Source: Syntrophus gentianae (GTDB lineage: Bacteria; Desulfobacterota; Syntrophia; Syntrophales; Syntrophaceae). Taken from it: a stretch of 64,000 bases of DNA. The stretch spans positions 1 to 64,000 of the forward strand of contig NZ_FOBS01000005.1 in NCBI RefSeq assembly GCF_900109885.1, written 5' to 3'. This document shows, in pieces, positions 1 through 64,000 of this stretch (its first letter is position 1; each line of letters opens with the position of its first letter). The position numbers and the translations under genes were made by a program. A model generated the notes under the pieces. The model was not told the DNA's origin and searched no databases. It worked only from the letters and a program-made list of their open reading frames with translations.

Positions 1-349
1 CGTTGCACCGCATTCTCTACGTTAATGTTCTCAACGGTCATTCAGCCATCCGTGTTTTTTGATAGGCCACCATAACACAGATTTTTTAAAGCAGATTTGA
101 CGTTCCAGGATGCCCTGTAGGCTGCGGAATAATTTTCAACGCGGACTGGTGCTAAAGAATGCTTTGCAGGTGAATCAAGCGACGCGTGACATCATTGTGG
201 CGCCATTGTAAGGGTAGTTGAATTTCGCACCGATTTCTTGAAGTTCTTGCCAAAAACCGTGTCAAGAACTTTTTTCAAAGAACACAAAATAAATTATGCT
301 GAACAGTTACCTTTATTTTAGCTTTATGAAGTGATGAGTTGCAATATGC
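1..349. other. Left-edge non-coding stretch
   Basis: No convincing gene is visible here. A minus-strand reading frame opens with ATG at 41..39 behind a weak GGATGG and runs off the left edge after 13 codons, which is too short to judge. The rest is AT-rich, with one stem-loop followed by T residues at 241-275. Confidence 0.5.
241..275 (+). terminator. Possible rho-independent terminator
   Basis: A perfect 9-bp stem, AAGTTCTTG at 241-249 and CAAGAACTT at 263-271, closes a 13-nt loop and runs into further T residues. The stem is AT-rich and no plus-strand gene ending just before it can be recognised, so the call rests on structure alone. Confidence 0.35.
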
Positions 350-1492
350 TTAAATAGGTCGTTTCGTTAAATGTTGCGACGACGGGTTCTCGCACTTCGT
401 TACAAATGTTTCGAATCCATCGTGATAACTGATGGGGACTGTAACCGTGGGGCCCGGGGGTGCCGGCCCGGTCTCGGCCAGACTGAGAAGGATCATGAGA
501 AAGGTAAAGATCGACTTGGACTTCCGATCCCGGTCATCGATCCAGAACCAGAAACCGCGGTTATTGACGGCGACAAAACTCTCCACTGGTTTTTCCCTGC
601 CGGAATGAACTCGGAGTAAATGAGGAACCTGTCCTTCTCCTTCCCCGATTTCAGGGGATGTGGCATAGGTGCGGCCTTCCGCTGCATGCTCGGTCGGGAC
701 ATCGATCTGGGAGGCCAGCTCGATGATAATATCCATGATCGAACGGGTCAGGATGGCAATTTCTCCCTCCTGCGTCGGGGCCGCTCCGTAGATGACCTTG
801 AATTCTCCTGATTCGGGTTTCAGGCCCAGCATTCGTCGGGTCTCCATAATTCTCTCCTCGGTTTCCCGATCCGTTTTCCGACGAAAGACGACGATGGCCG
901 TATCCTGTTTGTCCTTCTTCTCAATCCGTGTCCCCACGGCCCCTGATTTCTGAGTCTGCTCCAGCATCCCGAGCAGTTTCCGGAACTGGGGATCCTCGGT
1001 GCGGGCAAAGCCTGGCGCCGAGGACTGGTTGTCCATATCATTGATCGACTTGACGCACAGACTGAACAGCGTTCTGACGGGCCAGCCCGCCTGAACCAGG
1101 GAGAGCAGGGCATAGGGTGTGATCGGCGTCAGGAGACTCCGGGTAAATTTATCCCCGGTGAGCGGCGCATAGGTGATCGTCGGTTTTTCCCCCCAGGTGG
1201 TGGTCCCTCCGACGGCCTGCGCGTTGGCGTTGGGTGGAAAGGACCATCCGGCGGCAAGATTCACCGTGCTCTGAATGCCCACCAGATTGATGACCGAGGT
1301 CACATCCATGAAGACCGGCGTGTCGGAGTAGCGGACCTTCACGATATTGAGGAGCATCTGAGTCTTCCAGGACTCGGAAACGGCAACGCTGTAATCGAAA
1401 CGATCACGGACGATGGCCGGTCCCCCGAGACGGGCGCAGCCCTCCAGAAAAAGCAAAATCACGAGGACAAATAAAATGACAGTTCTCTTCAT
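350..1492 (-). CDS. Conserved hypothetical lipoprotein
   Basis: The 380-residue product begins with a lysine/arginine start, a strongly hydrophobic segment and a lipobox LEGC with the acylated cysteine at residue 19, so it is a predicted lipoprotein. After the lipobox it reads as a soluble domain: a segment around residues 30-65 (DRFDYSVAVSESWKTQMLLN and the following YSDTPVF) resembles a family of uncharacterised proteobacterial lipoproteins. No enzyme motif is visible. The start has a GGAGGAGG ribosome-binding site about ten bases upstream. It is the last of a long minus-strand run and lies 92 bp after the permease-like gene at 1585-2676. Function unknown. Confidence 0.75.
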   Translation of the reverse strand: MKRTVILFVLVILLFLEGCARLGGPAIVRDRFDYSVAVSESWKTQMLLNIVKVRYSDTPVFMDVTSVINLVGIQSTVNLAAGWSFPPNANAQAVGGTTTWGEKPTITYAPLTGDKFTRSLLTPITPYALLSLVQAGWPVRTLFSLCVKSINDMDNQSSAPGFARTEDPQFRKLLGMLEQTQKSGAVGTRIEKKDKQDTAIVVFRRKTDRETEERIMETRRMLGLKPESGEFKVIYGAAPTQEGEIAILTRSIMDIIIELASQIDVPTEHAAEGRTYATSPEIGEGEGQVPHLLRVHSGREKPVESFVAVNNRGFWFWIDDRDRKSKSIFTFLMILLSLAETGPAPPGPTVTVPISYHDGFETFVTKCENPSSQHLTKRPI

Positions 1493-1584
1493 GGCAGGCG
1501 CCTCCTCCGGCTGTATTCAATTTGATGATGCCCATTTTTCCTCTGGAGCAGCACCTTGTAATCCTTCCTATCAGGGTTCAGCTT

Positions 1585-2676
1585 TTATCCCTCTTCTCCT
1601 GCCGTCTCCGAAGCTGGACTCGATTCAACGTCGGCAACCCATACTCCAACCAGTCTGAAAGTAACGGCAAGGACCACTGGACCGATAAAAAGCCCGACGA
1701 TGCCGAAGGCGACGAGACCACCGATGACGCCGGCAAAGATCAGAAGCAGCGGCAGATCGGCGCCTTTCTTGATGAGAATCGGACGTAGAAAATTGTCAAA
1801 AGTGCTGACGAATATGGTCACCACAAGCAATACCGTTCCCCAGATCGTCTGACCGCTCCAGTAAAGCCAGATCACCGAGGGGATAAGAACGAGCCCCGGT
1901 CCAAGTTGGGCAATGCAGAGCATGAACATCACCGCTGTCAATATTGCAGCGGCGGGTACTCCGGTAACAGCCAGACCGATGCCGCCAAGGAGAGACTGGA
2001 TAAGGGCCGTACCTACCACGCCCAGGGCAACGCCCCGGATGGTTCTTGCCGCCAGATCAACGGCTTCCTCGCTGCGATATCCTCCCAATCGGCGCGCAAA
2101 GCGAAGAACACCCGTCGAGGCCGTCTCGCCATTGGCATAGCAGATCGCGGCAATGATCACCGTGAGGAGAAGCTGTACCGCGATGATCCCGACGCTTCCC
2201 GCCTGGGACAAAAACCAGGTCAGGAGTTTTCCTGCATAGGGAACCAGGCGTGCCGATACCCCTTCCGGTCCCGTCCTGATGCTCTCCCAGGCAGCCGTCA
2301 GCTTCGGACCCACGACGGGAAGTCCTGACAACCAGCCCGGCAGAGTCGGCAGGGTCTGAGTCTGAATGGACTTCACCCAGGCAGTGATGTCGTCCGCGTT
2401 CTCGATGATGGCGACAATGGCCAGTGAAAAGGGGACGATAAAGAGGATCAGCATGACGATCGTCATGGCTGAAACGGCAAGGCCCCGCTTTTTCCACAGC
2501 CAGCCCTCCACCTTCAACATGAACGGCCAGGTGGCCACAACGATCATGACGGCCCAGATGAGCGACAGCAGGAATGGCCTCATGATCCAGAAAGTTGCCG
2601 CTATCAGGATCCCGATACATAGAACCTGCAGGGTGATGCGGGTCAGGTCCGATGTCGAAGCTCTATTCATCGTCAT
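1585..2676 (-). CDS. AI-2E family (YdiK/PerM-like) membrane transporter
   Basis: A polytopic inner-membrane protein of 363 residues with the organisation of the AI-2E/UPF0118 transporter family: an N-terminal pair of helices, a soluble-looking stretch (ITAWVKSIQTQTLPTLPGWL), then a bundle of six or so helices ending near the C-terminus. Members export small molecules; the autoinducer-2 link is established only for some, so the substrate here is open. The start chosen is the ATG at 2676, which has AAGGAGG six bases upstream; a longer frame back to 2757 would overlap the upstream gene and has no such signal. It follows the LOG-family gene by 47 bp on the same strand. Confidence 0.85.
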   Translation of the reverse strand: MTMNRASTSDLTRITLQVLCIGILIAATFWIMRPFLLSLIWAVMIVVATWPFMLKVEGWLWKKRGLAVSAMTIVMLILFIVPFSLAIVAIIENADDITAWVKSIQTQTLPTLPGWLSGLPVVGPKLTAAWESIRTGPEGVSARLVPYAGKLLTWFLSQAGSVGIIAVQLLLTVIIAAICYANGETASTGVLRFARRLGGYRSEEAVDLAARTIRGVALGVVGTALIQSLLGGIGLAVTGVPAAAILTAVMFMLCIAQLGPGLVLIPSVIWLYWSGQTIWGTVLLVVTIFVSTFDNFLRPILIKKGADLPLLLIFAGVIGGLVAFGIVGLFIGPVVLAVTFRLVGVWVADVESSPASETAGEEG

Positions 2677-2723
2677 TGATACCCTCCTTCCTTCTTTATC
2701 TGCTTCTCCGTTGCCAGAAAAGC

Positions 2724-3491
2724 TTACCGTGCCTGCGAGTTCGACTCGCGAAGCCATTCTTCATGACGGCAGCGAAGAATCGTTATCGCTTGTTCGACGG
2801 TATCAACACACTGGGGGATCTTAAAATCTTCTGAGCTGGCAAGCTCAAATTCCGGCCTCAGAAGATACTTTTGTCCCCACTTGATGAATTCCGCCCACAT
2901 TGGGCCGATCAGAATCAGTGGAGTCCGATCCAGTTTGCGCACTTGAAGAAGTTGCCAGATCATGGCAAGCTCCAGCACCGTTCCGATTCCGCCAGGCACA
3001 ACAACGAAGGCGTCCGATACCAGAACGAAGTGATGCAGTCTCGAAAAGAAAGTCCGGTGCTCGTAGGATTGGTTAACGAAGGGATTAATTTCCTGCTCGA
3101 AGGGCAGATGCACACGGATCCCCACGCTGCGCCCCTGAACGGAAGGACCCGCCAAAGCCGCTCCTTCATTGGCAGCCTCCATCAAACCCGGACCGCCACC
3201 GGTAACAATACTGCAGCCCATCCGCCCCAGTTCCGCGGCAAGGTCACGAACCGCACCATAGACCCAGTGTTCACGGGGAATCCTTGCCGATCCGAAAATC
3301 GTGACTCGGAAATCCGGCCTTTTGGTCTGCCTTAAACGGGTAAGATTATTGACGACTTCCCATAGTCCCTGCACTGATTGCTGGATAATTTCGATGACCT
3401 GCGGTTCGTCATCCAGAGCGATCGAATCGCCTGATTGTGTAATATCGTCATGGCGGTCATCGCCCGCAACTCCTTCAGGTATCTCTTCCAT
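2724..3491 (-). CDS. LOG family protein (TIGR00730-like nucleotide 5'-monophosphate phosphoribohydrolase fold)
   Basis: A 255-residue cytosolic protein with the two signatures of the LOG/'lysine decarboxylase-like' Rossmann family: GGGPGLMEAANEGA, which starts the first nucleotide-binding segment, and PGGIGTVLELAMIWQ, the PGGxGTxxE motif that carries the catalytic glutamate. Characterised relatives release the base from nucleoside 5'-monophosphates (cytokinin-activating in some hosts, purine/pyrimidine metabolism in others). The first 65 residues form an acidic extension not typical of the shortest members, as seen in the longer bacterial group with an N-terminal helical segment. GAGGAAACAAA precedes the ATG. 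Substrate not deducible. Confidence 0.88.
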   Translation of the reverse strand: MEEIPEGVAGDDRHDDITQSGDSIALDDEPQVIEIIQQSVQGLWEVVNNLTRLRQTKRPDFRVTIFGSARIPREHWVYGAVRDLAAELGRMGCSIVTGGGPGLMEAANEGAALAGPSVQGRSVGIRVHLPFEQEINPFVNQSYEHRTFFSRLHHFVLVSDAFVVVPGGIGTVLELAMIWQLLQVRKLDRTPLILIGPMWAEFIKWGQKYLLRPEFELASSEDFKIPQCVDTVEQAITILRCRHEEWLRESNSQAR

Positions 3492-3627
3492 TTTGTTTCC
3501 TCTATCTCAATCATCGAATTCAGCCGCGGCAGTCTCCCGTTATCCTCGGAGGAAGGTCTTCAGGGTCTCTTCACCCCCCTTTTTTTCAGAATGAAGCCTC
3601 CTTATACGGGATCACCTGGGCAACGGA

Positions 3628-4731
3628 CTACTTATTCCCTCTGTGTTTCTTTGCTTCTTCCCACATCTCGCCAAAGGCCTTTTCCGTCTTCTCGCTCATG
3701 ACCTGCCAGATTGCCACCGTCTTGAAATAGTCATTATCACCCACATGGAAAAGGGCTTTTTCCTCCGAAGTTACCAGGGGTCCCGCATTGCTCACAACCG
3801 GAGAAACACCCTGATTCTTGACAACAGCTGCCTGCGCTTCCGGCGAAAGCTGCAGATTGATCCATTCCTCGCATAGTTTCTTTTTCATGCCCTTCGCCGC
3901 CCGTGTGATGCACCAGTAATCAATCCAGGCAGTCCCGCCTTCTCTTGGCGAGGCAATTAACCACTTTCCGCCTTTCTTGTTCGCCTGTGCGGCAGCGAAT
4001 CCCCAATCGGTGGCAAGGGCTAACTGGGGGAATTCTTCCGGATTTGCCGAGCCATCCCAGAGGCTTTTTGCATTCTGTGCCAGAATATTCAGTTTTTCCT
4101 GAATTCTGTTCCGCTCCAGTTTATCGATATCGAATATCTGTTCGTAACGATACCCCAGGGCCAGGGCGGTAATCCAGACATTACATTTGGGAAAGTTATT
4201 GTTGATGGTGTATTTTCCTTTATATTGCGGGTCCCAGAGGATGTTCCAGCTCTTTGGGGCTTCCTTGACGACGTCCGTGTTATAATCCAGTCCATAAGGC
4301 CCACAGTTGTAAGGCAGGCCATAACGTTTTCCCTTATGGATCAGGGATTGGTCTTTCATGAAAAAGGGAAGAATCTTCCTGGCATTGGGGATGTTTCTCA
4401 TATCCAGCTCGGCAAGGAGATATCTTCCCTCATGAAAGGCGTAGAATCGTGGTGTTTTTGCTACATCAGCCGGCGGAGAGATAAGGTCGGCAGTACCATC
4501 CTTCGCTGCCTTGTAGAATTCATCCTGATCCTTTGGGTAATAGGTTTTAACCTCAACGTCTATCTTATACTTCTTTTTGATCAGGTCTTTAAATTCCTTG
4601 ACCGTTGCTGCATCCGCATACCCTTCCCAGCATGTGATCCGAATGGTTTCCTGGGCCGCCTGTGACGGTCGAGTTCCGATAAGAAGAATGGCCAGAGAAA
4701 CGACAACAAACCCAAAAACTATCTTTTTCAT
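3628..4731 (-). CDS. ABC transporter substrate-binding protein, PotD/PotF-like
   Basis: A 367-residue periplasmic binding protein. A Sec signal peptide (MKKIVFGFVVVSLAILLIGT, cleavage probably after SQA-A) is followed by ITCWEGYADAATVKEF, the strand-turn that begins spermidine/putrescine-type binding proteins, and the two-lobe pattern expected of the cluster D fold. Polyamine and small-amine ligands are typical of the family, which makes a cationic amine such as ethanolamine a possible ligand by context only. No permease or ATPase gene lies beside it; its neighbours are an outer-membrane barrel (4846-5688) and the exported ammonia-lyase gene (5867-8227) upstream on the same strand. It may serve a distant transporter or act as a scavenging binder. 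Confidence 0.85.
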   Translation of the reverse strand: MKKIVFGFVVVSLAILLIGTRPSQAAQETIRITCWEGYADAATVKEFKDLIKKKYKIDVEVKTYYPKDQDEFYKAAKDGTADLISPPADVAKTPRFYAFHEGRYLLAELDMRNIPNARKILPFFMKDQSLIHKGKRYGLPYNCGPYGLDYNTDVVKEAPKSWNILWDPQYKGKYTINNNFPKCNVWITALALGYRYEQIFDIDKLERNRIQEKLNILAQNAKSLWDGSANPEEFPQLALATDWGFAAAQANKKGGKWLIASPREGGTAWIDYWCITRAAKGMKKKLCEEWINLQLSPEAQAAVVKNQGVSPVVSNAGPLVTSEEKALFHVGDNDYFKTVAIWQVMSEKTEKAFGEMWEEAKKHRGNK

Positions 4732-4796
4732 GACCTAGCCTCTGCTTTCTATAACGATAACTTGCGTCCTCTCATGATTTCAGCATGGTTACAATC

Positions 4797-4832
4797 CCTG
4801 GCCGGTCCGCATCCTCCACGGTGACGGCCAGG
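4797..4832 (-). other. Intergenic inverted repeat
   Basis: CCTGGCCG at 4797-4804 pairs with CGGCCAGG at 4825-4832 around a 20-nt loop, between the barrel gene and the binding-protein gene. No run of T residues follows on the minus strand, so it is not a classic intrinsic terminator; it could attenuate or protect the transcript. Confidence 0.3.
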
Positions 4833-4845
4833 AATTCAAGAGACC

Positions 4846-5688
4846 TTATATTTTAAAATCGAATGAAATACCCCCATAGAAGAAATCGGAATCCCGGCCA
4901 TTGAAGCTGCTTGCCTTGATCCGTTCCCGGGCATTCGAGCTCAGAGGAAAGGAATACTGGATCTTGGGTATGATTGAGAAGAAACTGTTCACGGGCACGG
5001 TCAAACCTGTCCAGACGTTCCCGTCGTGGAGGTCGGAAAAGTCTTCCGTGGACTTGTTGTTGTAGTAGCTGACCCAACCGCCCATATCCCAGGTCCAGTC
5101 CTGATAGATTTTAAATCCGTGGGATACGGATAGACTCGTGTACCAGGCCTCCCCGGTCTCTATTTCCCTGTATACGCTGAGCGTGGGTTTGAGAAGCAGG
5201 TCGAGGGCCAGCGTCACGAAGACTTCCTGGTTGGTGGTCGGGCTGTCCCCATTAAAGCCATCCGTGTCATAATAGATCCATCCCACGGTATAATCCAGTT
5301 TCAACGGGCTGATCTTGTTGCTGTAGGTCAGCGTCAGATCTGTTTCCTGTATTTTTGTTTCGTCCTCTTTTCCACGTGCCGGATTATTGAAATCGGTGTC
5401 GAAATCAACCCACACATTGACGGCAAAGCCCTTGTAACCGACGGTGACACTGGGGAAGATGACCAGGCTGTCCTTGCTCAGTTCGAGACCCCGCCAGACG
5501 TACTTACTGTAGAAGGCCGCGTTGAAATTCGCGGTCAGATCTTCAGGGATCGCTTTCATCCCCGGCTTCAGTATCGTTTGCTCAACCGCTTTCTCCGGCG
5601 CCGCATCCTGAGCATAGGAATATGTCCCTAAAATTATCCCCAGCATCAACAAGACGATGACAGCAACCCCTTGAACGAACGCCTTCAT
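4846..5688 (-). CDS. Outer-membrane beta-barrel protein (TorF/gcw_chp porin-like)
   Basis: A 280-residue protein with a Sec signal peptide ending near TYSYAQD, then alternating hydrophobic strands rich in aromatic residues and a C-terminal strand ending ISFDFKI. The mature start NAAFYSKYVWRGLELSKDS matches the 'S-x-Y-x-WRG' opening of putative porins of the TIGR02001/TorF type, and later segments read as paired strands with acidic turns. It should sit in the outer membrane and admit small solutes. It lies 178 bp downstream of the ammonia-lyase fusion, separated by a strong hairpin, and upstream of the amine-type binding protein. The assignment to a barrel is firm; the exact family and solute are not. 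Confidence 0.7.
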   Translation of the reverse strand: MKAFVQGVAVIVLLMLGIILGTYSYAQDAAPEKAVEQTILKPGMKAIPEDLTANFNAAFYSKYVWRGLELSKDSLVIFPSVTVGYKGFAVNVWVDFDTDFNNPARGKEDETKIQETDLTLTYSNKISPLKLDYTVGWIYYDTDGFNGDSPTTNQEVFVTLALDLLLKPTLSVYREIETGEAWYTSLSVSHGFKIYQDWTWDMGGWVSYYNNKSTEDFSDLHDGNVWTGLTVPVNSFFSIIPKIQYSFPLSSNARERIKASSFNGRDSDFFYGGISFDFKI

Positions 5689-5768
5689 TTTGTCCTCCCT
5701 CGATAGCGCATTTTATGGATTCACAGCGGGGTAGGAGATGGAATCCCCTTCCCACCAGATTTTTGATT

Positions 5769-5797
5769 GAGGGAAGAATCGTGAAGATTCTTCCCTC
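5769..5797 (-). other. Hairpin after the EutBC gene
   Basis: A perfect 12-bp stem, GAGGGAAGAATC (5769-5780) with GATTCTTCCCTC (5786-5797), encloses a 5-nt loop 70 bp downstream of the EutBC stop codon. It lacks a T tract on the minus strand. It may mark the 3' end of the metabolic transcript or stabilise it before the barrel gene. Confidence 0.45.
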
Positions 5798-5866
5798 TCC
5801 TGCACAGGCGGCCGTCTAACATTATGGCGCAGCTCGGCTTCCGAGAAAACATTATCGCCGCGTTTC

Positions 5867-8227
5867 TCAGCCTAGCCGCCGACTGCTGTCCACGGACTTG
5901 CCAACCAGTTCCCGGAGGATCGTGACGGTTTCATGTGCCGCTTCACGAGGCGACAAGGCCGTGTCGGCAATATTGCACACGAGTTTCGTGATGTCGTGAT
6001 CAATCGACTTATCGCTCCACTTTTTGCCCTTTACCACGGTGATGTAGACCGAATAGGAGTGATGCATGGTCCCGGGCCTTTCACCGATGACGTGCAGAAT
6101 CCCCCGGAATTCATTGGGATTGGCCTTTTCAAAGAGCAACTCGCCGATCCGATATCCGGCACGGACCCTTCCGCTTGTCACCACGATGTTCTTATCGCTC
6201 ATCTTAGCGCCGGCCTCTGAAAGCAGCTTTCTGATTTCATCCAGATAGGGGGCAAGGTGACCGTCATCCATAATGGCATCGGCATTCAGGCCGTCGGAGA
6301 TCACGATCTGGCCTTTGGGAAGATCGGCTCCCCAGGAATTTTTCAGATTCTCCAGTGCTGCAGTCGCTTCAGGACTGAGCTTTTCCCCTGTCTCCGGGTG
6401 GGCAATATAGTCATTGCGGTCTTTGGACAAAGTCATGACCGGCACGGCGCCGGGAATGGCCTTGACAAAGTCGGGCTTGAGTTCCGACCAGAGGGATTTC
6501 TTGGCATCGTCATACAATGCCTTGACCTTGGCCTCCAACTTGGGATTGAGATCCCAGATATTCTTGCCATGGCCAATGGCCAGATCAACGCCTCTATCTT
6601 CCACTTCCTTCATCTTCTTCCGACCCTCGGCATAGATGGCGCTTCGAGTGCGTTTATCCCCTTTGGCAAGGCAGTACTTGTAGTAGACCCAGAGCGGATC
6701 GCCGAAATGATTGGTATATTTGTTGTTCTTATCCACGATCTCCAGTCGCTTGTAGAAGTCCCACATGGCGTCGTTGACCTTGTACCCGAATTTCTGCCTC
6801 AGCCGGACATGATCCTGGAACGACGTCGAGAGATAGCTCAACATGGGGTCATTCTTGGTGGGCAGGGCGATCAGGTAGGCAGGATTCGCCGGCATGACCT
6901 GATCCTGGCACCAGTCCAGGTCATCCAGACTGACCGTCATGTGCAGCGTTGAACAGACATCGAGTCCGATGGTTAAGCCATGGAGTTTCCCCATGGCGAT
7001 ATCTTCCAGACAGCATCTCACCAGTTGCTCGCGGGTCTTGAAGACCTCCGGACCGATGAATCCGGCAACATCATTGATGTGGAGCCAGGCCCCCTTGGGC
7101 TGCACCTCGGCCAGGATTTTCCCGACTGCCCGACTGAACCCGTACTTGCGGGATTCGAGCACCATCATGTCCACCCCATTGGCCGCGCCATTCGTGAATT
7201 CGGAGCCCTGACCGGTCTCAAAATAAAGTCCGTACCGCTCCCCCCGTTTCCCTCTGGCATAGCTGAGAATCTTTTCGATGGTGACATCAAAGGTTTTGTT
7301 ACAGTCATCCGTGCCGGCAAGACTCTGGAACATGGTGGCAACGGTTCCCGGATATTTCCGACTTACCTCTGACTGGACGTCAATATGGGAAAGTACGCAC
7401 CAGGGTACAATATCCTTCAGTTTGAAGGCATCGACGACGTCCTTGAGCGCCTTTTCGACCACAGCGACACTCTTGACCTGACTGTCCACGGGATTGGTGC
7501 CGATGACGATATCTCCCGTCGCATAGGAAAAGGCATCAAAGACCTGCCACATGACGTCATCGGGATGATCCGTGGGGGAATTGGGTTGGATCCTGGCGCC
7601 CATGTAGCCCTTTGCCCCGAGTTTGGTGCCTGGAATGACGTTGAAGATCTTCTGTCCAAGGGTGGTCAGCTCTTCATTGGTCATTAACTTCGGGACACAG
7701 CCAATGATGTCGCTGGTGAGACCGTTCATGATGCCCTTGATCTCGGCCTCTGATTTCGTCAAGAGGAATTCCTTCAACTGGCCCATGGTCCAGCCCTTCA
7801 CCTTCGCGTACTGGGAGGAATCGGTCGTCTTCCAGATCAGCTTCTGCAGGTTGTCCTCAAACAGGGGGTGCTCGTACAGATCGCTGATTCTGGTGTTTGC
7901 CAGAAGCGCCCGGGCATTCTGCCGGGTTGCTTCATCTTTGGCTCCCACCCCGATGGTCACATCGCCTTCCTTGAAGTCATTTGCCGCCCCGATCACCTGC
8001 TGGTAGAGTTTCTGGTCAAAGGCCCCTTTGATCCTCGTGATGTAGGCGAAGACATCCTCGCCCGGCGTTACCTCCCCGACCGCAATAGGGGGCGTCGCCT
8101 CGCCCGCAAAGGCCTTTCTCTCCGCAAGGGTATAACCCGCAAGGGCAGCACTCGCAACGCCCATCGCTGCGAGGAAAGTTCTACGGGACATTCCTTCAAA
8201 TCCCTTCAGTGACTGTTCCCTTTCCAT
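5867..8227 (-). CDS. eutBC: Fused ethanolamine ammonia-lyase (EutB-EutC) with a Tat signal peptide
   Basis: A single 786-residue chain in which an EutB-like domain (about 55-515) is followed by an EutC-like domain (about 540-770). The adenosylcobalamin enzyme cleaves ethanolamine to acetaldehyde and ammonia; normally the two subunits are separate cytosolic proteins. Residues matching the EutB active site are present: Arg212 and Gln214 in ARIQPN, Asn245 in IGTNP, Glu337 in YFETGQGS, Asp423 in IGLDVCST. The EutC half keeps VISDGLNADA, SGRVRAGYRIGE and GERPG (715-719). The N-terminus is unusual: SRRTFL (14-19), a moderately hydrophobic stretch and AFA-G form a canonical twin-arginine signal, implying export of the folded enzyme. 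AAGGAGG lies five bases before the ATG. Upstream genes encode alcohol dehydrogenase and AOR. No EutA reactivase or shell protein is in the window. Domain identity is secure; location and exact substrate are inferred. Confidence 0.88.
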   Translation of the reverse strand: MEREQSLKGFEGMSRRTFLAAMGVASAALAGYTLAERKAFAGEATPPIAVGEVTPGEDVFAYITRIKGAFDQKLYQQVIGAANDFKEGDVTIGVGAKDEATRQNARALLANTRISDLYEHPLFEDNLQKLIWKTTDSSQYAKVKGWTMGQLKEFLLTKSEAEIKGIMNGLTSDIIGCVPKLMTNEELTTLGQKIFNVIPGTKLGAKGYMGARIQPNSPTDHPDDVMWQVFDAFSYATGDIVIGTNPVDSQVKSVAVVEKALKDVVDAFKLKDIVPWCVLSHIDVQSEVSRKYPGTVATMFQSLAGTDDCNKTFDVTIEKILSYARGKRGERYGLYFETGQGSEFTNGAANGVDMMVLESRKYGFSRAVGKILAEVQPKGAWLHINDVAGFIGPEVFKTREQLVRCCLEDIAMGKLHGLTIGLDVCSTLHMTVSLDDLDWCQDQVMPANPAYLIALPTKNDPMLSYLSTSFQDHVRLRQKFGYKVNDAMWDFYKRLEIVDKNNKYTNHFGDPLWVYYKYCLAKGDKRTRSAIYAEGRKKMKEVEDRGVDLAIGHGKNIWDLNPKLEAKVKALYDDAKKSLWSELKPDFVKAIPGAVPVMTLSKDRNDYIAHPETGEKLSPEATAALENLKNSWGADLPKGQIVISDGLNADAIMDDGHLAPYLDEIRKLLSEAGAKMSDKNIVVTSGRVRAGYRIGELLFEKANPNEFRGILHVIGERPGTMHHSYSVYITVVKGKKWSDKSIDHDITKLVCNIADTALSPREAAHETVTILRELVGKSVDSSRRLG

Positions 8228-8319
8228 GATTGCCTCCTTTTCGATGATCTGATGGTTTCAAAATACAGCCTGCTATATCTTTCCCGGCCATGCTTTATCT
8301 ATAAGGTTGCTTTCCTGCA

Positions 8320-9486
8320 CTACAGTGCCCCTTTGTAGATGGAAATGATATCGTTGAGCGTGGGGCCGCGGGGATTGGTGAGCCCACAGGCGTCCCTCTG
8401 GGCATTTTCCGCCATCGTTTTAAGATCTTCCTCTTTCACCCCCAGTTCCGTCAAACTGGTCGGAATGCCGACATCGGCGGAGAGCTTCCTGATTGCTTCA
8501 AGAGCCTTGTCCGCAGCGGCGCGGGGAGACAGCCCTTCAATGTTTTCTCCCATCGCCCTGGCGATATCCCCGAAGCGGTCCACTTTGGCAATCAGATTGA
8601 AGGCCTCGACATGGGGGAGTAAAATGGCATTGCAGACACCGTGGGGAAGATTGTAGAAACCGCCCAGCTGGTGGGCCATGGCGTGAACGTAACCCAGGCT
8701 TGCGTTGTTGAAGGCCATACCGGCCAGGTATTCGGCGTACGCCATGTTGTCGCGCGCGGTCATGTCTGAACCGTTGGCCACCGCCACACGAAGGTTTCCG
8801 GCGATCAGATCGATCGCCTTCAGGGCACAGGCGTCGGTTACCGGGGTCGCAATCGTCGAGACATACGCCTCAACGGCGTGGGTCAGGGCATCCATTCCCG
8901 TTGCTGCGGTCAGCCCCGGAGGCATGCCGGCCATCAGCAGAGGATCATTGATGGCCACGTTGGGGGTCACTCGCCAGTCAATAATGGCCATTTTTACATG
9001 ATTGCTGGTGTTGGTGATGATGCAGAACCGGGTCATTTCACTGGCCGTCCCTGCGGTGGTGTTGATGGCGATGAAGGGAGGCATCGCCTTTCCGGACTTG
9101 TCCACCCCTTCATAGTCCCGGATGGAGCCGCCATTGGTGGACACAATCCCGATCCCCTTGGCGCAGTCATGGGCGCTGCCACCGCCCAGGGAGATGATCA
9201 AATCACACTTTTCGTCCTGGAAGATCCTGAGCCCGTCATGGACGTTGGTGTCCGTCGGGTTGGGCACGGTTTCATCGAAAACAATGCAGTCAACTCCGGC
9301 ATCCTGTTTCACCAGGTCCACGATCTTCCGGGTGATGCCGGATTGGGTAATCCCCTTGTCGGTACAGATGAAAGGTTTCCTGCCTCCAAACACCGTTACC
9401 TGCCTGCCGGTTTCCTTGTGGGCGCCAACCCCCATCAACGTCACTGTCGGAATAAAAAATCCGAATACTTGTTCGCCAATAGCCAT
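8320..9486 (-). CDS. Iron-containing (group III) alcohol dehydrogenase
   Basis: A 388-residue NAD(P)-dependent alcohol dehydrogenase of the iron-activated family (relatives: FucO, EutG, AdhB). The nucleotide-binding loop SLGGGSAHDCAKGIG is at 99-113, and the metal ligands expected from FucO align to Asp199, His203 (in DALTHAVEAY), His268 and His282 (in LPHGVCNAIL). Length is typical. It should interconvert acetaldehyde and ethanol in the cytoplasm. Placed 92 bp upstream of the ammonia-lyase fusion on the same strand, it probably disposes of the acetaldehyde, or oxidises ethanol in the reverse direction. The ATG has AAGGAGGGATACC before it. Other short alcohols remain possible substrates. Confidence 0.93.
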   Translation of the reverse strand: MAIGEQVFGFFIPTVTLMGVGAHKETGRQVTVFGGRKPFICTDKGITQSGITRKIVDLVKQDAGVDCIVFDETVPNPTDTNVHDGLRIFQDEKCDLIISLGGGSAHDCAKGIGIVSTNGGSIRDYEGVDKSGKAMPPFIAINTTAGTASEMTRFCIITNTSNHVKMAIIDWRVTPNVAINDPLLMAGMPPGLTAATGMDALTHAVEAYVSTIATPVTDACALKAIDLIAGNLRVAVANGSDMTARDNMAYAEYLAGMAFNNASLGYVHAMAHQLGGFYNLPHGVCNAILLPHVEAFNLIAKVDRFGDIARAMGENIEGLSPRAAADKALEAIRKLSADVGIPTSLTELGVKEEDLKTMAENAQRDACGLTNPRGPTLNDIISIYKGAL

Positions 9487-9579
9487 GGTATCCCTCCTTG
9501 AAGTCCTCTCGTTGTTCGATGACGCTCGAAGCTGAAGGTCAATTCCGTATTGCCCGTGGTGAATCGATTGACCGCAGCC

Positions 9580-11313
9580 TCACTTGATATCCCAGAAGGA
9601 ATCAATCTCTTCACCGGTAAAATCCCAGACGACGTTGTGCGGTGGAACGGGTTCGTACTCGAAAAATTCAGGAAGTCGGTCGTGCTTGTTCGTGAACCCG
9701 GCAGCCAGATTGAATTCGTGTTCCCTGAGGAGGATCTCCTTGCCCAGTGACTGTCCTTCATCGACAGTCATTGCAACGCCGACCTTTGCATTCAGCATAT
9801 CCATCATGGCCGGAAAGACGACCGGGTTGTCCAGCGTCGGAAAGGCCACAAAGATGCACAGACCGGTACTGTCGATAAAGGCCGTGGCAATCTGCAGATT
9901 CCGGCTGAGCGCCACCTGCCCCTCCTTCGAAAGGGGATCGATGAAACCGCCAACCTTGAGGACATTGGTTGCGATCGCATATCCCGCCGTATGGTCTGAT
10001 CCCATGGTAGAGGTTGCGTAGGTAATGCCGATCCCCTTGATGGCTCTCGGATCATAGGCGGACAACCCCTGGTCTTTGACCACCGGCACCCGGGTCTGAC
10101 CGTAAATCTTGCCCACCGCCGCCGTTCCCGCACCGATGATTCGGCCCAGGGGTGTTCCCGTCCGAATTTCGTCCAGCAACCGGAGCAGGCCGGGCCCGTC
10201 GCCGAAGGGAAGGACCCCTGCTTCCATGGCAACGGCCACGGCATCGCTGAGTTCAATCGTATCAATGCCGATATCATCCATGAGGTTGTCGGCCTCTGCC
10301 AGGATATCCAGATCATCGATACAGCAGTTGGCCCCAAGCCCCCAGATCGTTTCGTACTCAAAACCGGAGGTTGCAAAGTGTTTTTCGGCGTCATTGTAGA
10401 CCTGCGAGCATTGGATGACGCACCCGGTATGGCAGCCATGACTCGGTTTTCCTGAGCGGCTGACGATGACATCGTACAGGGTTTCCCCGCTTATTTTTGC
10501 ATGTCCCTCGAATTGGCCATAACGGAAATTTCGAGTGGGCAGCCCACCGACTTCATTGAGGATATTAATTAATACATCGGTGCCGTACTGCTTCAATGCC
10601 TGACCGCTGACCGCATGCTCGAGGAGAGCCTTGGCAAATACCTTTGCCGCAGCTTTGAATTTTTCCGGATCGGCAATGTGGACTCCCGGACCATCGCTTT
10701 CATCAATGGTAATATATTTGATCTTTTTGGAACCCATGACGGCGCCCAGTCCGCCGCGGCCCAAACTACGGATATAGTCATCCCGGGTCCTTACGGAGAT
10801 ATTCGCCGCTGCCATCCGCATTTCTCCCGCCGGACCGATGGAGAGAATCCCGATTTTACCTCCGAATTTTTGGGTCAGCGTGTTCATCACCTCATAGTTG
10901 CCCTTGCCGACCAATTCCGTGTCTTCCTGAATCGTGACCCCATTCTTGTCCACATGCAGGGAATAAAAGGTGTCTTTCTGAGGCACCCCTTCGATAATCA
11001 GGGCTTTGATACCCAGATGTGCAAAATGCTGGGCGGCATTTCCGCCTGAGTTACACTCTTTAATGGTTCCCGTGAGGGGGCTTTTGGCTCCCGCTGAAAG
11101 CCGGCCTGAATTCGCACAGGTTGTCCCCCCAAGGAGTCCCGGGGCAAAGATCAGTTTGTTGTATCGGCCCAGGGCATGACAGGTGGGTTTCACTTCCTCG
11201 GCGACAATCGTCGAGGTCAGCCCCCTGCCGCCCAGTCCCTTCCATCTTTCCGGCACATCCTCAGATGAGACCGTCAGGCTGCTCATATCGATGCGATAGA
11301 TCTTCTCTGCCAT
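9580..11313 (-). CDS. Aldehyde:ferredoxin oxidoreductase (tungsten AOR family)
   Basis: A 577-residue member of the tungsten-pterin AOR family. The [4Fe-4S] ligands are Cys294, Cys298 and Cys302 in GCHTGCVIQC and Cys486 in DSTGLC; the pterin-binding N-terminal domain shows GGRGLTSTI and SLGRGGLGAVMGSKKIK (183-199). Conserved Glu321/His441 positions correspond to EYETIWG and DHTAGYA. It oxidises aldehydes to carboxylates while reducing ferredoxin, or runs in reverse. It is the first gene of the unit that continues with alcohol dehydrogenase and the EutBC fusion, so acetaldehyde is the natural candidate substrate. An AAGGAGGATATC precedes the ATG. No leader peptide is present, so it is cytoplasmic, unlike the predicted location of the lyase. 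Confidence 0.93.
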   Translation of the reverse strand: MAEKIYRIDMSSLTVSSEDVPERWKGLGGRGLTSTIVAEEVKPTCHALGRYNKLIFAPGLLGGTTCANSGRLSAGAKSPLTGTIKECNSGGNAAQHFAHLGIKALIIEGVPQKDTFYSLHVDKNGVTIQEDTELVGKGNYEVMNTLTQKFGGKIGILSIGPAGEMRMAAANISVRTRDDYIRSLGRGGLGAVMGSKKIKYITIDESDGPGVHIADPEKFKAAAKVFAKALLEHAVSGQALKQYGTDVLINILNEVGGLPTRNFRYGQFEGHAKISGETLYDVIVSRSGKPSHGCHTGCVIQCSQVYNDAEKHFATSGFEYETIWGLGANCCIDDLDILAEADNLMDDIGIDTIELSDAVAVAMEAGVLPFGDGPGLLRLLDEIRTGTPLGRIIGAGTAAVGKIYGQTRVPVVKDQGLSAYDPRAIKGIGITYATSTMGSDHTAGYAIATNVLKVGGFIDPLSKEGQVALSRNLQIATAFIDSTGLCIFVAFPTLDNPVVFPAMMDMLNAKVGVAMTVDEGQSLGKEILLREHEFNLAAGFTNKHDRLPEFFEYEPVPPHNVVWDFTGEEIDSFWDIK

Positions 11314-11477
11314 GATATCCTCCTTTTTTTTCTTGCTGAAGCGAAGGTGCTGAATTTAGATTTTTCTTTTCGATTGATAAAAGTTATGGGCTTTCTGTTG
11401 AGGTACACACGTTGATGCCGTTGACAGTCTGCGCAATATCTGCTTCTAGAAACTGAGATTCCTAATGAACTGCACCA

Positions 11478-12818
11478 TCACGACTTGATCCAGAAAAGGA
11501 CCAGCACGTAGAGTGCCGCGATCGCCAGTTGACACAGGGTAATCGGCAGACCGAAATGCAGAAATCTCGCGAAGGTTATGCGTCTGCCGTGATTCGCACA
11601 GATCCCGGCGGCCACGATGTTGGCAGAGGCGCCGATCAGGGTCGCATTGCCACCGAGGGTCCCACCGAACATCATGGCAATGAACACGGGGATCGTCGCC
11701 GCCGGCCAGTCAGTGAAACCTGCTGCCAGTGCACCTTCCGGCACGGCTTCCACCATGACGAGGTAGCCTTTGATCATCAGAAGCGATACCGCAACAACGG
11801 GAATGTTGGCCAGCAGGCTCGATAAGGCCCCGACTCCCGCCAGCATGACCAGTGCAACCACGAGGAATCCCCGGCCGAACCAGCCATCGAGTTTCAGAGA
11901 CAGCCCCTGCAGAAGACCTGTCCGCGTGATCCCCTCGACCAGACAGAAGATGGCCAGCAGGAACACCAGGGTTTTCCAGTCGATGTCACGGATGATGTTC
12001 TCAACCGGTTCAACCCTTGCGCCGGCAACAACCAGCAGGGCAAGCGTAGCAGCGATGATCGATACCGCAGGCGGCACGATCCGTGTGGGAAGGTCCTCGC
12101 CCACGAGAAACAGGACAACCATGATCAGGAGGACGACGAAGGCGAACAGGGCGAACCATGGCCGTTCAATGGTCGGCAGGGTCACTTCTTCAGACAGAGG
12201 AAGGTTCCTGCGCCAGACGTCGCCCATGAGTCGGGGCAACAAGGGGACAATGGCCAATACCGCAAGCAGGCCGCCGAAACTCACCTGCCGAAGATACTGA
12301 CCGAAGGTCATCCCGATCGAACTCCCCACAAGAAAGGTCGCAGGATCGCCCACCAGCGTGAGCAATCCTGCCGCATTGCTGATGATTGCCGTCATGACCA
12401 TCGGCCCGACGAAGTCCACCTCGAGCGCCTGAGCAACCCGGATGATGACCGGCGCCAGCAGGATCACCGTTGTCGCGTTTGGCAGAAAGGCACAGACAGG
12501 AGCGACCAGCAGAACCAGGAGGATTAGATATCGCTTGCCGCTTCCCCGGGTAGCCCGCAGGAACAGGAACCCGACACGTTCGAAAATGCCGGTTTTCGAC
12601 AGTACGCGCGCCACCACCATCCCGCCGAACAGCAGGGCAAGCGGTCCCCCCGCCGTCCTTGCTGCCGACAGAATTTCCTTTTCTCCAAGAATGCCGAGTA
12701 CAAACATCACACTGACGCCAAGGAGCGCCGCGATCATCATGTCGATCACGTCGAAGGCAATCACCAGAATGACGGAGGCGAAGATGCCAAGGGTCAGATA
12801 AATCTGCAGGTCACTCAT
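11478..12818 (-). CDS. SLC13/ArsB/NhaD-type ion permease
   Basis: An integral membrane protein of 446 residues with about eleven hydrophobic helices. It has the ion-transporter superfamily layout: two similar halves, a re-entrant motif FLPNATTVILLAPVIIR in the first and LANIPVVAVSLLMI followed by GGNATLIGASANIVAAGI in the second. These Asn-Pro/Thr and GGNATLIG segments fit ArsB/NhaD/P-protein relatives, which move anions or exchange sodium for protons. The substrate cannot be assigned from sequence. The gene follows the binding protein at 12834 by 15 bp and may be co-transcribed with it, although such permeases do not normally use a binding protein. Confidence 0.82.
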   Translation of the reverse strand: MSDLQIYLTLGIFASVILVIAFDVIDMMIAALLGVSVMFVLGILGEKEILSAARTAGGPLALLFGGMVVARVLSKTGIFERVGFLFLRATRGSGKRYLILLVLLVAPVCAFLPNATTVILLAPVIIRVAQALEVDFVGPMVMTAIISNAAGLLTLVGDPATFLVGSSIGMTFGQYLRQVSFGGLLAVLAIVPLLPRLMGDVWRRNLPLSEEVTLPTIERPWFALFAFVVLLIMVVLFLVGEDLPTRIVPPAVSIIAATLALLVVAGARVEPVENIIRDIDWKTLVFLLAIFCLVEGITRTGLLQGLSLKLDGWFGRGFLVVALVMLAGVGALSSLLANIPVVAVSLLMIKGYLVMVEAVPEGALAAGFTDWPAATIPVFIAMMFGGTLGGNATLIGASANIVAAGICANHGRRITFARFLHFGLPITLCQLAIAALYVLVLFWIKS

Positions 12819-12833
12819 GAGTGTTTATCCTCG

Positions 12834-13874
12834 TCAGCGCAGCGGGGGGGCGTACATCAGACCTCCCCTGGTCCAGAGCCGGTTAGGGCCGCGATCGAGC
12901 TGCAACGCACTGCTGCGCCCCAGGTTGCGATCAAACATTTCTCCATAATTCCCCGCCGCCTGGACGGCCCGGACCGCCCAGCCCTCGCGCAGTCCCAGTG
13001 CCTTGCCAAAGCCCCCCTCCAATCCTGCAGCGCGGCGGAGGACCGGATGACGGCTGTCGCGCATCAAGGCAACGATGTTGTCTTGCGTAAGGTTGTTTTC
13101 TTCCGCCGTGATTAACGCAAACAGCACCCAGCGCACGATGGTAAACCAGTCATCGTCGCCGCGGCGGACAATGGGTCCGAGCGGTTCCTTGGAGATGCGC
13201 TCGGGAAGGATGACAAAGGCCCGAGGTCCGCCGGGGGCCCGTAAGCGCATGGCGGCAAGCTGTGAGGCATCTGAGGTACAGGCACGACAACGGCCCGAAT
13301 AGAAGGCGTCCGTTACTTCCCTGACGGAATCAAGCACCAGCGTCTTTACCTGCATATTCCTGAAAGCAAAGGAATCGGCAAGGTTCTGGACGTGCGTGGT
13401 TCCCTTCTCGACACAGACCATCGCACCATTCAGCTCCTCGATCTTCCGTACGCCTTTCTTTTCCGGGACCATGAATCCCTGGCCGTCGAAGAACAGAATC
13501 CCGGGAAACTGTACCTTGAGGCCCGCTTCACGGCCCAGCGTCCAGGTTGTGTTGCGAACCAGGAGATCGATCTTCCCGGCCTGCAATGCGGGGAAGCGGG
13601 CAGATGCCTTGAGCGGTACGAATTCAACCCTCTCCGGGTCCCCGATCACCGCTGCCGCCACCGCCCGGCAAAAGTCCACATCGAGTCCGGTCCAGCGGCC
13701 GGCGTTATTCCTCTCCGAAAAGCCGGCAATCCCCTCGCTCACTCCGCAGCGCAGTATGCCCCTGGACTTGACGGCATCGAGAGTCTCCCCGGCAAATCCC
13801 GGAGGAACCCCAACGGTGAGCACAAGCAATATCGCCAGGATCGACAGCACCAAAAAACGCTCAACGGTTTTCAT
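12834..13874 (-). CDS. General L-amino-acid ABC binding protein (AapJ-like)
   Basis: A 346-residue periplasmic protein: signal peptide ending at GFAGE, then LDAVKSRGILRCGVSEGIAG and WTGLDVDFCRAVAAAVIGD, the opening pattern of AapJ/BztA amino-acid binding proteins, with KASARFPALQAGKIDLL and CRACTSDASQLAA later. Length matches the long AapJ branch (about 340 residues) rather than the shorter HisJ type. It should bind polar amino acids in the periplasm. No AapQ/AapM/AapP genes are adjacent, so it is an orphan in this window. It sits 44 bp after pqiC and 15 bp before an ion permease on the same strand. Confidence 0.88.
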   Translation of the reverse strand: MKTVERFLVLSILAILLVLTVGVPPGFAGETLDAVKSRGILRCGVSEGIAGFSERNNAGRWTGLDVDFCRAVAAAVIGDPERVEFVPLKASARFPALQAGKIDLLVRNTTWTLGREAGLKVQFPGILFFDGQGFMVPEKKGVRKIEELNGAMVCVEKGTTHVQNLADSFAFRNMQVKTLVLDSVREVTDAFYSGRCRACTSDASQLAAMRLRAPGGPRAFVILPERISKEPLGPIVRRGDDDWFTIVRWVLFALITAEENNLTQDNIVALMRDSRHPVLRRAAGLEGGFGKALGLREGWAVRAVQAAGNYGEMFDRNLGRSSALQLDRGPNRLWTRGGLMYAPPLR

Positions 13875-13918
13875 CGCTTTAACCCTCTTTCGTGCCCACC
13901 CGCTTCAGGCATTCCGGT

Positions 13919-14509
13919 TCAAGGCTTCTGCGCTTCGAACTCCCGGATGGTCGCGGCAATCTCGCCGCTCAATCGCCCGAGTGCCCGGCTGTGCGCCGCC
14001 ACCAGTTCGGCATAACCGTCCCCCTGCACCGGCTCGGTCATCGTTGTACGACCGCTGCGAGACGGACCCTTCGTCCTGGAACTCACCGTCCAGAGGACAT
14101 CCAGGGTGGCCCCTTTGCCGAGCTCCGATTCAAACCGGAGAACATCGATCCCGGCTCGATACGTCGCTTCTGCAGCCGAAGATTGGGGGAACACGCTGAC
14201 TTGCGGCGTCCCGAGCATCGAAGCGAGATTATCGGCAATCACCCGGGCAATATCGCTCTTCAGCGGAGCAGCCCACCGGTCGTATTCAGCGAGGGAAACC
14301 TGGTTCGGACCCGTCCGGACCAAAATCTGCGGCCGGTCGACGCTGGCAGGAATCGAGACAGGGCCGACGGAGATGGAGAGATTGGCCGATGCCGCACCAG
14401 CCGGCATTGCCGAAGGGCTCAGCGTATAGAATTTCGACGGCTGGGTAGAAGCACAACCCGCAAACAGAGCGGTGAATGTACAAAGGATGAGGATAGCGAG
14501 TCTGTTCAT
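13919..14509 (-). CDS. pqiC: PqiC-like outer-membrane lipoprotein (ABC-type transport auxiliary)
   Basis: A 196-residue lipoprotein with lipobox FAGC (Cys19) and the family hallmark KFYTLSP just after it. PqiC anchors the lower end of the PqiB tunnel at the outer membrane in the paraquat-inducible intermembrane lipid-transport system. The rest shows the alternating beta/alpha pattern of the family, including VGPVSIPASVDRPQILVRTG and YDRWAAPL. The start codon overlaps the pqiB stop by four bases, so the two are translationally coupled. Membership is clear; transported lipid unknown. Confidence 0.9.
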   Translation of the reverse strand: MNRLAILILCTFTALFAGCASTQPSKFYTLSPSAMPAGAASANLSISVGPVSIPASVDRPQILVRTGPNQVSLAEYDRWAAPLKSDIARVIADNLASMLGTPQVSVFPQSSAAEATYRAGIDVLRFESELGKGATLDVLWTVSSRTKGPSRSGRTTMTEPVQGDGYAELVAAHSRALGRLSGEIAATIREFEAQKP

Positions 14510-16173
14510 TTTGGCACCTCCTGGGCTTTTCCTCGGATGAGGGCATCGGGATGGCGTTCGAGATATTCAGCCAACTCACTGATCGCCCGGGCCGCCCGGG
14601 CCATTTCCTGCAGAGCGACCCGCAGCTCCTGCTGCGCCGGCGCCTCTTTTCCGACAAGGGTGTTATCCGTGCTGACCAGCACCCGTTCGGCGGTCGCAAT
14701 GGCCTTTCGCAGGTCTTGCACGGTCGTCTTTACCTCCGGTACAATTTCACCGTTGACGGAGGTCAGCGTTCTGTCGGCAGCCTTCATCGTCGAATTAATC
14801 GTTATGAGCGTCTTCTTCGCCTCTTCTCCAATGGCATCAAGGGGAATTTTTTCGACCTTGGCTAGAATGCCGTTTACCTTGGTTTCCAGATCCTGCAGGC
14901 TGCCCGGCATCACCGGAATGGCATACGGGGGGTGCGTCCAGTCAAGCTTCACCTTGGGTGCATTGGGAAAGCGTTCAAGGGCGACATAGAGCTGTCCCGT
15001 CACGAGATTGCCGCTGCGCAGCTGCGCCCGGAGCCCCAGATCGACCAGGCGTTGTACAAAGGCGCGACGCTCCGGCTCGCTCCGGGTTATCTGTTCGGTA
15101 GTGGCCGATTTCATCAGATGCGCCATAAAGCGGTTCTGGTAGATTGAGACGTCCACACGCGGGCGGAGACCCTCCGTCTTCGGATTATATTCAAGGCCGA
15201 CGCGGGTAACTTCACCGACGGGCAAGCCGAGATATGTGACAGGCGCGCCGACGGAGAGACCGCGCAACGATTCCTGGAAGAAGAGGACATAGTCTGTGAC
15301 GATCGTATCGGGCTCCTTCGCTGCAGCCGCATAGTTGCCATAGAGTTTGAAGACGGCGTCCTCTGCAGCAGGTGTTGCATCAGGGACCGAAGAGAAGATT
15401 TCAAAGGAAATGCCTCCAACCAGCATGGACACCACCGACTGGGTCTGAACGGACAAACCGTTTGCCCCCAGGGAAAAATCGATCCCACTGGCATGCCAGA
15501 AGCGTGTCTGTGGTGTAACATGTTTGTCATAGGGAGCATTCACGAAGACCTTGATGTCGATCGATCGGCCATCCTTTGCGAGATCATAGCCGATGACCCG
15601 TCCCACGTTCAGGCGGCGGTAATACAGTGGGGAGCCGATCCCCACCGAACCGATGTTATCCGCCTGAAGAACGAACTGCCGCCCCGGCTGATCGATGGCA
15701 ATTGCCGGCGGCGCCTCGAGACCGACAAATTGCCGCCGCGCCTTGGTGGACTTCCCGAGTTCCAGCCCGATGTGATTGCCGGACAGCAGCGTGCCGATCC
15801 CGGAGACCCCGCTCAAGGTGACGCGTGGCTGTTCAACCCAGAATTTGGCGTCTTCGACAACCAAACCCGCGGCACTCTTGTTAATCTTCGCGGTTACCAC
15901 GACTTTCGTGTAGTCCTTGGAGAGTTCCACCGTCTCCACCCGTCCGATATTGACGTCCTTGTACTTGACAAGGGTCTTTCCCGCTTCGACTCCCTCAGCC
16001 TTTTTGAAGATGATGGTGATCGTCGGGCCTTGACTCAGAATCTGCTGGATGGCGATCCCGAGGCCAACGAGTGCCGCCACGACGGGGATAATCCAGACCA
16101 CCGAGAACCGCATTTTCTTCTTGGGCTTGGCGGTGGCCTGCGGGAGATTGTTGAGATCGGCAGAGTCAGTCAT
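14506..16173 (-). CDS. pqiB: PqiB, MCE-domain intermembrane transport protein
   Basis: A 555-residue protein with an N-terminal transmembrane helix (VVWIIPVVAALVGLGIAIQQ) and three MCE/MlaD domains at about 40-130, 155-245 and 280-385, followed by a long coiled-coil-prone tail to about residue 540. The first MCE domain shows FKKAEGVEAGKTLVKYKDVN. In E. coli PqiB forms stacked MCE rings topped by a needle that spans the periplasm and carries lipids between membranes. It overlaps pqiA by eight bases and pqiC by four, an intact pqiABC operon. Confidence 0.95.
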   Translation of the reverse strand: MTDSADLNNLPQATAKPKKKMRFSVVWIIPVVAALVGLGIAIQQILSQGPTITIIFKKAEGVEAGKTLVKYKDVNIGRVETVELSKDYTKVVVTAKINKSAAGLVVEDAKFWVEQPRVTLSGVSGIGTLLSGNHIGLELGKSTKARRQFVGLEAPPAIAIDQPGRQFVLQADNIGSVGIGSPLYYRRLNVGRVIGYDLAKDGRSIDIKVFVNAPYDKHVTPQTRFWHASGIDFSLGANGLSVQTQSVVSMLVGGISFEIFSSVPDATPAAEDAVFKLYGNYAAAAKEPDTIVTDYVLFFQESLRGLSVGAPVTYLGLPVGEVTRVGLEYNPKTEGLRPRVDVSIYQNRFMAHLMKSATTEQITRSEPERRAFVQRLVDLGLRAQLRSGNLVTGQLYVALERFPNAPKVKLDWTHPPYAIPVMPGSLQDLETKVNGILAKVEKIPLDAIGEEAKKTLITINSTMKAADRTLTSVNGEIVPEVKTTVQDLRKAIATAERVLVSTDNTLVGKEAPAQQELRVALQEMARAARAISELAEYLERHPDALIRGKAQEVPK

Positions 16174-17488
16174 TTTTTTCCTCCTTGTTGTTGCTGGAAT
16201 CCCAGATGAGACGGGGATCGTAGCTTTCAGCCGCGAGCATCGTCAGCACAACGACTGCCGCGAAAAACAGCACACCGGCGCCCGGTTCCACGGACATGAG
16301 CGGCTGGAGTTGGACGAGAGCGACAACGAAGGTTACGACAAAGACGTCAAGCATCGACCATCGTCCGACGAACTCGACCAACCGATAGAGCCTGATCCGC
16401 TCTTCCCGGTTCCGTATGGAACGAAACTGAACCGAAATCAGCAGATAGGCCAGTGCGGCGATCTTGGCCATGGGAATCATCACGCTGGCAATAAAAACAA
16501 TGAGCGCCAGCGGCCAGGATCCATGCGCGTAGAGCAGGACGACGCCGCTCATGATCGTGTCCTTCTCGGCGTAGGTAGGCGTCGTGGTACCCATCACCGG
16601 CAGCAGGTTCGCCGGGATGTAGCAGATCGTTGCGGCGATAAGGAGGGCCCAGGTACGCTGGATCATGTTGTGGCGGCGCAGTTCAAGCTCCTGACCGCAA
16701 CGCGGACAATGCCCGGGCTCAGCAAGATCAGCCGGCCTGGTCAGCAGGCCGCAGACCTCGCACAGGACCAGTCCCAGCTTGATGCCGGTCAGGTCGCCGG
16801 GAGGCTCTGAGCTTTCGGTCCGCCCTTCTACCCGCTCCTCCGGTTTCAGAAATGCCACCGATTGCGGATCTTTCCCATCGGCCCACCAGATTCTTCTCCA
16901 TACCTCCTGAGAGTCGAAGCTGACCGTCATCGCCGCAATCAGCACGATGAGTCCGCCGACGGCAAACATCCCTATGCCCGGAATCACCGTCGCCAGATCG
17001 GCGATTTTTATCAGGGCCACCAGGATGCCGAGCATCATCACCTCGACCATCGCCCAGGGCTGGTTAAACTCCGCCATCCGCAGAAGAGTCCCGGCCCAGA
17101 AGGGCGCCGGGGTCCGCCTCACGGCAAGCAGGACCGTCAGCATAAACCCGATATAAACCGTCGGGGCAAGCACGGTACAGAAGGCCACCAGCACAGCCGT
17201 GATCTGATGTCCATTCTGCCACATCTTCAGCACCCCGCCCAGGATCGTCGTACTGGCCTGGCGACCGACGGCTGAAAGCCCCATGAGCGGCATCACGTTG
17301 GCGATGATCAGGACAATCGCCGCGGCAACCGCTAAGGCAAGAGTCCGATCCAGGGAATCGGGTTTGCTGGAAGCGATCGTATGGCCGCAGCGCGGGCAGC
17401 TTGCCTTCCCCCCGGAAGGAAGTGCAGGGATATGCTGCAACAGGTCGCAATCCGGGCAGGCAACGATATTTTGAGGAAAAGATGTCAC
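16166..17488 (-). CDS. pqiA: PqiA, inner-membrane component with two zinc-ribbon motifs
   Basis: A 440-residue inner-membrane protein with two PqiA domains, each of four helices. Each domain starts with a rubredoxin-like zinc ribbon: CPDC (12-15) with CPRCG (34-38), and CEVCG with CPRCG in the second half. The family partners PqiB in lipid trafficking across the envelope and is induced by redox-cycling agents through SoxRS in enterobacteria; no SoxR site was identified here. First gene of the pqiABC set. Confidence 0.93.
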   Translation of the reverse strand: MTSFPQNIVACPDCDLLQHIPALPSGGKASCPRCGHTIASSKPDSLDRTLALAVAAAIVLIIANVMPLMGLSAVGRQASTTILGGVLKMWQNGHQITAVLVAFCTVLAPTVYIGFMLTVLLAVRRTPAPFWAGTLLRMAEFNQPWAMVEVMMLGILVALIKIADLATVIPGIGMFAVGGLIVLIAAMTVSFDSQEVWRRIWWADGKDPQSVAFLKPEERVEGRTESSEPPGDLTGIKLGLVLCEVCGLLTRPADLAEPGHCPRCGQELELRRHNMIQRTWALLIAATICYIPANLLPVMGTTTPTYAEKDTIMSGVVLLYAHGSWPLALIVFIASVMIPMAKIAALAYLLISVQFRSIRNREERIRLYRLVEFVGRWSMLDVFVVTFVVALVQLQPLMSVEPGAGVLFFAAVVVLTMLAAESYDPRLIWDSSNNKEEKND

Positions 17489-17531
17489 TTAGGTCTCTCC
17501 AATCTGCCTGAACGTTCACTATTACCATCCA

Positions 17532-18257
17532 TTACCGGCTTTTTACGCCCTCGGAAGAATAGATCGCCACCAGCCGGGCGACCAGGATGGTGACATAAAA
17601 CACACCGGCGATAGACTCCGTAATTGCCAGCATCCTCGAGAAATTGGACGCCGGGATGATGTCCCCATAACCCACGGTCATGAGGGTGGCGAAACTGAAA
17701 TAAAAAGCTTCGAATCCTGTCGGCACGTGCCTGGAAGCGGATCCAAGATTGAAGAAAAATGAATCGGGCAATATCTGCGCAACAAGCTGATAAGCAAAGG
17801 ACCAGAGCAGTCCCAGCATCAGATAGTTGGCAATGGCTGCGCAGAGGATATCCAGACTGACCCGCGGCGTGCGGAGAATGAAACTCAGGAGATGCATCAC
17901 GACAAAGCCGCAGAACAGTATCGCCGCCACGAGAAAGATCTCCGGCGGCACCAGGTCCGGACGAAAATAGTTTGCCCATTTCCCGGCCACCGCGGGCGTT
18001 GCCAGGGCAATGCCCCAGACCAGTGTGCTGCGTCGGCCGCCTATGGACGGCAACGCCGACAACAGCACCAGGGTCATGAGAAGAGACAGGATCAGGATGC
18101 CGTGCGGCATCATCTCGATAAAGGGAAAGATGACGATCAACAGGACCAGCATGGCCAGAAAGTACCGTAAAGAGAACCTGACGAGCTCTTTTTCATCAGA
18201 GGTATTTTCCGCAGGCCTGTTTGGCACATTTCGCTGTGCTTGCTTTCTTTGAGGCAT
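17532..18257 (-). CDS. Two-pore-helix type ion channel (potassium-channel fold)
   Basis: A 241-residue membrane protein. A charged N-terminus of about 28 residues is followed by several helices, a pore helix and the selectivity filter TVGYGD (in ATLMTVGYGDIIPASNFS), then a last helix. This is the Ion_trans_2 pore of K+ channels without an RCK or cyclic-nucleotide domain. GGAGGTGTT precedes the ATG. A second channel of the same length class lies at 21368-22042, so the two are probably paralogues. It follows the lipoprotein gene at 18302 and precedes pqiA by 43 bp, placing it among envelope-stress genes. Confidence 0.85.
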   Translation of the reverse strand: MPQRKQAQRNVPNRPAENTSDEKELVRFSLRYFLAMLVLLIVIFPFIEMMPHGILILSLLMTLVLLSALPSIGGRRSTLVWGIALATPAVAGKWANYFRPDLVPPEIFLVAAILFCGFVVMHLLSFILRTPRVSLDILCAAIANYLMLGLLWSFAYQLVAQILPDSFFFNLGSASRHVPTGFEAFYFSFATLMTVGYGDIIPASNFSRMLAITESIAGVFYVTILVARLVAIYSSEGVKSR

Positions 18258-18301
18258 AACACCTCCGGGATACCGCCGGCTGCCAGGTCTTGGCGATATT
18301 G

Positions 18302-18883
18302 TTACGGACGTTCGACGGAAATGGCCTCCGCTTCGGTGAACGTAATCATCAGTTCATCCCCCACATTGACTTTATCCAGATTTGCCGGATCGATGACTTT
18401 TACTTTCACGGTCTTGCCGTTTGGCCCCATCAGAGAGATGGTTCCCGCTTCTTTGTCGAGGGCTTTAACCGTAGCCGTCATAGCACTCTGCCGGGTGATC
18501 ATTCCTCCGGGCATTTCGCCGGGCTTCGCCCTGACGATCGTCGTTGTCGCCCCTGCTCCAGTGGCCGTACCGGGTTTGATCACTTCCACGGCGATGGATT
18601 CCAGGAATTTGATCGTTACGATGTCCCCTACCTTGACCTGGGACAGGTTCCTGGCTTCTTTGCCAACTTTCATATCACGCACATCTCCCTGTGCATCCTT
18701 GAGCGTGACAATCCGCTTCTTCAGGTCAACGGCCACAACCGTGGCGGTCAAAACAGCCACTTTTCCCCTGACGATCCCGGAACGTTCATCTGTCCCATCT
18801 GACTTTTTGAAGGATGCACATCCCGCCACCATCATCGCCGCTAGAGCTATCATCAACACCATAGCAAAACTCTTCTTTACCAT
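18302..18883 (-). CDS. Lipoprotein with a duplicated small beta domain
   Basis: A 193-residue predicted lipoprotein (lipobox VAGC, Cys22). The mature part contains two similar modules of about 60 residues: LTATVVAVDLKKRIVTLKDA ... VKVGDIVTIKFLESIAVEVI, and MTATVKALDKEAGTISLMGP ... VNVGDELMITFTEAEAISVE. Each reads as a small beta-barrel of the DUF5666/OB-like kind. The repeat indicates internal duplication. Function unknown; secreted to the inner face of the outer membrane or the periplasm. It sits between an ion channel and a SYLF-domain protein. Confidence 0.75.
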   Translation of the reverse strand: MVKKSFAMVLMIALAAMMVAGCASFKKSDGTDERSGIVRGKVAVLTATVVAVDLKKRIVTLKDAQGDVRDMKVGKEARNLSQVKVGDIVTIKFLESIAVEVIKPGTATGAGATTTIVRAKPGEMPGGMITRQSAMTATVKALDKEAGTISLMGPNGKTVKVKVIDPANLDKVNVGDELMITFTEAEAISVERP

Positions 18884-18979
18884 CTTTATTATCCTCTCAC
18901 TTTCAGTATGACATTATCCTACAACTTTCCGGTCAGGCACTTGGGAAATCAGGTTACCTTATGCCTTTTATAATAATTC

Positions 18980-19537
18980 TTATCTTACGATCTTCGTAAT
19001 CTTCGTTCCCTGCAGGCCGATACCGGCCATAAGCCCTTTCTGGTCGAAAAAGAAGGCATACATATCGGATTTTGCCGTGGTGGTCGATATGCCTCCGGCT
19101 GCTCCCACATCCATAATGACAATGTTCGGGGCCATACCCAGTTCCCAGCCGTCACTCCTGTCCAGAAATCGCAGGGATGAGTCCGACATCAGAAACAACA
19201 CGTATCCGTACTTCTGGACACCGGCCTGCAAACCGTATGATGCCGAGACGGAATTGTAGTAACCGGCAGTCTTCCCATCCTTTATCAGGGCGCCTTCACC
19301 ATACTGCCCACCGACGATGAAGCCTCCTTTCACAATATCCGGAAAAACGAGGATGGCTTTTGCCTTTTGACCCATGTCTCTCGCCGGAGCTGATTTTGCG
19401 TACAGCTTCTGCAAAGCCTTCTGGACATTACGGTCAATTTCCGCTGCGGATGCCGCCATGGCTTGCTCCGTGCCGGCAAAGGCCACCGCGAACACAGCAA
19501 TTAAACAGAGAAAAATCATAAACTGTAAGCGTCTCAT
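18980..19537 (-). CDS. SYLF-domain (DUF500/Ysc84-like) secreted protein
   Basis: A 185-residue protein with a signal peptide ending near AMAASAAE and a full SYLF domain: KAKAILVFPDIVKGGFIVGG, GKTAGYYNSVSASYGLQAG and a terminal GLMAGIGLQGTKITKI. The domain binds phosphoinositides in eukaryotic relatives; bacterial versions are periplasmic and poorly understood. The AAGGAGGAGATATAA ribosome-binding site supports the start. It belongs to a string of small envelope proteins (17.5-21.3 kb) transcribed together. Confidence 0.9.
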   Translation of the reverse strand: MRRLQFMIFLCLIAVFAVAFAGTEQAMAASAAEIDRNVQKALQKLYAKSAPARDMGQKAKAILVFPDIVKGGFIVGGQYGEGALIKDGKTAGYYNSVSASYGLQAGVQKYGYVLFLMSDSSLRFLDRSDGWELGMAPNIVIMDVGAAGGISTTTAKSDMYAFFFDQKGLMAGIGLQGTKITKIVR

Positions 19538-19566
19538 TTATATCTCCTCCTTATTCCAAGAAGTTT

Positions 19567-20064
19567 CTACTTCTGTTCCGTTTTGATCAGCGGTATTCTC
19601 TTAGCCAATTCAAAATCGACCACGGCATTGATTTTGTTTTCGATCTGGTAATAACGTGCAACCTTTACATCGGGTAGGACCTTGCGGAATTTCGGGAGAT
19701 ATGCCTTGCGCAGCTCCAGCCGCAGCGTCTCGATGGTCATATACTCATCAAGGATCTTCTTTGCGGTTTTGTTGGTCATCTTCCCATAGGCATCCCCGTA
19801 CGTGTCGATTAATTTCAAGGTGCGGGTGCGAAGCAGAAACAGTTCATTCTGATAGCTTTCGTAGACCGGCCAGAAGGCTTTTGCTTCTTTCTCGGTAAGC
19901 TGCATGTTTTCTGCAACGAGCAGCTTTTTGTCTGCCTTGATTTTCTCAAGAACGATCTGCATGTTGTCGGCTGATGGTTCCTGAGCCATCACGGTACTGC
20001 CAAGAGTCAGAAGGAACGTGGCCAGGACCACCGTCACCATTAGCTGTATTATTTTCCTTTTCAT
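19567..20064 (-). CDS. Secreted helical protein of unknown function
   Basis: The 165-residue product starts at the ATG at 20064, which has AGAGGAGG six bases upstream. A longer frame to 20139 would begin inside the strong hairpin at 20123-20169 and is rejected. A signal peptide ends at VMAQE. The mature chain is almost entirely helical, rich in Lys and Glu (MQLTEKEAKAFWPVYESYQN), a pattern seen in small periplasmic helical proteins; it ends with a lysine-rich tail. No named family is certain. Confidence 0.75.
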   Translation of the reverse strand: MKRKIIQLMVTVVLATFLLTLGSTVMAQEPSADNMQIVLEKIKADKKLLVAENMQLTEKEAKAFWPVYESYQNELFLLRTRTLKLIDTYGDAYGKMTNKTAKKILDEYMTIETLRLELRKAYLPKFRKVLPDVKVARYYQIENKINAVVDFELAKRIPLIKTEQK

Positions 20065-20122
20065 GAGAATCCTCCTCTTAACTTTAGGAATGGCCTTTCT
20101 TTGGTCGCTTGGGTTCAGTAAC

Positions 20123-20169
20123 CGGTCATCCGTCATCAACGAAAGAATTCACCTGATGACGGATGACCG
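20123..20169. other. Strong perfect intergenic hairpin
   Basis: CGGTCATCCGTCATCA (20123-20138) and TGATGACGGATGACCG (20154-20169) form a perfect 16-bp stem with a 15-nt loop between two minus-strand genes. A run of seven T follows on the plus strand, where no gene ends; on the minus strand no T run follows. It may be a transcript stabiliser or partial terminator. Confidence 0.55.
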
Positions 20170-20216
20170 ATATCCGGTTTTTTTCGCAATCAGGCTGCGC
20201 ACCGCAGAGCGAACCA

Positions 20217-20906
20217 TTACTTCGCCGGTTCCCTCTTGATGCCCTTGGCTTCATCTAAAGCCGTTACGATCCGTGCCGACCAGAATTTGAAGGCGTCCTC
20301 GGCGGATCCATAACTCGAAAAACGCGAAGCAAAAGCGGCCTTCTGCTGATCCACCGCCATCACGAGCGCCTCATTGCTCGCGGAATCGAGGACCATAAAT
20401 TCGGCACACGTTTCACCGCTTCCTGACCATCCCCCGGTAGCTCCCCTTTTAACAACGCTGATGGCAATCCCGACAGGAACAATCGAAGTGATCGCACTGA
20501 CACCCGGTTTACTTCGTTCGACATTCGTGATGGCGATTTTGATCCGCGCCACATCGGGGCCGGGATCGGCGACGATTGGATACTTGTCCTTGAAGGCTGC
20601 TACGAGTTCCTTGTTGAAGGAATCGGCTAGGTCTTTCATCACCTGGGGATCAATGCCCTTGTATTCAGATTGGTCAGCCAGGTAGAAGACAACGCTGTCC
20701 ACCATAAAACTGTTGTACTTGCTGAGATCCGCTCCGGGCTTCACCCACCGCAGCTTAGCCCCGCCTTCCGGTCCCGGGGTTAATTGCTTGTACACATCAG
20801 GACTGCCGAGGAATCCGGAAAAAGGGGGATCACCGGCCATAGCAACAGAAACAGTAAACATTATTGCCATTCCAACTGCCAACAGAACTTTTGCCAATGT
20901 TTTCAT
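20217..20906 (-). CDS. DUF3313-like secreted protein
   Basis: A 229-residue protein with a signal peptide (MKTLAKVLLAVGMAIMFTVS, cleavage near AMAGD). The mature part begins FSGFLGSPDVYKQLTPGPEG and contains YNSFMVDSVVFYL and ARIKIAITNVERSKPG, the layout of DUF3313 proteins, most of which are lipoproteins; this one has no lipobox cysteine and would be soluble. A clear AAGGAGG lies before the ATG. Function unknown. Confidence 0.7.
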   Translation of the reverse strand: MKTLAKVLLAVGMAIMFTVSVAMAGDPPFSGFLGSPDVYKQLTPGPEGGAKLRWVKPGADLSKYNSFMVDSVVFYLADQSEYKGIDPQVMKDLADSFNKELVAAFKDKYPIVADPGPDVARIKIAITNVERSKPGVSAITSIVPVGIAISVVKRGATGGWSGSGETCAEFMVLDSASNEALVMAVDQQKAAFASRFSSYGSAEDAFKFWSARIVTALDEAKGIKREPAK

Positions 20907-20994
20907 ACAACCTCCTTAAATCGTTTTATTATTAAGTTCCATTCTAATGCAGACCCTGAATAAACTCCACATCTGCATTCATCTTTCGTCCGTT

Positions 20995-21318
20995 CTAGGC
21001 TCCCTTCCTCACCCGCTTCAAAACTTCGATTCCATCCCACGGAGTATTGTCGCCCATCCGGACCCTCACCGCTTTACTCAGCAGATCGACCGCTCCGAGA
21101 AGCGCACTTCCGCTGGTCGACTGCATATAGTTCTCAAATTTCGCCGCGTCCTCCCAGGACATGGAAAGGGAAAAGACCTCACCATCCTCCACATCCCGGT
21201 AGATATGGGCCTCACGGCATCCGTTCTCCTTGCGCATCGTGGGCAGGAGCGCCTGTAGGGACTGATAGAGTTCCTGAAACTTTTCTGGTTTGGCCCGAAG
21301 TTCGATAGTGAGATTCAT
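20995..21318 (-). CDS. Antibiotic biosynthesis monooxygenase (ABM) domain protein
   Basis: A 107-residue single-domain protein starting at the ATG at 21318 (AAGGAG six bases upstream; the longer frame to 21375 would overlap the next gene). It has the ferredoxin-like dimeric barrel of ABM/putative quinol monooxygenases such as YgiN: MNLTIELRAKPEKFQELYQS, LPTMRKENGCREAHIYRDVE and FSLSMSWEDAAKFENYMQST. Members act on quinols or small aromatics, or serve as stress proteins. It overlaps nothing and follows the channel gene at 21368 by 49 bp. Confidence 0.8.
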   Translation of the reverse strand: MNLTIELRAKPEKFQELYQSLQALLPTMRKENGCREAHIYRDVEDGEVFSLSMSWEDAAKFENYMQSTSGSALLGAVDLLSKAVRVRMGDNTPWDGIEVLKRVRKGA

Positions 21319-21367
21319 TGAACTCTCCTTTTTTGAGTTTGAAGAGGTCCCGAAACGTGAACGTCTC

Positions 21368-22042
21368 TTAATCAACTTTTTTCTTATTCCCGGAAACCGT
21401 ATAGAGACTCACGAGCCGGGCCACGGTAATGGCTATGAAGAGCTGACCGGTGATCGTTTCGAGTATGGCCAGAGATCGCGCCTGGACCGACACCGGCAGG
21501 ACGTCCCCGTATCCCGTTGTGGTCAACGTCACAAAGCTGAAATAGAGAAATCCTGATCGGTCCTTCGCTCCCGCAAAGCTGAAGGAGCCCGGATATACCA
21601 TCTCAATGAGCGCATAAAGGAGCGCCCACAGGACGCCAATGAGCATGTATTCACTGGCCCCGGCCATGATCATGTCCGCTGTCACCTCTTTCTGCCTGGC
21701 CAGGTAGAATAAAATGGTGACTACGGCATATCCCAGGAAGAGGACAATCATAATTTTACTTGTCCACGCCGCCATGGCGTTTTGGATAAGGAAGTCGAGA
21801 AGATCCGCCAGGATGGCCGCGGCGGCCAAGAGGATAACCAGCCCCTGGTGTTTCCGCTTTTCGTGAACCGCCCAGACACAGGAAATGATCAGGAACCAGA
21901 GGAAGATGTCTGTAACGACCGTTACGGCCGTCGGGCCGGCAATAAAGGGCCGGAGCAGAAAAAGCAGTACGACGGTGAAGAACAGATAGGAGAATCGAGC
22001 GTTCAGAATGACGTTTATCATGTCCTTGATGAATGGACGCAT
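21368..22042 (-). CDS. Ion channel, paralogue of the 17.5-kb channel
   Basis: A 224-residue membrane protein starting at the ATG at 22042 (GGAGAAAAGGCC upstream; a longer frame would run into the preceding efflux gene). About five helices precede the pore and filter TTTGYGD (in VTLTTTGYGDVLPVSVQARS), then a final helix VARLVSLYTVSG that closely resembles VARLVAIYSSEG in the channel at 17532-18257. No cytosolic gating domain is present. Both should be plasma-membrane cation channels, likely K+ selective, though TGYGD alone does not prove selectivity. Confidence 0.83.
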   Translation of the reverse strand: MRPFIKDMINVILNARFSYLFFTVVLLFLLRPFIAGPTAVTVVTDIFLWFLIISCVWAVHEKRKHQGLVILLAAAAILADLLDFLIQNAMAAWTSKIMIVLFLGYAVVTILFYLARQKEVTADMIMAGASEYMLIGVLWALLYALIEMVYPGSFSFAGAKDRSGFLYFSFVTLTTTGYGDVLPVSVQARSLAILETITGQLFIAITVARLVSLYTVSGNKKKVD

Positions 22043-22083
22043 GGCCTTTTCTCCGTTTGTCGGGCACGCTGAAGAGACTGATG

Positions 22084-23514
22084 CTATTGGTTCTGTTTCG
22101 ATGACGATGCCGTCAGCTTGTCCGCCTCGACGACCCATCCTCCGCCCATGGCTTTATAGAGATTCACCAGCGCTCCGAAGAGGACTCCCTGAGTCTGGGC
22201 ATAGCTCAGCTCCGCGGAAAAGAGACTCCGTTCGGCATCGAGGACCTCCAAGTAGCTGGTTAAGCCGTTCTCATAGCGCAGATTGGCAAAGCGGGTGTAC
22301 TCCCGGAGGGAATCCACCTGCCGCTGCTGAGCCGCCAGTTGCTCTCGGGTGCGCCTCTGATCGACAAGGGCGTCCTCCACCTCCCGGAAAGCGGTCTGGA
22401 TCGTGCTCTGGTAGCTGAACAGAGCCTGCTGCTGAATCGCCTCCATGGCCTTGACCTGCCCTCGAATGGCCCCCCCCAGGAAGATCGGGGCGGTGATATT
22501 GCCGCTCCAGCTCCACACCTTTGCCGGTCCGGTAAATAGATCCGAGAGATCCGAGCTCGACCAGCCGAAGAATCCCGTCAGAGAAATGGACGGGAAGTAC
22601 TGCGCCCTTGCCACACCAATCCGGGCATTGGCCGCGACAAGCCCCTGCTCCGCCTGGCGGATATCCGGGCGTTTTTCCAGCAGATCCGAGGGAAGTCCCG
22701 CAGGGACAACGGGAAGGATCAGTTCGTCAATGCTCTTGCCCCGGGTAATGGATCCCGGATTCCTTCCCAGCAGTTGATTCAATGCATTTTCCTGGAAGGA
22801 AATCTGTTTCTCTATCTGAGGAATCGTGGCCAGGGCCTGCTCATACTCGGACTTGACCTGGTTGAGTTCAAGCTCCGAGATGACCCCGCCTTCAAATCGC
22901 TGTTTGAAGAGCTTGTAGGCATCTTCTCTGACTTTAGCCGTCCGCACAGCGATTTCTCTTTGCTTGTCGAGATCGCGCAGAGAGATGTAGCCGTTTGCCA
23001 CAGCGCTGACCAGCGACAGGATGACCGCCTGCCGAGCCTCCTCGGTCGAGAGCAGGTCCGCCCGGGCCGCTTCGGTGGCCCTTCTCAATTTTCCCCAGAG
23101 GTCGATCTCCCAGCTGCCGTTGAAGACGCCCTGGTAGAAATCCGCCGGATTTTCCACCGATGGCGATAGGGGGGCCGCTCCCTCCTGGGTGGCGCGGCTT
23201 CGCCCTGCGTCAGCATTTCCCCAGATATGCGGAAACAGACCGGAACGCCCCCTCCAGTACCATCCTACGTACTCTTCGATTCGAGCGGTGGCGATCTTCA
23301 GATCCAGGTTCTGTTTCAGCGCCTCATCGATCAGCGCGTTCAGAACGGGGTCGTTGAACTGATGCCACCACGGCGTGTTGGCCGTTTCCTGTGCCGCCCT
23401 TTCCTCGATGCGCCAGGCCTGAGGACTTTCTATCGCCGGCCGCTTGTAGTCGGGACCGATCATACAGCCGGCCAGAAGAAAAACCATCCATAGGGAGAAG
23501 ATCGCTTTATTCAT
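22084..23514 (-). CDS. RND efflux outer-membrane factor (NodT/OprM family lipoprotein)
   Basis: A 476-residue TolC-family channel starting at the ATG at 23514, behind AAGGAGGAAGGCC. Lipobox LAGC and the opening IGPDYKRPAIESPQAW are diagnostic of the NodT/OprM branch; the rest holds two repeats of helical coiled coil and beta strands, for example LDLKIATARIEEYVG and YENGLTSYLEVLDAERSLF. It forms the outer exit of the tripartite pump whose permease stop codon overlaps its start by eight bases. Confidence 0.95.
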   Translation of the reverse strand: MNKAIFSLWMVFLLAGCMIGPDYKRPAIESPQAWRIEERAAQETANTPWWHQFNDPVLNALIDEALKQNLDLKIATARIEEYVGWYWRGRSGLFPHIWGNADAGRSRATQEGAAPLSPSVENPADFYQGVFNGSWEIDLWGKLRRATEAARADLLSTEEARQAVILSLVSAVANGYISLRDLDKQREIAVRTAKVREDAYKLFKQRFEGGVISELELNQVKSEYEQALATIPQIEKQISFQENALNQLLGRNPGSITRGKSIDELILPVVPAGLPSDLLEKRPDIRQAEQGLVAANARIGVARAQYFPSISLTGFFGWSSSDLSDLFTGPAKVWSWSGNITAPIFLGGAIRGQVKAMEAIQQQALFSYQSTIQTAFREVEDALVDQRRTREQLAAQQRQVDSLREYTRFANLRYENGLTSYLEVLDAERSLFSAELSYAQTQGVLFGALVNLYKAMGGGWVVEADKLTASSSKQNQ

Positions 23515-26500
23515 GGCCTTCCTCCTTCTTTGTCTCTTCACCAGGGAGATGAGCGCCCTCCCCACCCCGGTGTGACAGCTTCTCGACGACGTAGAACGTG
23601 ACGGGGATGAGGAAGATGGCGATGAAACTCGCCGCTATCATCCCGCCGATGACCGCCCATCCCATTACGCGCCGCGAGATGGCCCCGGCGCCGCTTGCCA
23701 GCGCCAGCGGCACGCAGCCCAGGATGAAGGCAAAGGACGTCATGAGGATCGGCCGCAGCCGAAGCTTTGCCCCAGTCAGTGCCGCCTCGATCACGGGCTT
23801 GCCCTTGTCGTATTCCATCTTGGCGAACTCGACGATGAGGATCGCATTTTTCGCCGCTAGCCCGATGAGCATGACGAGGCCGATCTGGGCGTAGACGTTG
23901 TTCTCGAACCTCAACAGCCACAGGGCGCCGAAGGCCCCCATGACGGCGATGGGTGTTCCAAGGAGCACGCTGAAGGGAAGGGACCAGCTCTCGTACTGAG
24001 CGGCCAGGATCAGGAAGACGCAAAGCAGCGAGAAGCCGAAGATGACAGCGGGCGACACCCCTTCCTGGGCCTTCTTTTCCTGATAGCTCATCCCGAGGTA
24101 ATCATAGCCCATCTCCCGGGGCATCGTCTGGGCAAAGACCTGTTCAAGGGCTTCCATGGCCTGTGTCGAGCTGTATCCCGGCGCCGCCGACCCGTTGATC
24201 TGGGCGCTGCGGTAAAGGTTGTAGCGCATGGTGAACTCGGGCCCCGCAAGGGGGCTGGTACTGGTTATAGCCGAGAGGGGAACCATCACGCCGTTGCTGT
24301 TCCGGACATAGAACTGCCCAAGGTTCTCGGCCTTCGTCCTGTACTCGCCCTCGGCCTGAACATAAATCTGCCACTGACGGCCGAACCGGTTGAAGTAGTT
24401 TACGAAGGCGCCCCCCATGAAGCACTGCAGGGTTTTGTAGGTATCCGAGAGATCCACCCCCTGTTTGAGGACCTTGTCGCGGTCCACGTTCACGAAGACC
24501 TGGGGCACGTTGGGGCGGAAGGTTGTGCTGAGGCCGGCAAGTTCCGGCCGCTTCCGGGCCGCTTCGAGAAAACGGTTCGTCTGCTCGGCAAGAAATTTGA
24601 TGTCATTGCCTGCCCGGTCCTCCAGAACGAACGTGAAACCGCCCGAAGTCCCGATGCCGGGGATGGCCGGGGGCGGAAAGGCAAATCCGATAGCCTCCGT
24701 CAGAGACCCCAGTCCCTTGGTCAGGTTGGCCTTGATGGCCTCGTATTTCTCCTCCGGCTTTTTCCTTTCGGCCCAGTCCTCCAGCGTGATGAAGAAAAAT
24801 GAGCTGTAGGTGTTGGCAACGCCGCTGAGCATGCTGTAGCCGACAACGGAGGTGCAGTACTTCACGCCGGGGGTCTTCTGGATGATCTCCTCGGCCTTTT
24901 TCGTCACACTGTCGGTCCTCTGCAGCGAGGCCGCGTCGGGAAGCTGAACCCCTGCGTAGAGGTACCCCTGGTCCTCATCGGGGAGGAAGGAGGTCGGCAG
25001 GGCTTTTCCGAAAAATCCGGCCAGCAGAACGGTCCCGAGAAGAAACAGGAGGCTCATCTTGCTCTTGCGGATGAAATGATCGCACCAGTTCACATACCCA
25101 TCCGTCGACCGGCCGAAGATGCGGTTGAACCCATCGTAGAATTTCTGCAGCGGCCCCCAGGATTTCTTCTTGGGTCGAAGGAGGAGGGCCGACAGGGCCG
25201 GCGAGAGGGTCAGGGCGTTGAAGGCCGAGATAATGACGGACACGGCGATCGTCACGGCGAACTGCTGGTAGAGGCGTCCCGTAATCCCGGGGATGAAGGC
25301 CGTCGGGACAAAGACGGCCGCCAGGATGACGGCGATGGCGATAACCGGGCCCGAGACCTCCTCCATGGCCTTCAGGGTTGCGTCCTTCGGGGACATGCCG
25401 TGCTCGATGTGGTGCTCCACGGCCTCGACAACGACGATGGCGTCGTCGACGACCAGCCCGATAGCGAGCACCAGCCCAAAGAGTGAGAGGGTATTGATTG
25501 AAAACCCGAAGAGAGGAAAGAGCATGAAAGTCCCGATCAGCGATACGGGCACGGCCAGCAGCGGGATGAGGGTTGCCCGCCAGCCCTGCAGGAAGATGAA
25601 GACGACGATGAGGACGAGAACGAGGGCCTCGAAGAGGGTATGGATGATCTCCTTGATGCCCTCCGTAACGGCGAGCGTCGTGTCGAGGGCGACCACGTAA
25701 TCCAGATCGGCGGGGAACTTCTCCTTGAGTTGCGCCATGAGCTTCTTGGACCCGTCGGCTGCCTGGATCGCATTTGTGCCCGGCAGCTGGTAGAGGGCGA
25801 TGATGGCCGCAGGCTTGCCGTTGAGGCGGCCGATCATATTGTACGACTGTGCCCCCAGCTCGATTCGTCCCACATCCTTGACATGGACAAGGGAACCGTC
25901 GGAATTTGCCCGGATCACGATGTTGCCGAACTCTTCCTCGTTCTGGAGGCGTCCCTGAGACCGAACGGCATAGGTGAATTCCTGACCCGGCGGCATCGGT
26001 TCGCCGCCGATCTGGCCGGCCGGGTTCACGGCGTTCTGTTTCTGAACGGCGCTGACGATTTCGGGAATGGTAATCGCCAGTTTGGCGAGCTGATCCGGCT
26101 TCACCCAGAGACGCATGGCGTACTGCCCGGCGCCGAAGATGGTGACGCTGGCGATGCCGGGGACGCGGGTCATCTGGTCATTGATGTTGATGTAGCAGTA
26201 GTTCGCCAGAAAGACGTTGTCATAAGTCCCCTTGGGGGAAAAGAGGGCGAAGACGATCAGCGGGGCCGATGTCGATTTCTGCACCGTGACGCCCTGGTTG
26301 ATCACGTCGGTGGGGAGCTGCGAGTTGGCCTGGTTTGTCCTCATCTGGGCAAGGATCTGGTCGGTGCTGGGGTCCGTCTTGATGTCGAAGTTCACCGTCA
26401 GGACCATCTTGCCGTCGTTGGAGTTGAGGGAGTACATGTAGTTCATGTTGTCCACGCCCGACATCTGCTGCTCGATGGGCGTAGCTACCGACTGCTCCAT

Positions 26501-26668
26501 GGTCAGCGCATCGGCGCCGGGGTAGGTGCCGGTGACCTTCATTTCCGGCGGGACGATGTTGGGAAACTGCGCCGTGGGCAGGCCCGACATGGCCACAAGG
26601 CCGACGATGACCATAAGGATGGCGATGACCATGGCCACGATGGGACGGTTGATGAAGAATTTTGACAT
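23507..26668 (-). CDS. RND multidrug efflux permease, HAE1 family (AcrB/MexB type)
   Basis: A full-length 1053-residue hydrophobe/amphiphile efflux permease. The N-terminal helix FFINRPIVAMVIAILMVIVG, the second large periplasmic loop, and the proton-relay pair of aspartates in LVVDDAIVVVEAVEHH are present, as is the late motif GLAAKNAILIVEFAK. It uses the proton gradient to expel drugs, bile-salt-like amphiphiles or solvents from the periplasm. The gene lies six bases after the adaptor gene. No TetR/MarR repressor is adjacent. Confidence 0.96.
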   Translation of the reverse strand: MSKFFINRPIVAMVIAILMVIVGLVAMSGLPTAQFPNIVPPEMKVTGTYPGADALTMEQSVATPIEQQMSGVDNMNYMYSLNSNDGKMVLTVNFDIKTDPSTDQILAQMRTNQANSQLPTDVINQGVTVQKSTSAPLIVFALFSPKGTYDNVFLANYCYININDQMTRVPGIASVTIFGAGQYAMRLWVKPDQLAKLAITIPEIVSAVQKQNAVNPAGQIGGEPMPPGQEFTYAVRSQGRLQNEEEFGNIVIRANSDGSLVHVKDVGRIELGAQSYNMIGRLNGKPAAIIALYQLPGTNAIQAADGSKKLMAQLKEKFPADLDYVVALDTTLAVTEGIKEIIHTLFEALVLVLIVVFIFLQGWRATLIPLLAVPVSLIGTFMLFPLFGFSINTLSLFGLVLAIGLVVDDAIVVVEAVEHHIEHGMSPKDATLKAMEEVSGPVIAIAVILAAVFVPTAFIPGITGRLYQQFAVTIAVSVIISAFNALTLSPALSALLLRPKKKSWGPLQKFYDGFNRIFGRSTDGYVNWCDHFIRKSKMSLLFLLGTVLLAGFFGKALPTSFLPDEDQGYLYAGVQLPDAASLQRTDSVTKKAEEIIQKTPGVKYCTSVVGYSMLSGVANTYSSFFFITLEDWAERKKPEEKYEAIKANLTKGLGSLTEAIGFAFPPPAIPGIGTSGGFTFVLEDRAGNDIKFLAEQTNRFLEAARKRPELAGLSTTFRPNVPQVFVNVDRDKVLKQGVDLSDTYKTLQCFMGGAFVNYFNRFGRQWQIYVQAEGEYRTKAENLGQFYVRNSNGVMVPLSAITSTSPLAGPEFTMRYNLYRSAQINGSAAPGYSSTQAMEALEQVFAQTMPREMGYDYLGMSYQEKKAQEGVSPAVIFGFSLLCVFLILAAQYESWSLPFSVLLGTPIAVMGAFGALWLLRFENNVYAQIGLVMLIGLAAKNAILIVEFAKMEYDKGKPVIEAALTGAKLRLRPILMTSFAFILGCVPLALASGAGAISRRVMGWAVIGGMIAASFIAIFLIPVTFYVVEKLSHRGGEGAHLPGEETKKEEGHE

Positions 26669-26674
26669 GGCGGT

Positions 26675-27937
26675 CTACCTCTTCTCGGCCTGCGCCGGCT
26701 CGGCTGGTTTCGAGGGGGCCTGGGGCTTCTCCCCCTGTTTCGCTTCGGGAGGTGCTGCCGGCTTCGCTTCGTTCTTCACCGGCGCTTCGACATAGGCCTT
26801 CGCCGTCACCGGCATTCCGGGGCGTACCTTCTGGATCCCCTCGACGATGATGCGCTCCCCGGGTTGGAGGCCCTCAAGGATGACCCAGAGGTTGTCGACG
26901 CGTTCAGCCGCCTTCACCGGACGGATATCCGCCTTGCTGTCCGCACCGATTACCGCCACCATGTATTTCCCCTGGACTTCAGACACGGACCGCTGGGGCA
27001 CGAGGAGGGCATCCTTGCGGACGGACACGGCAACTCTGATCCTCCCATACTGCCCGGGTCGCAGGAAATTGTTCGTGTTGGGAAATACAGCCGCCACTTT
27101 TATGGTCCCGGTCGTGATATCCACCTGTCGATCGGCAAAGGCGAAACGCCCTTTTTCAGGATAGACGCTCCCATCCGCAAGGATCAGTTCCCCTACTTTT
27201 CTCTCTACCGCTGTGGCCAAGTTTTGTGCCGTCTGGAGGTATTCCTGCTCACTCACCTGGAAGTAGAACTTGATCGGATTGACCGTTGAAACCGTGGTTA
27301 GTTCTTCCACTGCTCCTGGACCCACGAGATTTCCAAGCTGGGCCTTGGCAAGACCGGCAATCCCGTCAATAGGTGAAACGATCTTCGTAAATCCCAGATC
27401 GAGTTTGGCCTTGTCGACACTGGCCTGGGCGGCGAGCACCGCCGCACGGGCCGCCTGTTCCGCACCTACGGCGTCATCAAGATCCTTCTTGCTGACGGCG
27501 TTGACAGCGGCAAGGGGTTTGATCCGGGCCAGAGTTGCCTTGGCCGTATTCCAGCGGGCCTGCTGGGCTTCCAGTTGCCCTCTTGCCTGCTCCAGCGATG
27601 CCTGGAATGTACGCGGGTCGATTTCGAAGAGGATCTGGCCCTTTTTCACAAGGTCGCCTTCGCGGTAGTTCTGTTTAATCAGATACCCCTGGACCTGAGC
27701 CCGGATCGTGGCGTTCACCATGCCGTCGAGCGTCCCGATCCACTCTCTGTAGATGGGAACGTCCTTCTGGAGAACCGTCATCACCTCCACGACCGGCGGT
27801 TTGGGCGCCTCCTTGGCTTCTTTCGAGCAGCCTGCAGCCGTGGCGAGCAACAGGATGACGATCCCAAAATACAGGATGATCCGGGAAAACCTCCGCAGAT
27901 GGTGCTTTTGATAACGCTGTGCCGAGATGCTCTGCAT
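26675..27937 (-). CDS. RND efflux periplasmic adaptor (membrane-fusion protein)
   Basis: The 420-residue adaptor starts at the ATG at 27937 with GGAGGAGATC upstream. A short cytosolic tail and a helix end in lipobox TAAGC, so it is probably lipid-anchored. Then come the barrel-sandwich halves (VNATIRAQVQGYLIKQNYRE and IVSPIDGIAGLAKAQLGNLV) around an alpha-helical hairpin, and the C-terminal membrane-proximal domain. The last 35 residues are a Pro/Ala/Lys-rich tail. First gene of the three-gene pump operon. Confidence 0.95.
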   Translation of the reverse strand: MQSISAQRYQKHHLRRFSRIILYFGIVILLLATAAGCSKEAKEAPKPPVVEVMTVLQKDVPIYREWIGTLDGMVNATIRAQVQGYLIKQNYREGDLVKKGQILFEIDPRTFQASLEQARGQLEAQQARWNTAKATLARIKPLAAVNAVSKKDLDDAVGAEQAARAAVLAAQASVDKAKLDLGFTKIVSPIDGIAGLAKAQLGNLVGPGAVEELTTVSTVNPIKFYFQVSEQEYLQTAQNLATAVERKVGELILADGSVYPEKGRFAFADRQVDITTGTIKVAAVFPNTNNFLRPGQYGRIRVAVSVRKDALLVPQRSVSEVQGKYMVAVIGADSKADIRPVKAAERVDNLWVILEGLQPGERIIVEGIQKVRPGMPVTAKAYVEAPVKNEAKPAAPPEAKQGEKPQAPSKPAEPAQAEKR

Positions 27938-28290
27938 GTCCGATCTCCTCCATTCGATGCCTGTGGTATGTTCTGAATAATGCTTTTTCTTATGGGGTAG
28001 AATTTTTCGGGGCTTTCTATAGAACAAATTCCACAAAACATACCTGAAGGGTCAGATCTTACAGAATAGCTGCTAGTAGTTGATATCTATAGATTATTTG
28101 TTAATGGAGGGGTTAGGTTTTCTTCGGGGGATCAGGCAGACACCCTCAACATATTGCGGATCTGCAGAATATTGAGGGTTCGCGTTGAGGGTATTGGACA
28201 AGATGTAGTCGTGATCTCAAAAACCAGTTGTCATTTTCCCGGATTTGACCGATAAGGAGCGCTGGACGATCGAATACGATCCTGCAGGGT
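27938..28290. other. Divergent intergenic region
   Basis: This gap separates the minus-strand pump operon from a plus-strand gene. It holds no gene I can support. The only clear structure is the 38-bp palindrome at 28142-28179, followed at 28184-28191 by one more copy of its arm end (TTGAGGGT). Promoters for both directions must lie here but none is clear enough to call. Confidence 0.6.
28142..28179. repeat. 38-bp palindromic repeat, copy 1
   Basis: Arms ACCCTCAACATATTGC and GCAGAATATTGAGGGT surround a 6-nt centre GGATCT. The same length, arm ends and, in copy 3, the same centre occur at 39580 and 58477. Arms here are imperfect in the middle. Confidence 0.75.
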
Positions 28291-30480
28291 GTGTATTGCC
28301 TTTATCGGGCGATCCAACAACTACATTTCATTGGAAGCAGATTGGCGGAAACAGTTCGGGATAACAGATCAGCGGCGCGAAAACAGCGGCTGGCCATAGC
28401 CATGCTTACCTGCACCGTCTTTCTCGGGGCGATCCTTCTTTTCAGCATGGAGCCCCTCGTCGGTCGCCTGTTGACCCCCTATTTCGGTGGTGCAGCCCAT
28501 GTATGGCTGACCTGCCTGATGTTCTTTCAGGCCATGCTTCTGCTCGGGTATCTATACGCCCATCTCCTCGTCCGGAAACTGGGAGCCTGGCATCTGCTCT
28601 TCCTGCTTGTTCCCCTGATAAGCCTGCCTCTGCGAATTGGCGCCATTGCGAATCCCGGTGCGCCCATTCTCTCCATTCTTTCGACTCTTTTTTTCTCTGC
28701 GGCGCTCCCCTTCATTGCCCTTTCAACCACCGCCGTGGTTGCTCAGGCATGGATGGCCAACTCTCAGGCAGGCCGAAATCGGGAGCCATACCCCCTTTAC
28801 GCCGCATCAAACGCCGGCTCCCTTCTTGCCCTGATCGGATACGCTTTTCTGATCGAGCCTTTTTCCGGCCTGCGACTGCAAAGCTTCGTATGGTCCGGTG
28901 CTTATGTCCTCTACGTATTGCTCGTCCTTCTCACCTGGCTTCAGCTTCGGCCTGACAGGAAAATCAGGGAAACCCCGGAGGCAGCCGGGAAAACGGAAAC
29001 ATCACCGCCACCATCAGGCACCCTGTACCTGCGATGGATCCTGCTGAGCGCCCTGCCTTCCGCCTTTCTCATGGCGACGACCAACTACATTACCCTGGAA
29101 GTCGGCTCCTTCCCCTTCGTCTGGGTTATCCCTCTAGCCCTTTACCTGGGCAGCTTCATCGTGACGTTTCGCACCCACGGCGGAGTGCCCCGGTTCCTGA
29201 AGCTGTTCTGGCTTGAGCTCCTGCTGGCGGCCTTTTCCCTGTATTTCATGAGGCCTGACAAGCTTGTGTTCCTTGGGCAGTTAGTTATCTTTTTTGCCAT
29301 CTGCGTCGTCGCTCACGGAACACTCTATGAGTTGCGCCCCCCCGGCAGCCATCTCACGCATTTCTACCTCGCCTCGGCGCTCGGGGGCTGGATAGGCGGC
29401 GTATTCGCCAGCCTTGTGGTTCCCCATGTGTTTCCCGGGCTCTTCGAATACCCCCTCGCCTTGATCCTCTTCGCTGCCCTTTTCTGGTGGCACCGCGACA
29501 AGGCCTTTCTGGCCTTCTGGCCCAAGGCCCCTCGCCTGGCCGCGTTGGGTCGCATCCTTGCCATCGGGGTCATCCTTTACCCCGCAGTGGACCTGCTCAC
29601 GCCATCCGCTTCCGAACCGACCAAGTTTCGTCACCGGAACTTTTATGGAACGTACCGAATCGTTGACAAGCCTCTGGAAAAAGGGGCCATGACCGTCAGA
29701 AAGCTCATTCACGGAAGGACGCTGCACGGCTCCCAGCTCCTCAACCCCTCATTGCGTTCGGAACCCATCTCCTATTACTACCAGGGCGGCCCGATGTACG
29801 AGGCCTATGAAACCGTGCCGTCTCCTCGCCGGATGGCCGTGATCGGTCTCGGCTCGGGAACGATCAGCGCCTATGCCCGCAGGGACGATCAACTCACCTA
29901 TTATGAGATCGATCCCGACAACGAGAAGATCGCCCGCCAATGGTTCACCTATCTCAAGGACTGCAAGGGTAAAGTCCGAGTCATCGATGGGGATGGCCGG
30001 CTGTCGATGCAGAGCCGGAAAGCCGGTGATCTCAAGTACGATCTGATTACCGTCGATGCGTTCACCGGAGACGGCATCCCGACCCACCTCCTCACTCGAG
30101 AAGCCATGCGTGTCTATCTTGACCGGTTAGGCGAAAATGGGATTCTTCTCTTCCATATCTCCAACCGTTATTATGACCTGCGCCCCACGCTGAAGTCCAC
30201 AGCCGCCACCCTGGGCCTTTTCGGGGTCATGAATGCAAGGGGGAAGAACCCCCAAGAAATCGCCCCCAATCGCTCCGGCCTATATTTTTCAGGCCAGTAT
30301 GTCGCCCTGGCCGTCAAACCCGAGCGACTTCGCCCCCTGATGGATCGAGGCTGGGTACCCTTCGGGAAAGGGGATGGCCTGAAAGACATGGCGCCCTGGA
30401 CGGATGACTACATCAACGTCCTGGCACCTCTGGCTTCAGCAGTGAGGATTTCCGATTTTTCCTTGGCCCGTTGGTGGTAA
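28291..30480 (+). CDS. Membrane-fused spermidine-synthase-like protein
   Basis: A 729-residue protein with about ten transmembrane helices in the first 440 residues and a Rossmann methyltransferase-like domain of the spermidine synthase fold in the rest: MAVIGLGSGTISAYARRDDQ (glycine-rich SAM/dcSAM loop), YYEIDPDNEKIA (acidic ribose-binding residue) and DLITVDAFTGDGIPTHLL. Bacterial fusions of this kind are common and mostly uncharacterised; no SpeD, which would supply decarboxylated SAM, is nearby, so polyamine synthesis is not assured. The start is GTG at 28291 with only a weak CAGGG; a TTG at 28342 behind TGGAAG is a good alternative. Confidence 0.85.
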   Translation: MYCLYRAIQQLHFIGSRLAETVRDNRSAARKQRLAIAMLTCTVFLGAILLFSMEPLVGRLLTPYFGGAAHVWLTCLMFFQAMLLLGYLYAHLLVRKLGAWHLLFLLVPLISLPLRIGAIANPGAPILSILSTLFFSAALPFIALSTTAVVAQAWMANSQAGRNREPYPLYAASNAGSLLALIGYAFLIEPFSGLRLQSFVWSGAYVLYVLLVLLTWLQLRPDRKIRETPEAAGKTETSPPPSGTLYLRWILLSALPSAFLMATTNYITLEVGSFPFVWVIPLALYLGSFIVTFRTHGGVPRFLKLFWLELLLAAFSLYFMRPDKLVFLGQLVIFFAICVVAHGTLYELRPPGSHLTHFYLASALGGWIGGVFASLVVPHVFPGLFEYPLALILFAALFWWHRDKAFLAFWPKAPRLAALGRILAIGVILYPAVDLLTPSASEPTKFRHRNFYGTYRIVDKPLEKGAMTVRKLIHGRTLHGSQLLNPSLRSEPISYYYQGGPMYEAYETVPSPRRMAVIGLGSGTISAYARRDDQLTYYEIDPDNEKIARQWFTYLKDCKGKVRVIDGDGRLSMQSRKAGDLKYDLITVDAFTGDGIPTHLLTREAMRVYLDRLGENGILLFHISNRYYDLRPTLKSTAATLGLFGVMNARGKNPQEIAPNRSGLYFSGQYVALAVKPERLRPLMDRGWVPFGKGDGLKDMAPWTDDYINVLAPLASAVRISDFSLARWW

Positions 30481-30503
30481 GGGAAAGGAGCATCAAATAG
30501 CGT

Positions 30504-30932
30504 ATGCCGCGCGTTAGAATTGCTTTACCCGATAAATTCGACTTTTCAACGGACCTGCGCCTGCGTTTCCGTGATATCAATGCCGGGAACCATCTGGCCC
30601 ATGACGCCGTCCTCTCCCTGGCTGAAGAGGCCCGTTTCCTCTTTCTGGAGCACCTGGGCTATGCCCATCTCAATATAGAGGGATGCGGGTATGTCGCCGC
30701 CGATGCCGCGATTGTCTATCTATCGCAGGCCTATTTCGGACAGGTGCTCACAATCGAAGTGGCCATTCGGGATTTCGGTTCCAAATCCTGTGATTTCATT
30801 TACCGGCTCAGCAACAAGGAAACCGGGGAAGAAGTGGCCCGAGCCAAAACCGGCATCGTTTTTTTTGATTACGAAACCCAGCAGTCCGTGAGTGTTCCCG
30901 ACAGGTTCAAGGCCAGGTTCGAAAACTTTTGA
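30504..30932 (+). CDS. Hotdog-fold acyl-CoA thioesterase (4HBT family)
   Basis: A 142-residue single hotdog domain. The start LRLRFRDINAGNHLAHDAVL fits the 4-hydroxybenzoyl-CoA thioesterase type, in which an aspartate (here in RFRDIN) and the following helix build the active site; SLAEEARFLFLEHLG is the central helix. It should hydrolyse an acyl- or aroyl-CoA. It is 23 bp downstream of the fused spermidine-synthase gene, and its stop is two bases from the end of the convergent aromatic amino-acid lyase. Confidence 0.87.
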   Translation: MPRVRIALPDKFDFSTDLRLRFRDINAGNHLAHDAVLSLAEEARFLFLEHLGYAHLNIEGCGYVAADAAIVYLSQAYFGQVLTIEVAIRDFGSKSCDFIYRLSNKETGEEVARAKTGIVFFDYETQQSVSVPDRFKARFENF

Positions 30933-30934
30933 AG

Positions 30935-32485
30935 TCAAATCCGGAAAACGTCTGAGTAAGCGATCAGCTGCACAATGCCCTCGATATCCCTGTCCAGGGG
31001 ACGGTCTTCCGTGACCATGGCGGACTCTTTCCTGAGTTTTTCCAGGAGTCTCTCCAACCGTGGGCGATAACGGATATTTCCGCGAAGCTCACAGGCCTGC
31101 GCTGCCGCCAGCAGATGAATGGCCACCACCCTTTCCGTCAGCGTACAGATCCGCGCAGCATCGCGTGCGGCAATCGTCCCCATGCTGACCTTGTCCTGAT
31201 TGTGGGATTCCGTCGACCGGGAGAAGGAACCGGCAGGCATGGTGTTCTTCAGCGCCTCCGCGGCCAGAGCCGAAGAAGAGAGGGACATGGCCTTGAACCC
31301 GTGATAGAAAAGGGATTCCGGTCCCTTCATGCCGACAAGATCGGCCGGAAGCCCCCGGTTGTACTGGGGTGCCACGAGGAGCATCACCTGGCGGTCGGAC
31401 ATGTCGGCAATCGAGGCCAGTGCAGCCTTGAGGGCATCCATGGCAAAGGCCATATGCCCTCCATAGAAATTCCCGCTCATAAGCGGCGCCCCGCTTTCGG
31501 GATCGAAAATCGGATTGTCGTTGGAGCTGTTTGCCTCGATCGTCACCCAGTCTGAAATCCACTGCAGGGCGTCGTCAAGGACCCCCGCAATCTGTGGGGT
31601 GCAGCGGATGGAATAGGGGTCCTGGAGACTCTCGGGGGAATTCTCTTCCAGATCGGACAGGTCGGCCTCCGTTGCCAGAAGCTCCCGCATTTTCCGTGCA
31701 ATCCGGATTTGTCCGGGAAATGATTTGGCCCTTCCGATTTCCTCATGGAAATGATGGGCCTTTCCCTTCAAGGCATGGACGGCCAAAGCCGCCGCGCAGA
31801 CTGCGGCGTCCAGGATTCGAACCGCCCGTTCCACGGCGATGACCGCAATTCCCGTCATGACGGATGTACCATTCATCATGGAGAGGTGCTCTTTCATCTG
31901 GAAGGCATAGGGGGTCAGTTTGGCTTTTTCGATTGCCTCCAAAGCCGGCATTCGCCTGCCGCGGTAGAAGACCTCCCGATCTCCGGCCAGCGTGGCGGCG
32001 ATGTAAGACATGGGCGTCAGGTCACCGGAGGCCCCGACAGAACCTTCGCACGGAACAACGGGCGTAATGCCCTTGTTCAAAAAGGAGGCGATCTGCTCCA
32101 GCAGGGGCAGAGAGACGCCCGAATAGCCCCTGGCAAGGCAGAGCAGACGGCATACCATGGCAGCGCGGGTTTCCTCGATTCCAATGGGTTCTCCGGTGCC
32201 GCACCCGTGAAAAGGCAGCGGGCTTGCGCCCTTCCTTTTCAGGGCATCCTTTTTTGAAAGGCGTTTGCCGCAGGATTTACCGTAACCCGTTGTCACGCCA
32301 TAAACGGGGATGCTCCTTTCTACCGCATCGGCAAGCATTTTTCGAGATTGTTCCATCCGGGCGATAAAGGCGCGATCCTCACTGATGAAAACCTTCTTCG
32401 CATTTCTGGACAGGGCGACAATCTCATCCAGATTGACGTTTTGACCGTTTACGGTTAACGGGCCCGTCTTCAACATCTCTGCCAT
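30935..32485 (-). CDS. MIO-dependent histidine/aromatic amino-acid ammonia-lyase family
   Basis: A 516-residue lyase with the autocatalytic MIO triad Ala-Ser-Gly in CEGSVGASGDLTPMSYIAAT (residues 152-154 from the chosen start), the tyrosine loop YGVTTGYGKSCG, and FSRSTESHNQDKVSMGT near the C-terminal active-site wall. These enzymes deaminate histidine, tyrosine or phenylalanine to the alpha,beta-unsaturated acid. The substrate-selecting segment reads PFHGCGTGEPIG rather than the SHA-x-G of typical HutH, so histidine specificity is doubtful. No hutU/hutI genes are present. The ATG at 32485 is preferred, with an AAGGATC and a GGGAGG upstream. Confidence 0.85.
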   Translation of the reverse strand: MAEMLKTGPLTVNGQNVNLDEIVALSRNAKKVFISEDRAFIARMEQSRKMLADAVERSIPVYGVTTGYGKSCGKRLSKKDALKRKGASPLPFHGCGTGEPIGIEETRAAMVCRLLCLARGYSGVSLPLLEQIASFLNKGITPVVPCEGSVGASGDLTPMSYIAATLAGDREVFYRGRRMPALEAIEKAKLTPYAFQMKEHLSMMNGTSVMTGIAVIAVERAVRILDAAVCAAALAVHALKGKAHHFHEEIGRAKSFPGQIRIARKMRELLATEADLSDLEENSPESLQDPYSIRCTPQIAGVLDDALQWISDWVTIEANSSNDNPIFDPESGAPLMSGNFYGGHMAFAMDALKAALASIADMSDRQVMLLVAPQYNRGLPADLVGMKGPESLFYHGFKAMSLSSSALAAEALKNTMPAGSFSRSTESHNQDKVSMGTIAARDAARICTLTERVVAIHLLAAAQACELRGNIRYRPRLERLLEKLRKESAMVTEDRPLDRDIEGIVQLIAYSDVFRI

Positions 32486-32753
32486 GATCCTTTTATTTCC
32501 TCCCTTATAAGAATCCGACATTCCCTTCGGTCCGATTCGTTCAGCAAATTCCGTTATTCAGGACCTTTCCTGATCTGACAACTCTAATGTGCCTCGCAAC
32601 AGGGATCCTATATCGTCACAGGGGAAAATGATTGTCAAGCCTATCGAAACAAGATCGCCCCTGAATCTTCAGTTTTATAGATAAACATTTGATGATATAA
32701 AGATAGTTCAAACAAAGGCCTTTTTGAAACCAGAAAAAGAAAGGAACAGGATT

Positions 32754-34397
32754 ATGGCAACAAATCCGGTACCGCTCACCGAACGCTTAGCGTGGCAAGC
32801 CCTGGCGGCTCACTCCAGGGATCGTCAACTCAATCTCAAGGATCTTTTCGCCGGCGACCCCAAACGCGGCGAGAGGATGACGGCTGAAGCGGTGGGGATT
32901 TACCTGGATTATTCAAAGAACCTGATTTCCGAGGAGACACTCAGGCTCCTCCTGCAATTGGCCGGGGAAACCGGCCTTCGCGAACGTATCGAAGCCATGT
33001 TCCGGGGGGAAAAAATCAACGTCACGGAAAACCGTGCCGTTCTGCACATCGCTCTGCGCGCTCCGAGAGGGGCATCCATCGTCGTGGACGGAGAAAACGT
33101 CGTCCCCCAGGTCCATGCCGTCCTGGATAAGATGGCCCTTTTTGCCGACCAGGTTCGGAGCGGAGCCTGGAAAGGCCACAGCGGCAAGCGCATCCGGAAC
33201 GTCGTCAATATCGGCATCGGCGGCTCGGACCTCGGTCCGGTCATGGCCTACGAGGCGCTGAAGTATTACAGTGACCGCTCCCTGACCTTCCGTTTCGTCT
33301 CCAACATCGACGGGACGGACTTTGCGGAAGCCGTCCAGGATCTGAATCCCACGGAAACGCTTTTTATTATTTCCTCGAAAACGTTCACGACCCTGGAGAC
33401 AATGACCAACGCGGCGACGGCGCGGGCCTGGCTGGTTCAAGGAAGCAATGGGGATGAAAAAGCCGTGGTGAAGCATTTTGTCGCCGTCTCGACGAATGGG
33501 TCAGAGGTAAAGAAATTCGGCATCGACACCGCCAACATGTTCGGGTTCTGGGACTGGGTCGGCGGCCGATATTCCATGGATTCGGCCATCGGCCTGGCGA
33601 CGATGATCGCCATCGGGCACGATAACTTCCACGACATGCTGCGAGGATTCCACGAGATGGATGAACATTTCCGCACCGCCCCCTTTGAGGTCAATCTCCC
33701 GGTGCTCCTGGCTCTTCTCGCCATCTGGTACAACAACTTCTTCGGCGCGGAGACCGTCGCCGTACTTCCCTATGAGCAATACCTGAAACGATTTCCCGCT
33801 TACCTTCAACAGTTGACCATGGAGAGCAACGGAAAACGCGTCACCCTCGACGGCGCCGCCGTGAACTACTCGACGAGTCCCATCTATTGGGGTGAACCGG
33901 GAACGAACGGCCAGCACTCCTTCTTTCAGTTGATTCACCAAGGGACGAAACTGATTCCCTGCGACTTCATCGCCTTCGTCGAACCGCTCTTTCCTCTCGG
34001 CCGGCACCATGATCTGCTGCTGGCGAATGTCTTCGCCCAGACCGAGGCACTGGCCTTCGGCAAGACGGTTCAAGAAGTTTTGTCCGAGGGCGTTCCGGAC
34101 TGGCTGGCGTCCCACAAGGTTTTTGAGGGCAATCGGCCTTCCAGCACGATCCTCGCCCAGCGGTTGACTCCGGAAACGTTGGGAAAACTGGTCGCCCTTT
34201 ACGAACACAGCGTCTTTTCCCAGGGCGCCATCTGGAACATCAATCCCTTTGACCAGTGGGGCGTCGAACTGGGAAAGGCCCTCGCCCAGCGCATCATCCC
34301 GGAATTGGAAAGCAGGGATGAGCCCGTACTCGGCCATGACAGTTCAACGAACGCCCTGATCCGCCGCTGCCGCAAGCTCAAGATGGGAAAAGAATAG
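32754..34397 (+). CDS. pgi: Glucose-6-phosphate isomerase
   Basis: A 547-residue Pgi of the long (E. coli-like) type. Signatures: [39 protein letters not shown] and a C-terminal [20 protein letters not shown]. It interconverts glucose-6-P and fructose-6-P, linking glycogen turnover and glycolysis; the other glycolytic enzymes of this window are encoded 10 kb away on the minus strand. Start at ATG 32754 behind AAGGAACAGGATT; a TTG 30 bases earlier is less likely. Confidence 0.96.
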
Positions 34398-34447
34398 ACA
34401 GCTTTTACCGCTCTATTATATCAACTATGTCAACGTGGAGGTGCCTT

Positions 34448-34651
34448 ATGAATCTGCTCCAAGTCATTATTCTGATCGTCGCCTTGATCTGTTCGGCCCT
34501 GATCGTGTGGGATGCCCTTCCCATCGAATTCCCCGGGGTGATTTTCAAGGTGTTCATGTTGATTATGAAGTTGGTCCTTGTGTTAGCCGTGACGATTTTT
34601 GCGTATCTCTTCGCCGGCAGGAAGAAAAAGTCCTCATTATCGGATGAATGA
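34448..34651 (+). CDS. Small two-helix membrane protein
   Basis: A 67-residue protein starting at the ATG at 34448 (GGAGGTGCC upstream), with two hydrophobic segments (LLQVIILIVALICSALIVW and FKVFMLIMKLVLVLAVTIFA) and a basic tail GRKKKSS. It has the size and shape of small envelope proteins but no recognisable family. It follows pgi by 50 bp. Confidence 0.65.
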   Translation: MNLLQVIILIVALICSALIVWDALPIEFPGVIFKVFMLIMKLVLVLAVTIFAYLFAGRKKKSSLSDE

Positions 34652-34705
34652 CCCCTTTGCAGATTCTTTTTCACCCGCAAAGACGCTTTCGGGAGAAAGA
34701 TCAAA

Positions 34706-36379
34706 ATGAATTCCGAGATAATAACCACAGAAATACTGATCATCGGCAGTGGCCTCGCCGGGCTTCGAGCAGCTCTTGAAGCCAGCAAAAGCGGGAAAAA
34801 AGTCATCATCCTGACCAAGAGCAGAATCACCGATTCCAACACCTTATACGCGCAAGGCGGGATTACCGGCGTCGACCCTGCGCGGGTCGCCAGCGGAAAA
34901 GACAGTTATGAATCGTTGATCCAGAATACCCTGGCTGCAGGCGATGGCCTGTGTAAAAGGGAAGTGGTCGACTATTTCTCCTATAATTCCTACGAGGCGA
35001 TCAAATTTCTCATGGAGCAGGAGGTCCCCTTTTCAAAAGATGCGAATGGCTGGGTCCTGCACCAGGAAGGGGGACACGATCACGAGAGGATCTATTGCGT
35101 TGCGGATTATACGGGTAAAGCGATTGAAGAAACGCTGGTGAGCAAAGTCCTGGAAGACCCGAATATACGAGTATACGAATATTTTCTTACCTTCACCCTG
35201 ATCACGAAACGGAAACTCAGGAAAGACCCGAACATTGAAGACCGGTGCCTGGGGGTTTATGCGATTGACCGGAAAAATGAAACCGTCATCACATTCAAGG
35301 CAAATGCCGTCATCCTCGCAACGGGCGGAGCGGGAAGAGCCTTCCAGTACACGAGCAACCCGGAAAATGCCACCGGCGACGGGATTGCCATGGCGTATAA
35401 CGTCGGAGCAAAAATCGCCAACATGGAATTCTTCCAGTTCCATCCGACCGTCCTATACGAGCCCTTCGGCATGCAGTCCAATGAACGGCGATTCCTGCTC
35501 ACGGAAGCATTAAGGGGCGTCAGCATGGGCGGAATCCTGACGACCGGTGAGGATTCAAAGGAAGATTTCGTCTTGAACTATGATCCTGACGGCTCGCATG
35601 CAACCCGTGATAAAGTGTCCCAGGCAATCGATGCGGAAATGAAAAGATCAGGCTTGAAGCATGTTTATTTGAACGTCACGACGGCCGTCACCGGGAAAAG
35701 TCCCGACTACATCCAGGAACACTTTCCCCAGATATATGCCCACTGCCTGAACAAAGGCATTGATATCACGGTGGAGCCGATTCCGGTCGTTCCGGCGGCC
35801 CATTACACCTGCGGCGGCGTCCTCGTGGATCTATCGGGGAGAACGAGCATTCCCGGATTGTTCGCAATCGGCGAGGTATCGTGCACCGGACTGATGGGAG
35901 CCAATCGTCTGGCTTCCAATTCTCTGACGGAAGCGGCCCTCTTTGGCAAACTTGCCGCAAATGAGGCGATAAAATTCTCCGAAAAGGAAAATTCGGAGGA
36001 TGTCCCCCTATGGTACACCCCTGGAATCCTGAGTCATGCCGACGTTGCCACCGTCAACCAGATCTGGGATGTGACGAGAACGACGATGATGAGTTTGTGT
36101 GGAATCGACCGGACGGAGGAGAGATTGAGGGCAGCCGTCGGAATCCTGGAAAGTTTGTACGATACGATCAACAAGATATACTGGGGGTACTATCCCAACG
36201 ACCAGATCTTTGAGACACGGAACCTGATCCAGACGGCAAAATTGATCGCCCAGGCGGCCCTCTTCAGAAAGGAGAGCCGGGGAGGACATTTCCGCTCCGA
36301 TTATCCGCAGAAAGTACCCGGTTACGAAGCCATGACCCTGATCCAGTACGGAGCCGAGATGAAATTAGTCCCCGTATGA
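34706..36379 (+). CDS. nadB: L-aspartate oxidase (NAD biosynthesis)
   Basis: A 557-residue FAD flavoprotein of the succinate dehydrogenase/fumarate reductase family. It carries the FAD loop ILIIGSGLAGLRAALEAS, NTLYAQGGI with the flavin-contacting stretch, and the NadB-specific HYTCGGVLVDLSGRTSIPGL followed by GEVSCTGLMGANRLASNSL. It oxidises aspartate to iminoaspartate; in anaerobes fumarate serves as electron acceptor. NadA and NadC are not in the window. A GGGAGAAAG site precedes the ATG. Confidence 0.9.
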   Translation: MNSEIITTEILIIGSGLAGLRAALEASKSGKKVIILTKSRITDSNTLYAQGGITGVDPARVASGKDSYESLIQNTLAAGDGLCKREVVDYFSYNSYEAIKFLMEQEVPFSKDANGWVLHQEGGHDHERIYCVADYTGKAIEETLVSKVLEDPNIRVYEYFLTFTLITKRKLRKDPNIEDRCLGVYAIDRKNETVITFKANAVILATGGAGRAFQYTSNPENATGDGIAMAYNVGAKIANMEFFQFHPTVLYEPFGMQSNERRFLLTEALRGVSMGGILTTGEDSKEDFVLNYDPDGSHATRDKVSQAIDAEMKRSGLKHVYLNVTTAVTGKSPDYIQEHFPQIYAHCLNKGIDITVEPIPVVPAAHYTCGGVLVDLSGRTSIPGLFAIGEVSCTGLMGANRLASNSLTEAALFGKLAANEAIKFSEKENSEDVPLWYTPGILSHADVATVNQIWDVTRTTMMSLCGIDRTEERLRAAVGILESLYDTINKIYWGYYPNDQIFETRNLIQTAKLIAQAALFRKESRGGHFRSDYPQKVPGYEAMTLIQYGAEMKLVPV

Positions 36380-36406
36380 AAATAAGGTTATTCCCCCCCT
36401 CCCCTT

Positions 36407-37093
36407 TTACGCAAAGAGCAGCGCGGAAAGGTTCAGGGGCTCGATGTATTTTCCCTCCTTATACACCCGCATATTTCCTGAGGATATTTCATCGATGAGA
36501 AGAAGCTCATCGCGGTGGTATCCGAACTCCAGTTTTATATCATAGAGTTCCATCCCCTTTTCGAGAAGATCGCCGGCGATGATCCCTGTGATCTTCCGCG
36601 TCTCTTCCTTGATGACGTCATACTCCCGGCCGCTCAGAATGCCGAGGACAACAAGTCCATCCCGAGTCACAAGGGGATCGTCTCTGTCATCGTCCTTGAA
36701 GGTCATCTCGACGTAAAGGGGAAGGGACGCACCTTCTTCGATATAATCGCCGTAACGGCGGAAAAAGCTGCCAACGGCCCTTCTGCGGCAGATAACCTCA
36801 AGCCCCCTGCCAAATACCTTTGCGGGAAGCACCTCCATCGTCGCCTCGTCAAGATCTGAGCGGACGAAATGGGTTTTTATACCGGCAGCCTCCAGCTTTT
36901 CGAAAAAGAAGACCGACATCCTGAGATTTTTCCTGCCGACCCCCTCAATGCTCAACCCTATGTTATTCGCACCCGGATCGAAAACCCCCTTTTCACCTGT
37001 AACATCATCCTTGAACTTCAGCAGATAATGGCCGTTTTCGAGAACATACACATTCTTTGTCTTGCCTTCATACAGCAATGTCGCTTTGTCCAT
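36407..37093 (-). CDS. purC: SAICAR synthetase
   Basis: A 228-residue phosphoribosylaminoimidazole-succinocarboxamide synthase. The opening [20 protein letters not shown] holds the nucleotide-binding strand, then [11 protein letters not shown] and, at the C-terminus, [20 protein letters not shown], both expected of PurC. It joins aspartate to CAIR with ATP hydrolysis. GGGGAGAAAAA lies just before the ATG. Convergent with nadB, with 27 bp between the stops. Confidence 0.95.
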
Positions 37094-37483
37094 TTTTTCT
37101 CCCCGAGTGCGCCGCAGAAAGCCTCACCTCGCGATTTTGGTCCTGTTGCAATGATATTACCTGGCTCTCATTTCCTGGTCAACACGACATATCGTATCTT
37201 CAGCATGCCTGTTCTTGACTTTTCATTACCATTGAGGGAAATTAAAATTACATTTCAGCAAGGGCTACTCGAAATATTCGCTTTATTTTTCGTATCTTGA
37301 CCCTCATCAGCTCACACTCACCTGCGGCGGACACTCAGCAGATCCTGTCTTATTTCATGCGGATGGAAGACACGGTTTCGACACGGTTTCAATCAACAAA
37401 TCAACAGTCCTCTTTGCTTCTAATAAGATGATGGCTGCTTGTTTTTAGCATCAGGATGTCACAAAAAAAGATGGAGTCAAAAA
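37094..37483. other. Divergent intergenic region
   Basis: This AT-rich gap lies between purC and a plus-strand small secreted protein. No gene, riboswitch or terminator can be supported. It contains one 11-bp tandem duplication, GACACGGTTTC at 37369-37379 and 37380-37390. Confidence 0.55.
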
Positions 37484-38038
37484 ATGAAAACGTTAACAGC
37501 TTTTGTCCTTACAGTCTTTATGCTGTTCCTGACAAACACCCTGCCCGATTACGCCTATTGTGACAGCGGCTTTCGTGGCGGGAGCAGTGGGGGCGCTTAT
37601 CGCGGAGGCGGCTCTCGTAGCGGGAGTGGCGGCGGTACTTATCACGGAGGCGGTTCTCGTGGCGGGAGTGGCAGAGGTACTTATCATGGGGACGGCTCTC
37701 ATGGTGGGGGCAGTCATCATCATGGAGGACACTCTCATGGTGGGAGCAGTCATCACCATGGAGGACACTGGCATGGAAGTGTCTGGATCGGGCCAGGATC
37801 TGGTTGGTTTGGCTGGGCTCCATGGTGGGGTGTCCCCTATTACCCTTACTATGCATATCCCCCTGTCGTCGTCGAACCGCAACCTCCGCTGAATATCGAA
37901 CCGGCACCGGAACAGCAGGAGCAAGGTTACTGGTATTACTGTAAGAATCCGGAGGGTTATTATCCCTATGTACAACAATGTCCCGGGGGGTGGATGAAAG
38001 TCGTTCCATCTCCAGTTCCACCGGGTGTGAAGGAGTGA
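37484..38038 (+). CDS. Secreted Gly/Ser/His-rich low-complexity protein
   Basis: A 184-residue product from the ATG at 37484 (GATGGAG upstream). A signal peptide (MKTLTAFVLTVFMLFLTNTL, cleavage near AYCDS) precedes about 75 residues of GGG/S repeats that pass into histidine clusters (HHHGGHSHGG, HHHGGHWHG). Then an aromatic/proline segment (WFGWAPWWGVPYYPYYAYPP) and a C-terminal YWYYCKNPEGYYPYVQQCPG with two cysteines, a motif found at the end of many small secreted proteobacterial proteins. The histidines suggest metal binding; that is inference. The next gene starts five bases after its stop. Confidence 0.8.
   Translation: MKTLTAFVLTVFMLFLTNTLPDYAYCDSGFRGGSSGGAYRGGGSRSGSGGGTYHGGGSRGGSGRGTYHGDGSHGGGSHHHGGHSHGGSSHHHGGHWHGSVWIGPGSGWFGWAPWWGVPYYPYYAYPPVVVEPQPPLNIEPAPEQQEQGYWYYCKNPEGYYPYVQQCPGGWMKVVPSPVPPGVKE
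37570..37770 (+). repeat. Degenerate in-gene repeat encoding Gly/His stretches
   Basis: Successive blocks of roughly 45-60 bp recur with drift, for example GGCGGGAGCAG, AGCGGGAGTGG and GGCGGGAGTGG, then CATCATGGAGGACAC and CATCACCATGGAGGACAC. They encode the GGGS/HHGG tracts. The pattern indicates slippage or unequal crossing-over within the gene. Confidence 0.6.
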
Positions 38039-38042
38039 AGAG

Positions 38043-38633
38043 ATGAAAACACTCAGGAAAAGTCTCTTTTTATTGTTATTGCTGCTGTCGGGATGTGCAA
38101 CCGTTCCTACAGGTCCCAGCGTGATGGTTTTGCCACCACCGAACAAACCCTTTGAACAGTTCCAAGCCGAGGATGCCGTATGCAGGCAATGGGCAGCACA
38201 GCAGATCGGGTTAAGCCCTCAGGAGGCCGTTAATCAGAATGTTGCCGCCGGTGCTATTGTCGGTACTGCCGTCGGAGCCGGCCTTGGCGCTGCGATTGGC
38301 TCTGCTTCAGGTCATGCCGGTACCGGAGCTGCTATCGGCGCCGGAAGCGGGCTTCTTGTGGGAACGGCCTCGGGCGCCAATGCCGGCCGGTTGTATGGTT
38401 ATGAGGCACAGCGTCGATACGATATAAAATATATGCAGTGCATGTATGCAAAGGGGAACCAGATTCCCGGCGTTCGTACCAAAATCATCCAGACGGTCCC
38501 CCTGCCTCCTCCACCGGGCTACACGTCCGGTCCGCAGAGTTATCCTCCCGGTGAATGGGTAACGGTTCCCGACCAGTGGGTAAATGGAAAGTGGGTTCCA
38601 TCCCATAAGGCGTGGGCCCCTTTGAAACAATAA
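38043..38633 (+). CDS. Glycine-zipper outer-membrane lipoprotein
   Basis: A 196-residue lipoprotein (lipobox LSGC). The central region alternates Gly/Ala at zipper spacing (GAIVGTAVGAGLGAAIGSAS, then GTGAAIGAGSGLLVG), which forms a membrane-inserting hairpin, followed by YDIKYMQCMYAKGNQIPG, a signature seen at the end of the domain in this lipoprotein type, and a proline-rich tail with WVNGKWVPSHKAW. It is probably co-transcribed with the histidine-rich secreted protein five bases upstream. Confidence 0.82.
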   Translation: MKTLRKSLFLLLLLLSGCATVPTGPSVMVLPPPNKPFEQFQAEDAVCRQWAAQQIGLSPQEAVNQNVAAGAIVGTAVGAGLGAAIGSASGHAGTGAAIGAGSGLLVGTASGANAGRLYGYEAQRRYDIKYMQCMYAKGNQIPGVRTKIIQTVPLPPPPGYTSGPQSYPPGEWVTVPDQWVNGKWVPSHKAWAPLKQ

Positions 38634-38715
38634 TTCCTGGATCAAAAAAAGAGCGGAAGCAACGCAGATGGAAGCGGGGAGAAAGACGACCCCGGCAGAG
38701 AGACAGGATGGAGGC

Positions 38716-39204
38716 TCAGGAACCGACGCTTATCTTGACGGGGATGGGATGCAGCACACGGATCAGCTCCGACGGCGGCATTTCCGCCAGGAACCCCCGG
38801 CTGCCCGCATTAATCAGGATTCGGGGCAACTCAGCAATGGTTTCCTCCATATAGATGGGCAGAGTCTTTTTCGTTCCGAAGGGAGACGTCCCCCCCACCT
38901 TGTAGCCGGTATGCTTCTCGGCGATTTTCGGATCACAGGGATGAACGGCTTTCACCCCAAGAAACCTTGCCAGGTTTTTCGTGGAGACTTCCCGATCGCC
39001 ATGCATCAGGATAATCAGCGGCGTTTTCTGCTCGTCTTCCATGACCAGCGTTTTGATGACTTCATGTTCATCAACCCCCAGGGCCATGGCCGATACGCGC
39101 GTACCCCCTCGTTCCACGTACTTGTAAGTCCGGGGGGTATAAACCACCGAATTCTTTTTCAGAGTCAGCAGTGCCGGCGTGACAGGGATCTTATCTCGGG
39201 ACAT
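38716..39204 (-). CDS. ybaK: Cys-tRNA(Pro)/Cys-tRNA(Cys) deacylase, YbaK family
   Basis: A 162-residue trans-editing enzyme of the YbaK/EbsC family: VSAMALGVDEHEVIKTLVME, GVKAVHPCDPKIAEKHTGYKVGG (the loop with the catalytic-site glycines) and the closing ILINAGSRGFLAEMPPSELI. It clears cysteine mischarged on tRNA(Pro). AAGGAGTCCGGAT precedes the ATG. A stand-alone gene with no operon partner. Confidence 0.92.
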   Translation of the reverse strand: MSRDKIPVTPALLTLKKNSVVYTPRTYKYVERGGTRVSAMALGVDEHEVIKTLVMEDEQKTPLIILMHGDREVSTKNLARFLGVKAVHPCDPKIAEKHTGYKVGGTSPFGTKKTLPIYMEETIAELPRILINAGSRGFLAEMPPSELIRVLHPIPVKISVGS

Positions 39205-39579
39205 ATCCGGACTCCTTTACTGCGATACTCCCTTTGAAATTAAACCGGCCGGTCATTTTTTCAGTTCCCATCCCAACCTCTTTTCGACGGATTTGATCTT
39301 CTCCGAAATCCGGTCATGCTTTCCCTACCATTCGTCAATCGACAGGGACGTCAACACCCTCAATGCACGATGCAACACTTCTTCATGGCATTTTCTGATG
39401 AGGGGGAAGCAAGAAGCCCCTCACTTATCCTGGCCGATTCGATGTGGAATTCTTATCTTCCTGAGAGCGGAGGTGATGCTAACACCAGAAATTCTTCAAT
39501 GCAAATCTCTTTTCCCTATATACGGAATCGATATCGTTGGATGCCGCCGGCAACTGAAAACACAATAGCCACAATACAA

Positions 39580-39617
39580 GCCCTCAATATTTTGCTGTTC
39601 CGCAAAATATTGAGGGC
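39580..39617. repeat. 38-bp palindromic repeat, copy 2 (perfect)
   Basis: Arms GCCCTCAATATTTTGC and GCAAAATATTGAGGGC are perfectly complementary over 16 bp around a 6-nt centre TGTTCC. A T-rich stretch (CATTTTCTTT) follows on the plus strand, so this copy could also terminate transcription, but no plus-strand gene ends before it. Confidence 0.8.
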
Positions 39618-39981
39618 ATTTTCTTTATCCAAACCATTTAATCTTGCCTATCAATCAGCATAATAATCACGTATTCAAGGACTTACATACACTCTGGTGA
39701 GCGATGATCATCTGGAATACTTTTTGGTGTACATTGGCTTGAGTTGTCGAAACGATGGGTTTCACTGTCTTCAAGAAACCAGGTATTTACAACTCCGGGA
39801 AGCTGGAATTCTCCTTCCAGGAGAAACCGCGGCAAATTCCGGACTAATATCCAAACCGAACGAGGAAAGAATCGATGATCCATCCACGCATAAACATATC
39901 ATCGACGAGCACCTTGGAATTCCTCATCAACAAGCATGAGCCCGTTTCCTATAACATACGAGCCCCTTGAGTTTGCTTCAT

Positions 39982-40009
39982 CTGTCATAAGTTAAGTAAT
40001 TAATATAAT
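39982..40009 (+). promoter_or_regulatory. Sigma-70-like promoter of the OmpA-type gene
   Basis: A perfect TATAAT at 40004-40009 lies 16 bp after CTGTCA (39982-39987, four of six matches to TTGACA). The start codon follows 25 bp later behind AAAGGAGG. Confidence 0.5.
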
Positions 40010-40034
40010 TCAAATATACAAAAGGAGGCAAACC

Positions 40035-40955
40035 ATGGGAAACAGAGATTTTAGGACAAACACCTTGCGAGTAATTACTTTAAGCCTGGCCATAATGATT
40101 GGGATCTTGTTTTCGGGCATCGGATACGGCGGTCAAATCCAGCCGGGTCAGAAGCGTATCGTTGCATCAGGAGAGGAGCTCAATATTAAAGGCATCATCC
40201 TCAGCCGCGATGGCGAGATGTTCGTCTTACGCGACATAACGCGTACCGATACCATTGTGGTGTTGACCGATTCTACCAGCATAAAGAGCGAGCGACAAGG
40301 ACTGGGCCTATTACCAGAGCGCAGAAGCAAGAGTTTTCAGGCCACGGCCCTCCTTCCCGGCCTTATTCTGCAGGTCAAGGGCAAAGGTGATTCGGAGGGT
40401 CGCCTGGTGGCCGATGAGATCCGATTTAAAGAATCAGACCTTCGAGCTGCGGTGACCGCATCTGTTCGGACAGCACCAGTCGAAGACAAATCGGACAAAG
40501 CTCTCAGAGATATCGCAGAAACCGACAAGCGCATTTCATCGCTCGATCAATATGATGTCGTTAATGTCGTGACGGTGTTGTTCGCCGTCAACAAAACGGA
40601 CCTCTCGGCTGAGGCAAAAGCGCAGCTCGACGAGCTTGCATCGAAAGCACCCAGTGCGAAGAACTACACGGTGGAAGTGCAGGGTTTTGCCGATTCGACA
40701 GGAAATTATAGACATAATATGAAGCTGAGTCAGCGACGTGCCGAAGCAGTCGTGCAATACCTGACCGTAAAGCACAACATTCCACTAAGGCGCATCACGA
40801 TTCCCATGGGTTATGGTGAAACAAAAGCAGCTGCCGATGAAACGACGGCAGCAGGTCGCGCAAAGGACCGTCGGGTGGAAGTCAGGATTCTGGTCAACAA
40901 GGGACTTTCACAACAACAGGCAGAGCCAGCCGCCCCGCCAACCAAGACAGAATAG
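40035..40955 (+). CDS. OmpA-family peptidoglycan-associated protein
   Basis: A 306-residue exported protein. After the signal peptide comes a beta-rich domain of the DUF5666/OB type (LNIKGIILSRDGEMFVLRDI and later LILQVKGKGDSEGRLVADEI), then from about residue 175 an OmpA C-terminal domain: VVTVLFAVNKTDLSAEAKAQ, VEVQGFADSTGNYRHNMKLS and QRRAEAVVQYL, with GYGETKAAADETTAAGRAKD and DRRVEVRI. This domain grips peptidoglycan. A beta-barrel is absent, so it is a periplasmic or lipid-free tether rather than a porin. Confidence 0.9.
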   Translation: MGNRDFRTNTLRVITLSLAIMIGILFSGIGYGGQIQPGQKRIVASGEELNIKGIILSRDGEMFVLRDITRTDTIVVLTDSTSIKSERQGLGLLPERRSKSFQATALLPGLILQVKGKGDSEGRLVADEIRFKESDLRAAVTASVRTAPVEDKSDKALRDIAETDKRISSLDQYDVVNVVTVLFAVNKTDLSAEAKAQLDELASKAPSAKNYTVEVQGFADSTGNYRHNMKLSQRRAEAVVQYLTVKHNIPLRRITIPMGYGETKAAADETTAAGRAKDRRVEVRILVNKGLSQQQAEPAAPPTKTE

Positions 40956-40986
40956 CTTAGCGAGTCAATCGTTTTCCGTGTAGAAA

Positions 40987-41038
40987 TAATTATCGAAAAA
41001 GGACTGCTGCTTAAAATAGCAGCAGTCCCGATAATTAT
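40987..41038. terminator. Interrupted stem-loop, likely terminator
   Basis: GGACTGCTGC (41001-41010) pairs with GCAGCAGTCC (41019-41028) around an 8-nt loop, and an outer stem ATAATTATCG/CGATAATTAT extends it past an A5 bulge. The A5 reads as T5 just after the inner stem on the minus strand. It lies 31 bp after the OmpA-type stop. Confidence 0.55.
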
Positions 41039-41151
41039 GTTGAAAACTGAATTCTCAGATTGCATAATTAAACTGGGGAATGAATGACCTAAAAGCTTAT
41101 TGTTGAAAGTGGAATCACATTAGCAACATCATTTGACGAGGAGGTATTGCC

Positions 41152-41541
41152 GTGAAAATTACGACCCTGGTTATTTTCTTGTCGGTTCTTTTGACCATGC
41201 CTGCCTTGACTTTGGCCGGTGTCGTGTCAGAAAATGATTTTCGGGTTGAAACGACCCAGAACCTGATGAATCTGTGCACCACAGCACCGGATGATCCTTT
41301 GTATCCCCAGGCCATAAACTTTTGCCACGGGTATCTGGTGGGAGCATTTGCCTACTATGAAGCCACCACCTCGGGACCCAAAGGCATCAAACTGGTCTGC
41401 CCCCCTGAGATTCGACCCTCTCGCAACGAGACCATCAAGATGTTCATCGATTGGTGCAAGGCCCACCCGCAATACATGAATGAAAAGCCGGTTGAAACGG
41501 AGTTCAGGTTCCTGATTGAGAAGTGGCCCTGCAAACCCTGA
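41152..41541 (+). CDS. Secreted Rap1a/Tai-domain protein
   Basis: A 129-residue protein with GTG start (GAGGAGG seven bases upstream) and signal peptide ending at TLAGV. The mature domain has four cysteines and the Rap1a/Tai signature: INFCHGYLVGAFAYYEATTS, LVCPPEIRPSRNET and FIDWCKAHPQYMNEKP. The founding members are periplasmic immunity proteins against type VI amidase effectors. No effector or T6SS gene is near, and family members are widespread outside T6SS loci, so immunity is only one possibility. Confidence 0.8.
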   Translation: MKITTLVIFLSVLLTMPALTLAGVVSENDFRVETTQNLMNLCTTAPDDPLYPQAINFCHGYLVGAFAYYEATTSGPKGIKLVCPPEIRPSRNETIKMFIDWCKAHPQYMNEKPVETEFRFLIEKWPCKP

Positions 41542-41589
41542 CCCGGCCTTTAGCAACCAACATTCAAGCTGAATAATAAGGAGGAGATC

Positions 41590-41874
41590 ATGAAAAAAAT
41601 ATCTCTTGTCATTATATTAGCGATAAGCCTTGTGGTTTTGGGGTGTGCCGGCATGTCGGACACGCAGAAGCGCACCTTGGGTGGAGGAGCGGTTGGCGCA
41701 GGAACAGGAGCACTGATCGGGGCAATGTCCGGTGAAGCCGGCTGGGGGGCTGCGATAGGTGCTGCTGCAGGGTTGGCTGGAGGCTATCTTTATGATCAGC
41801 ACGAGAAGTCCAAAGAAGCCTCGTACAATGAAGGTTACAAAGCCGGCCAGAAGAGTTCCAAAAAGAGCCAGTAG
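41590..41874 (+). CDS. Small glycine-zipper lipoprotein
   Basis: A 94-residue lipoprotein (lipobox VLGC, Cys19) with KRTLGGGAVGAGTGALIGAM and GWGAAIGAAAGLAGGYLYDQ, the YMGG/Gly-zipper pattern, and a charged tail ending KKSQ. It resembles the larger zipper lipoprotein at 38043 in layout only. Gene spacing (48 bp after the Rap1a-type gene) suggests co-transcription. Confidence 0.85.
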   Translation: MKKISLVIILAISLVVLGCAGMSDTQKRTLGGGAVGAGTGALIGAMSGEAGWGAAIGAAAGLAGGYLYDQHEKSKEASYNEGYKAGQKSSKKSQ

Positions 41875-42040
41875 CACTTTATCCTTTGACCGTCTTGGAC
41901 AACAGGAAGTATGGCCATTGAAAGGAACAAGGCTTTATGAGGAGATGGTTTCTTGCCTGTTTGCATGGGTCGTGTCACGCATTTCGGCGTTCCAATTTGC
42001 TGGCGGCCGAAGCCAGAGTTTTCGGAGGTTTGCTCTTTGA

Positions 42041-42851
42041 TTACCGGAAATAGTATGCGGTTACGAAATTGATCTGAACTTCCTTATCCCCTCCATCGAA
42101 TGACTTTTTCATAGAGAGTGATAAGCTCAACGGCTGCCGTTTAAACTGCTTGGTAATGGCAAACTTTGCCGAGTGTGTCCAATAATCGTCGTTTTCAAAA
42201 TCGACCTTGGCCTCGTATCGTGCAGTTACGGCCCAGTAACGCGGCAGCACGTACGTTGCGGGGAAGTACATCTCTAGAAAGTTCTGCGGCGCAGCGCCGT
42301 GTACCTCGGCGACCGATTTGTTGTACTCAAAGGAAGGACTGAGCGTCAGCCGTTGTGTCACATCCCATGCAATCAATGGTCCCAAACAGTTGGGGGCGCC
42401 ACGCGTTGCTGCCCAGGTCATCGTCGGCGGAAGGGAAACGCATTTCAACACCGACAGCGGTGCGCCACGACTTGCTGAACCGGAAGGCAGTGCCCATCGC
42501 CAGCTTAATGTCACCCAGCCCCTGCTCGTTCGAGTCCCCGGCTTCATCGCCGGCGATGTTGAACTTGTACGGCACTTTAAGCCGCACCCCCCAGTCCTGA
42601 CTGTCCGAGAGGCGCCACGCCCATAATGCGCCCAGCGTCTCTTCAATATCGTGGCGACCGTCGTTATATTTGTTCCATTCAGTATCGGACCAGACTCGTC
42701 GTTTGAGAATAGTCGGGTCTTCCTGCGCTTTCACCTCCTCCATGATGGTCTGCTCGGTTGCACCCACAGAGGCAGATTCCGCCAAATACATCGTTGGTGC
42801 CAGCACGGCAACCGCAGTAGCGCCAAGAATGATGAGAATTGCGCGTTTCAT
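42041..42851 (-). pseudogene. Outer-membrane protein gene broken by a frameshift
   Basis: Two overlapping minus-strand frames make one protein. From the ATG at 42851 a signal peptide (MKRAILIILGATAVAVLAPT) leads to WAWRLSDSQDWGVRLKVPYK and SKSWRTAVGVEMRFPSADDD, then LGSNAWRPQLFG; in the next frame it continues GPLIAWDVTQRLTLSPSFEY, TARYEAKVDFENDDYWTHS and a terminal strand EVQINFVTAYYFR with the C-terminal aromatic of an outer-membrane barrel. The join lies near 42381-42387: one extra base in the minus-strand run TTTGGG restores a 270-residue barrel. Sequencing error and true mutation cannot be told apart here. Confidence 0.75.
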
Positions 42852-42989
42852 GGATAGAGACAACAGTAGAAACACAATTGGACCAACATCTTTTTTGAAC
42901 TTAAAGGAAATTTTCCGGAACAGAAGGCTTATCTTCTTCATCTTATCCAACGTCACCGGACGATGCCATCGGAAAGGCCGGCCGTTTTT

Positions 42990-44741
42990 TTATTCTGCCT
43001 TGTCTGTGCCGGCGAGTTGACGGATGGCCTTCACGTACTCCTGGATAAGCAGGTCAAAAAAGGCAGGGTCCACCGGTCCTTTCAAGGTTTCTATCTCATA
43101 GAATCGCCTGGGGATGGTTATATCCTCTGGTCGAAATCCGCAGGCAAAACGGCTCTGCCACCGCAGCTGCTGAATGTTCCGGGAAACCGTCCCGAGATTA
43201 TCGGCAAGGGTACCGAAGCCTATGGTCTTCAGGCACTTGGCGAGCAGTTCGTCCGTATAGACGTTGCGGGCGAAGAGACAGGCGACCATGGAGGTGAGAA
43301 GGACCCTTCCCTGTTCATCCTTGACCAGAAAATCAACGGCCTTGGTCAGGTCCTGGCCCTTTTCCTTCTGGTCGTAAGCATAACCGCCGCTATCCAGATG
43401 GGAGTGGCGAAGCCCGAGAGCCTGCGAGGTAAAGAAAACCTCTCCCGTCGCATACCCCGCCATCTCCTGGCCGAGTACGCAGGCATAATCCTTACCGCCG
43501 AAATGTTCCGCCGCCTTCAGTGTCCCCTGTCCGAGGAGACGGTAGAATTCATTCGAACCTTCTCCGAGGAACTCCATCGCTTTCTTGTATCCTTCGCTGT
43601 AGCCGAAGGAGAGGGGAACGATCGTCTCCTTTTCCGAAAGAATTCCCTTCTCCGTAGCTTCAGTGGCCCAGGCAAGGGCTACGCCCGCCGACATGACATC
43701 GAGCCCCATCTTCTCGGCGATGTCAATGATCGCCAGGACCGCGAAGCTATTATCCACCGAGAGCATCGATCCCACGGCAAAGATCGGCTCGTGGTCATAG
43801 GAGACCTGACGGTAGAGGTACCGGTGCTCCTTCTGAAAGCGCTCCCGCACAAACCCGATATGGATGCACCCCACGGGACAGCCTGCGCAGGCGGAGTTTC
43901 GCAGCAGCGTATTTTCCGCAAACTGTTCTCCGGTAATGTTGCTGATGACAGGATCGCTTGTCCGCTGGAGGTTCCGAATGGGCAACATCTTCAGTTCATT
44001 CAGCAACGCCATGTTTATCGGCGTGCCGATGTCGTGGTACTTGCTCATCATGTCGGTATCGGTGAGCTTTGCATAGACTTCCTGAAAGAGTTTCGAGTAA
44101 TCTTTGGAGTCAGGGAGCGGAAATACCGCGTCGCCATTTATCACGATGGCCTTGAGATTCTTACTGCCCATCACCGCCCCGCATCCGAGCCTTCCGAAAT
44201 GCCGGTAGGTATCGACGTTGATTCCTGCGATGGCGATTCCCTTCTCTCCTGCCGGTCCGATGCGCAGGTTGCTTCGATGTCCCGCCCCTTTGAATAACCC
44301 GCGCAGCATTTTCCCTGTCTCAAACACGTCCTTGCCCCACAGGTAAGAGACATCCCTTATCTCCAGATGGCGGGAGCCGACATTTACGCAGGAGGGCTTT
44401 GTCGCCTTGCCTGTGATGACCAGGGCGTCAAGGTCCGCAAAACGTAGCGAGAGTGCGGAGCGCCCGCCACCGTGACTCTCCGCATACTGATCGTGGTAGG
44501 GAGATTTGAAGGCGCAGACGGTTTTGCTCATCAACGGAAAGTAACCGGTAAGCGGCCCGATGGCGAAGATGAGGGGCTGATCCGGATCGTTCCACGGTCG
44601 GTCGGGATGGCTATACTTGTTGAACAGGAAGGCGGCAAGTCCGCTGCCGCCGGCAACCGTGTCTCTCCCTTCCAGAATTGCCACGGCGCCACGGCCAGTA
44701 ACCAGATCAACGATAAGCACTCTGAAAAAATCTCGGATCAT
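42990..44741 (-). CDS. Second tungsten aldehyde:ferredoxin oxidoreductase
   Basis: A 583-residue AOR-family subunit. Cluster ligands are Cys285, Cys288 and Cys292 in CAGCPVGC and Cys488 in SMVACLFARN; pterin contacts include RHFGRLGCGAVMGSKNLK (180-197). It overlaps the upstream four-cluster ferredoxin gene by four bases (ATGA), so the pair should form one complex, as in AorAB-type and related heteromeric enzymes. It is clearly divergent from the first AOR at 9580, with a different cysteine spacing (CxxC rather than CxxxC), so another aldehyde or a carboxylic-acid reduction is likely. Cytoplasmic, with no signal peptide. Confidence 0.9.
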   Translation of the reverse strand: MIRDFFRVLIVDLVTGRGAVAILEGRDTVAGGSGLAAFLFNKYSHPDRPWNDPDQPLIFAIGPLTGYFPLMSKTVCAFKSPYHDQYAESHGGGRSALSLRFADLDALVITGKATKPSCVNVGSRHLEIRDVSYLWGKDVFETGKMLRGLFKGAGHRSNLRIGPAGEKGIAIAGINVDTYRHFGRLGCGAVMGSKNLKAIVINGDAVFPLPDSKDYSKLFQEVYAKLTDTDMMSKYHDIGTPINMALLNELKMLPIRNLQRTSDPVISNITGEQFAENTLLRNSACAGCPVGCIHIGFVRERFQKEHRYLYRQVSYDHEPIFAVGSMLSVDNSFAVLAIIDIAEKMGLDVMSAGVALAWATEATEKGILSEKETIVPLSFGYSEGYKKAMEFLGEGSNEFYRLLGQGTLKAAEHFGGKDYACVLGQEMAGYATGEVFFTSQALGLRHSHLDSGGYAYDQKEKGQDLTKAVDFLVKDEQGRVLLTSMVACLFARNVYTDELLAKCLKTIGFGTLADNLGTVSRNIQQLRWQSRFACGFRPEDITIPRRFYEIETLKGPVDPAFFDLLIQEYVKAIRQLAGTDKAE

Positions 44742-45172
44742 GATGCGCCTCCTTCCGTTGTCGCTTGCACGCCTGAAACCTCGGCAAGCTCAAGGCAGTC
44801 ATGGGGGCAGAAGGGGACACACCGGCCGCAATGGATACATACAAAGGGCTCGCCGGTCGTATCGAGATAGATGGCATCCACGGGACAGGCGTGCGCACAC
44901 GCCCCGCAGCGGATACAGAGATTCTTTCGGACGATGACGCCTCCGCCTTTGCGTTGCGAGTAAGCGCCTGTCGGGCAGGCATCAGCGCAGGGAGCCGGGT
45001 CGCAGGCGAGGCAGATCTTCGCCTCAAAGCCCGTCGAAAGTCCTCCCGATGACCGAATGCGGATGCCGGCGGTATCCCAGGAGAGGTTCCTGTGCACGAG
45101 CCTGGCGCAGGCAAGAGAACAGGAATGGCAGCCGATGCAGCGCTCCATCCTCGGTGTCGTCAAGATTTTCAT
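44738..45172 (-). CDS. Polyferredoxin with four [4Fe-4S] motifs, AOR partner
   Basis: A 144-residue electron carrier of the AorA/HycB type. Cysteine groups: 12, 15, 18, 22; 54, 57, 62, 66; 86, 89, 92, 96; 112, 115, 118, 122, enough for four cubanes. It should move electrons between the tungsten subunit and a ferredoxin or NAD-linked partner. Translationally coupled to the AOR gene; 14 bp after gpmA. Confidence 0.9.
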   Translation of the reverse strand: MKILTTPRMERCIGCHSCSLACARLVHRNLSWDTAGIRIRSSGGLSTGFEAKICLACDPAPCADACPTGAYSQRKGGGVIVRKNLCIRCGACAHACPVDAIYLDTTGEPFVCIHCGRCVPFCPHDCLELAEVSGVQATTEGGAS

Positions 45173-45186
45173 AACTCCACCTCGCG

Positions 45187-45933
45187 CTATTCTTTTTTCA
45201 GTTGATTTGCGACGGATTGAGCCGATTTTTTTGCCGCTTCCTCATCCCCGAGGTAGTATCTTCGAATCGGCTGCATATCGTCCTCAAGCTCGTACACCAG
45301 GGGTACCCCGGTGGGAATGTTGAGTTCCGCAATCTCCTCGTCGGGAATACGATCGGCATATTTGATCAGACCCCGCAGGGTGTTTCCGTGGGCCACGAGA
45401 AGCACCCGTTTCCCCGCCCGGATGGCCGGCCCGATTTTCTCCTGGGCATAGGGCGTAAAGCGTTCCAAGGTGTCCTTCAGACACTCCGTCGCCGGGAGGT
45501 CCCAGGGATGGAGGCCGGCATATTTCGGGTCGTGGCGGGGATGACGCGGATCGTCCCAGTCCAGCGCGGGGGGCGGCACATCGTAGCTGCGCCGCCAGAG
45601 TTGCACCTGCTCCTCGCCGAGTTGGGCGGTAGACTCGCTCTTGTTGAGCCCCTGAAGCGCGCCATAATGGCGCTCGTTCAAGCGCCAGCTCTGCAATACG
45701 GGAATCCACATGCGGTCCATCTCTTCGAGCACGATCCAGAGGGTCTTGATCGCCCGCTTGAGCATAGAGGTGAAGGCGATGTCGAAGACGTACCCTCCCT
45801 CCCGCAGAAGCCGTCCGGCCTCCCGGGCCTCCTCGATTCCCTTTTCCGAAAGAGGGACATCCGTCCAGCCGGTAAAGCGGTTTTCCTTGTTCCAGGTGCT
45901 TTCTCCATGCCGCAGCAATACGAGTTTTTTCAT
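45187..45933 (-). CDS. gpmA: 2,3-bisphosphoglycerate-dependent phosphoglycerate mutase
   Basis: A 248-residue d[23 protein letters not shown] contains the phosphohistidine (RHG), and [15 protein letters not shown] the second histidine. It converts 3- to 2-phosphoglycerate. Start at ATG 45933 behind GGAGGTCGGCA; a longer frame has no ribosome-binding site. Member of the glycolytic array. Confidence 0.96.
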
Positions 45934-46018
45934 TGCCGACCTCCTACCCTTGGTCGATCCAAAGGATTCGCCTTCCCCTGGCCCGTCATATCCTCTTGAT
46001 TGCACCTGCCCTCAGCGA

Positions 46019-47446
46019 TCAGAGGGTCAGATCGATGATCTCGACACGGTGATTTGTCTTGGAGTGCTCCCGCGATGGGCCCTGGGTCAGAATCGCCAGT
46101 TTGCCCTCAAGGCCCAGTTCGGCAACCTGCCTTTTGACGTAGTCGTTCCAGTCTTCCGGAAGGGGCGACTCATGCAGCGGATAGACGCCTGAGGTGAACT
46201 GGAGTCGACGGCAGGTCGTTTCCTCGGAACTGACGGCCACGGTCCAAACGGGAAGACGGAATCGGGCCATGCTCTGCGCCGTCGCGCCGCTTCTCGTCGG
46301 GACGAATACGGCCGCCGGGATTACGAATTTGAGGCAGGCCTCCACGCTGATGGCGATGAGATGCTCCAGGCGAATGTATCCTCGAAGGTCAACCCCCTGG
46401 AACATCGCCTGAACGTCCGTCATGGGCCGATCCGCTTCCACGGATGCAGCGATTTTAGCCAGCATTGCAACCGCATCCACAGGATAATTCCCCATGGCGG
46501 ACTCGCCCGACAGCATGACGCAATCGGTCCCGTCAAGGATGGCGTTCGCCACGTCGGTGGCCTCAGCACGGGTTGGCCGTCGGTTGTCTATCATCGATTC
46601 GAGCATCTGCGTGGCCGTGATCACTGGTTTCGCACGCCTGTTCGCAAGCCGCATCAGCCGCTTCTGAATTCCGGCGATCTTTTCGATGGGGACTTCAACC
46701 CCAAGATCCCCCCGGGCGATCATGATGCCGTCAGCCGCATCGAGAATCTCTTCAATGCGGTCGAGTGCCCCGGACCGTTCAATTTTCGCAATAATGAAGG
46801 GATCATACCCCATCTCTGAGGCAGCTTTGCGCACGGCCTCGATATCCGCCGGGCCGTCCACGAAGGACTGGCTCACGGCGTCCACACCGTTTTCGAGGGC
46901 AAACTGCAGACACTCTCGATCACGCACGGTGAAGGCGCTCATCCCGAGATCGATGCCCGGCAGGTTGAGTCCCTTGCGGGAGCGAAGTTCCCCGCCCACC
47001 AGCACCGTGCAGAGGACATCGTTCCCCCTGACCTCGTCCACTCGGAGCTGGATGTAGCCATCATTGAGAAAGAGCGTATCTCCCGATTTTACAACGTTGG
47101 GGAGCCCTCCAAATGAAACGGACACATGGTTCCCGTCCCCGACGATGTCATCGATGGTCAAGGTGAAAGGGTCGCCCGGATGGATTGTGATCGGCTCGGA
47201 GGCAAACGTTCCGATCCGCATTTTCGGACCGGAGAGATCGGCCAGAATCGCGATCCTTCGCCCCAGGGATGCCGACGCGGCCCGCAGGTTCTCGATGATC
47301 CTTTGGTGGGCCGCGAAGTCGCCATGGGAGAAGTTGAGCCGGGCGACGTTCATTCCCGCTTCGATCATCCCTTTCATCACGTCGATAGTCTCGGATGCAG
47401 GCCCGATGGTGCAGACGATCTTCGTCTTGGGGAAAACGATTTTCAT
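46019..47446 (-). CDS. pyk: Pyruvate kinase
   Basis: A 475-residue pyruvate kinase. Motifs: TKIVCTIGPASETIDVMKGM, LNFSHGD (active-site Arg/Asn region), AKIERSGALDRIEEILDAAD with the substrate lysine, MIARGDLGVEVPIEKI, and ITATQMLESMIDNRRPTRAE. Length is standard, without a C-terminal PEP-utiliser domain. It overlaps the DUF2950 gene by four bases (ATGA), so the two are translationally coupled. Confidence 0.97.
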   Translation of the reverse strand: MKIVFPKTKIVCTIGPASETIDVMKGMIEAGMNVARLNFSHGDFAAHQRIIENLRAASASLGRRIAILADLSGPKMRIGTFASEPITIHPGDPFTLTIDDIVGDGNHVSVSFGGLPNVVKSGDTLFLNDGYIQLRVDEVRGNDVLCTVLVGGELRSRKGLNLPGIDLGMSAFTVRDRECLQFALENGVDAVSQSFVDGPADIEAVRKAASEMGYDPFIIAKIERSGALDRIEEILDAADGIMIARGDLGVEVPIEKIAGIQKRLMRLANRRAKPVITATQMLESMIDNRRPTRAEATDVANAILDGTDCVMLSGESAMGNYPVDAVAMLAKIAASVEADRPMTDVQAMFQGVDLRGYIRLEHLIAISVEACLKFVIPAAVFVPTRSGATAQSMARFRLPVWTVAVSSEETTCRRLQFTSGVYPLHESPLPEDWNDYVKRQVAELGLEGKLAILTQGPSREHSKTNHRVEIIDLTL

Positions 47447-48477
47447 TCTTTTTCTCCTTGCACCTCGGGACGATTAGGGTCAGTCTTTGTCGAGCTCGCC
47501 TCAACGGTCGTTTCCACTTTCTTCCAGGTCTTATCCGGATCAAAAATGCTCATTGCCTGGGCTTTTTTCGCTGTGTCCCTCCCGAGATTTTTCTGATACA
47601 CGACGCCATCCTGATTCACGATAAAAGTCATAATCCCGGAATTGCCATATTGCGCAGGATAGGCAACCAGGGCAAATCCGCCGATCATATTGCCGTTCAC
47701 GACGTAATCGTAGGCCCCGCCTTTCGCACTTTTTCCCTGACCTTTCAGTATTTTATAGAAATACCCATGGTAAGGCTGGGGCTGATCAGACGCTGACGTT
47801 TTTACATAACCCTCGGCCTTTGCCTTGGCCGCAAAAGGACCAAAGGGGCTTGGTGTTTCGTCTTCCTTCGTTTCCCAATACAGCCCGTCTTTTTTTCCCG
47901 GCGAACTCCAGAACTTCTGGGCATACTCGAACAAACCATCGCCGTCGCTATCCAGCAAGGCAAATTCCTGCTGGGCATCGACATAGGCTTCGCAAACGTT
48001 AATGACGGCCAATTCATTTCTGCCGATTCTCCGATTCAGGATCTCCTCCCTTCCCCTTCCTGTATCGAAGAGCCACCGATTGCCCTTCTTCACAATCGGG
48101 ATAGGCATAGGCCAGTCCTTCTTTCCCACCAGGAGGATGGCTTCTGAATTGCCTTTCTTTTCTATTTTGTTCTTTTCGTTGTATAGGTTGAGAAAGCTTT
48201 CGAGAATTTCCCTGTCTGCAACCTCATCCCCGGACAAGAAAATATCCCTGCTGAGCGGACCAAGGACCATTCCCATTTGTTTCGCATCGTTTGACTTCAT
48301 GGCGTCAATCAGCGCCTGGACGGCATCCTCCGGGGAACCATAGGTTATTTGCTGAATCCCCTTGCCCGCCGCCTGTCCAGGAACGCCCACGGCAAAGATC
48401 ACAAACAGAACAGCGAGAACGGCAACGGAAAAATTCCCGCGCAGAGAATCTTTTATTTTCAAGAAAGTGTGGAACAT
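47443..48477 (-). CDS. DUF2950 exported protein
   Basis: A 344-residue exported protein: signal anchor in the first 38 residues (FSVAVLAVLFVIFAVGVPGQ), then the DUF2950 block including LLDSDGDGLFEYAQKFWSSP and YDYVVNGNMIGGFALVAYPA. The family is uncharacterised and frequently adjacent to DUF3300, as it is here (55 bp). It is embedded between pyk and ackA in a glycolytic operon, with its stop overlapping the pyk start. Role unknown. Confidence 0.88.
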   Translation of the reverse strand: MFHTFLKIKDSLRGNFSVAVLAVLFVIFAVGVPGQAAGKGIQQITYGSPEDAVQALIDAMKSNDAKQMGMVLGPLSRDIFLSGDEVADREILESFLNLYNEKNKIEKKGNSEAILLVGKKDWPMPIPIVKKGNRWLFDTGRGREEILNRRIGRNELAVINVCEAYVDAQQEFALLDSDGDGLFEYAQKFWSSPGKKDGLYWETKEDETPSPFGPFAAKAKAEGYVKTSASDQPQPYHGYFYKILKGQGKSAKGGAYDYVVNGNMIGGFALVAYPAQYGNSGIMTFIVNQDGVVYQKNLGRDTAKKAQAMSIFDPDKTWKKVETTVEASSTKTDPNRPEVQGEKE

Positions 48478-48532
48478 ACTCCTTACCTCCTCATATAGGT
48501 TTGGATAGACAGGTTTCTTCCTGCCGGGTTAT

Positions 48533-49777
48533 TTACCTTCGACCGCCACGTCCTCCTCCACGACCACCGCCGGAAAATCCTCCGCTCCGGCCGCCTCCGA
48601 AACCTCCTCCACCGCTACTCCGGGATGCAGACATGCTCTGGCGACTGGAGCTTCCCCGATCACTGTTCATTCTGGCGTCTCTTCCCCCTCGATCCATCCC
48701 CTCAAAGGCATTCGATTGTCTGGGCTGCTGTGATGCCTGAGCTCCGCGCTGACCGGTGTCTCTGGCGCCTCTGTCAGTCGTTGCCGGTCGCTGGCGCCCG
48801 GCAGCATCGCTGGCGGAAAGATCCCTCCTGCCGGCAGCCTGTCTTGTATCGGGAGTCCTCCCCCGGAAATCTTTCCGGTTCTCAGCACCGGGCCTTGATT
48901 GACCGTATTTCTGCCGCGTGTTCTGATCTCGATAAGCGACGCCTTTGCGATGCTGCGGGTTGTGCTGCCATTTTCCCCGGCCGCCCTGTCCGCCCGTAAC
49001 CTGATTCTTATATTTGCTTCGATCGATGTTGCGGTTGACATTGTAATTGTGGTCGACATCGATGTCTACATCTCCCCCGTGCCAGTCTGAATGGCCCCAG
49101 GCATAGCCCCATGCCGCACCGACAGCAGCTCCGGCCATAAAGGAGAAGGCGGCCGTTGTGGCCACGTATCCCGGAGGATAGACCGGATAGGGCGGATAGG
49201 AAGGATAGGCCCAGGTTCCGTAAACGACCGTGGGGTTGTAGGCAGGCACATAGATGACCTGCGGGCTGGCAGGTTCGATGATGATCGTCTGCTGTTCGAC
49301 CTTGACGACCTGTTCCTTGGTCGTTTTCAGGTTACCCGACGCCTGTGCCTTTGCCCGCAGTTTCTGGACAGTCGCCATAACATCCTTTTGCTGAGACAGG
49401 AATGCATCGCCCAATTTCTGTGTCCACTCAAGCTTTTCGCTCATCATCGCCAGAACCTGGGGAAAGTTGACCAGGGATTTTACGCTGGGATCCCAGTTTT
49501 TCTGTTCCAGGGCGCGGGTTAATGAATCCCCCTTCAGATTGGCATTTGCCTTTACAAACCGATCCGCCTCTACAATCTCCAGGGGGTAGGTGGAAGCCAT
49601 GAATATCTGAGCAAGGAGATCATCCGGGTAGAGGGCAATGGGCGCCAGGATCTGTTCCAGTTCTTCCTGTTTAAAGCCGGATGAAGGACCCCCTCCCTGC
49701 GCCCAGCCACCGATCGGCATGGCCAGCAGAAAAACGAGCAACCATGTCATAATTTTTTTTACTTGCCTGTGGTTCAT
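48533..49777 (-). CDS. DUF3300 exported protein with Gly/Arg-rich tail
   Basis: A 414-residue protein: signal peptide to GGWAQ, DUF3300 domain at about 35-190 (LEQILAPIALYPDDLLAQIF, ASTYPLEIVEADRFVKANAN), a Pro/Tyr strip, and from about residue 235 a disordered tail that ends in 28 residues of mostly Gly, Arg and Ser. The tail is basic and low-complexity, so it may contact nucleic acids or anionic polymers; inference only. Paired with DUF2950. Confidence 0.88.
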   Translation of the reverse strand: MNHRQVKKIMTWLLVFLLAMPIGGWAQGGGPSSGFKQEELEQILAPIALYPDDLLAQIFMASTYPLEIVEADRFVKANANLKGDSLTRALEQKNWDPSVKSLVNFPQVLAMMSEKLEWTQKLGDAFLSQQKDVMATVQKLRAKAQASGNLKTTKEQVVKVEQQTIIIEPASPQVIYVPAYNPTVVYGTWAYPSYPPYPVYPPGYVATTAAFSFMAGAAVGAAWGYAWGHSDWHGGDVDIDVDHNYNVNRNIDRSKYKNQVTGGQGGRGKWQHNPQHRKGVAYRDQNTRQKYGQSRPGAENRKDFRGRTPDTRQAAGRRDLSASDAAGRQRPATTDRGARDTGQRGAQASQQPRQSNAFEGMDRGGRDARMNSDRGSSSRQSMSASRSSGGGGFGGGRSGGFSGGGRGGGRGGRR

Positions 49778-49849
49778 CTTTTTCCTCCTTATTTATGAAG
49801 GTTTTTCCCTATGCCCTCTAACTGTTCTCTTATGAATGCCGCACTTTGC

Positions 49850-51082
49850 TTACGGTGCGCGCGGTCGTTCTTCCCTGTCCTTCTCAATCACGGAAATGGT
49901 TTGACGGGCGATCTCTTGTTCTTCGTCTGTTTTGACCACAATGAGCTTGACCGGTGCGCCATCCCTTTGGATCTCGGCAACAGCGCCGGAGATCGTGGCG
50001 TTTCTTCCCTCATCGAGGATTATTCCTGCGTGTTCCAGGCCGTGGCACACTCGACTTCTCACTGTGGCTGAGTTCTCACCAATGCCGCCGGTGAAGATCA
50101 CCGCATCGAGCCTGCCCAGGACCGCCCAGTAAGCGCCTATGTATTTCTTGATGCGGTAACAGAAGACATCAAGGGCGAGAAGAGCCAGCTTCTCCCCTCT
50201 TCCGGCCTCTTCTTCTATTTCGCGCATATCATTCAACCCGCAGATCCCCTTCAGACCGCTGTGAGAATTGAGTGCGTTCTCAATTTCGCTATTGGACATT
50301 CCAGTCTCTCTAATAATATAGAAATGTAGCGCTGGATCGATGTCCCCGGATCTTGTGCCCATGACAAGTCCTTCCAGTGGGGTGAGTCCCATTGAAGTAT
50401 CGATGCTCACTCCGCCGCGCAGGGCAGTACAGCTCGCACCGTTGCCCAGATGGAGCGTTATGAGATTTGTATTCTCAGTTTCTTTGCCCAGATATCGAGT
50501 TGCCTTTCTCGAAACATAGCGGTGTGAGGTGCCATGAAATCCATACCTGCGGACGGAATGGCGGGTGTACCAAGTGTACGGAACGGCATAAGTAAAGGCA
50601 TGTGGCGGCAGGGTCTGATGAAAGGCCGTGTCGAAAACCGCCACCTGCGGTATATTGGGGAAACGGGTTAGGGCAATTTCGATGCCGAGGAGATTCGATG
50701 GGTTGTGGAGGGGAGCCAGAGGGATGAGACTGTTAATGGCGGCGACGACGGAATCATCGATCAGGGTCGGCTTACGGAACAGTTCCCCTCCGTGGACCAC
50801 GCGGTGGCCGATGCCGAAAAGTTCTTTGTCATCCGAAATAATTTGGTTTTCACGGTTCATGTGTACCATGAAGTCGAATCCATCCTGGTGATCCGCCAAC
50901 CTTTTCGAATAAATCTGCTCGTCGAATGTCCCATCTTTACTGCGCCGGAGTTGACGCAGGCATCCCTCAGGGCTTCCGATCTTTTCGACGATTCCGGACG
51001 CAACCATGACCAGGTCCGGAAGGCCGAAAACCTCATACTTAATGGATGAACTTCCGCAATTCACAACGCCGACTTTCATCAT
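49850..51082 (-). CDS. ackA: Acetate kinase
   Basis: A 410-residue ASKHA kinase. KVGVVNCGSSSIKYEVFGL, FHQTLPPHAFTYAVPYTWYT, HLGNGASCTALRGGVSIDTS and TGGIGENSATVRSRVCHG are diagnostic. It makes ATP from acetyl-phosphate with acetate release. Its ATG overlaps the pta stop by four bases. Confidence 0.97.
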   Translation of the reverse strand: MMKVGVVNCGSSSIKYEVFGLPDLVMVASGIVEKIGSPEGCLRQLRRSKDGTFDEQIYSKRLADHQDGFDFMVHMNRENQIISDDKELFGIGHRVVHGGELFRKPTLIDDSVVAAINSLIPLAPLHNPSNLLGIEIALTRFPNIPQVAVFDTAFHQTLPPHAFTYAVPYTWYTRHSVRRYGFHGTSHRYVSRKATRYLGKETENTNLITLHLGNGASCTALRGGVSIDTSMGLTPLEGLVMGTRSGDIDPALHFYIIRETGMSNSEIENALNSHSGLKGICGLNDMREIEEEAGRGEKLALLALDVFCYRIKKYIGAYWAVLGRLDAVIFTGGIGENSATVRSRVCHGLEHAGIILDEGRNATISGAVAEIQRDGAPVKLIVVKTDEEQEIARQTISVIEKDREERPRAP

Positions 51083-53184
51083 GGCCGTCCTCCAGCTTGA
51101 GCCTGGATCGCCGTGATGACGATGGTGTTGACGATATCTGCTACGAGGGCCCCGCGGCTCAAATCGTTCACCGGCTTGTTGAGTCCCTGGAGTACAGGTC
51201 CAATGGCGACCGCATTCGCTGCCCGCTGAACCGCCTTGTATGCGTTGTTGCCGGCGTTCAAGTCAGGGAAGATAAAGACCGTGGCGCGGCCTGCGACTTC
51301 GCTGTCAGGCAGTTTCACCTTTGCTACCGTGATGTCGATGGCAGCGTCATACTGTATCGGGCCTTCTACCTTAAGATCCGGTTGGCGCCTGCGGACCAGC
51401 CGCGTCGCTTCCCGTACCCGCTCGACTTCCGCACCGCTGCCGGATTCTCCAGTGGAGTAAGACAGCATGGCAACCCGGGGTTCGATGCCGAAGGTCTCCG
51501 CTGTCTCTGCAGAACTGATCGCGATATCGGCGAGCTCCTCTGCCGTCGGATCGGGCACGATGGCACAGTCCCCGTAGACCAATGTCCTTTCGGCAAGACA
51601 CATGAAAAAAATACTCGAAACGATCAAGATCCCTGGTTTCGTTTTTACGAATTCCAGAGACGGCCTGATGGTGTTCGCGGTGGTATGGACTGCCCCCGAG
51701 ACCATCCCGTCGGCATGGCCTAGGTGGACCATCATGGTGCCGAAGTAACTGACATCGGTCATCGTGTCGCGGGCCAGCTCCCGCGACACGCCCTTGAACA
51801 TCCGTGCATCGTAATAGGCTTCGGCATAAGTAGGCAGCAGTTCCGAGGACTCGGGATCAAGGATACGGGCGCCATTTAGCGAGAGCCCGAGTGCCGAGGC
51901 CTTCTGCCCTATCTCCTCCTTGTTACCGAGCAGGGTAATATCGCAGACCTCCCGGAGCAGCACGATCTCTGCGGCCCTGAGGATACGTTCTTCCGTGCCT
52001 TCGGGCAGTACGATATGTTTTCGTTGCTGCTTTGCCCTATGAATGAGTTCATACTGGAACATAAGCGGCGTGATCCGGCCTGAAGGGGTGCCTACTGCCC
52101 GCTCAAGCAGACCCGTAAGGTCCATGTAAGATTCGACGATACCGAGGACAGCTGCGATCTTCCGCTTATTCTGCACTAAAAATGACGGTTTCACATTACT
52201 GATGCACTTGGCCGCGGAGAAAGTGTCCATTTCCGTAACAATCACCGGTACAGGAGAAGCGGTCAATCCCTCGATAAGCCGTTTTACCTGTGGCGCCGGG
52301 GTGATGCTCCCTGTAAGCAAAAGGCCTGCAGTGTGGGGATAGTTCCTGGATCGGTCAGCAGCCAGGGTGCCGATGATGATATCGGAACGGTCCCCCGGTG
52401 TGATTACCATGCTTCCATCTTCCAGATGATCCAGAAAATTAGGCAATTCCATGGCGCCGACCTTGACGGCTGAAACCTCACTATCGAGCCGGCCCTCATC
52501 CCCGCTGATGAACGCTGCCCTGAGGGCGGTGGAGATCTCGCGTACTGTCGGTCTTTCCAGAAGAGGCTCTTCCGGCAGCACATAGACAGGCTTGGGTTGA
52601 AGACGTTCCTTCTGCAATGAGGCAAGCAGCTCATCTCGCTGGTTCTCGTCGACCCTGTTGATTATGTATGCGGCTACGTCGTTTTTTACCGCTTTCAGCG
52701 ACTCCGAAAGGGTTCGTATGGAGTTTACTAGCGCATCCTGATCCTTCCCACGTCCATTGATAATCGGCAGCAGGGGAACCCCCAGATTCCTCGCGATCTC
52801 CACGTTGAAGTCGAATTCGAGTGCCATGGACACGCCGCTGTAATCTGTCCCCACACAGAGGATGAAGTCTGACCGGCTCTCCAGCGATTTGTACCTTTCG
52901 AGAATGCGGCCATGAAGATCATCGTACTTCCTGCAGGCGAGAAGCTCCTTTACATCCGCAAGGGTCACACCATACATCTCATCAGCAGAAAACGGCAGAG
53001 AATAAAGATCCATCATCAGACTGATCAGTGCATCAGCGCCAATGTTTTTTGATACGACTGGCCGAAAGAGACTCAGGCGCTCTACCCGTCCGGACCAATG
53101 CTCCATGCAGGCAAGGGCCACAATGGTCTTGCCGCTTTGCGGTTCAAGGCTTGTGATGTAAAGGCCGTTCGACACTGTCGCCAC
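51079..53184 (-). CDS. pta: Phosphate acetyltransferase, long form with DRTGG domain
   Basis: A 701-residue Pta with three parts: an N-terminal P-loop-like domain (LEPQSGKTIVALACMEHW), a DRTGG domain around 215-330, and the C-terminal phosphotransacetylase (IVLPEGTEERILRAAEIVLL to ITAIQAQAGGRP) with GDCAIVPDPTAEELADIAIS. The extra domains give allosteric control in relatives such as E. coli Pta. Translation starts at GTG 53184, or at a second GTG nine bases on, which has better GAGAGG spacing. Confidence 0.95.
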   Translation of the reverse strand: MATVSNGLYITSLEPQSGKTIVALACMEHWSGRVERLSLFRPVVSKNIGADALISLMMDLYSLPFSADEMYGVTLADVKELLACRKYDDLHGRILERYKSLESRSDFILCVGTDYSGVSMALEFDFNVEIARNLGVPLLPIINGRGKDQDALVNSIRTLSESLKAVKNDVAAYIINRVDENQRDELLASLQKERLQPKPVYVLPEEPLLERPTVREISTALRAAFISGDEGRLDSEVSAVKVGAMELPNFLDHLEDGSMVITPGDRSDIIIGTLAADRSRNYPHTAGLLLTGSITPAPQVKRLIEGLTASPVPVIVTEMDTFSAAKCISNVKPSFLVQNKRKIAAVLGIVESYMDLTGLLERAVGTPSGRITPLMFQYELIHRAKQQRKHIVLPEGTEERILRAAEIVLLREVCDITLLGNKEEIGQKASALGLSLNGARILDPESSELLPTYAEAYYDARMFKGVSRELARDTMTDVSYFGTMMVHLGHADGMVSGAVHTTANTIRPSLEFVKTKPGILIVSSIFFMCLAERTLVYGDCAIVPDPTAEELADIAISSAETAETFGIEPRVAMLSYSTGESGSGAEVERVREATRLVRRRQPDLKVEGPIQYDAAIDITVAKVKLPDSEVAGRATVFIFPDLNAGNNAYKAVQRAANAVAIGPVLQGLNKPVNDLSRGALVADIVNTIVITAIQAQAGGRP

Positions 53185-53215
53185 CTCTCGTTTCCGCGGC
53201 GTAACGCTCTGGTCC

Positions 53216-54502
53216 TCATATCATATCAGGTTGTCCCGTCACCGCCAGGACGCTGTTCCACAGCATGCTCTGGGGGTCTATCTTTTTGCGTTGCGACACG
53301 GCGAGGGTTATGGGAACATGGGTGAACTGGTGGTTCCAGAAGCTGACCACCATGTTCGTCCGCCCGCTCATCCCCGCATGCACGGCACTCTGGCCGAGGA
53401 GAAGGCAGAAGGCCGCATCGTGCGGATTGGCAGGCACACTCCGGATCATGTAACTGGGGTCTATGTATTTGAGGTTGATCTCCATTCGGGCCTGCTTGAA
53501 ATAATCCGAAATCGCCTCCCTCAGAAAAATGCCGATGTCCCCATATTTGATGTTTCCGGAGGCATCCCGCTCGCCCGTCTTCGCCATCAGATCCTGGCCT
53601 GCGCCCTCGGCCACAACGATCACTGCATGACTCTTCCGTTCGAGGCGCCGCTTCAGGGCTTCGAGAAAACCACTGAGGGAAAAGGGGACTTCCGGAACGA
53701 GACAGAAGTTCACGTGGCTGTTCACGAGGACCGAATAGGCGGCGATGAACCCGGAGTCACGCCCCATGAGCTTCACCAGTCCGATACTGTTGCGCGCGGC
53801 ATCAGCCTCGGTGTTGGCCGCGTAGGTGGCCCGTCTGGCCTCGGCCACTGCCGTTTCGAATCCGAAGGTGGTCTTGATATAGGAAATGTCATTGTCGATC
53901 GTCTTCGGAATGCCGATCACGCTGATCTGGAGGCCCCGCCTTTTTGCCTCCTCGGCGATCTTCTGTGCCCCGCGCAGTGTCCCGTCGCCCCCGATGGCGA
54001 AGAGAATGCCGATCTTGAGCTTCTCCAGGGTTGTCACCATCTCCGCAGGCTCCTGAGGCCCCCGGGATGAACCCAGGATCGTTCCGCCGATCTCATGGAT
54101 ACGGGAAACGGAATCCGGCGTCAGTTCGAGGGGGGGAAGGCCAAGCCGTTCCACGAGGCCGGCATACCCGAAGCGGAAGCCGTAAACCTTCTGCACGCCG
54201 TAATGGTAGTGGAGACTAAGGACGATTGCCCGGATCACGTCGTTAAGACCGGGACAGATCCCGCCGCAGGTCACGATGCCGCAGGCGATCCGAGACGGAT
54301 CGAAGAAGATCTTTCCGCTCGGCCCGGCGGCTTCCATCGCGGGCGGAGGGCTGCCCGAATCAAGCCAAGGCTGCATCTCCTCAAGACAGGAGAAATAGAG
54401 GACACGCCCGTCATCATCCATAAAGCGTATCCCCTGCACGGGAGAGGGAATGCTGCACACTCCAAGCCGTTCTATTGAAAAATCGAGTTCACTCTTCTCC
54501 AT
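53216..54502 (-). CDS. pfkA: 6-phosphofructokinase, ATP-type residues in the plant/trypanosomal-like group
   Basis: A 428-residue PfkA-superfamily enzyme. GGDGT at 171-175 (Gly where PPi-dependent enzymes carry Asp) points to ATP as phosphoryl donor, while PKTIDND at 199-205 keeps the lysine that usually accompanies PPi-type or ATP-group-III enzymes. This combination is known from plant, trypanosomal and some bacterial ATP-PFKs. The N-terminal 60 residues are an extension. Follows fba and precedes pta by 31 bp. Confidence 0.9.
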   Translation of the reverse strand: MEKSELDFSIERLGVCSIPSPVQGIRFMDDDGRVLYFSCLEEMQPWLDSGSPPPAMEAAGPSGKIFFDPSRIACGIVTCGGICPGLNDVIRAIVLSLHYHYGVQKVYGFRFGYAGLVERLGLPPLELTPDSVSRIHEIGGTILGSSRGPQEPAEMVTTLEKLKIGILFAIGGDGTLRGAQKIAEEAKRRGLQISVIGIPKTIDNDISYIKTTFGFETAVAEARRATYAANTEADAARNSIGLVKLMGRDSGFIAAYSVLVNSHVNFCLVPEVPFSLSGFLEALKRRLERKSHAVIVVAEGAGQDLMAKTGERDASGNIKYGDIGIFLREAISDYFKQARMEINLKYIDPSYMIRSVPANPHDAAFCLLLGQSAVHAGMSGRTNMVVSFWNHQFTHVPITLAVSQRKKIDPQSMLWNSVLAVTGQPDMI

Positions 54503-54541
54503 GAGATCCTCCTGTTTTCATTTATTCCGGAAATATCCGTC

Positions 54542-55567
54542 TTATTTCATCAGCGTCGTCCCGAGACTCCGCAGTTGTGTCGCCGCCTCCCGAACCCGTT
54601 GCGCCATGGCGTTCTCTGCCAGGCCCAGATAGACCCGCGGATCGTACACCTTCTTGTCTCCCACCTCGCCGTCCACCTTCAGGGCGCCGCTGTAATTCCG
54701 GAAGAGATGATCGGCAATGGCCCGGGTGTATGCATACTGTGTGTCCGTATCAATATTCATCTTGACCACACCGTAATCCACGGCGGCATGAATATCCTCG
54801 ATCGATGATCCCGACCCGCCGTGGAAGACAAGATAGAAACGGGCTTCCTCGCCATAGACCTTTACAACTGCATCCTGGCAATCCTTCAGAATGGAAGGTT
54901 TCAATTGAACATGTCCCGGCTTATAGACGCCGTGGACATTGCCGAAGGTTGCCGCGAGCAGGTACCGTGCACCGGTAATCGCATTCAACCGGCGGGCGAC
55001 CTCCAGGGTGTCCTCCGGGGTGGTATACAGTTTTGCATCGGCGCTGGCCTTGATTCCATCCTCCTCTCCACCCACGACCCCCGTTTCGATCTCGAGAACC
55101 AGGTCGCTTTTCCGGAAGCGTTCGAGGAGTTTCAACGCAATATCCAGATTCTCTTTCAGGGGAAGCTCGCTTCCATCAAACATGTGGGCGGTGAACAGAT
55201 TCGGTTTTCCCGACCCCCGCCGCCTCTCCGTTTCCTCCACCAGGGGGATCACGAATTTATCGAGATTGCCCGCCGTACAGTGGTCCGTATTCAAGGCCAC
55301 ATAAATGGGATAGCGATCCGCGACACGGTGGACATGTTCTGCAATCGAGATCGCACCGAGGGCCATATCCTTCACCGCGGAACCCGAAGCAAAGGCGGCT
55401 CCGCCTGTGGAGACCTGGATGATTCCGTCGCTTTTGCAATCGGCAAGGCCTTTCAGAACCGCATTGGCCGTAGTCAGCGAGGTCACGTTGATGGCGGGAT
55501 AAGCGAAGGAATTTTTCCGGGCCCTTTCGAGCATTTCACAAAACATCTCATAGCTGGCTACTGGCAT
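54542..55567 (-). CDS. fbaA: Class II fructose-bisphosphate aldolase
   Basis: A 341-residue zinc aldolase of the FbaA kind: VALNTDHCTAGNLDKFVIPL (first zinc histidine), VLEIETGVVGGEEDGIKA, AATFGNVHGVYKPGHVQL and YLVFHGGSGSSIEDIHAAVD. It splits fructose-1,6-bisphosphate. A consensus AAGGAGG precedes the ATG. Confidence 0.95.
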   Translation of the reverse strand: MPVASYEMFCEMLERARKNSFAYPAINVTSLTTANAVLKGLADCKSDGIIQVSTGGAAFASGSAVKDMALGAISIAEHVHRVADRYPIYVALNTDHCTAGNLDKFVIPLVEETERRRGSGKPNLFTAHMFDGSELPLKENLDIALKLLERFRKSDLVLEIETGVVGGEEDGIKASADAKLYTTPEDTLEVARRLNAITGARYLLAATFGNVHGVYKPGHVQLKPSILKDCQDAVVKVYGEEARFYLVFHGGSGSSIEDIHAAVDYGVVKMNIDTDTQYAYTRAIADHLFRNYSGALKVDGEVGDKKVYDPRVYLGLAENAMAQRVREAATQLRSLGTTLMK

Positions 55568-55642
55568 TGAATCCTCCTTGGTCTCGATAATTTCCGAGTA
55601 AAAAGCTCTTTTTTTTCATGTATGGCAAGGATCTATCAACGG

Positions 55643-58177
55643 TCACCGCACCGGGCAGGGTTCCACTCCCCAGATATCTGCCGCATATTCTGCAATCGTT
55701 CGATCGCTGGAGAACTTCCCGGAGCCGGCAACGTTCAGGATGGCCTTGCGCGCCCATTCCTGCGGATTACTGTACAGATCACAGAGCCGCCGGTCTGCTT
55801 CGAGGTAGGAGGCAAGGTCGGCCAGGTGCCGATAGAAATCCCCGTTTTTCAGCAATGCATCGCCAATCGGCCTGAAGACCCCCGGTTCATATCGGCTGAA
55901 GGCATCCGAAGCGATCCTGTCCAGGGCCGCACGGGTTTCCGGCTCGTTTTCGTAGTGCCACCAGGGGTCATACCAGCCGCTGCCGCCGACGACCTGGTCC
56001 GCCGTCAGGCCGAATAGGAAGAAGTTCTCCTCGCCTGCCTCCTCGGCCATTTCGATCGTTGCACCGTCGCGTGTCCCCAGGGTCAGGGCGCCGTTCATCA
56101 TGAATTTCATGTTGCTCGTCCCGCTGGCTTCATAGCCGGCCGTCGATATCTGGTTGGAAACATCACTGGCGGGAATCAACCGCTCTGCGAGAGAAACACA
56201 GTAATCGGGCAGGAACACCACCTTGAGTCGTCCCGCCACGGCCGGATCGCCGTCGATCGTTCCGGCGAGATTGTTGATCAACTTGATGATCACCTTGGCC
56301 AGGCGGTAGGCCGGCGCCGCCTTGCCGGCGAAGAAGAACGTCCGGGGCCGCACATCGAGGCCGGGGTCGTCCCGCAAACGGTTGTAAAGCACGATGATCC
56401 GCAGGACATTGAGCAGTTGCCGCTTGTACTCGTGGATGCGTTTGACCTGGCAATCAAAAATGCTGTCCGGGTCCACTCCCTGTCCGGTCGTGGCCTTGAG
56501 CCAATCGGCAAAGGCCGACTTGGCCTCGCCCTTGGCCCTCAGGAAAGCCTCCTGAAAGCCCCGGTCCTCGGCCATGGGCTGAAGCTTCCTCAGTTGACCA
56601 AGGTCGGTGATCCAGCCATCGCCGATGGCCTCCGTAATGATCCGGGAAAGGGCGGGGTTCGCCAGGTGCAGCCAGCGTCGCGGCGTGACCCCATTGGTCT
56701 TGTTGTTGAAGCGTTCGGGAAACATCTCGGCCAGGTCCCGGACCGTGATCGTGCGCAGCAGGTTGGAGTGGATGGCGGCGACCCCATTGGTGCTGTGGGA
56801 GCCGACGATGGCCAGGTTGGCCATGCGGATTTTCCGCCCCGCCCCTTCTTCGACGAGGCTCACCCGGGCAATCCGTTCCTCGTCGCCGGGAAAGCGCCTT
56901 CGAACCTCATCAAGAAAACGGCGGTTGATCTCGTAGATGATCTCCAGAAGGCGGGGCTGCAAAATCTCGAACCAGGCGACCGGCCATTTTTCCAATGCTT
57001 CAGGCAGAAGGGTGTGGTTGGTGTAGGCAAGCGTCCTTTGGGTAAGGTCCCAGGCCTGTTCCCATTCCAATTGTTCTTCATCAAGGAGGATCCGCATCAG
57101 CTCGGGCACGGCGAGCGAGGGATGCGTGTCGTTCATTTGAATGGCAACCTTCGCGGGGAGTTGGTTCCAATCGGCATTTCCGCGCCGGAAGCGCCTCACG
57201 AGGTCAGCCAGTGAGCAGGCGACGAGAAAGTATTCCTGCATGAAACGCAGTCCCTGTCCCAAGCTCGTGGAGTCATCGGGATAAAGCACCCGGGTCAGGG
57301 ATTCGCCTGCCAATGTTCCCGCAAGGGCCGCAACGAAATCACCGCCGCTGAACTTCGCAAAATCGAAGTAATTGGGCACAGCCGTCGACCAGAGACGGAG
57401 AGTATTGATGGTCTTGCCGCCGAATCCCACGATGGGGCGGTCAAAGGGGATACCCAGCAGGCTGGACGGTTGGCCGGGGATCACACGCAGGCTTCCGCCG
57501 GACAGCTCGAAGGAAGCGTTGAGCTTCACCTCCACGGCCTCGGAGAGCCGTTCGACCTCCCAGGGATCAGGTCTCCGGAGCCAGTTGTCCGGTTGCTCCT
57601 CCTGCCAGCCATCCTTGATGGACTGACGGAAGATGCCATATTCATAACGAAGACCGTAGCCCATGGCGGGGAGTTGCATCGTGGCCAGAGAGTCGAGAAA
57701 GCACGCCGCCAGTCGCCCGAGTCCCCCATTGCCGAGACCGGCATCGGGCTCCTGTTCGAGAAATTCGATGGGGTCGATTTTCTTCTTTTCAACGAGTTGC
57801 TTCACAATAGGATTCAGCAGGAGATTGGTTATGTTATTGGACAGGGAGCGGCCGATGAGGAACTCCATGGACAAATAATAGACTCTTTTTGGATTTTTCC
57901 GCTCGTACATCGCTTCTGTCTCCACCCAGCGCTGGGAGAGGACATCCCGCACCGACCGGGCAGCGGCCTCAAAACGTTCGCGGGAACCAGCGGATTTGAG
58001 AGAAGACACGTTATCGAAAATGAGGTGTCGTTCGTAAAGCCCGTCTTCGCTGGTGAACTGAATCGGACCGCACCCGTACTGTTGAAGGAGATCGTACAGG
58101 CTGCCGGATTCCTCCGTTTCCCGGGCAGGTTCGCCCTTTCTGTAGTTTTTCGACTCATCCTTTTTGTCTGTACGCAT
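55643..58177 (-). CDS. glgP: Glycogen/starch phosphorylase
   Basis: An 844-residue GT35 phosphorylase starting at ATG 58177 (GGAG nine bases upstream). PLP-lysine is near residue 691 in EASGTSNMKFMMNGALTLGT; the N-terminal half holds LAACFLDSLATMQLPAMGYG and the catalytic ALAGTLAG-like glycine loop. It releases glucose-1-phosphate from glycogen or maltodextrin with phosphate. First gene of the glycolytic array. Phosphoglucomutase is not in the window. Confidence 0.95.
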   Translation of the reverse strand: MRTDKKDESKNYRKGEPARETEESGSLYDLLQQYGCGPIQFTSEDGLYERHLIFDNVSSLKSAGSRERFEAAARSVRDVLSQRWVETEAMYERKNPKRVYYLSMEFLIGRSLSNNITNLLLNPIVKQLVEKKKIDPIEFLEQEPDAGLGNGGLGRLAACFLDSLATMQLPAMGYGLRYEYGIFRQSIKDGWQEEQPDNWLRRPDPWEVERLSEAVEVKLNASFELSGGSLRVIPGQPSSLLGIPFDRPIVGFGGKTINTLRLWSTAVPNYFDFAKFSGGDFVAALAGTLAGESLTRVLYPDDSTSLGQGLRFMQEYFLVACSLADLVRRFRRGNADWNQLPAKVAIQMNDTHPSLAVPELMRILLDEEQLEWEQAWDLTQRTLAYTNHTLLPEALEKWPVAWFEILQPRLLEIIYEINRRFLDEVRRRFPGDEERIARVSLVEEGAGRKIRMANLAIVGSHSTNGVAAIHSNLLRTITVRDLAEMFPERFNNKTNGVTPRRWLHLANPALSRIITEAIGDGWITDLGQLRKLQPMAEDRGFQEAFLRAKGEAKSAFADWLKATTGQGVDPDSIFDCQVKRIHEYKRQLLNVLRIIVLYNRLRDDPGLDVRPRTFFFAGKAAPAYRLAKVIIKLINNLAGTIDGDPAVAGRLKVVFLPDYCVSLAERLIPASDVSNQISTAGYEASGTSNMKFMMNGALTLGTRDGATIEMAEEAGEENFFLFGLTADQVVGGSGWYDPWWHYENEPETRAALDRIASDAFSRYEPGVFRPIGDALLKNGDFYRHLADLASYLEADRRLCDLYSNPQEWARKAILNVAGSGKFSSDRTIAEYAADIWGVEPCPVR

Positions 58178-58536
58178 CGTGATTATCTCCAGAAGAAGTT
58201 TTTCCAATTGACGTGCTGTTGCATGAGCGGATCACCGGTTGGGATGGTACATATTTCTATGACCGGCTGTGATCGCATGGTTGTGCCTGCCTTGAAGGAG
58301 CTGGTTTTGCGGGTGTTCAGGCGGCATTGCGATCTTTAGATTTTCAGCTTTTTCTTTTTTCTCAGTCCAAAAAGCATTCCAGGAGATGGCGGGTTGACTG
58401 TTTGAGGACAACAATCTGATATTACATTATAATATTTAGTTTATCGTGGAATTGTGGCTGTTACGGGTTAAGACATGCCCTCAATATATGGCGGATCTGC
58501 AGGATATTGAGGGCTTCTATTGTGGGGATTGAATCT
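58178..58536. other. Intergenic region before glgP
   Basis: Contains no gene. Holds palindrome copy 3 (58477-58514), 22 bp past the stop of the sigma-54 activator. A GG-N9-GC sequence at 58272-58288 resembles a sigma-54 promoter on the minus strand but is one base short of the required spacing. Confidence 0.5.
58477..58514. repeat. 38-bp palindromic repeat, copy 3
   Basis: Arms GCCCTCAATATATGGC and GCAGGATATTGAGGGC with centre GGATCT, as in copy 1. Arms are imperfect at their inner four positions. No T run follows on either strand. Confidence 0.78.
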
Positions 58537-60543
58537 TCAGGGTCGTTTGAGGCCCAGCTTCTTGATCCGGAATCGAAGGGTACTGGGATGAAGTCCAAGG
58601 AATGCGGCGGCTCCCGCTTTCCCCTCGATTTTCCACCTCGTCTCTTTCAGGACCTGTTGGATATGCTCCCTGGCCATCGCGTTAAATTCTTTGAGTACCC
58701 CCTCCTCCCTTTCTACGGATCCATGCTCGAGCGGTTCGGTCAGTTGAAAGTCCTGTTCCGAGCTGGTGATGACGGCCCTTTCAATAATGTGCTCCAACTC
58801 CCTCACATTGCCGGGCCAGGAGTACTCTGATAGTCTGTCAATGGCCTCCTTTGAAATCGTATCAAATCGTTTGCCCATTTTACGGCCATACTTGTCGATA
58901 AAATATCGGGCAAGCTCCGGAATATCCTCGATCCGCATCCTCAGGGGCGGAAGCGTGACCGGAAAGGTGTTCAGCCGATAATAGAGATCCTCGCGGAATC
59001 GCCTGTTGCACATCTCTTCCTTCAGGTCCCGGCTTGTCGAGGCAATGACCCTCACATCCACCTTGACCGTCCTAGGTGAACCAAGGCGTTCGAACTCTCC
59101 ATCCTGCAGCACCCGCAGGAGCTTTGCCTGGAGTTCGAGAGGCAGCTCACCGATCTCGTCGAGGAAGATCGTTCCACCGTTCGCCACCTCGAAGCGTCCG
59201 ATCTGCCTGGCATGAGCGCCCGTAAAGGCGCCCTTCTCCCGTCCGAAGAGTTCGCTCTCGATGAGGTTTGCCGGAAGGGCGGCACAGTTCACTGTAACCA
59301 TCGGTTTATCCCTGCGGGCGCTCATTTCGTGGATGGCGTTGGCGACCATCCCCTTGCCGACGCCGGTTTCGCCGAGGATGAGGACAGTGGCGTCGGTTGG
59401 CGCGACCTGATGGGCTCGAAAGAGGACATATTGAAGAGTGGAACTGCTGCCGATCATCTTGCCGAAACCCTGCTCCATCTTTCTCTCTTCGCGGAGGTAG
59501 ACGTTTTCATTCTCCAATTGAAGTTTCAGTTTGTTGATCTCCACCAGTTGTTCCCTGAGCTGACTTTCCATTTCCTTGAGTCCGGTAATGTCCATGGATA
59601 CGCCCATCAGGCGTAGAGGATGTCCCAGTGTCCCGTTCTCAGGTCGGCCGCGGGTCACGATCCAGCGAAGATTTCCATCGGGTTTCCGGATACGGTATTC
59701 GGCGATCAGGAAGCTTTTCGTTTCTATGCTTTGATGAACCCGCTCTTTGACCCCGTCGAGGTCGTCGGGATGAATGGCCTCCTGGAACCTCTCGTAACTC
59801 AAGACCTCGTCAGGGTGAAATCCAAATAACTCTCGAAGAATAGGCGTCGCCCAGAGGATACCGGTATCGATGTCCAGCATCCAGAGGCCTGCTTCAGCCG
59901 CCGAAGTTGCCAGGGAAAGACGCTCCTCGCTTTCCTGCAATGCCTTCTGCGCCTTGCTCCGTTCTATGGCATTGACAAAGATTTCTCCCAGCAGCCGCAG
60001 CCGGGGAACCAATTCCTCCGGCCACAGGCGCTCTTGCTTTACAGAATTGATGGCAAGGATATGATCAACGGGACCGCCGATCATAATGGGGATGTTCAGA
60101 TTGGACCGGATTCCCCATTTCATCCAGGTTTCTTTGTCCACATTCGCCTCGGACGGGATATCCTCCATCTTTTCAATGGAAAGGACTTCTTTTTTGAGTA
60201 CCAGCTTCTCATAGGCCCAGGGATTGATTGATATGGGGAGTTCCGAAGCGATCGGAACGGAAGGCACACCCGCACCGGCAACCGAATGGGTGATCATCCA
60301 TGATTTCTTGTCCGGAAGCGTTTGAAGCAGGGCGAAACGGTCGACTTTGAAGAATCCCAGAACTTCCGTCATGGCATTGTGGATTTCTTCATCGACCCGA
60401 TTGGCTGGCAGAGAAATGAATCGTGCGGAAATTGCAGAGAGCAATTCCTCAAAAAGCAACCGCTCTCTCGGACTCCGTTGTGCCTCTTTCCTTCTCTTAA
60501 TCTCAGTATTCAGTCTTTCACTGGCTTCCGTAAGCTTCCGCAT
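58537..60543 (-). CDS. Sigma-54-dependent activator with GAF and PAS sensor domains
   Basis: A 668-residue Fis-type regulator: GAF domain at about 30-200, PAS/PAC at about 205-325, coiled coil, AAA+ domain at 363-600 with Walker A GETGVGKG (391-398), the sigma-54-contacting GAFTGA (438-443) and Walker [11 protein letters not shown] (456-465), then an HTH at the very end ([20 protein letters not shown]). No receiver domain, so the signal is sensed directly by GAF/PAS. It lies on the same strand upstream of glgP; regulation of that operon is plausible but unproved. Confidence 0.94.
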
Positions 60544-60839
60544 CTTGAGCTCCTGCTTTTGCTTATTGGGGCTTTCCTGCCCTTCCAGTGGTCTCCAACG
60601 ACACCCAATTTATTCATTCAGGAATTAAGGAATGGCAACCAGCCATCCCTGGCCGGTGAACTGCTGTTCTGTTTCAGAAAAAAAATGGCTTTTTACCCGG
60701 ATGATCCCTTTCTCGTTCTTTCTTCGAGGAAACGATCCCGAGATATATTGATAAATCTGCCGAGGTTATTATACTGATTTTGACGTGTTAAGCAAGGATG
60801 AAAGTTGTGTTCACAGTGCCAACCGATTGCAGGAATCCC

Positions 60840-61856
60840 TTAAAATCCGATTTCTCGGGCATAGGAAAACTGGCGTTCCCAGGGGATATCGGGATGGGCT
60901 TTTTTGAAGGTTTCCGCTCCAACTCTCCGGATCGATTCCTCATCGATTCGGGTGGGGTGGTCGGCTCCGAGAAAACCCTGATCGGGGTGGATGACGGGAT
61001 TTTCTCCCGGCCAGCAGTCGCATTCCGTGGTGATGTTCAGCAGGGCATTGATCAGCACGGTGCGTCCCTTGATCTGCCGCCAGACGGCTGCCGCCGTTTC
61101 AATGAGTTTTTCCTGAAAAACCGTCGCGTCCGTTTCCCATTCCAGCTGCAGGGCAATGTTGGGACAGAAGCCGATGCATTGGGCGCAGCCGATGCAGATC
61201 TCCAGGTCATAGGTGGGGAAGCCGTCCGCACCGAACCGGGCCGCCTCCGTGGGGCAGACCTCGACACAGACCCCGCACTTCGTGCACAATCCCGCCTTGA
61301 GAAGGGGACGGATATCGGCATGCATCCTCTGTTTCTGTGCCCGGGAGGCAAATCCCATGGACAGGTTCTTGATGGCCCCGCCAAAACCGGATTCCATATG
61401 GCCCTTGAAATGGGAAAAAATGACATACCCATCGGCCTGGTCAAAAATGGCAGCCACCTGGACGGAAGGAAAGTGCCCAGAGCCGGTCTGCAGGTCCACG
61501 ACGGAGCGGCCGTCCATGCCGTCGGCAATGATCACGGGGCACCCCAGAAAATTTTCCGTATAGCCGTGTTCCGCCGCCGTCTGCAGGGAATCTTCCGCCT
61601 TCCGGCGTCCTCCGGAGTACAACACCGTCGTATCGAAAAGGAAGGGGGAAAGGCCCGCCTCCTTCAGCCAGAGGGCAATTTCCCGTGCGTAGTCGGGCGG
61701 CAGGAAACTCCGATTTCCCTTCTCTCCCCAGTGAAGCTTGATGCCCACCCGGTCGCCCCGGAGGAAAGGCGTTTTGATTTTCTCCAGCAGACGCCGCAGG
61801 TCCTGGACATAGGGGCCCCGCATTCTTGTGAGCCCTTCGAATAAGATTTCTTCCAC
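60840..61856 (-). CDS. DUF362 iron-sulfur protein
   Basis: A 338-residue protein with the DUF362 domain (VGIKLHWGEKGNRSFLPPDY, LGCPVIIADGMDGRSVVDLQ) and two [4Fe-4S] motifs, CTKCGVCVEVCP and CIGCAQCIGFCP, in the C-terminal half. Members are cytosolic ferredoxin-like proteins of unknown activity, common in anaerobes. It ends the three-gene unit that starts at 62565. Confidence 0.88.
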   Translation of the reverse strand: MEEILFEGLTRMRGPYVQDLRRLLEKIKTPFLRGDRVGIKLHWGEKGNRSFLPPDYAREIALWLKEAGLSPFLFDTTVLYSGGRRKAEDSLQTAAEHGYTENFLGCPVIIADGMDGRSVVDLQTGSGHFPSVQVAAIFDQADGYVIFSHFKGHMESGFGGAIKNLSMGFASRAQKQRMHADIRPLLKAGLCTKCGVCVEVCPTEAARFGADGFPTYDLEICIGCAQCIGFCPNIALQLEWETDATVFQEKLIETAAAVWRQIKGRTVLINALLNITTECDCWPGENPVIHPDQGFLGADHPTRIDEESIRRVGAETFKKAHPDIPWERQFSYAREIGF

Positions 61857-61885
61857 GACGCTGTCCCTTTCCTTCCCGAAAGTAT

Positions 61886-62221
61886 CTACGGGGCAAGCTG
61901 CACCTGATCGCCGAAGGCATTCGCCAGCGCCTCGGCCAGGCTGGAAACGGCCTGCTCATTGGAAAATTCGACCATCAGTTCCCCGCCATCCCCGACGACC
62001 AGTCGACCATAGGTTTCAACCACGCGGGCGACATCGTCCGGTTCGACCGTCCACCATCCCCGCGTCCGCTGCAGGAGCTCCTTCCCCTTTAATTTCCTCG
62101 GGGTCACCAGCTCAATATCCCGAAACCACGCAGTCCACCCGATCTGTGCAGGCTCCCGCAGGACCGGACTGACCGGATCGTGGTAAATACGGCACCTCCC
62201 AAAGAGACGCAGACGAATCAT
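61886..62221 (-). CDS. Small protein of unknown function
   Basis: A 111-residue soluble protein, moderately basic, with IELVTPRKLKGKELLQRTRG and a C-terminal helix-rich half (EQAVSSLAEALANAFGDQVQ). Not recognised. Its start overlaps the stop of the upstream gene by four bases (ATGA) and the DUF362 gene follows 29 bp later, so the three are likely one operon. Confidence 0.72.
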   Translation of the reverse strand: MIRLRLFGRCRIYHDPVSPVLREPAQIGWTAWFRDIELVTPRKLKGKELLQRTRGWWTVEPDDVARVVETYGRLVVGDGGELMVEFSNEQAVSSLAEALANAFGDQVQLAP

Positions 62222-62565
62222 GGCACCAACTCCGAAATTTCAAGGATCCGCGCATCCTGTCTCCCGGAAAGGACAAGGTTCTCAGGAGGGATGCCGTCCC
62301 GCATCATTAAGCGCTGCAAGGCAAATCCGTACAGGATTCCCGCCTCGTCTTCCGTCAAGGATAAGTTCCTCTGCGCCGCCTTGGCCCATCCCCGTTCAAA
62401 GAGTTCCCGGGCCGCCTCCCGCCACCGGCGAAGGCGCGGATCGAAGGGAGAAATCCCCGAACTTTTGATAAGCTCCTTCGAGACCGTCTCCATCCGGGAA
62501 AAAACCCGCCTCAGCCGCCGGATGGAAGGATCGTGACCGAATTCATCGAATTGTGCATTATTCAC
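62218..62565 (-). CDS. Small helical protein of unknown function
   Basis: A 115-residue soluble protein with an overall helical, charged composition (RRLRRVFSRMETVSKELIKS, REAARELFERGWAKAAQRNL). No domain is recognised. It is the first gene of a three-gene unit with a second small unknown and a DUF362 protein. Confidence 0.7.
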   Translation of the reverse strand: MNNAQFDEFGHDPSIRRLRRVFSRMETVSKELIKSSGISPFDPRLRRWREAARELFERGWAKAAQRNLSLTEDEAGILYGFALQRLMMRDGIPPENLVLSGRQDARILEISELVP

Positions 62566-62933
62566 TTTGTTTTCACCTGCCTGTCATTCACCTGCCTGTC
62601 ATTTAACGAGGAAAATAACAGAGCCCCTTCAAGGTGTCAATATCCTTGCCGTGGCAGGACCTGATTATCTTCGAGAGGATGTGACAGATGGAATGAGATC
62701 TTATGAATTCGCTATCGTTTTGGACGGTGATTCTCGACAAACAATGTCAAAGAGTTCCATGAAGCTATGTACAAATTGTTTGAAATCCTTATTAAAACAT
62801 CATCCTTCTCTAAAGGCGTAGGTTTTTTGGAAGAATAAAAATCAGAGTATGCCAGATTGCATATTTTTTCATTATTGCCTAAGTTCAAATATGCAAGCTG
62901 ATTATAATAATTTTTTACAAGGAGGTATCTGCC
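62566..62933. other. Intergenic region with a 15-bp tandem duplication
   Basis: No gene is supported; a plus-strand frame of about 84 codons (62567-62821) needs a TTG start and reads as no known protein. TTCACCTGCCTGTCA occurs twice in tandem at 62572-62586 and 62587-62601. A TATAAT at 62903-62908 without a clear -35 lies just before the next gene. Confidence 0.5.
62572..62601. repeat. 15-bp perfect tandem repeat
   Basis: TTCACCTGCCTGTCA twice, head to tail, seven bases upstream of the start codon of the gene at 62218-62565. It may alter translation or transcription start of that unit, or be a simple replication slip. Confidence 0.6.
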
Positions 62934-63575
62934 ATGAAAGGTAAAGCTGTTCGGAAGTATGTTTTTTCAGCTTTCGTTTTGTGTGTTCTTCTGATGAGCG
63001 TGCCTGCCTACGCAACATTGCAGTACACGTTTGATGCGGACACACAGGGGTGGACGACGGTTAATGATGCTAACTTCAACGGATGGCAGAGTTCCGGAGG
63101 TAATCCTGACGGTTATATCAAGGCAACAGATAAGGGCTATGGAAGCACCTGGTATTTTGTCTCTCCTTCACTTGGCGATATGAGTTCTTATAAAGGCGGA
63201 ACTCTTTCCTACGACATCAATTTAATGTACAAATCCGGAAGCTATTTCGACAACGATGAAGTGATCATCAAGAGCGGATCATCATCAATGAGCTGGGCTC
63301 CTACGACTGCCCATGAACCTGGCACGAACACCTGGACAACTTACAGCGTCGATCTGACTTCGGCAAATTTTGTCGTTTCATCAGGGACCTTTGATGGGAT
63401 TTTAAGCAATGTAACCGCCATCTGTATCCGGGGAGAATATATCAGCGGCGGTGACATCGAAGGCCTTGATAATGTTAAAATGACCTCGGCCCCGGTGCCG
63501 CTTCCCTTGCCGATTCTGTTTTTGGGTTCAGGTCTTGCCGGCCTGGCGGCTTTGAGAACAAGAATGTTGAAATAG
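62934..63575 (+). CDS. Secreted protein with PEP-CTERM-like sorting tail
   Basis: A 213-residue protein: signal peptide (cleavage near AYATL), a beta-rich carbohydrate-binding-like domain (FDADTQGWTTVNDANFNGWQ, typical of laminin-B-like modules) and a C-terminal tail VPLPLPILFLGSGLAGLAAL followed by RTRMLK. A Pro-rich motif, hydrophobic helix and basic end are the exosortase (PEP-CTERM/VPLP) sorting architecture. The exosortase is not in this window. AAGGAGG lies before the ATG. Likely attached to the surface or secreted matrix. Confidence 0.82.
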   Translation: MKGKAVRKYVFSAFVLCVLLMSVPAYATLQYTFDADTQGWTTVNDANFNGWQSSGGNPDGYIKATDKGYGSTWYFVSPSLGDMSSYKGGTLSYDINLMYKSGSYFDNDEVIIKSGSSSMSWAPTTAHEPGTNTWTTYSVDLTSANFVVSSGTFDGILSNVTAICIRGEYISGGDIEGLDNVKMTSAPVPLPLPILFLGSGLAGLAALRTRMLK

Positions 63576-63723
63576 GCGTAAACCGGCAGTGCTTTCCTGA
63601 TCGGTACGGGGACAAAAATCAGGAAAATGAAGGGCCGTCACCAAGAGGCTGGTCTGCAGCGTCTTGGTCTGACCCTTGCCGGAATAAGGCCCGTGAGATA
63701 CGGCGATGTTTTTTGAATGAAGA

Positions 63724-63769
63724 GAAAACGGTGTACCGGCTGAAGCTGGTGTGCCGTTTTCTTATTTTT
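63724..63769. terminator. Bidirectional-looking terminator
   Basis: GAAAACGG (63724-63731) pairs with CCGTTTTC (63754-63761) with further partial pairing inside, followed by TTATTTTT on the plus strand. It sits between the plus-strand secreted protein and the minus-strand recD end and can serve both. Confidence 0.55.
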
Positions 63770-63823
63770 GAAAGGCTTTTTTGCAAAAGCATCGTTGTCG
63801 ACAGATTTTTTAACACGGAGAAA

Positions 63824-64000
63824 TCAGGTCGTTTCCTTGCAACCGAACTGCCGGAGGGCACTCCGAAGTCCGGAGATTCTCTCAGTGCGCCGGGATATGG
63901 CTTTTCTGAGGGAGTCCTCCCTTCCCCACAGGGAAAGGCGTTTCTTCGCCCTGGTCACCCCTGTATAGACCAGTTCGCGCGTCAACAGCGGCGTTTCACG
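63824..64000 (-). CDS. recD: RecD C-terminus, exodeoxyribonuclease V alpha chain (partial)
   Basis: The last 58 codons and TGA of a gene that continues beyond the right edge. The visible peptide includes [20 protein letters not shown] and [20 protein letters not shown], which match the terminal motif VI region of RecD-type SF1 helicases (LLTRELLYTGVTRA...). The subunit assembles with RecB and RecC for DNA end processing; a RecD2-type stand-alone helicase is also possible. Confidence 0.82.

What the first reader, a model, noticed from the sequence alone, without database searches (positions are those of the whole stretch)
5867..8227. A single-chain EutB-EutC ethanolamine ammonia-lyase that looks exported by Tat
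Seen: both EAL subunits are fused in one 786-residue protein, active-site residues (Arg212, Gln214, Asn245, Glu337, Asp423) and the EutC GERPG are present, and the N-terminus has SRRTFL, a hydrophobic core and an AFA-G cleavage site, behind a strong ribosome-binding site. Known: EAL is a cytosolic heteromer, often inside a microcompartment, and depends on adenosylcobalamin. Inference: the holoenzyme is folded with cofactor inside the cell and moved to the periplasm, which would put a cobalamin radical enzyme and release of toxic acetaldehyde outside the cytoplasm and remove the need for a shell.
Basis: partly seen in the sequence, partly recalled or inferred. Interest (0 to 1): 0.88.

Follow-up and report, generated by a model that had tools for sequence, protein, structure and literature searches.

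The report
Exported single-chain ethanolamine ammonia-lyase
A vitamin-B12 enzyme that normally breaks down ethanolamine inside the cell is here one fused protein carrying an export signal, and its relatives, found even on plant-symbiont plasmids, nearly all carry one too, so a B12 radical reaction probably runs outside the cytoplasm.

Summary
ORF 5867-8227 is one intact 786-residue chain: EutB (residues 75-506) plus EutC (551-775), with all tested active-site residues. Behind a strong ribosome-binding site it starts with a textbook twin-arginine leader. It is the genome's only EAL. The leader is not a one-off: of 38 family members (53-79% identical where fully compared; Desulfobacterota, Acidobacteriota, rhizobia including Sinorhizobium meliloti pSymA), 37 have an N-terminal export signal, 21 Tat-type and 16 Sec-type without RR. 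So export, not Tat, is the family trait. Sec loci carry a corrinoid-type ABC importer (6 of 8) and an unnamed membrane protein; Tat loci carry neither (0 of 18). The window reads AOR - Fe-ADH - EAL - porin-like - solute-binding protein. The fusion was reported in 2012 for Pelobacter carbinolicus; I found no report of export. Export, cleavage and activity are untested by experiment. Verdict: new variant of a known enzyme; an exported adenosylcobalamin radical enzyme would be new, with reductive dehalogenases the nearest precedent.

The parts
5867..8227 (-). single-chain EutB-EutC ethanolamine ammonia-lyase precursor, 786 aa
   Evidence: only EAL copy in the genome
8105..8227 (-). twin-arginine (Tat) leader, residues 1-41, SRRTFL motif, 19-residue uncharged stretch, AFA|G
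   Evidence: RR conserved in relatives; cleavage site predicted by eye only
8233..8239 (-). ribosome-binding site AAGGAGG, 5 nt before the ATG
   Evidence: sequence
6710..8005 (-). EutB domain (residues 75-506); R212, Q214, N245, E337, D423, F390
5903..6577 (-). EutC domain (residues 551-775) with conserved SDGL (644-647), GRV (686-688), GERPG (715-719)
8320..9486 (-). iron-dependent alcohol dehydrogenase, likely acetaldehyde/ethanol, no leader
9580..11313 (-). aldehyde:ferredoxin oxidoreductase (AOR), no leader, likely acetaldehyde to acetate; AOR also lies beside Sec-type EALs
4846..5688 (-). Gcw_chp-type outer-membrane barrel (porin-like), with leader; beside EAL in many Sec-type loci
   Evidence: weak, 20.5 bits, below cut-off; L013 homologue 26.2 bits, above cut-off
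3628..4731 (-). periplasmic solute-binding protein, PotD/YdcS-like, no ABC permease adjacent; 63-79% identical to SBPs beside Sec-type EALs

Best explanation
This is a catalytic, adenosylcobalamin-dependent ethanolamine ammonia-lyase in which EutB and EutC are one chain, so that both halves leave the cytoplasm with a single leader. It is sent by Tat to the periplasm. There it converts ethanolamine that has crossed the outer membrane (probably through the neighbouring porin-like barrel, with the solute-binding protein concentrating it) into ammonia and acetaldehyde. Acetaldehyde diffuses back in and is oxidised by AOR or reduced by the Fe-ADH, both cytoplasmic. In Tat members such as this one the chain most likely folds and binds cobalamin in the cytoplasm, where CobA/BtuR adenosylates it, before export. 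In Sec members the cofactor must be bound outside, with a dedicated corrinoid-type importer nearby. Shown: fusion, intact active site, leader, family-wide conservation of export signals, gene order, TatC and CobA in the genome. Inferred: cleavage, location, activity, substrate route, cofactor loading.
For: All catalytic residues invariant in 31/31 exported members. Export signals in 37/38 family members, of two unrelated types. Exported family separated from cytosolic EutB with 100/100 support. One Tat member has a lipobox-like LAGC after the RR (L008). SBP, porin-like barrel and AOR form a run with EAL here and recur beside EAL in Sec loci. TatC present here and in 28/29 genomes holding the family; CobA/BtuR present. 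No full-length EutA. Such fusions in the same kind of gene context are described from P. carbinolicus, strains of which grow on ethanolamine (PMC3543383).
Against: No localisation or activity data exist. No SignalP/TatP was available; the leader call is rule-based. Sec-type relatives show that Tat is not essential to the family. Adenosylcobalamin chemistry without ATP, reactivase or adenosyltransferase in the periplasm is chemically awkward. Canonical EAL is a large oligomer (own knowledge), so assembly would have to follow export. No cobalamin riboswitch lies near the locus. Tat-type relatives in other genomes lack the SBP/porin/AOR1 neighbours.
Confidence: 0.68

Rival explanations
1. Exported, but the cofactor is taken up outside in all members: the chain leaves as apo-enzyme and captures cobamides from the periplasm or environment. 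The leader type (Tat or Sec) is then incidental.
For: Sec-type leaders in 16 relatives. A corrinoid-like BtuCDF set just downstream in 6 of 8 Sec loci. Leader type switched at least once within the family.
Against: 0 of 18 Tat loci have the importer (Fisher p 1e-4, not corrected for relatedness). Tat is generally used for proteins folded in the cytoplasm.
Confidence: 0.25
2. The leader acts as a membrane anchor or is not processed, and the enzyme works at or on the cytoplasmic side.
For: A. baumannii EAL, not described as having a leader, associates with the membrane (PMC9426561). AOR and Fe-ADH are cytoplasmic.
Against: Leaders with RR and AxA or with typical Sec h-regions recur across the family although sequence diverges; nearby genes encode periplasmic and outer-membrane proteins.
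Confidence: 0.15
3. Not an enzyme in vivo but an exported cobamide or ethanolamine binding/scavenging protein.
For: Linked corrinoid-type importer and orphan solute-binding protein in related loci. No reactivase.
Against: All substrate-binding and catalytic residues are invariant in 31/31 members, which binding alone would hardly require; aldehyde-handling enzymes are adjacent.
Confidence: 0.08
4. The RR leader is chance or a mis-called start and the protein is an ordinary cytosolic EAL.
For: RR rule passes 1-3% of controls. A cytosolic fused EutBC without leader exists in another lineage (L030-L032).
Against: Leader of one kind or the other in 37/38 members; strong RBS at the upstream ATG; no Met between 22 and 148.
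Confidence: 0.02

Closest known systems
Ethanolamine ammonia-lyase EutBC (E. coli 3abo, Salmonella, Listeria 2qez)
   Same: Both domains, fold, all six tested active-site residues, EutC SDGL/GRV/GERPG motifs
   Different: One chain, export leader, about 30% identity, no EutA or eut operon genes beside it
Pelobacter carbinolicus eutBC1/eutBC2 fusions (PMC3543383)
   Same: Fused EutB-EutC; by that paper, neighbouring periplasmic SBP, multitransmembrane protein, corrinoid-like ABC importer and AOR; no eutA
   Different: Paper mentions no leader or export; its sequences were not read here. The window has a Tat leader, and no importer or C3-type membrane protein at the locus
Reductive dehalogenases RdhA/PceA (PMC6095959)
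   Same: Cobamide enzyme with an RR leader, exported pre-folded by Tat to the periplasmic side
   Different: Unrelated protein family, no adenosyl radical chemistry, Fe-S clusters, respiratory
Acinetobacter baumannii EutBC (PMC9426561)
   Same: Works without shell or EutA
   Different: Two subunits; membrane-associated by microscopy, not described as exported
Cytosolic fused EutBC of other Desulfobacterota (L030-L032)
   Same: EutB and EutC in one ORF
   Different: No leader, about 28% identity, groups with E. coli EutB, so a separate fusion

Membership tests
Ethanolamine ammonia-lyase (EutB/EutC) | EutB and EutC domains over curated cut-offs | tested here: met
   Pfam 482 and 109.6 bits, both over cut-off; NCBIfam EutB 641.7 bits over cut-off, EutC equivalog 80 bits below its 230 cut-off
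Ethanolamine ammonia-lyase (EutB/EutC) | Substrate/active-site residues R160, Q162, N193, E287, D362 (E. coli numbering) | tested here: met
   invariant in 31/31 exported members
Ethanolamine ammonia-lyase (EutB/EutC) | Adenosylcobalamin binding and activity | not testable with these tools
   EutC motifs conserved; needs biochemistry
Ethanolamine ammonia-lyase (EutB/EutC) | Fold | tested here: met
   Z 26.1 to 3abo_A, 18.2 to 5ysr_D; model pLDDT 66
Canonical eut operon / metabolosome system | Separate eutB and eutC genes with eutA beside them | tested here: not met
   Fused gene, neighbours are AOR, Fe-ADH, porin-like, SBP; no full-length EutA in the genome
Canonical eut operon / metabolosome system | Microcompartment shell genes in the genome | not tested
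   None among the immediate neighbours; not searched genome-wide
Tat substrates | RR motif, moderate uncharged h-region, AxA site | tested here: met
Tat substrates | TatC in the host genome | tested here: met
Tat substrates | RR-dependent export | not testable with these tools
   needs reporter or tat mutant
Tat-exported cobamide enzymes of the RdhA kind | RdhA domain with Fe-S clusters | tested here: not met
   Pfam shows only EutB and EutC

The most novel reading that the evidence does not exclude
A whole family of adenosylcobalamin radical enzymes works outside the cytoplasm and uses two cofactor routes: Tat members carry the cofactor out folded, while Sec members are loaded in the periplasm from a dedicated corrinoid stream, helped by a new membrane protein (C3) found only in genomes with Sec-type EAL.
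Probability: 0.35. Interest if true: 0.87.

Novelty: new variant of a known kind. Interest (0 to 1): 0.72.

Why it matters
Adenosylcobalamin radical enzymes are thought of as strictly intracellular, because the cofactor is made and repaired there at the cost of ATP. An exported family would mean either that a light- and oxygen-sensitive radical cofactor is carried out in a folded enzyme, or that it is loaded outside. Natural Tat/Sec variants of one enzyme make that question directly testable. A member sits on the symbiotic plasmid pSymA of the genetically tractable Sinorhizobium meliloti, where it is annotated simply as EutB.

Tried and rejected
Chance leader or mis-called start: rejected by 37/38 members with leaders and by the Met spacing. 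Cobalamin riboswitch at the loci: none. FixK-type boxes upstream of rhizobial copies: no better than random. Importer serving tungsten for AOR: disfavoured because importer and AOR do not consistently co-occur; its exact substrate stays open (best NCBIfam models for ATPase and permease are corrinoid but below cut-off). The TonB receptor downstream of L012 scores best to siderophore and PqqU receptor models and weaker to BtuB, so it is not used as evidence. EutA hits in most genomes are short matches in roughly 415-residue frames, probably FtsA-like; only G306, G217 and G390 have full-length EutA. Two separate origins of the Tat leader: favoured by the tree but one origin not rejected (p-AU 0.353). 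An automatic leader rule mis-scored four Sec members, three with over-long ORFs (L039, L046, L048) and L063; corrected by eye, and L063 (MRRAIGKLL) remains arguable, as does the weak Tat call of L016. A profile search of 385 genomes of the class of the Bradyrhizobium found only that genome, so the family is rare there. In my scripts a label 'phosphoketolase' mixed phosphoketolase with glycogen phosphorylase; one search separates them.

Full report
Observation. The finding is correct in place and content, but the gene lies on the minus strand. The ORF from 8227 down to 5867 is open throughout and encodes 786 residues. Pfam finds EutB at 75-506 and EutC at 551-775; solved EALs are matched along both parts. 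The AlphaFold model is of middling confidence (pLDDT 66) but aligns to E. coli EutB with Z 26.1 over 404 residues and to EutC with Z 18.2 over 223 residues. The E. coli active-site residues R160, Q162, N193, E287, D362 and F329 correspond to R212, Q214, N245, E337, D423 and F390 and do not vary in 31 exported members. The genome has no other EAL.

Leader. The N-terminus MEREQSLKGFEGMSRRTFLAAMGVASAALAGYTLAERKAFA|G has an RR motif, a 19-residue uncharged stretch and an AxA site, behind AAGGAGG. Met codons occur only at 1, 13 and 22 before 148, which is inside EutB, so the leader is unlikely to be a start-site error. A single RR leader could be chance at the 1-3% level; conservation settles it.

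Family. Relatives were collected from public genomes, from the same order and phylum and from plasmids. Apart from one divergent sister they are 53-79% identical to the query and clearly apart from canonical EutB (about 35% or less); a tree separates the two groups with 100/100 support. Of 38 members, including two fragments and one frameshifted copy, 21 have Tat-type leaders, 16 have Sec-type leaders without an RR core, and one, the divergent sister L065, has none visible. One Tat leader (L008) ends in LAGC, like a lipoprotein. In the tree of whole chains the two Tat groups (14 rows, 96/100; 5 rows, 100/100) fall among Sec rows; two changes are the shortest account, but a single Tat clade is not rejected (p-AU 0.353). 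At least one switch of pathway is therefore required, and what is kept is export. In 10 of 11 genomes checked the exported protein is the only EAL; Bradyrhizobium has a canonical one as well. A cytosolic EutB-EutC fusion in other Desulfobacterota (L030-L032) groups with E. coli EutB, so fusion arose separately there.

Neighbourhood. On the minus strand the window reads AOR, Fe-ADH, EAL, porin-like barrel, solute-binding protein, with gaps of about 90-180 bases. AOR and Fe-ADH have no leaders. Sec-type loci often share the SBP, barrel and AOR and most carry in addition, directly after EAL, an unnamed 260-residue membrane protein (C3) and a BtuD/BtuF/BtuC-like importer. NCBIfam's best models for its ATPase (two loci examined) and permease (three loci) are the corrinoid ones, though below cut-off. 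Counting loci with enough flank, C3 is in 10 of 13 Sec loci and the importer in 6 of 8, against 0 of 18 Tat loci for either (Fisher p 6e-6 and 1e-4, not corrected for relatedness). Genome-wide, C3 is in 12 of 15 Sec-type genomes (one of them a short partial match), 0 of 14 Tat-type and 0 of 16 genomes with only cytosolic EAL. The window locus is the one Tat locus that has the SBP/barrel/AOR set. No cobalamin riboswitch was found.

Host equipment. TatC and the CobA/BtuR adenosyltransferase are present; the PduO-type is not. The only EutA match is a 58-position fragment in a 420-residue frame, probably an FtsA-like protein. Full-length EutA is missing in nearly all exported-EAL genomes, but also in most of the cytosolic-EAL genomes compared, so its absence does not mark the exported type. 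Lack of EutA and shell is not fatal: A. baumannii EAL needs neither (PMC9426561).

Literature. The fusion was described in Pelobacter carbinolicus in 2012, with neighbouring periplasmic binding proteins, multitransmembrane proteins, a corrinoid-like importer, AOR and no eutA (PMC3543383). That section says nothing of a leader. Full-text searches of the held library found no report of an exported EAL; subscription papers are mostly not covered. Tat export of a cobamide enzyme has a precedent in reductive dehalogenases (PMC6095959), which do not use adenosyl radicals (own knowledge).

Mechanism. Most likely, single-chain fusion lets both halves travel with one leader; the enzyme works in the periplasm on ethanolamine entering through the barrel, and acetaldehyde returns to the cytoplasm. 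Tat members probably load cofactor before export; Sec members must load it outside. Shown: sequence, conservation, gene order, machinery. Inferred: cleavage, localisation, activity, loading, and all transport roles of neighbours.

Judgement. The protein is a member of the EAL family by domains, residues and fold. The exported form is a new variant. Its interest lies in the family-wide export of a radical B12 enzyme and the natural Tat/Sec pair; it stays below the top because no experiment yet shows export or activity.

Noticed in passing
L012:11549-12331, L013:12352-13134, L056:10622-11419: C3, a 260-residue membrane protein without any Pfam family, found only in genomes with Sec-type exported EAL (12 of 15) and in none of 30 other genomes tested.
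   Followed up: partly
window 1585-58207 with L006, L009, L011, L015, L050: Several Tat-type EAL loci elsewhere sit beside homologues of genes that lie within about 50 kb of EAL in this window: glycogen phosphorylase, Pta, acetate kinase, pyruvate kinase, DUF2950, DUF3300, RND efflux, AI-2E transporter. This looks like a recurring energy/survival gene island.
   Followed up: partly
L049 (CP140920 pSymA) 11971-14319: Sinorhizobium meliloti pSymA carries a Tat-type member annotated only as EutB, near adhP and phosphoketolase.
   Followed up: partly
L080 5818-8219: The Ensifer canadensis copy is split into two overlapping frames, so it may be a pseudogene.
   Followed up: no
L065 6104 onward (G134 second copy): Divergent sister of the exported family without a visible leader; the same genome also has a Sec-type copy.
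   Followed up: partly
window 42990-44741: A second aldehyde ferredoxin oxidoreductase in the same window, 69% identical to one near a Tat-type EAL in L006.
   Followed up: no
G306:C175:13779-15173: A full-length EutA in a genome whose only EAL found is Sec-type exported, on another contig.
   Followed up: no
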